Assembly: GCA_002887195.1 (NCBI GenBank)
Contig: PJAB01001313.1
Coordinates: forward strand, 1-15,442
Direction: 5' to 3'
Origin: Chrysochromulina parva
Lineage: Eukaryota > Haptophyta > Prymnesiales > Chrysochromulinaceae
DNA length: 15,442 nucleotides
Shown: positions 1-15,442 of the stretch, piece after piece
How positions within the stretch are numbered: the stretch's first letter is position 1
Layout of the letters: each line of letters begins with the position of its first letter
The notes under the pieces: generated by a model
What the model saw: only the letters and a program-made list of their open reading frames with translations
Databases searched by the model: none
Told to the model about the DNA's origin: nothing
Position numbers and translations under genes: made by a program

Positions 1-120
1 CACGGACCCACCACCGACCTGCACAACCAGGCCGAGGAGGAGGCGGTGGATGAGAAGCTCGCCTCCCACGGACCCACCACCGACCTGCACAACCAGGCCG
101 AGGAGGAGGCGGTGGATGAG
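1..120 (+). repeat. 66-bp in-frame tandem repeat (two copies visible)
   Basis: Bases 1-54 are repeated without change at 67-120, a period of 66 bp or 22 codons. The 12-bp link after the first copy (55-66) is replaced by unrelated sequence after the second. More copies may lie upstream of the window. Confidence 0.9.
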
Positions 121-231
121 TGGGCGAATTCGAACCACCAAAAGCAAGACGAAGCTGAGGAGGATACGGCACACGTACAGCAGGCGGACACAACCATAAA
201 GGCAGCGGCAAAGACGGCTGCCAAGGTGTGA
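1..231 (+). CDS. 3' end of an unrecognised acidic protein (partial, 5' cut by window)
   Basis: An open frame runs from the first base to a TGA at 229-231, giving about 76 residues with no stop. It opens with two copies of a 22-residue acidic unit (HGPTTDLHNQAEEEAVDE plus a short KLAS link), then a hydrophilic stretch rich in Glu, Asp, Gln and Lys, and ends in an Ala/Lys helix (TIKAAAKTAAKV). No catalytic motif, signal peptide or membrane segment is visible. The start lies outside the window; the GTG at 46 is not a credible eukaryotic start because the frame is open upstream of it. The near-perfect in-frame 66-bp repeat supports real coding sequence, because the repeat length keeps frame. I do not recognise the family. 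Confidence 0.55.
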   Translation, partial: HGPTTDLHNQAEEEAVDEKLASHGPTTDLHNQAEEEAVDEWANSNHQKQDEAEEDTAHVQQADTTIKAAAKTAAKV

Positions 232-885
232 TGAAAACGGCCGAGGCTATGGATAAGCAGGGCCAGTGGCCCACCTAACATCCCCTTTCTCCACCTGTAG
301 AGCTTCAGAGCGTCGTACTATCGTATGCATGTGTATAGAACACCTGCGTGTGTCGGTGTGATAAGCGGCCGTAATACAAACTTCATCGACATTGTCGCTA
401 GCGTAGTTCGCTTTTAACGCGTTTACAATACCCCGGACCCGAGTTTTTCTTCACATTCCCCCGACTCCACTCACAAGACCCCACACCAGCACCACCTACT
501 AGTCCACCTGCTGCAGGTGCGGCTCCCTCGAAGTTCACCTGGGGAGAGTCATTATCTCTGTGACTATTCTTCGCGCCATTGCCACTAATCCCTTCTTCCT
601 CTCAGCAGGTTGCCTCCCGTCGTCCGCCTGCCCACGTTCCATCGCATCCCATCGGAGCCATCGTGAGCGGCAGTACCCTTTCATGCGCTGCAGCCTCCAC
701 GTCCAATCATAAGCTCCACGCGCGAAGCCAAGGCCAGGTCAAGATCATCATCGCACATCGCATCCCATCATCATGAGTCCACCCCCAGCCCCCCTGTCGC
801 ACGTCTCAGCACGGCGTGTGGCATAGCAAACGAATGGCAGCGGGTACCATGCGAATGACATGCGGCATGCTGGTAGATCCCTCGC
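232..885. other. Intergenic region between the first gene and the tryptophan synthase 3' end
   Basis: No convincing gene is visible in this 654-bp stretch. It should hold the 3' UTR of the upstream gene and, on the minus strand, downstream sequence of tryptophan synthase. A 14-bp direct repeat (CATCGCATCCCATC) occurs near 640 and 757. The only organised signal is an intron-like segment at 517-608, listed separately. A 65-codon open frame at 579-776 overlaps that segment's 3' end and shows no family features. Confidence 0.5.
517..608 (+). other. Candidate orphan intron in the intergenic region
   Basis: CTGCAG|GTGCGG at 511-522 is a good donor. About 60 bp on, CTAAT (branch-point-like), the pyrimidine run CCCTTCTTCCTCTC and AGCAG|GT at 605-610 form a textbook 3' splice site. 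The 92-bp length matches neighbouring introns. It does not resemble either introner family. Joining the flanks gives an open frame into 609-776, but no start codon or family is evident, so it may be a UTR intron, an unrecognised small gene or chance. Confidence 0.3.
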
Positions 886-962
886 GCGAAGCTTCAGGGA
901 AACTTCAGCGAAGCTTCAGGGAAGCTTCAGCGAAGCTTCAGGGAAACTTCAGCGAAGCTTCA
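886..962. repeat. 22-bp tandem repeat, 3.5 copies, at the tryptophan synthase 3' end
   Basis: The unit GCGAAGCTTCAGGGAAACTT plus CA begins at 886, 908 and 930, with an 11-bp partial copy at 952-962. The middle copy has one A-to-G change. Each unit contains the palindrome AAGCTT. The array overlaps the last codons and stop of the minus-strand gene, so the tandem expansion has reached coding sequence. Confidence 0.93.
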
Positions 963-3294
963 TCGCGACGAGCGCGCCGCACGCAAACGCGGCGGCGAGG
1001 TACACGAGGCTGACGCCGGACGAGCCCTTCGCCTTGCTGCCGTCCATCGCCTTGTAGCCCTCGTCCTTTGTGAGGATCACGTCCGTGTCGATGGTGACAC
1101 CACGGTACTTGGCGACGTGGAGCATATCCTTATCGCCACGGCCGCACAGGTTGACCAGAACGATCTGATCCTTGCGCATGGTCTTGGCGATCTCCATCAC
1201 CTGGTGCAGCGCGTGGCTGGGCTCGAGGGCGGGCAGGATGCCTTCGGCGCGGGAGCAGAATCGCTGCGCCTCGAGCGCCTGCGAGTCGGTCGCATACTTG
1301 TACTCCACCCGCCCGATGGACTTGAGCTGCGCGTGCTGCGGGCCGACTCCGGGATAATCGAGCCCCGCCGAGATCGAGTGCGTCTCCTTAATTTGGCCGT
1401 CGGGAGTCTGCAGAAGGTAGGTGCGGGAGCCGTGGAGCACGCCCACGACGCCATTCGTGAGGGTGGCGGCGTGCTTGTCGGTCTCGGTGCCGTCGGGCAG
1501 CCACGGACCGTGCTCGCCACCCGCCTCGACGCCCACGATCTTCACGTGTCCCTTGGCCGCATCCAGGCTCGGGTGGGTGTCGTTGAGGAAGGCGGAGAAC
1601 ATGCCGATGGCGTTCGAACCGCCTCCGACGCACGCGACGACCACATCAGGCAAACGGCCCGGCCCGACATTGAAGGTCGGGTGGCCGTGCTCTCCCTTGG
1701 TCTGGTTGAGCATCTGCGCACGCGCCTCGTTGCCGATCACCGACTGCAGATCGCGCACGATGTCCGGGAAGGGATGGGGGCCAACGGCCGATCCGATGAT
1801 GTAGTGCGTCGTGCGGATGTTGGTCACCCAATCACGGAGGGCCTCGTTCACAGCGTCCTTGAGCGTCCGCGAGCCCGATTGGACAGGCACTACCTTGGCG
1901 CCCATCTCCGACATGCGGAAGCAGTTGAGCTTCTGCCGCTCGCAATCGACGGCGCCCATGTACACGATGCACTCGAGCCCGAGGAGCGCGCACGCGGCGG
2001 CGGTCGCCACGCCGTGCTGCCCGGCGCCGGTCTCGGCGATAATGCGCTTCTTGCCCAGCTTGATCGCCAGCAGAGCTTGTCCAACGGCGTTGTTGATCTT
2101 ATGAGCGCCCGTGTGAGCGAGCTCCTCGCGCTTCATCCAGATCTGCGCGCCACCCACCAGCTCTGATAACCGCTTCGCATGGTACAGCGGTGTTGGCCCA
2201 CCAATGAACTGCCTGCGGAGCATGGCAAGCTCAGCTTTGAACTCCGGGTCGACCTTCCACTTGTTCCAAGCGGCCTCGAGCTCCTCATGGGCCACCATGA
2301 GCGTCTCGGGGATGAACCGTCCGCCGAAGACCGAGCTACCGAAGTTCCACTTATCCGCATGCTTCTTACGCTCCGCGAGCAACTTGGCGCTCTCGGCCGC
2401 ACGCGCGTACCGGTTGGCTCTGTCCTGGGCGTCGCCCTCGACGCGCTTGAGAGGGCCTCCCGAAAGCTCCCGCACGCACCGGCCGACGGCGGCGATGCCG
2501 CCGTTCTTGAGCTCCTGGACCAGCTTCGAGCCCACCACGCACCCGTCCGCAAACGCGCCAAACTCCTCCACGTGCGCCCGCGTCGTGATGCCAAAGCCGA
2601 CGACGATCGGCAAGTCGTCGCGCTTCGCACCGCGCTTGACGGCGGCATCGCGCAGCGACTCGACGACGCCCTTGCACTCGGCGAGGCGCGCGCGCTTCAC
2701 TTCCGCCTCCTCCTTGTCGCGCATCCCCGTCACCCCGAGCAAGGAGACCACGTACACCATGCCCGGGATCGGGTTGAGACCCGACTCGGCCGCCATCGCA
2801 ATCCGCTCGGGGTCGCTTGTGGGTGAGGCGAGGGGCACGAGGCTGAGGTCGTTGGCCGCGGCGGCCGGCGCCATGATGCGCCACGCCTCCTCGCACGGCA
2901 GGTCCACGATGATGAACCCATCCACGCCCGCTTCCTTGGCAGCCTTGCAAGTCTCCTCGATGCCGGCCGCTAGGAACGAGTTGTAGTAACCCATCATCAG
3001 GACCGGCACGGAGAGGCCCTTGGCGCGGGCGTCCTTGCAATACTTGAGCACGTCCGAGTACTGCACGCCATTCTTCAGCGCCACCACGCTCGCGGCCTCG
3101 ATGACCGAGCCGTCGGCCATCGGGTCGGAGAAGGGCACGCCGAGCTCGATGACATCGCAGCCATTCTTCTCCATCTCAAGCATCGCTGGCACGGTGTCCC
3201 CCAACCGGGGGTAGCCGGCGGTGATGAAGCCCACGAAGGCCGTGCGCTTTGCCGCGCGGCAGGCCGCAAACCGGTCCGCGAGTCGCTGAGACAT
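949..3294 (-). CDS. Bifunctional tryptophan synthase, alpha-beta fusion with C-terminal hydrophobic tail
   Basis: The enzyme catalyses the last two steps of tryptophan synthesis: indole-3-glycerol phosphate is cleaved to indole, which is joined to serine on PLP. The 781-aa frame has a TrpA-like half (about 1-275) with catalytic Glu50 and Asp61 in [14 protein letters not shown] and phosphate-site VVGFGI. A linker (about 278-315) leads to a TrpB-like half (about 316-745) with [14 protein letters not shown]-lysine Lys399 in HTGAHKINN, Glu421 in [13 protein letters not shown] (557-561) and LCGRGDKD. The alpha-then-beta order matches fungal and some algal fusions. The start is the ATG at 3292-3294 (MSQRLADRF aligns with TrpA N-termini); the frame is open upstream but has no earlier ATG. 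Two oddities: Cys717 stands where TrpB normally has Ser, and residues 761-778 form a hydrophobic segment followed by KLR, like a tail anchor. No plastid presequence is visible and the gene is intronless. The enzyme call is very secure; start and targeting are less so. Confidence 0.96.
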
Positions 3295-3565
3295 GAGAGG
3301 CAGACACGTTCGAGGGAGGCAGACACGTAGCGGAGATCGAGCCTCAACAAACTTCAATTCCGCAACGAAACTTTGTCTTCCTCCCACAATCCTTTTCTAA
3401 ATAGCCCTTACGCCAAACCCCCTTGATGCGTTCACACTACATTTCCAATACTAACGCGTGAACTCGTTCGTGCCGCGCCGCAGCCGCGTCCGCTGGTTCT
3501 CGTCGGAAGGCCTTCTCGGCAGCTAACTCAGCTGTGCGTGACCACGGGTGCGAGACCGTGCCGTC
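3295..3565. promoter_or_regulatory. Divergent promoter interval between tryptophan synthase and the golgin
   Basis: The two start codons face away from each other across 271 bp, so this interval should hold both 5' UTRs and promoters. It is less GC-rich around 3380-3425 (CCTTTTCTAAATAG). A short duplication (ACGTGTCTGCCTC in minus-strand sense) lies just upstream of the tryptophan synthase ATG. No clear TATA or CCAAT element could be assigned. The functional call rests on gene layout only. Confidence 0.5.
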
Positions 3566-6500
3566 ATGGATTTCTTCGACAAGGCCAAGGCAGCCGCGCA
3601 AGCGAAGATGGAGGAGGCGAAGGTCGCGGCGCAAGCGAAGATGGAGGAGGCGAAGAAGGCGGCCAGGGAGTCCATGGATGCCGGCATGCTCTCCAAGGTG
3701 ACGCAGGCCATGGACAAGATTGAGGGAGGCGGCAGCGTGTCGACACCAGCCAAGGATGGCAAGCTCACGCTCGACTCGCTCTCGCGCGATGAGTTGCTCG
3801 TCGTCGCCAAGCGCGAGAAGGAGATGACGAAGCGGCTCAAAGGGGAGGCTCAGGGTGCGGCCGCGCTGCAGCGGGCGGCCGCCGCTCTCCTCGAGCGCTC
3901 CGGCCGTGCCGTGGAGGCCGCGCTGCCAGCGCACGAGCTCGCGGCGCTCGTCGACGAGCTCCCCTCCCTCTCCGGCGCGGCGGCCGCAGCACCCACCGAG
4001 CTCGCCAGCGCGCGCGAGCGGATCACGGCTCTCGAGTCGGAGGTACACGGGCTGACGCAGCGCGTGCACGCCGAGCGCGAGGAGGCGGCGAGGCAGCTGC
4101 AGGCCGCGCAGGAGGCTGTGCAGCAGCAGCAGCGACAGCTCACCGCCGCCGAGCAGGCCGCGACCACAGCGCGTCAAGAGGCCGCGCTCGCTGCTGAGCG
4201 CATCAAGGAGTTACAGGAGAAGGCTCGGGCGGCGGTCGCGCGCGAGAAGGGCAAGGCGAGTGAGCTCGAGCAGGCCGCGGCGCGCTCGTCCGAGGAGGGC
4301 CGACAGGCGCGGGAGGCGGAGGCGGCGGCCAAGGCGGAGGCGGCGCGCGCGCGGGAGGCCGTGGCGGCGGCCAAGGCGGAGGCGGCGGCCATGGCCGCCG
4401 CGGCGGCGGCAACGGAGTCGTCGGCAGCGACGGCGGCCGGCTCGGTGGCCGAGGCGAGGGCGAAGGCGGCTGCAGACGAGATGGCGAAGGCGGAGGCCGA
4501 GGCCAGGGCTAAGGCGGCCGCGGAGCTAGCGGCCGCCGCCACGGCCGAAGCGCAGGCGAAGGCCATGGCGGCCCTGGCGGCCACCGAGCGCGCCGCCGCC
4601 GCCGAGGCGCAAAGCGCCATGGTGGGCGCCGAGCTCGAGAGCTTGCGCGGCCAGCTTCGTCAACGGACGATGGAGCTCGAGACGGCGCGAGCGGAGGTGG
4701 GCCGGGCGGCGGCCGAGGCGGCGGCGGCGGTGCAGTCGGCGGGGGCGGCGGTCGCGGCCCAAGGTGACGAATCCCAAACGAATCTCAAACGGATCTCAAA
4801 CGAATCTCAAACGAATCTCAAACGTCAGCTCGTGCCAAGGAGGCGCTGCATGCAAGTGCTCACCACGGCGTCCACCCCCCCGCCCCTCCTCACAGGTGAC
4901 GAGAAGCAGCGTCAGCTCGAGGCGCTGCAGCAGCAGCAGCAGCAGCAGAGGCAGCAGAGGCATGAAGAGGCGATCCGATCACTGCAGGCGAGCGCCGCGG
5001 CCGAGCTCCAACTGATTGCGTCCGATTGCGTCTCTGAGTGCATGCTAATGGCCTCCCTCATCAGGCGAGCGCCGCGGCCGAGCTCCAGGCGGTCAAGGAT
5101 GAGGCCTCGCGTGAACGCGAGCTGCTCCAGGCCTCGATGCATGCTAAGTTGCAGAGCGCGCTGGCAGCGAAGGAGGCGGCCGAAGCGGCGGCCGCGGCGG
5201 CGACGGCGACCGCTGTGGCGGCAGCCAAGGCAGCCGCGCAGGCGGAAGTTCAGGAGTTGGCCAAGGCGGCGGCCGAGGCGAAGGGCCAGCTTGCCGCCGC
5301 GCAGCAGCAGCAGCTGGTGGTGCAGCAGCAGCAGCAGCAGCAGCAGAATGACGAGTCGTACCGGAACGAGCAGCTGCAGCGCCAAGCCAGACAGGCAGAG
5401 GAGCAGCTGCTGCTGCAGCGGCAGCAGGCAGAGCAGCAGCTCGAGCAATTACGAGAGCAATTACGCCATCAAGCGGAGGAGCAGCGCGCCCAGTCGGAGG
5501 AGACGGTGGCACGACTCAAGGTGCTTGCATGCATCTGAGTGCGACGGATTGGCTCTGATGGGGTCTGATGGCGTCTGATTGCGTCTCTGAGTGCATGCTG
5601 ATGGCCTCCCTCATCAGGCGAAGGCACGCGAGAGGATCGCCGACTTGGAGACGCGCCTCAAGGCTGCGACCGACGCGTCTGACAAAGGTGCGAAGCCGGG
5701 GGTGGAGATCAAGGCGGAGGCGGAAGCGGAGGCCAAGCTGCAGCTGCAGCAGCTTCAGCTGCAGCTTGCCGCAGCAGAGGCGAAGGCCAATGAAGCGTCC
5801 TCCCGGGCGGCGGCCGCGGAGGCGGCGGTGGCTAAGACAGTCGCGGCCGCGGATGCGTCCGTGCGCTCGGCGGTCGTTTCTGGGAACAACTCCATGCAGT
5901 CCGATGAGGCAAACAGGTGCGACTGATGGCGTCTGATGGCGTCTGATGGCGACTAGTTGCGTCTGATTGCGTCTCTGAGTGCATGCTGATGGCCTCCCTC
6001 ATCAGGGCACGCGCGGCGGCGGAAGAGGTCGCGTTGGCGGCGGCGGAACGCTCGGCCGCCTCGCTCCAGGCAGCCTCTGACGCTCAGGATAAGGCGGAGA
6101 GGGCCGAGGCGGCGGCGGCGGCGGCGACGGCGACGGCGGCGACGGAGGCGGCGGCGGCGGCGGAGCTGCGCCAGGCGATCGCGGTGCTGTCGCAGGAGAA
6201 CGAGAAGTTGAGCGCGAAGGCTGCTAAGGATAAGGAGAAGCTCGCGAACGCGCGGGAGACCGTCAAGGTAGCGAGGGCGGAGGGGAAGGAGCTTCGCGAC
6301 GAGCTCGAGAAGCTCAAGGAGGTGATTGCATGCCTCTGATGGGCTTTGATGGCCTCTGATAGGCCCTGATTGCGACGAGCTTGAGAAGCTCAAGGAGGTG
6401 ATTGCAAGCCTCTGATGGGCTTTGATGGGCCCTGATTGGCTCTGAGCTGCCTCTGAGCGTCTCCGGCCGACCTAAGTTGGACGCCGTGCCGAGCGCATCC

Positions 6501-9500
6501 GACCGCCCTTTGGACTACCCCTGATTGCCTCTGATTGCCTCTAATCACCTCTGATTACCTCTGATTGCCTCTGACCGCCCTTTGGACTGCCCGCAGGCGA
6601 AGGCGAAGCTCGAGGCGGAGCTCCTCGGCACGGCGTCTGTTCGTATCGAGAATGGGCAGCTGCCGCCGCCGCCGGTCGACGCGAGCGAGCATGAGGTGAT
6701 GATGATGACCTCTGATTGGCATTCTCTGCGTGTTTCCTGAGAGTGTCCTCTGTGCTTGCATTCTTGAGTGCCTCGGAGTGCCTCTGATTGCCTCGGAGTG
6801 CCTCTGAGTGCCTTCGAGTGCGCCCCTCATCATTGAGTGCGCCCTCATCAGGTGACCATCGCCTCGCTGAATCAAGAGGTGGTCAGCTCTAAGCTGGCGA
6901 AGGCCGAGGTGGAGGCGGCGCTCGGGACGGCGCGGCGGGAGCTGAGCTCGCTCAAATCTCGGCTCGAGGAGATCGAGGCGCAGGGTTCGTCCACGGCGGC
7001 TGGGGAGGCGAGCGCTGCCTCGATTGCTGCGGCGCTGGCGAAGGCCGAGGCGGCAGCGGCGGCGCAGGCGGCAGCTGAGTCGAAGCTAGCGACGGCGGAG
7101 GCAAAGCTAGCGACGGAGTCGGCGGCGGCGGCGGAGCTGCGCCAGGCGATCGCGGTGCTCTCGCTGGAGAATGAAAAGGTGGGTGCTAAGCCTGTGAAGG
7201 AGAAGCATGAGGGCATCATGCGGATGGCCTCTGAGTGCATGCTGATTGCGTCCCTCATCAGGTGAGTGCCAAGTCTGCGAAGGAGAAGGAGAAGCTCGCC
7301 GAGGCCAAAGAGAAGCAGAAGGCGTTGCAGGCCGAGGCGAAGCAGCTGATGGAGAAGCTCGCCACCTCGGAAGGGAAAGTAACGGCCCTCTCTGCCGAGC
7401 TTGAGACCAAAAAGAAGGCGGAGGAACGTGTGAGTGCGGAGCGGCGGGCGGCGGAGGCTGAGGTGGAGAAGGTCTCGGGGAAGGCCATGTCACTTGAGGC
7501 CAAAGTGGCGGCGGCGCGGGAGGCGGCGGCGCGGGCGGCGGAGGAGGCGGGGGTGAGGGTGGCGGAGATGGAGGCGCGGCTTGCCGAGAATGACAAGCGG
7601 ACCAAGGCTGCCATCGCGGACCAAGCCGCAGCCCGCCTCGAAGCCCAGCAAGCGGTATGCTGCGGCTCTGGACGAGGGCACCATGATTGCCTCGGATGGC
7701 CTCTGATGACCTCCGATGAGGCACCATGATTGCCTCGGAGGGCCCCTAATGACCTTTGATTGCGTCCCTCATCAGGCGACGGCTCTGGAAGAGGGGACTC
7801 GTCGTTCACAGGAGGTGGTTACACGCGCGGAGAAGCGGGCATCGGTCGCGGAGGCCGCCGAGCACGCCACGCGCATCGAGGTCAAGATGCACCAGGTGCA
7901 ATGCCGACAATGCCGAGACGGCGCGTGCGAAGGCCGAGGAGGCTGCATGCACGTGCTCATCACGGCGCCCCTCACCCTCTTCCCCACAGGTACGCGCCGA
8001 CAAAGCCGAGGCGGCGCGTGCGAAGGTCGAGGAGGAGCTGCGGACTTTTCAACGTCCCGACTACCTCGTCGAGCTCCAACATGCCCTCGAGGCTTCAGAG
8101 CAGAGGGCCGTCGATGCGCAGGCGGCGGCGGCGGCGGCGACGGCGGCGGCGGCGGCAGCTGAGCAAGCGAACGCGCAGCTGCGTGCAGCGACACAGAGGG
8201 ACCCATCCACGCCAGGCGGCATCAGCAGCGGAGGACCCACCCCCGGTGTGAGCGTTCACAGCGGAGGACCCACCCCCTTCTCTCCCCTCACGCCCTCCAT
8301 GCTGCGCGCCGCGGGCGCCGAGGCGCTCAACACGGCGCTGGATGAAGAGCGTACCGCGCTGCAGCAGCGGCAGGCAAATCTCGATGAACGAGAGGCGGCA
8401 CAGGCGCGCGAGGCGGCGCAGGCGCGCGCCTCGATCCGGCAGCACTCGCTCGAGCTGGCCAAGATTGGCGCGCGACTCCAATTGAAAGATGAGAGGCTGC
8501 GCACGGGTGTGCGCTCGACTTGATGAGCGATGATTGCCTCTCTGATGACGACTCTAATTGAAAGATGAGAGGCTGCGCACGGGTGTCGACATGAGGGGCC
8601 TCTTGATGAGCGATGATTGCCTCTCTGATGTTGACCTCTGATTGCCTCCCTCATCGGACCGGGCTCCATGGGCCTCTTGATGAGCGATGATTGCCTCTCT
8701 GATGACGACTCCTGATTGCCTCCCTCATCAGGACTCTCGCAAGTGGGTGAGCTACGTCGTCGACTGGCCCTGGCCGAAGCAGAGGCGGCGAAGGACCTCG
8801 CATTGCCCAATGCGGTCGATCAGGAGGCGGCCCACCGCCTGCAAGCGCTCACGATTGAGTACATCCTCGCCCTCGAACTGCAATCTGCCGAGCTCTGCCT
8901 TGCATGCATGTGCCCATCACAACGCGTCGCCCCCCTTCCCCACAGGTACATCCTCGCCCTCGAGCTGCAATCTGCCGAGCTCGCGATGGCGGAGCAGAGC
9001 ATTTGGGCGGCGCACGCGGCTGCGACGGCCACCCTCTCGACTGCCACGTCATCGGATGGCAGCGGGGGTGAGGAAGGGGCGACGGCGTCGGCCGAATCCC
9101 AACGCGCAGCCGAGACGGCTGTGACGGCGGAGTCAGAAGGGGTGAGCGCGGAGGCGACAGGTGCTCACCACGGCGCGACCGGCGCGGCCCTGGTCGCTGA
9201 GGCGGCGAGCACGGCCGGTAAGGGGGCGAGCGCGGACGCCGCGGCCTTGAGAGAAGCCCGCAAGGCCCTCCAGGCGGTGCACGTGGAGCATGCGGCTGAG
9301 CTCGCCGCGAGATCTAAGGAGCTGCTCGCGAGCTCAAAGGAGCTGCTCGCGGTTCGTCACAAGTGTCGCACGATGCTCGTTCACAAGGACGCGGAGCTCG
9401 GGCGCACCCAAAAGGAGCTCAGTACGCTGCATGCTGATTGCGACTGATTGCGACTGATTGCGACTGATTGCTCGGGCGCACCCAAAAGGAGCTCAGCACG

Positions 9501-11122
9501 CTGCCGCGCACGATGCCTCTCTGATGGCTCCGAGTGCATTCTGATTACCTCCCTCATCATTCTGATTACCTCCCTCATCATTCTGATTACCTCCCTCATC
9601 AGTCTGATTACCTCCCCCATCATTCTGATTACCTCCCTCATCAGGCGCGCTGCAACTCGAGCTCGATCAGTGGAAGCGGAGCGCCCGGGGGGGGAGCTAC
9701 CGGCCGCCCCCCCCGCCTCCCCCGCCCACCGACACAAATGCGGCGGGCGTCGTGGTGGGCGTCGCTGCGGCCCTCAGCAGCAGCGGTGGCGGGGGCGGCG
9801 GCAGCGGGGGCGGCGGTGGGGGCGGGGACGCCCCTCTTCCCGAGGGTGGACCGGCGGGCTTACCGACGACCCTGCTTGTCAAGGCTCGTGAACAGGCCAT
9901 CCACTCCGCCGAGGTCGAGAAGTGGAAGAATCGAGCGCAGTCGCTCGAGGCACGCGTCAAGGGCGCGACGGAGGCACGGAAGGCGTGGGGACTGCGCGAG
10001 GTGCGTGATGGCCCCTCTCATTAGCTATCGAGGAGCCATCTCGTTGATGGCCCCTCTCATTAGCTATCGAGGAGCCATCTCGTTGATGGCCCCTCTCATT
10101 AGCTCTCATTAGCTCTCGAGGAGCCTGGCCTTGCACAGCCTAATGACCACGGATGGCCTCTCATTGCGACTGAGTGTCTCCCTCATTGCGACCGAGTGTC
10201 TCCCTCATCAGGCTGAGCTCATTGAGAAGATGGAGGATGCGCAGCGGCAGCTCGCCGCACGTGGACGTCTGGACGATCTCGCGTATCTGCGCAACACGCT
10301 CGTCAAATACTTTGAGCTCGGCCCCGGAGCTTTCGAGGAGGTACACGGATGGCCACTGATTGCGTCCTGATTGCGTCCTGATTGCTTCTCAAGGAGGAGG
10401 TACACGGATGGCCACTGATTGCGCTTCGGATGGCGCCCCTCATCAATCCCTAGGATTGCGCCCCTCATCAGCCCCTCGGATGGCGCCCCTCATCAGTCCC
10501 TCCGATGGCGCCCCTCATCAGGTGTTCCCGTTGCTCGCTGGAGCTCTCGAGCTTTCCCCCGAAGAGGTGACACGCGCGCGCGCCGGCCATCTCGCTCATC
10601 TCGCCGGCGGCTCATCAGGCCTCATCAGCACGGAGACGCTGTGGGGTCTGATCAGCTCCTCCGCTGCCGCGCCCGCAACGGCGCCGGCCAGCGCGGCTGC
10701 TGGAGCGATGGGCGCGGGCGCCGCTCTACCGCCGCCGAAGCTCCTAGGCGCTGAGCTGCCGCCGTCCGCGACGGGCGCCGTGGCGGGCACCATGACGGGC
10801 GGCGCGACGGGCGCCGTGGCGGGCGCCGTGGCGGGCGCCGTGGCCGACGCGGCGGCAGCAGAGGCCGCGGCGACCAAGGAGAAGATGAATCGCATGAAGA
10901 AGCTTCTCGCGGCGGCCGACAAGCGCATCGAGCAGGCGAGTGCCACTGATTGCCACTGATGGCCAATGATGGCCACTGATTGCCTTTGATTGCCGCCTGC
11001 ATCACCTGACGAGCATGCAAATCGAGCAGGCGAGTGCCGAGGTCAAGGAGCGCGACGCGCGCATCCAGGCCCTTGAGGCGAAGCTCCGGCAGGCGGCTGG
11101 GAAGCCAACGCTCGTGGACTGA
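3566..11122 (+). CDS. GRIP-domain golgin, long coiled-coil trans-Golgi tether (16 exons)
   Basis: Reconstructed exons: 3566-4763, 4896-4987, 5065-5520, 5618-5916, 6006-6321, 6597-6695, 6852-7178, 7262-7654, 7776-7895, 7990-8506, 8732-8858, 8946-9421, 9645-10000, 10212-10340, 10522-10935, 11030-11122. They total 5412 nt, 1803 aa, and every junction keeps frame. The ATG in CCGTCATGG starts MDFFDKAK, followed by 11-residue repeats. LSRDELLVVAKREKEM (about 72-87) resembles the short helix of GRIP golgins. Residues about 90-1600 are mostly Ala/Glu/Lys/Gln coiled coil with Gln runs and a Pro/Gly-rich spacer in exon 13. The GRIP domain spans exons 14 and 15 (about 1611-1662): LDDLAYLRNTLVKYF with the conserved Tyr1617, then VFPLLAGALELSPEEV. 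GRIP domains bind Arl1-GTP at the trans-Golgi. About 140 residues follow: an Ala/Gly spacer and a short coil ending KPTLVD. The golgin call is firm for the GRIP region; which golgin this equals is not decidable here. Confidence 0.85.
3590..3655 (+). repeat. 33-bp in-frame repeat coding an 11-residue helical unit
   Basis: Two 33-bp copies (3590-3622, 3623-3655) encode AAAQAKMEEAK and VAAQAKMEEAK; a degenerate third, KAARESMDAGM, follows. Eleven-residue periodicity with Lys/Glu on one side and Ala on the other is typical of amphipathic helices that can lie on membranes. Together with the preceding MDFFDKAK this could be a vesicle- or membrane-contact segment, which is inference. Confidence 0.8.
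4764..4895 (+). mobile_element. Golgin intron 1: family B introner, 132 bp
   Basis: The donor is CCAAG|GTGACGA and the acceptor CCTCCTCACAG|GTGACGA, so GTGACGA (7 bp) is duplicated. After the duplication come five tandem 11-bp units (AATCTCAAACG, 4770-4824), then the family B segment CTGCATGCAAGTGCTCACC to CACAG. Phase 1. Length is a multiple of three and no stop occurs in frame, so retention would insert 44 residues. Confidence 0.85.
4770..4824 (+). repeat. 11-bp tandem array inside golgin intron 1
   Basis: Five copies of AATCTCAAACG, with a C in the first copy and a G in the third. This body is unlike the CTGAT-based arrays of the other introns. Confidence 0.92.
4928..4948 (+). repeat. CAG tract coding Gln7 in golgin exon 2
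   Basis: Seven uninterrupted CAG codons, followed by RQQR. A pure trinucleotide run of this kind is expected to vary in length between strains. Confidence 0.9.
4988..5064 (+). mobile_element. Golgin intron 2: family A introner with GC donor, 77 bp
   Basis: The first 23 bases of the intron (GCGAGCGCCGCGGCCGAGCT plus CCA) recur exactly as the first 23 bases of exon 3. The intron therefore starts CTGCAG|GCGAGC, a GC donor, and ends CCCTCATCAG. The middle is CTGATTGCG-type sequence. Splicing at the duplication boundary keeps frame (phase 0). The long exact duplication marks a young insertion. Confidence 0.88.
5323..5346 (+). repeat. CAG tract coding Gln8 in golgin exon 3
   Basis: Eight CAG codons follow a shorter CAG run and a Leu-Val-Val break, and precede NDESYRNEQ. 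Confidence 0.88.
5521..5617 (+). mobile_element. Golgin intron 3: family A introner, 97 bp
   Basis: Donor CTCAAG|GTGCTTGC, acceptor CCCTCATCAG|GCGAAG, phase 0. TGCATGC follows the donor directly, then CTGATGGCGT-type units. The last 47 bases are identical to those of intron 4. No clear target duplication remains between intron start and exon 4. Confidence 0.83.
5917..6005 (+). mobile_element. Golgin intron 4: family A introner, 89 bp
   Basis: Donor AACAG|GTGCGACTG, acceptor CCCTCATCAG|GGCACG. Exon 4 ends in phase 2 and exon 5 supplies the third base (AG+G, Arg), which fits the downstream frame. The body is TGATGGCGTC repeats. The 47-base tail matches intron 3 exactly. No clear duplication. 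Confidence 0.8.
6322..6596 (+). mobile_element. Golgin intron 5: compound CTGAT-repeat intron, 275 bp
   Basis: Donor AAGGAG|GTGATTGC, acceptor GACTGCCCGCAG|GCGAAG, phase 0. The 3' end is neither family A nor B. The exon end plus donor (from 6296) is copied again from 6372, a 76-bp period with about four mismatches in 65 bases, creating a second potential donor at 6398. GACCGCCCTTTGGACT also occurs twice. The middle is dense in CTGATTGCCT units. Confidence 0.75.
6696..6851 (+). mobile_element. Golgin intron 6: family A introner, 156 bp
   Basis: Donor CATGAG|GTGATGATG, acceptor GCCCTCATCAG|GTGACC, phase 0. Only GTGA is shared between intron start and exon start. The body holds repeated GAGTGCCT and TGATTGCCT units, with an imperfect copy of the 3' end (CCCCTCATCATTGAGTGC) just before the acceptor. 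Confidence 0.78.
7179..7261 (+). mobile_element. Golgin intron 7: family A introner, 83 bp, with diverged 27-bp duplication
   Basis: The intron begins GTGGGTGCTAAGCCTGTGAA and exon 8 begins GTGAGTGCCAAGTCTGCGAA, both followed by GGAGAAG: 27 bases with four mismatches. The acceptor is GTCCCTCATCAG. Phase 0. The divergence marks an older insertion. The exon copy keeps GTGAGT, a stronger donor than the one used. Confidence 0.87.
7655..7775 (+). mobile_element. Golgin intron 8: family A introner, 121 bp, with diverged duplication
   Basis: Donor CAAGCG|GTATGC, acceptor CCCTCATCAG|GCGACGG, phase 0. Just inside the intron, GCTGCGGCTCTGGACGAGGG parallels the exon 9 start GCGACGGCTCTGGAAGAGGG, offset by four bases from the donor. 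GGCACCATGATTGCCTCGGA occurs twice inside. Confidence 0.78.
7896..7989 (+). mobile_element. Golgin intron 9: family B introner, 94 bp, with about 46-bp duplication
   Basis: The first 46 bases parallel the first 45 bases of exon 10 (shared core GGCGCGTGCGAAGG) with several substitutions and one indel. The remaining 48 bases are the family B element: GCTGCATGCACGTGCTCATC to TTCCCCACAG. Phase 0. This intron defines the element boundaries most clearly. Confidence 0.88.
8507..8731 (+). mobile_element. Golgin intron 10: compound family A introner, 225 bp, with dead internal acceptor
   Basis: Donor CACGG|GTGTGCG, acceptor CCCTCATCAG|GACTCTC; exon 10 ends in phase 1 and exon 11 supplies GA. The exon end with donor (8475-8510) is copied at 8551-8586, a 76-bp period with one mismatch. 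Two further tails start CTCTTGATGAGCGATGATTG; the first ends CCCTCATCGG, a lost acceptor, and the second ends CCCTCATCAG. Confidence 0.8.
8859..8945 (+). mobile_element. Golgin intron 11: family B introner, 87 bp, with 37-bp duplication
   Basis: The intron start GTACATCCTCGCCCTCGAAC and 17 further bases recur as the start of exon 12 with one mismatch over 37 bases. The other 50 bases are family B (CTTGCATGCATGTGCCCATC to CCCCACAG). Phase 2. It is a multiple of three and stop-free, so retention would duplicate the segment YILALELQSAEL. Confidence 0.92.
9422..9644 (+). mobile_element. Golgin intron 12: compound family A introner, 223 bp
   Basis: Donor GCTCA|GTACGCTGCA, acceptor CCCTCATCAG|GCGCGCTGCA: a 10-base duplication with two mismatches; phase 1. 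The exon end plus donor (9396-9430) is copied at 9470-9504 with one mismatch, the copy reading GCACGC where the donor reads GTACGC. A TGATTGCGAC array lies between. The 3' half is five tandem 21-bp copies of the acceptor module. Confidence 0.85.
9538..9644 (+). repeat. 21-bp tandem array of the family A acceptor module (intron 12)
   Basis: Five copies of ATTCTGATTACCTCCCTCAT plus C. Copies 1, 2 and 4 end in CATCAT; copies 3 and 5 end in CATCAG. Only copy 5 is followed by G and continues in frame. Confidence 0.92.
10001..10211 (+). mobile_element. Golgin intron 13: family A-type intron, 211 bp
   Basis: Donor CGCGAG|GTGCGTGAT, acceptor CCCTCATCAG|GCTGAG, phase 0. The 5' half is a 39-bp tandem repeat, and the 3' half carries two CATTGCGACTGAGTGTCTCC-like units. 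No target duplication is visible. Confidence 0.8.
10007..10112 (+). repeat. 39-bp tandem repeat in golgin intron 13
   Basis: Units beginning GATGGCCCCTCTCATTAGCT start at 10007, 10046 and 10085. The third copy diverges after CATTAGCT, where CTCATTAGCT is duplicated. Each unit holds CTCATTAG, close to the family A acceptor CTCATCAG. Confidence 0.9.
10341..10521 (+). mobile_element. Golgin intron 14: compound family A introner, 181 bp, inside the GRIP domain
   Basis: Donor GAGGAG|GTACACGG, acceptor CCCTCATCAG|GTGTTC, phase 0. It splits the GRIP domain between FELGPGAFEE and VFPLLAGALEL. The exon end plus donor (10335-10364, 30 bases) is copied exactly at 10394-10423, giving a second potential donor at 10400. 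A 25-bp acceptor array fills the 3' half. Confidence 0.85.
10433..10521 (+). repeat. 25-bp tandem array of the acceptor module (intron 14)
   Basis: GCGCCCCTCATCA starts at 10433, 10458, 10483 and 10508, an exact 25-bp period. Copies 2, 3 and 4 read CATCAG, giving AGs at 10471, 10496 and 10521; only the last is followed by G. Confidence 0.93.
10936..11029 (+). mobile_element. Golgin intron 15: GC-donor intron with both splice sites in the duplicated target, 94 bp
   Basis: ATCGAGCAGGCGAGTGCC (18 bases) is present at both ends. Splicing from CAG|GCGAGT in the first copy to CAG|GCGAGT in the second restores one copy and keeps phase 0. Between them lies ACTGATTGCC-type sequence ending ACGAGCATGCAA, without a family A or B acceptor. 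Confidence 0.82.
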
Positions 11123-11148
11123 GTGAAGCCTACGCTCGTGGACTGAGA
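11101..11148 (+). repeat. 24-bp tandem duplication spanning the golgin stop codon
   Basis: GAAGCCAACGCTCGTGGACT plus GAGT is repeated with two mismatches at 11125-11148. The first copy contains the golgin stop (11120-11122); the second lies in the 3' UTR. Confidence 0.92.
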
Positions 11149-11445
11149 ACACTCGTCGTGGTCGTGTCTTGAGAAGCGTGGCACTTGAGGTCTTGAGTCG
11201 AGTCTTGAGGGGATTGAATTATGTGGTGACTGTGAAGTCTTCTCTGTGCATCACACGAAAGGGATGTTATAAACAAAACAGCCCCAAGAGCTGGCCAAGG
11301 CCGCGGCCGAGCTCTGAGACGTCCCATTCCTAGTGACACTGACAGTACGGGTCCGGGAGGGTGGGGCACGACAACACACGCCGCGAGGCCAGGCCTGACA
11401 TGGGCGCGTGGTACAGCGGAACGTAGGGGCGACGTCGTTTCATCT

Positions 11446-11464
11446 GTTTCCCCACAGGGGAAAC
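11446..11464. other. Perfect 8-bp hairpin with 3-nt loop
   Basis: GTTTCCCC, loop ACA, GGGGAAAC. The left arm and loop also look like a family B acceptor (TTTCCCCACAG|G), so it may be a decayed or cryptic 3' splice site rather than a structural signal. Confidence 0.55.
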
Positions 11465-11642
11465 GTCCGGGAAACGTCCGCGCTACAGTACACCGGATTA
11501 TGGTATGGGTTACATGCAAGTTCAGTCTGTATGCGAGCGTATCTCATGCATATGTGTATGCCCGCCCGCCGGCGCGCCTTGCTCGTCGAGCCTAGCGCGC
11601 TTCCGCCCAATATTGCGTTGCTCGCTCTAGAAGACAACCAAT

Positions 11643-11660
11643 CTAACGCCAAGGCGTTAG
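11643..11660. other. Perfect 8-bp hairpin with 2-nt loop
   Basis: CTAACGCC, AA, GGCGTTAG. It lies about 30 bp before an AATAAA-containing A/T-rich patch, so a role in 3' end formation is possible but unproven. Confidence 0.5.
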
Positions 11661-11688
11661 AACCCACCGTTTTGCGTAAGACAGGAAC

Positions 11689-11715
11689 AATAAAAATTAT
11701 AACAATATAAATATA
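11689..11715 (+). promoter_or_regulatory. A/T-rich patch with AATAAA and TATAAATATA
   Basis: AATAAA at 11689-11694 and TATAAATATA at 11706-11715 stand out in a GC-rich background. The latter lies about 205 bp upstream of the HECT start and could be its TATA box; AATAAA could instead be a polyadenylation signal for the golgin. Neither role can be settled from sequence alone. Confidence 0.4.
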
Positions 11716-11810
11716 CAGGGCACTCATGCAAGCGCGTCCCCGCTCCCCGGGGTGGCACGTCATTACGGTTCGTCGATTCATGCGTGGTTCGTCTACGCGG
11801 ACGGGGGTTA

Positions 11811-11861
11811 TTCACAGCCAATGATTGAAATTCATTAAATCGACACTCTTCACAGCCAATG
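11811..11861 (+). promoter_or_regulatory. Duplicated 13-mer with CCAAT boxes upstream of the HECT gene
   Basis: TTCACAGCCAATG occurs at 11811-11823 and 11849-11861, 38 bp apart. Both contain CCAAT in the + orientation, 59 to 109 bp from the HECT start codon, a plausible place for NF-Y-type elements. An in-frame TAA at 11836-11838 shows this is not coding in the HECT frame. Confidence 0.4.
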
Positions 11862-11919
11862 TTCACACACTCTCAGCAAGGAGAACGTGTGTCTCTTGGA
11901 GTGCATCTTGGAGCAGCTC

Positions 11920-14900
11920 ATGGCCGAGGCGCGCCTAGCGGTCGAGGCCTTGCGCACCTCATCGAATACGGAGCCGGTAGGCGAGGCAGCGGCGGCACGC
12001 CGCGAACCTGGGCGCGACATGTCAGCCTCCCTGCATGGCCAACCTCCGCGCTTTGAGCACATTGGCAAGCTCAGCTACATCAATGCCAATTATCGCGTCA
12101 CATTTTCCGAGGCCTCCGGAAAAGTTAATTTCTGGGTTGCGCCGGCAACGAGCCCGCTCCCAGAGATGCCCGTGCAAGTGTCTTGGAAGAGTTTGACTCA
12201 GGAGGAGTTCTCTCGATTGCCTCTCGCCATCGAGCGATGTGGCAATCGTTGCACAACCCTCGACCTCACGAAGCTCAAGTCCTGCCATCAGATCATCGAC
12301 GATGCTGTTCAGAGCATGGGCCGTCCACGGCCACGCAGGGCCGAGCCGGTGGGCGAGGCGGCGGAGAAGGCGGCGCCGGAGGTCGTGGCGGAGGCGCACG
12401 ATCCGACATCCACGCTGACGGCCGAGGGTGACGGCGACGGCGGGGGCGGCTTCGAAACGCGAGACGTCACGTTCGATCGCTTTCAGCCGAGGCTGCAGCT
12501 GCTCGACGGTGGCTCGCGGCTGGTGGCGACGCGGCACGATGGCAAGCCCCTCTACCCCTCTACCGAGGCAGCGGCGGCGATGGCGGAGGTGGAACGTCTC
12601 GCGGTGGCGGCGGAGGCGGCGCGTCTTGCCGCGGTGGTGGAGGAGGCGCGAGTCATGATGGGGCACCTTGCTGCGGGGGAGATCCAGGAGATCCAGGAGA
12701 TGCTTCACCAGCCCACGCCCGCGCCCACGGCCATCGATTGGCAAGCAGAGATGTTGAAGTGCATCGCTGAAGGCAAGTTGCCAAAGACTGCCAAGAACCT
12801 GATCCCTTACTCGATTGTGCGTTCCACCGCGAAGATGGGCATGAAGGACCCCATCATCTTCGCGGCGACGCCTCAGGCGTTGGGGTCGTTGGGAGTTCCA
12901 TCCACGTTGCCGGACAGGCGGGCGGCACTTCAAATTCTTCGAACGCTGGGCGAATACATATGCCTGGTTGACCCGGCGCACGTACATAAGTTCCAATACC
13001 ACCCCGGGCTGTACATGTCGAAACGTCGTTGCATGTCAGGCTCAAACAAACCGCAGCGCGCCAATTGGTTTGTCATCGCCGAGTCCTCGGTGGAAGCGTT
13101 CAAGGCCGCCGCCACGCACAACAAGCTTGATATGATGACCATTGCGCTCTCTGTGGCCAAGATGGATAAAGCCCGTCGCAGCGCGGAGCCCAAGTCGGAG
13201 CTTGCCGCGGACGAGGAGGTTGACTCTGCTGGGTCGAAGCGCGCCAAGCTCGATGGTGCGTGCGCGAACCTCGATGCGGAGGTGGAGATGCAGGACGTTC
13301 ATGCCGCGGCTCTCAGCGAGGAGATCTCACGGCTCTTGCAGCAGCTCCAAGCGGTTGAGGCGAAGCTGCTCGCCTCCGAAAAGGCGAGGGAAGCGGCGGA
13401 GCTCGGCATCGAGCGAGGGCTCCCCTTCACAGCTGGCGGAGGAGACGTGTTCACAGCTGGCGGAGGAGACGTGTTCACAGCTGGCGGAGGAGACGTGTTC
13501 ACAGCTGGCGGAGGAGACGTGTTCACAGCTGGCGGAGGAGACGTGTTCAAGGAGGTCGGGTCAGCGTCCAGTGCGCCAGACGCTTCCGGCCAGGTCACAA
13601 TGCGACAGCGCGCCTCTCTGATGACCTCTGATGACCTCTGATGACCAATGATGTCCTCGCTCATCAGGTCACAATGCGACAGCGCGCCAACAACGAAGCG
13701 TCGAGCCGTGAGGCAGCGGCGGCGATGGCGAAGGCGGACCGAGGCGCGCACCTTGCCTCCGCCGACATCGAGCCCGGCGCCTTCATGACGCGCTACATGG
13801 CCTTCCGGCAGTATGTCGAGATGATCTTGCAATTCGTGCCGAGCAAGACCGCACGCACCAAGCCGTGGCGACTGCTCGTGCGGCGCGCTGAGCTGGCGCG
13901 CGACGTGATCACGCACTTTGGCGACTTTTCGAAGATGAAGGCATTCCAACCGACCCAGGTCACCTTCATCGATGGCAACGGCAACGAGGAGGAGGGAGAC
14001 GACCTGGGCGGCCTGACCGAGGAGATGTTCTCGAGCTTCTTCAGCGAGGTACTGCTCTAGGACTGATGGTTTCTGATGACCTCTGTTGATGACCTCTGAT
14101 GATGACCTCTGATGGCCTCTCTGATGACCTCTGGTGACCTCTGATGACCGTTGATGGCCTCGCTCATCAGGTACTGCTCCAGGAGGCCGGCCTGTTCGAG
14201 AGCGTGAGGGAAGTGGGCATCGACGGCGGCGGCGGCAGCGGTAACCTCTCGATAGGGCTGCTGCCCTCGCCCACGGCACCAGCTGGCGACCTGATCGCGA
14301 TGGGCAGGGCGATGTGCAAGTGCGTGCTGGCCGATCGGCCGCTTGGGCGCGGCCTCGGCCGCTTTGTTTTCGAGTACCTCGTCGACGCGCACGAGCGGCG
14401 CGTCTTCCACGAGCCCTGCGCAGCGCTGAGGGCCCTCGCCGACTACGACCCGGAGCTGGCGCAGCGCTGGAGCCAGCTGCTCGTGAGTCCGCTCGAGGGC
14501 CTCACGCTCGACCTCTTCGACCCCGAGGCCGAGGACGAGGAGCTGCCTGCCAACCCCGAGGCGATCGGTCGCGCTATAGTGGCTGGCTGCCGGCACAAGC
14601 TTCTCACGTGTCGGTGGGCGGGGCTTGAGGCGCTTCGCCAAGGATTTGCGGACCAGGCCCTCCATGGCTTCGACCTGACGATGCAGCTGGGCGCGCTCTC
14701 GTCCGAGGAGCTGCTGCTCCTCATGCGCGGCAAGACCGAGATGAGCTCCGAGGATCTCCTCGATTGCTTCGAATGGCCACAGCCCAACTCGGCGCGCGCC
14801 GCGCAGGCGGGCTTCGTGTCCATCGGATCGGAGGTGCCGCGCTTCCTCTAATTGCACTTGATTGCACCTCTAATTGCATGCGTGTGCTCACCACGGCGCC

Positions 14901-15211
14901 CCTCCACTTCCCCACAGGTGCCGCGCTTCTTTCGGGAGGTCCTCTTGGACGCGAGTGACGAAACCGCGCTCTGCGCGGAGCAGCGGCTCGCTCTGTTCGA
15001 GTGGTGCACCGCGCTCACCGCGCTGCCGTGCGGCGGGCTCAAGGAGAAGATCAAGCTGAGGCTGTGGGAGGAGGGGGAGGACAACGATCTGCCGAGCGTG
15101 CACACGTGCACGCACGAGGTGCACCTGCCCGCCTACCGCAGCCGCGAGACGCTGCGCGCAAAGCTCTTGATGGCTGTGGAGCACCGCCACGACGGCTTCC
15201 AGATGAAGTGA
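11920..15211 (+). CDS. HECT-type E3 ubiquitin-protein ligase (4 exons)
   Basis: Exons 11920-13593, 13668-14048, 14171-14833 and 14918-15211 total 3012 nt, 1003 aa, all junctions phase 0. HECT ligases take ubiquitin from an E2 onto a cysteine, then pass it to substrate. The HECT domain fills about 629-1003: PWRLLVRRAEL, VTFIDGNGNEEEGDDLGGLTEEMF, FEYLVD, LSSEELLLLMRGKTEM, and the C-lobe VHTCTHEVHLPAY with catalytic Cys970 (codon 15107-15109), ending EHRHDGFQMK. Upstream lies a region I cannot assign (about 41-110, IGKLSYINANYRVTF), an Ala/Glu helix, another unassigned region (about 270-430) rich in aromatic and basic residues, SKRAKLD (439-445) resembling a monopartite nuclear signal, a coiled coil (about 450-500), and FTAGGGDV repeats (503-542). 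The start is the first in-frame ATG after a TAA at 11836; Met34 at 12019 is an alternative. The HECT call is firm; the substrate is unknown. Confidence 0.9.
13426..13545 (+). repeat. 24-bp coding minisatellite, five exact copies (FTAGGGDV)
   Basis: TTCACAGCTGGCGGAGGAGA plus CGTG is repeated five times without a mismatch, encoding FTAGGGDV five times between the coiled coil and the HECT domain. Perfect identity implies recent expansion. The Gly-rich unit is likely a flexible spacer. Confidence 0.96.
13594..13667 (+). mobile_element. HECT intron 1: family A introner, 74 bp, with exact 21-bp duplication
   Basis: GTCACAATGCGACAGCGCGC plus C begins both the intron and exon 2 without mismatch. The rest is TGATGACCTC units ending CGCTCATCAG. 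Phase 0. The exact duplication marks one of the youngest insertions here. Confidence 0.93.
14049..14170 (+). mobile_element. HECT intron 2: family A introner, 122 bp
   Basis: GTACTGCTC begins both intron and exon 3 (9 exact, 14 with one mismatch). The body is an irregular array of TGATGACCTC decamers; the acceptor is CGCTCATCAG. Phase 0. It interrupts the HECT N-lobe just after SFFSE. Confidence 0.92.
14834..14917 (+). mobile_element. HECT intron 3: family B introner, 84 bp
   Basis: GTGCCGCGCTTC (12 exact) begins both intron and exon 4. Then come three ATTGCAC-type units, TTGCATGCGTGTGCTCACC and the acceptor TTCCCCACAG. Phase 0. Retention would hit a TAA almost immediately, removing the HECT C-lobe and its catalytic cysteine. 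Confidence 0.93.
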
Positions 15212-15442
15212 TGTGGTACACCGAGGGATTGACGAACGGAACCCCTTGCCCTTCCGCTCCGCGTGCTTCCTACATACTACGAAAAAAGGTTGGCTTGGGT
15301 GACACATGGGCTGAGAACACTCTGCTTGACCCAAGGGGGAGTGGTCTACTATTTTTCATGTTTATAAGGCCCTAACCCCACACCTGTTTGGGAACTGAAT
15401 GGTTGACCCAAGGGGGAGTGGTCTACTATTTTTCATGTTTAT
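15212..15442. other. 3' flank of the HECT gene
   Basis: No gene is visible in these 231 bases. They hold the 3' UTR and a direct repeat that reaches the window end. A 54-codon tail of an open frame here is only an out-of-frame extension. Confidence 0.6.
15326..15442. repeat. 40-bp direct repeat, 77-bp period, cut by the window end
   Basis: The 40 bases 15326-15365 (starting TTGACCCAAGGGGGAGTGGT) recur exactly at 15403-15442, separated by 37 unique bases. The second copy ends at the last base of the window, so the array or duplication may continue. Confidence 0.93.

What the first reader, a model, noticed from the sequence alone, without database searches (positions are those of the whole stretch)
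4988..14929. Variable-length target duplications (7 to 46 bp) supply the 5' splice site
The intron start repeats the downstream exon start in golgin 1 (7), 2 (23), 7 (27, diverged), 8 (about 20, diverged), 9 (about 46, diverged), 11 (37, one mismatch), 12 (10) and 15 (9 plus 9), and HECT 1 (21), 2 (9) and 3 (12). Described introners of the DNA-transposon type give fixed short duplications, about 8 bp in Micromonas and Aureococcus. This length spread points to another mechanism, such as staggered-break repair, template switching or segmental duplication with filler.
Basis: partly seen in the sequence, partly recalled or inferred. Interest (0 to 1): 0.9.

Follow-up and report, generated by a model that had tools for sequence, protein, structure and literature searches.

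The report
Self-copying introns with target repeats
A small alga related to Chrysochromulina carries very many look-alike introns, a good share of which appear to be born when an older intron is copied into a gene together with a duplicate of about 20 letters of that gene, which then serves as the new intron's start.

Summary
In detail: 10 of the 11 listed introns carry the repeat. Golgin 12 alone is no better than chance; golgin 1's "7" starts a broken stretch of about 34. In 312,864 bases, 39 of 88 introner-like 3' ends have a downstream-exon duplication, against 1.2 per shuffle. Exact duplications (13) run 12-30 bp, mean 20.6, sd 4.9: variable but peaked, unlike a fixed-stagger transposase. 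Inserts have no common left end and no terminal inverted repeats (1 of 24); most end in a 20-nt 3' splice module. Empty sites in homologs hold one copy where they align well. Four pairs of introns with the same body in otherwise dissimilar exons show spread: the copy reaches the donor's exact 3' end, starts at differing points near its 5' end, and joins within 2-19 nt shared by target and donor; in at least two pairs it carries some of the donor's own target duplication. Best reading: template-switching copy of introns into staggered breaks; RNA-templated copying is not excluded. Read descriptions have shorter repeats (introners 3-9 bp, Daphnia 4-12). New variant of a known kind. No RNA data.

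The parts
3566..11121 (+). coiled-coil (golgin-like) gene, 15 introns
11911..15211 (+). HECT-like gene, 3 introns (5' start not determined)
   Evidence: frame open through 3 joins; no Pfam hit for the two exon pieces scanned, but homologs carry PF00632
4764..4895 (+). intron G1, class B 3' end; duplication 4764-4770 / 4896-4902, further colinear blocks 4823-4831 and 4840-4850
4988..5064 (+). intron G2 (GC-AG); duplication 4988-5010 / 5065-5087 (23/23); 72 of 77 bases identical to an intron in contig C81
5521..5617 (+). intron G3, no duplication; body close to G4
5917..6005 (+). intron G4, no duplication
6322..6596 (+). intron G5; contains a copy of exon end + own start at 6373-6410
7179..7261 (+). 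intron G7; duplication 7179-7205 / 7262-7288 (23/27)
7655..7775 (+). intron G8; duplication 7663-7681 / 7780-7798, offset and diverged
7896..7989 (+). intron G9, class B; duplication about 7903-7946 / 7996-8041, gapped
8507..8731 (+). intron G10; copy of exon end + intron start at 8558-8587
8859..8945 (+). intron G11, class B; duplication 8859-8895 / 8946-8982 (36/37)
9422..9644 (+). intron G12; weak 8/10 repeat; copy of exon end + intron start at 9471-9505
10341..10521 (+). intron G14; partial boundary copy at 10394-10412
10936..11029 (+). intron G15 (GC-AG); 18-nt repeat 10927-10944 / 11021-11038 spanning both splice sites
   Evidence: sequence
13594..13667 (+). intron H1; duplication 13594-13614 / 13668-13688 (21/21)
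   Evidence: absent from homolog P0134, 96% identical over the part that aligns
14049..14170 (+). intron H2; duplication 14049-14062 / 14171-14184 (13/14)
   Evidence: empty sites
14834..14917 (+). intron H3, class B; duplication 14834-14845 / 14918-14929 (12/12)
   Evidence: empty sites
5045..5064 (+). example of the 20-nt 3' splice module (branch-point-like A at -17, CATCAG end); here CTAAT in place of CTGAT
   Evidence: A at -17 in 66 of 83 class A ends

Best explanation
These are introns that multiply by copying an existing intron, up to its exact 3' end, into a new exon site. SHOWN: most inserts end with the same 3' splice module; their left ends vary; where a duplication is found the target is duplicated over about 12-37 bp, and the intron-side copy starts at the GT/GC used as 5' splice site; empty homologous sites that align well hold one copy; in four traced pairs the copy runs to the donor's 3' end, begins between 0 and about 20 nt from its 5' end, and joins inside 2-19 nt shared by target and donor; donor target sequence can travel along. 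INFERRED: a staggered break or stalled fork leaves an overhang of about 20 nt; its end pairs by (micro)homology with an intron, elsewhere or in the same gene; the polymerase copies to the intron's end and returns to the target at an AG|G, so the overhang is present twice. Returns just upstream of GT/GC splice cleanly and survive selection, which would fix the left edge and the 3' end. I think DNA templates the most likely.
For: Length spread and peak: 13 exact duplications, 12-30, mean 20.6. No shared left end, terminal inverted repeat in 1 of 24. Four pairs whose flanking exons are no more alike than those of other introns (at least 11 of 88 other exon starts score as well): (1) G2 / C81, 72 of 77 bases identical, exons sharing GCGCCGCGGCCGAGC at the join, junction 18-mer exactly twice in 45 Mb; (2) C798 -> C1, the insert starts inside the donor's target-derived GTCCGATCTC; (3) C235 -> C1634, 46 of 47 insert bases, join in GCGATCGC, the insert begins with a 20-nt piece of the C235 exon that meets the intron motif at CTCTGA; (4) C2006 -> C235, 112 of 113 bases, carrying C2006's duplicated exon (18/21 to its own exon) where the C235 exon has none. 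Local donors: nearest relative of a body in the same locus and strand for 10 of 60 against 3.05 shuffled, p 0.0012, mostly reciprocal pairs; same-strand matches >=15 nt to 700-nt flanks in 13 of 37 inserts against 1.4 expected, mostly to neighbouring introns; reverse 0. Copies spanning the exon-intron boundary in G5, G10, G12, G14, which excised intron RNA cannot supply. Only 5 RVT_1 matches, 29.7-34.2 bits against a cut-off of 29.6 (a lower bound). Empty sites with one copy.
Against: Microhomology at the left join is not clearly enriched over all introns once arrays and pair 1 are set aside: mean 2.65 against 2.07 plus 0.33 (8-mer anchor, n 17), 2.57 against 1.14 plus 0.33 (10-mer, n 14). Mean within-locus body similarity is not above between-locus (p 0.37). 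Local matches are nearly all same-strand, which suits sense RNA templates as well. In pairs 1 and 4 the whole or nearly whole intron moved, and pair 4's own target repeat is only GTGCGC, so plain whole-intron transposition fits it. Inserts cluster at 47-72 nt (15 of 19), as if a unit moved. 49 of 88 ends show no duplication at the threshold. Of 16 insert pieces blasted, 3 gave a pair that I followed; two more (L024, golgin 7) matched many places in their repeat-rich part, not followed.
Confidence: 0.45

Rival explanations
1. RNA-templated version: excised or unspliced intron RNA is reverse-transcribed at a nicked target (as in target-primed reverse transcription), or reverse-spliced and copied back, giving an exact 3' end, a variable 5' start and, in the first case, a variable target duplication.
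For: Copies end exactly at the intron's 3' end; 112 of 113 bases of a whole intron moved in pair 4; exact duplications 12-30 bp resemble LINE-type duplications (recalled); local matches are same-strand.
Against: Boundary-spanning copies and a 20-nt exon piece in one insert need unspliced RNA or template jumps; reverse splicing alone gives no target duplication; no tail seen; RVT_1 matches few and near the cut-off (5, best E 3.8e-7); local-donor excess.
Confidence: 0.33
2. Plain tandem duplication of exon with later intronisation of random filler.
For: Direct repeats and tandem stacks of whole units exist.
Against: The material between the copies is not random: a 34-nt intron tail recurs at 59 places with up to 2 mismatches, control 0, and whole introns recur in dissimilar exons.
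Confidence: 0.07
3. Introner of the DNA-transposon type with a fixed-stagger transposase.
For: Thousands of motif copies: 2,997 places for one 20-mer with up to 2 mismatches, array copies included; the 5' splice site is taken from the duplication, as in some described families (PMC9860276).
Against: Duplication length not fixed; no terminal inverted repeats, no fixed left end; donor target sequence travels with copies.
Confidence: 0.03
4. Chance or low-complexity coiled-coil coding sequence.
For: Many exons are Ala/Glu-rich repeats.
Against: Mispaired controls: 0 of 306, 1.2 per shuffle against 39.
Confidence: 0.01

Closest known systems
Introners (Gozashti et al. 2022, PMC9860276; seen: abstract, first part of Results, methods on low-complexity filtering and TSDs)
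   Same: Many-copy introns inserted into exons; some families carry the 3' splice site and take the 5' one from the target duplication; found in aquatic protists, Chrysochromulina sp. among them.
   Different: Previously characterised families are said to have 3-9 bp duplications, and their Chrysochromulina example 4 bp with the 5' site carried. Here about 20 bp and variable, with the 3' site carried. Families of low complexity were filtered out by hand there, which might drop these repeat-rich bodies.
New introns of Daphnia pulex from staggered double-strand breaks (PMC4202315; passages seen)
   Same: Direct repeats of variable length at opposite intron ends; internal repeats read as repeated breaks.
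   Different: 33 such repeats of 4-12 bp among 90 introns; here 12-37 bp (24 cases) and about 3,000 motif places of one body family.
Tandem genomic duplication and intron transposition models (review PMC3443670, passages seen)
   Same: Duplicated AGGT-like sequence gives a splice site; a copied intron moves to a new place.
   Different: Here a duplicated target and a copied intron seem to occur in one event.
Direct repeats near intron borders (PMC11782384, abstract and passages seen)
   Same: Repeats of 4-30 bp, mean 11.4, read as break-repair scars.
   Different: 213 introns of many kinds; in what I saw, no shared insert and no donor traced.
Amoebophrya introners (PMC7789003, passages seen)
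   Same: Invading introns with direct repeats that vary in length, composition and position.
   Different: 3-5 nt direct repeats with 8-20 nt inverted repeats; defined among non-canonical introns.

Membership tests
Introner (broad sense) | many sequence-similar introns at unrelated exon sites | tested here: met
   59 places for a 34-mer, control 0; same intron in dissimilar exons
Introner (broad sense) | similarity extends close to both splice sites | tested here: inconclusive
   to the 3' site in all four pairs; to the 5' site only in whole copies; elsewhere the 5' part is target sequence
Introner (broad sense) | spliced as introns in mRNA | not testable with these tools
   only frame evidence: 18 joins leave both window genes open; 11 of 16 clear cases among 27 introns checked, window ones included, chance one third (the automatic check did not pick the gene-model frame for G2 and G11)
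DNA-transposon introner | fixed-length target duplication | tested here: not met
   exact cases 12-30, sd 4.9, n 13
DNA-transposon introner | terminal inverted repeats | tested here: not met
   1 of 24 inserts with >=5 nt
Staggered-break repair introns (Daphnia type) | variable-length direct repeats at opposite ends | tested here: met
Staggered-break repair introns (Daphnia type) | presence/absence alleles in populations | not testable with these tools
   only homologs and paralogs: P0134 lacks H1; C707 and C813 lack H2 and H3
LINE/SINE-type retroposition | RNA intermediate | not testable with these tools
   no RNA data; 5 RVT_1 matches near the cut-off
Plain tandem exon duplication | intron consists only of duplicated exon | tested here: not met
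   insert shared across loci

The most novel reading that the evidence does not exclude
Introns that propagate themselves by 3'-anchored, homology-guided copying into staggered breaks, so that the piece of each target duplicated at birth travels on in the daughter introns as a barcode; the family tree of intron births could then be read directly from sequence.
Probability: 0.5. Interest if true: 0.88.

Novelty: new variant of a known kind. Interest (0 to 1): 0.77.

Why it matters
How new introns arise in bulk is a long-standing question; in the papers I saw, the traced cases are mostly transposons with short duplications or single accidents. Here a small algal genome holds very many look-alike introns that appear to spread by copying introns into breaks, and the duplicated target carried by a copy can name its parent locus. 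That makes donor, recipient, direction and junction homology testable for single intron births, and suggests that the 3' splice module can be the spreading unit, with the target supplying the 5' splice site.

Tried and rejected
General microhomology: a first count looked strong, but much of the excess came from tandem arrays and from the G2/C81 pair; without them it is weak, so I do not claim it. Pieces templated from within 90 nt were not generally enriched; within 700 nt, neighbouring introns included, they are (its motif mask is incomplete and the window is richer in introns than the control loci). Empty-site paralogs by DNA: joined flanks of 14 of the 20 introns built were sent and no empty site was seen, with 40 of 402 candidates scored; one candidate, C2010, appears from its coordinates to have the intron too. 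At H1 the distant HECT homologs do not align well (P0121 has 5 extra residues there, others gaps), so they say nothing; only P0134 does, and its N-terminal part differs, so it may be another gene or a chimeric contig. Viral and prokaryote collections: no match to the 20-mer. The third protein search found no near-identical golgin, best 58% over 40%. Frame check outside the window is noisy: 5 of 16 clear cases do not fit, among them L035 and L042. Rows dropped before the counts: duplications with more than one aligned block, inserts under 40 nt, starts other than GT/GC, array-internal units; array-terminal units (5 loci) were kept and dropped only for the microhomology test. The sample is not random: 19 regions of 5-10 kb spread over contigs and 38 loci of about 3 kb picked by 3'-end patterns, some overlapping; repeated contexts were counted once. 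Whether G000 is C. tobinii itself was not settled: TrpAB matches that species at 100% over 70% of the query, but contig sizes differ from the published assembly. Literature: in the listings and the passages read I saw no description of this family; most papers were seen only as listings.
Full report
WHAT IT IS IN. The window is one contig (C1313) of a 45.07 Mb genome in 2,199 contigs. A fused tryptophan synthase on the minus strand (952-3291) matches Chrysochromulina tobinii at 100% over 70% of the query (P0045), so the host is a haptophyte very close to that species; whether it is that species was not settled (contig sizes differ from the published assembly). Two plus-strand genes carry the introns: a coiled-coil gene with 15 and a HECT-like gene with 3. 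Splicing at the proposed sites leaves both frames open without an internal stop. No RNA evidence was available.

THE OBSERVATION. I compared the start of each intron with the start of the next exon. Exact runs of 7 or more occur in 7 of 18 introns and in 0 of 306 mispaired controls. G7, G8 and G9 add diverged or gapped repeats. G1's 7 is followed by colinear blocks of 9 and 11 nt, so the original repeat was about 34 nt and was probably split later by an 11-bp repeat array. G12 (8 of 10) is not separable from chance. Seven introns (G3, G4, G5, G6, G10, G13, G14) show no such repeat.

BEYOND THE WINDOW. A 20-base pattern of the intron end occurs 1,549 + 1,448 times in the genome with up to two mismatches, against 0 for the reversed control; array copies are counted. 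In 312,864 bases I took 88 introner-like 3' ends: 83 with a CATCAG end and at least two repeat motifs, 5 of a second kind ending CACAG. Of these 39 have a gapped downstream-exon repeat of score 10 or more, 33 at terminal ends and 6 inside arrays; shuffling the exon partners gives 1.2. Among 24 single-block cases starting with GT (21) or GC (3), 13 are exact, of length 12, 14, 16, 19, 19, 20, 20, 21, 23, 23, 25, 26 and 30: mean 20.6, sd 4.9. So the length varies but is peaked near 20; repeats under about 10 nt would be missed. The exon base before the 5' splice site is G in 21 of 24 and the one before it A in 15 of 24; exons ending in TGA, TCG, GCA or CTG also occur, so the left edge of the duplication sits at the splice site itself.

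ANATOMY OF THE INSERT. Intron minus duplication is 47-72 nt in 15 of 19 non-array cases. In class A the last 20 nt are conserved: a YTRAY-like A at exactly -17 in 66 of 83 ends, then CATCAG, which was part of the selection. Inserts start in many ways and only 1 of 24 has a terminal inverted repeat of 5 nt or more. Whole units (duplication plus insert) also stand in tandem stacks, for example 57 bp in L042 and 69 bp in L030.

EMPTY SITES. Two intronless paralogs in the same genome (C707, 57% and C813, 52% identical) align across H2 and H3 without a gap at the join and hold one copy, 4 of 4 comparisons; small gaps lie elsewhere in three of the four alignments or more. P0134, 96% identical over the quarter of the query it covers, reads straight through H1 with one copy and ends four residues past the conserved VL at H2; its N-terminal part differs. 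More distant homologs are gapless at H2 but do not align well at H1. A 58% homolog (P0136, 40% coverage) reads through G10, G11, G13, G14 and G15 without extra residues; at G12 the alignment has gaps. I saw no empty site with two copies.

WHO COPIED WHOM. (1) G2 and an intron in C81 agree in 72 of 77 bases, in exons that share GCGCCGCGGCCGAGC at the join; the junction 18-mer occurs exactly at these two places. The C81 exon lacks the TCCA that both introns have; the G2 exon has it. Either direction puts the join inside 15 or 19 shared bases. (2) An intron in C1 (L001) begins its insert with TCCGATCTCC..., found at 100% over 33 nt in two stacked units of C798; C798's own exon has GTCCGATCTC, the C1 exon does not, so C798 looks like the donor and its target piece travelled; the join shares about 2 nt. 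(3) The insert of an intron in C235 (L049, end 2182) recurs in C1634, 46 of 47 bases; both have GCGATCGC before it, and the insert starts with a 20-nt piece of the C235 exon just upstream which joins the intron motif at CTCTGA; so C235 probably gave to C1634. (4) A 113-nt intron in C235 (end 1953) equals one in C2006 but for one base. Its middle part repeats C2006's exon (18 of 21) and nothing that I could align in the C235 exon, so C2006 is the likely donor and its duplicated target moved along; the C235 exon shares only GTGCGC with the intron start. Flanking exons of the pairs are no more alike than those of other introns: 88, 85, 20 (22 after cutting the shared start) and 11 of 88 other exon starts score at least as well. 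So in pairs 1 and 4 the whole or nearly whole intron moved; in pairs 2 and 3 it lacks the donor's first few to about 20 bases. Of 16 insert pieces blasted, three gave the pairs 2-4; pair 1 came from the all-against-all comparison.

LOCAL COPYING. The nearest relative of an intron body lies in the same locus and strand for 10 of 60 against 3.05 by shuffling (p 0.0012), largely reciprocal pairs, although mean similarity within loci is not higher (p 0.37). Same-strand matches of 15 nt or more between insert and 700-nt flanks: 13 of 37, expected 1.4, most to neighbouring introns; reverse strand 0. G5, G10, G12 and G14 contain copies of their own exon end plus intron start.

HOW IT MOST LIKELY WORKS. 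Shown: a shared 3' module, variable left end, variable target duplication, one-copy empty sites where testable, donor target pieces carried along in at least two pairs, joins inside shared sequence in the traced pairs. Inferred: a break or fork with an overhang near 20 nt is extended on an intron by pairing of a few bases, copied to the intron's end, and closed back at AG|G of the target. Selection for clean splicing would then explain why the left edge is at GT/GC and the right end at CAG. DNA templating is my choice (0.45); RNA templating (0.33), including whole-intron transposition, predicts much the same anatomy and is not excluded. A fixed-stagger transposase is not met by length, ends or carried target pieces. 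Microhomology over all introns is only weakly above expectation and is not claimed.

COMPARISON. Introners characterised earlier are said to have 3-9 bp duplications and, in the Chrysochromulina example shown, 4 bp with the 5' site carried by the element (PMC9860276; abstract, first part of Results and two method sections seen). That survey filtered low-complexity families. Daphnia new introns have 4-12 bp repeats read as staggered-break repair (PMC4202315, passages). The present family works like the latter at the target and like the former in number, with copying from intron to intron traced in four pairs. I saw no description of it in the searches named under Tried and rejected.

Noticed in passing
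class A intron ends in all loci; e.g. window 5045-5064: The branch-point-like CTGAT and the end CATCAG can pair into a small hairpin (CUGAUGGCCUCCCUCAUCAG folds at -6.1 kcal/mol, but two common variants only at -1.3 and -1.9), which would place branch point and 3' splice site side by side.
   Followed up: partly
L042, L030, L005, L033, L037: Tandem stacks of whole duplication+insert units (57-79 bp), each with its own splice-like ends; possible stepwise splicing.
   Followed up: no
window 6322-6596: Intron G5 holds a 14-nt inverted copy of its downstream exon (GACGCCGTGCCGAG), a snap-back-like piece.
   Followed up: no
window 4764-4895, 7896-7989, 8859-8945, 14834-14917: A second, non-repetitive intron body (around GCATGCATGTGCTCACCACGGCG, ending CACAG) with the same kind of duplication; that 23-mer occurs 93 times exactly in the genome.
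   Followed up: partly
window 13426-13549: 24-bp unit repeated about five times, 100% identical, within the coding exon of the HECT-like gene.
   Followed up: no
P0136: The 58% golgin homolog seems to have an in-frame intron of its own (VCTSLLILPSS...PPLQ) where the window has none (read by eye).
   Followed up: no
window 15320-15442: A stretch of about 40 bp (TTGACCCAAGGGGGAGTGGTCTACTATTTTTCATGTTTAT) stands twice at the contig end.
   Followed up: no
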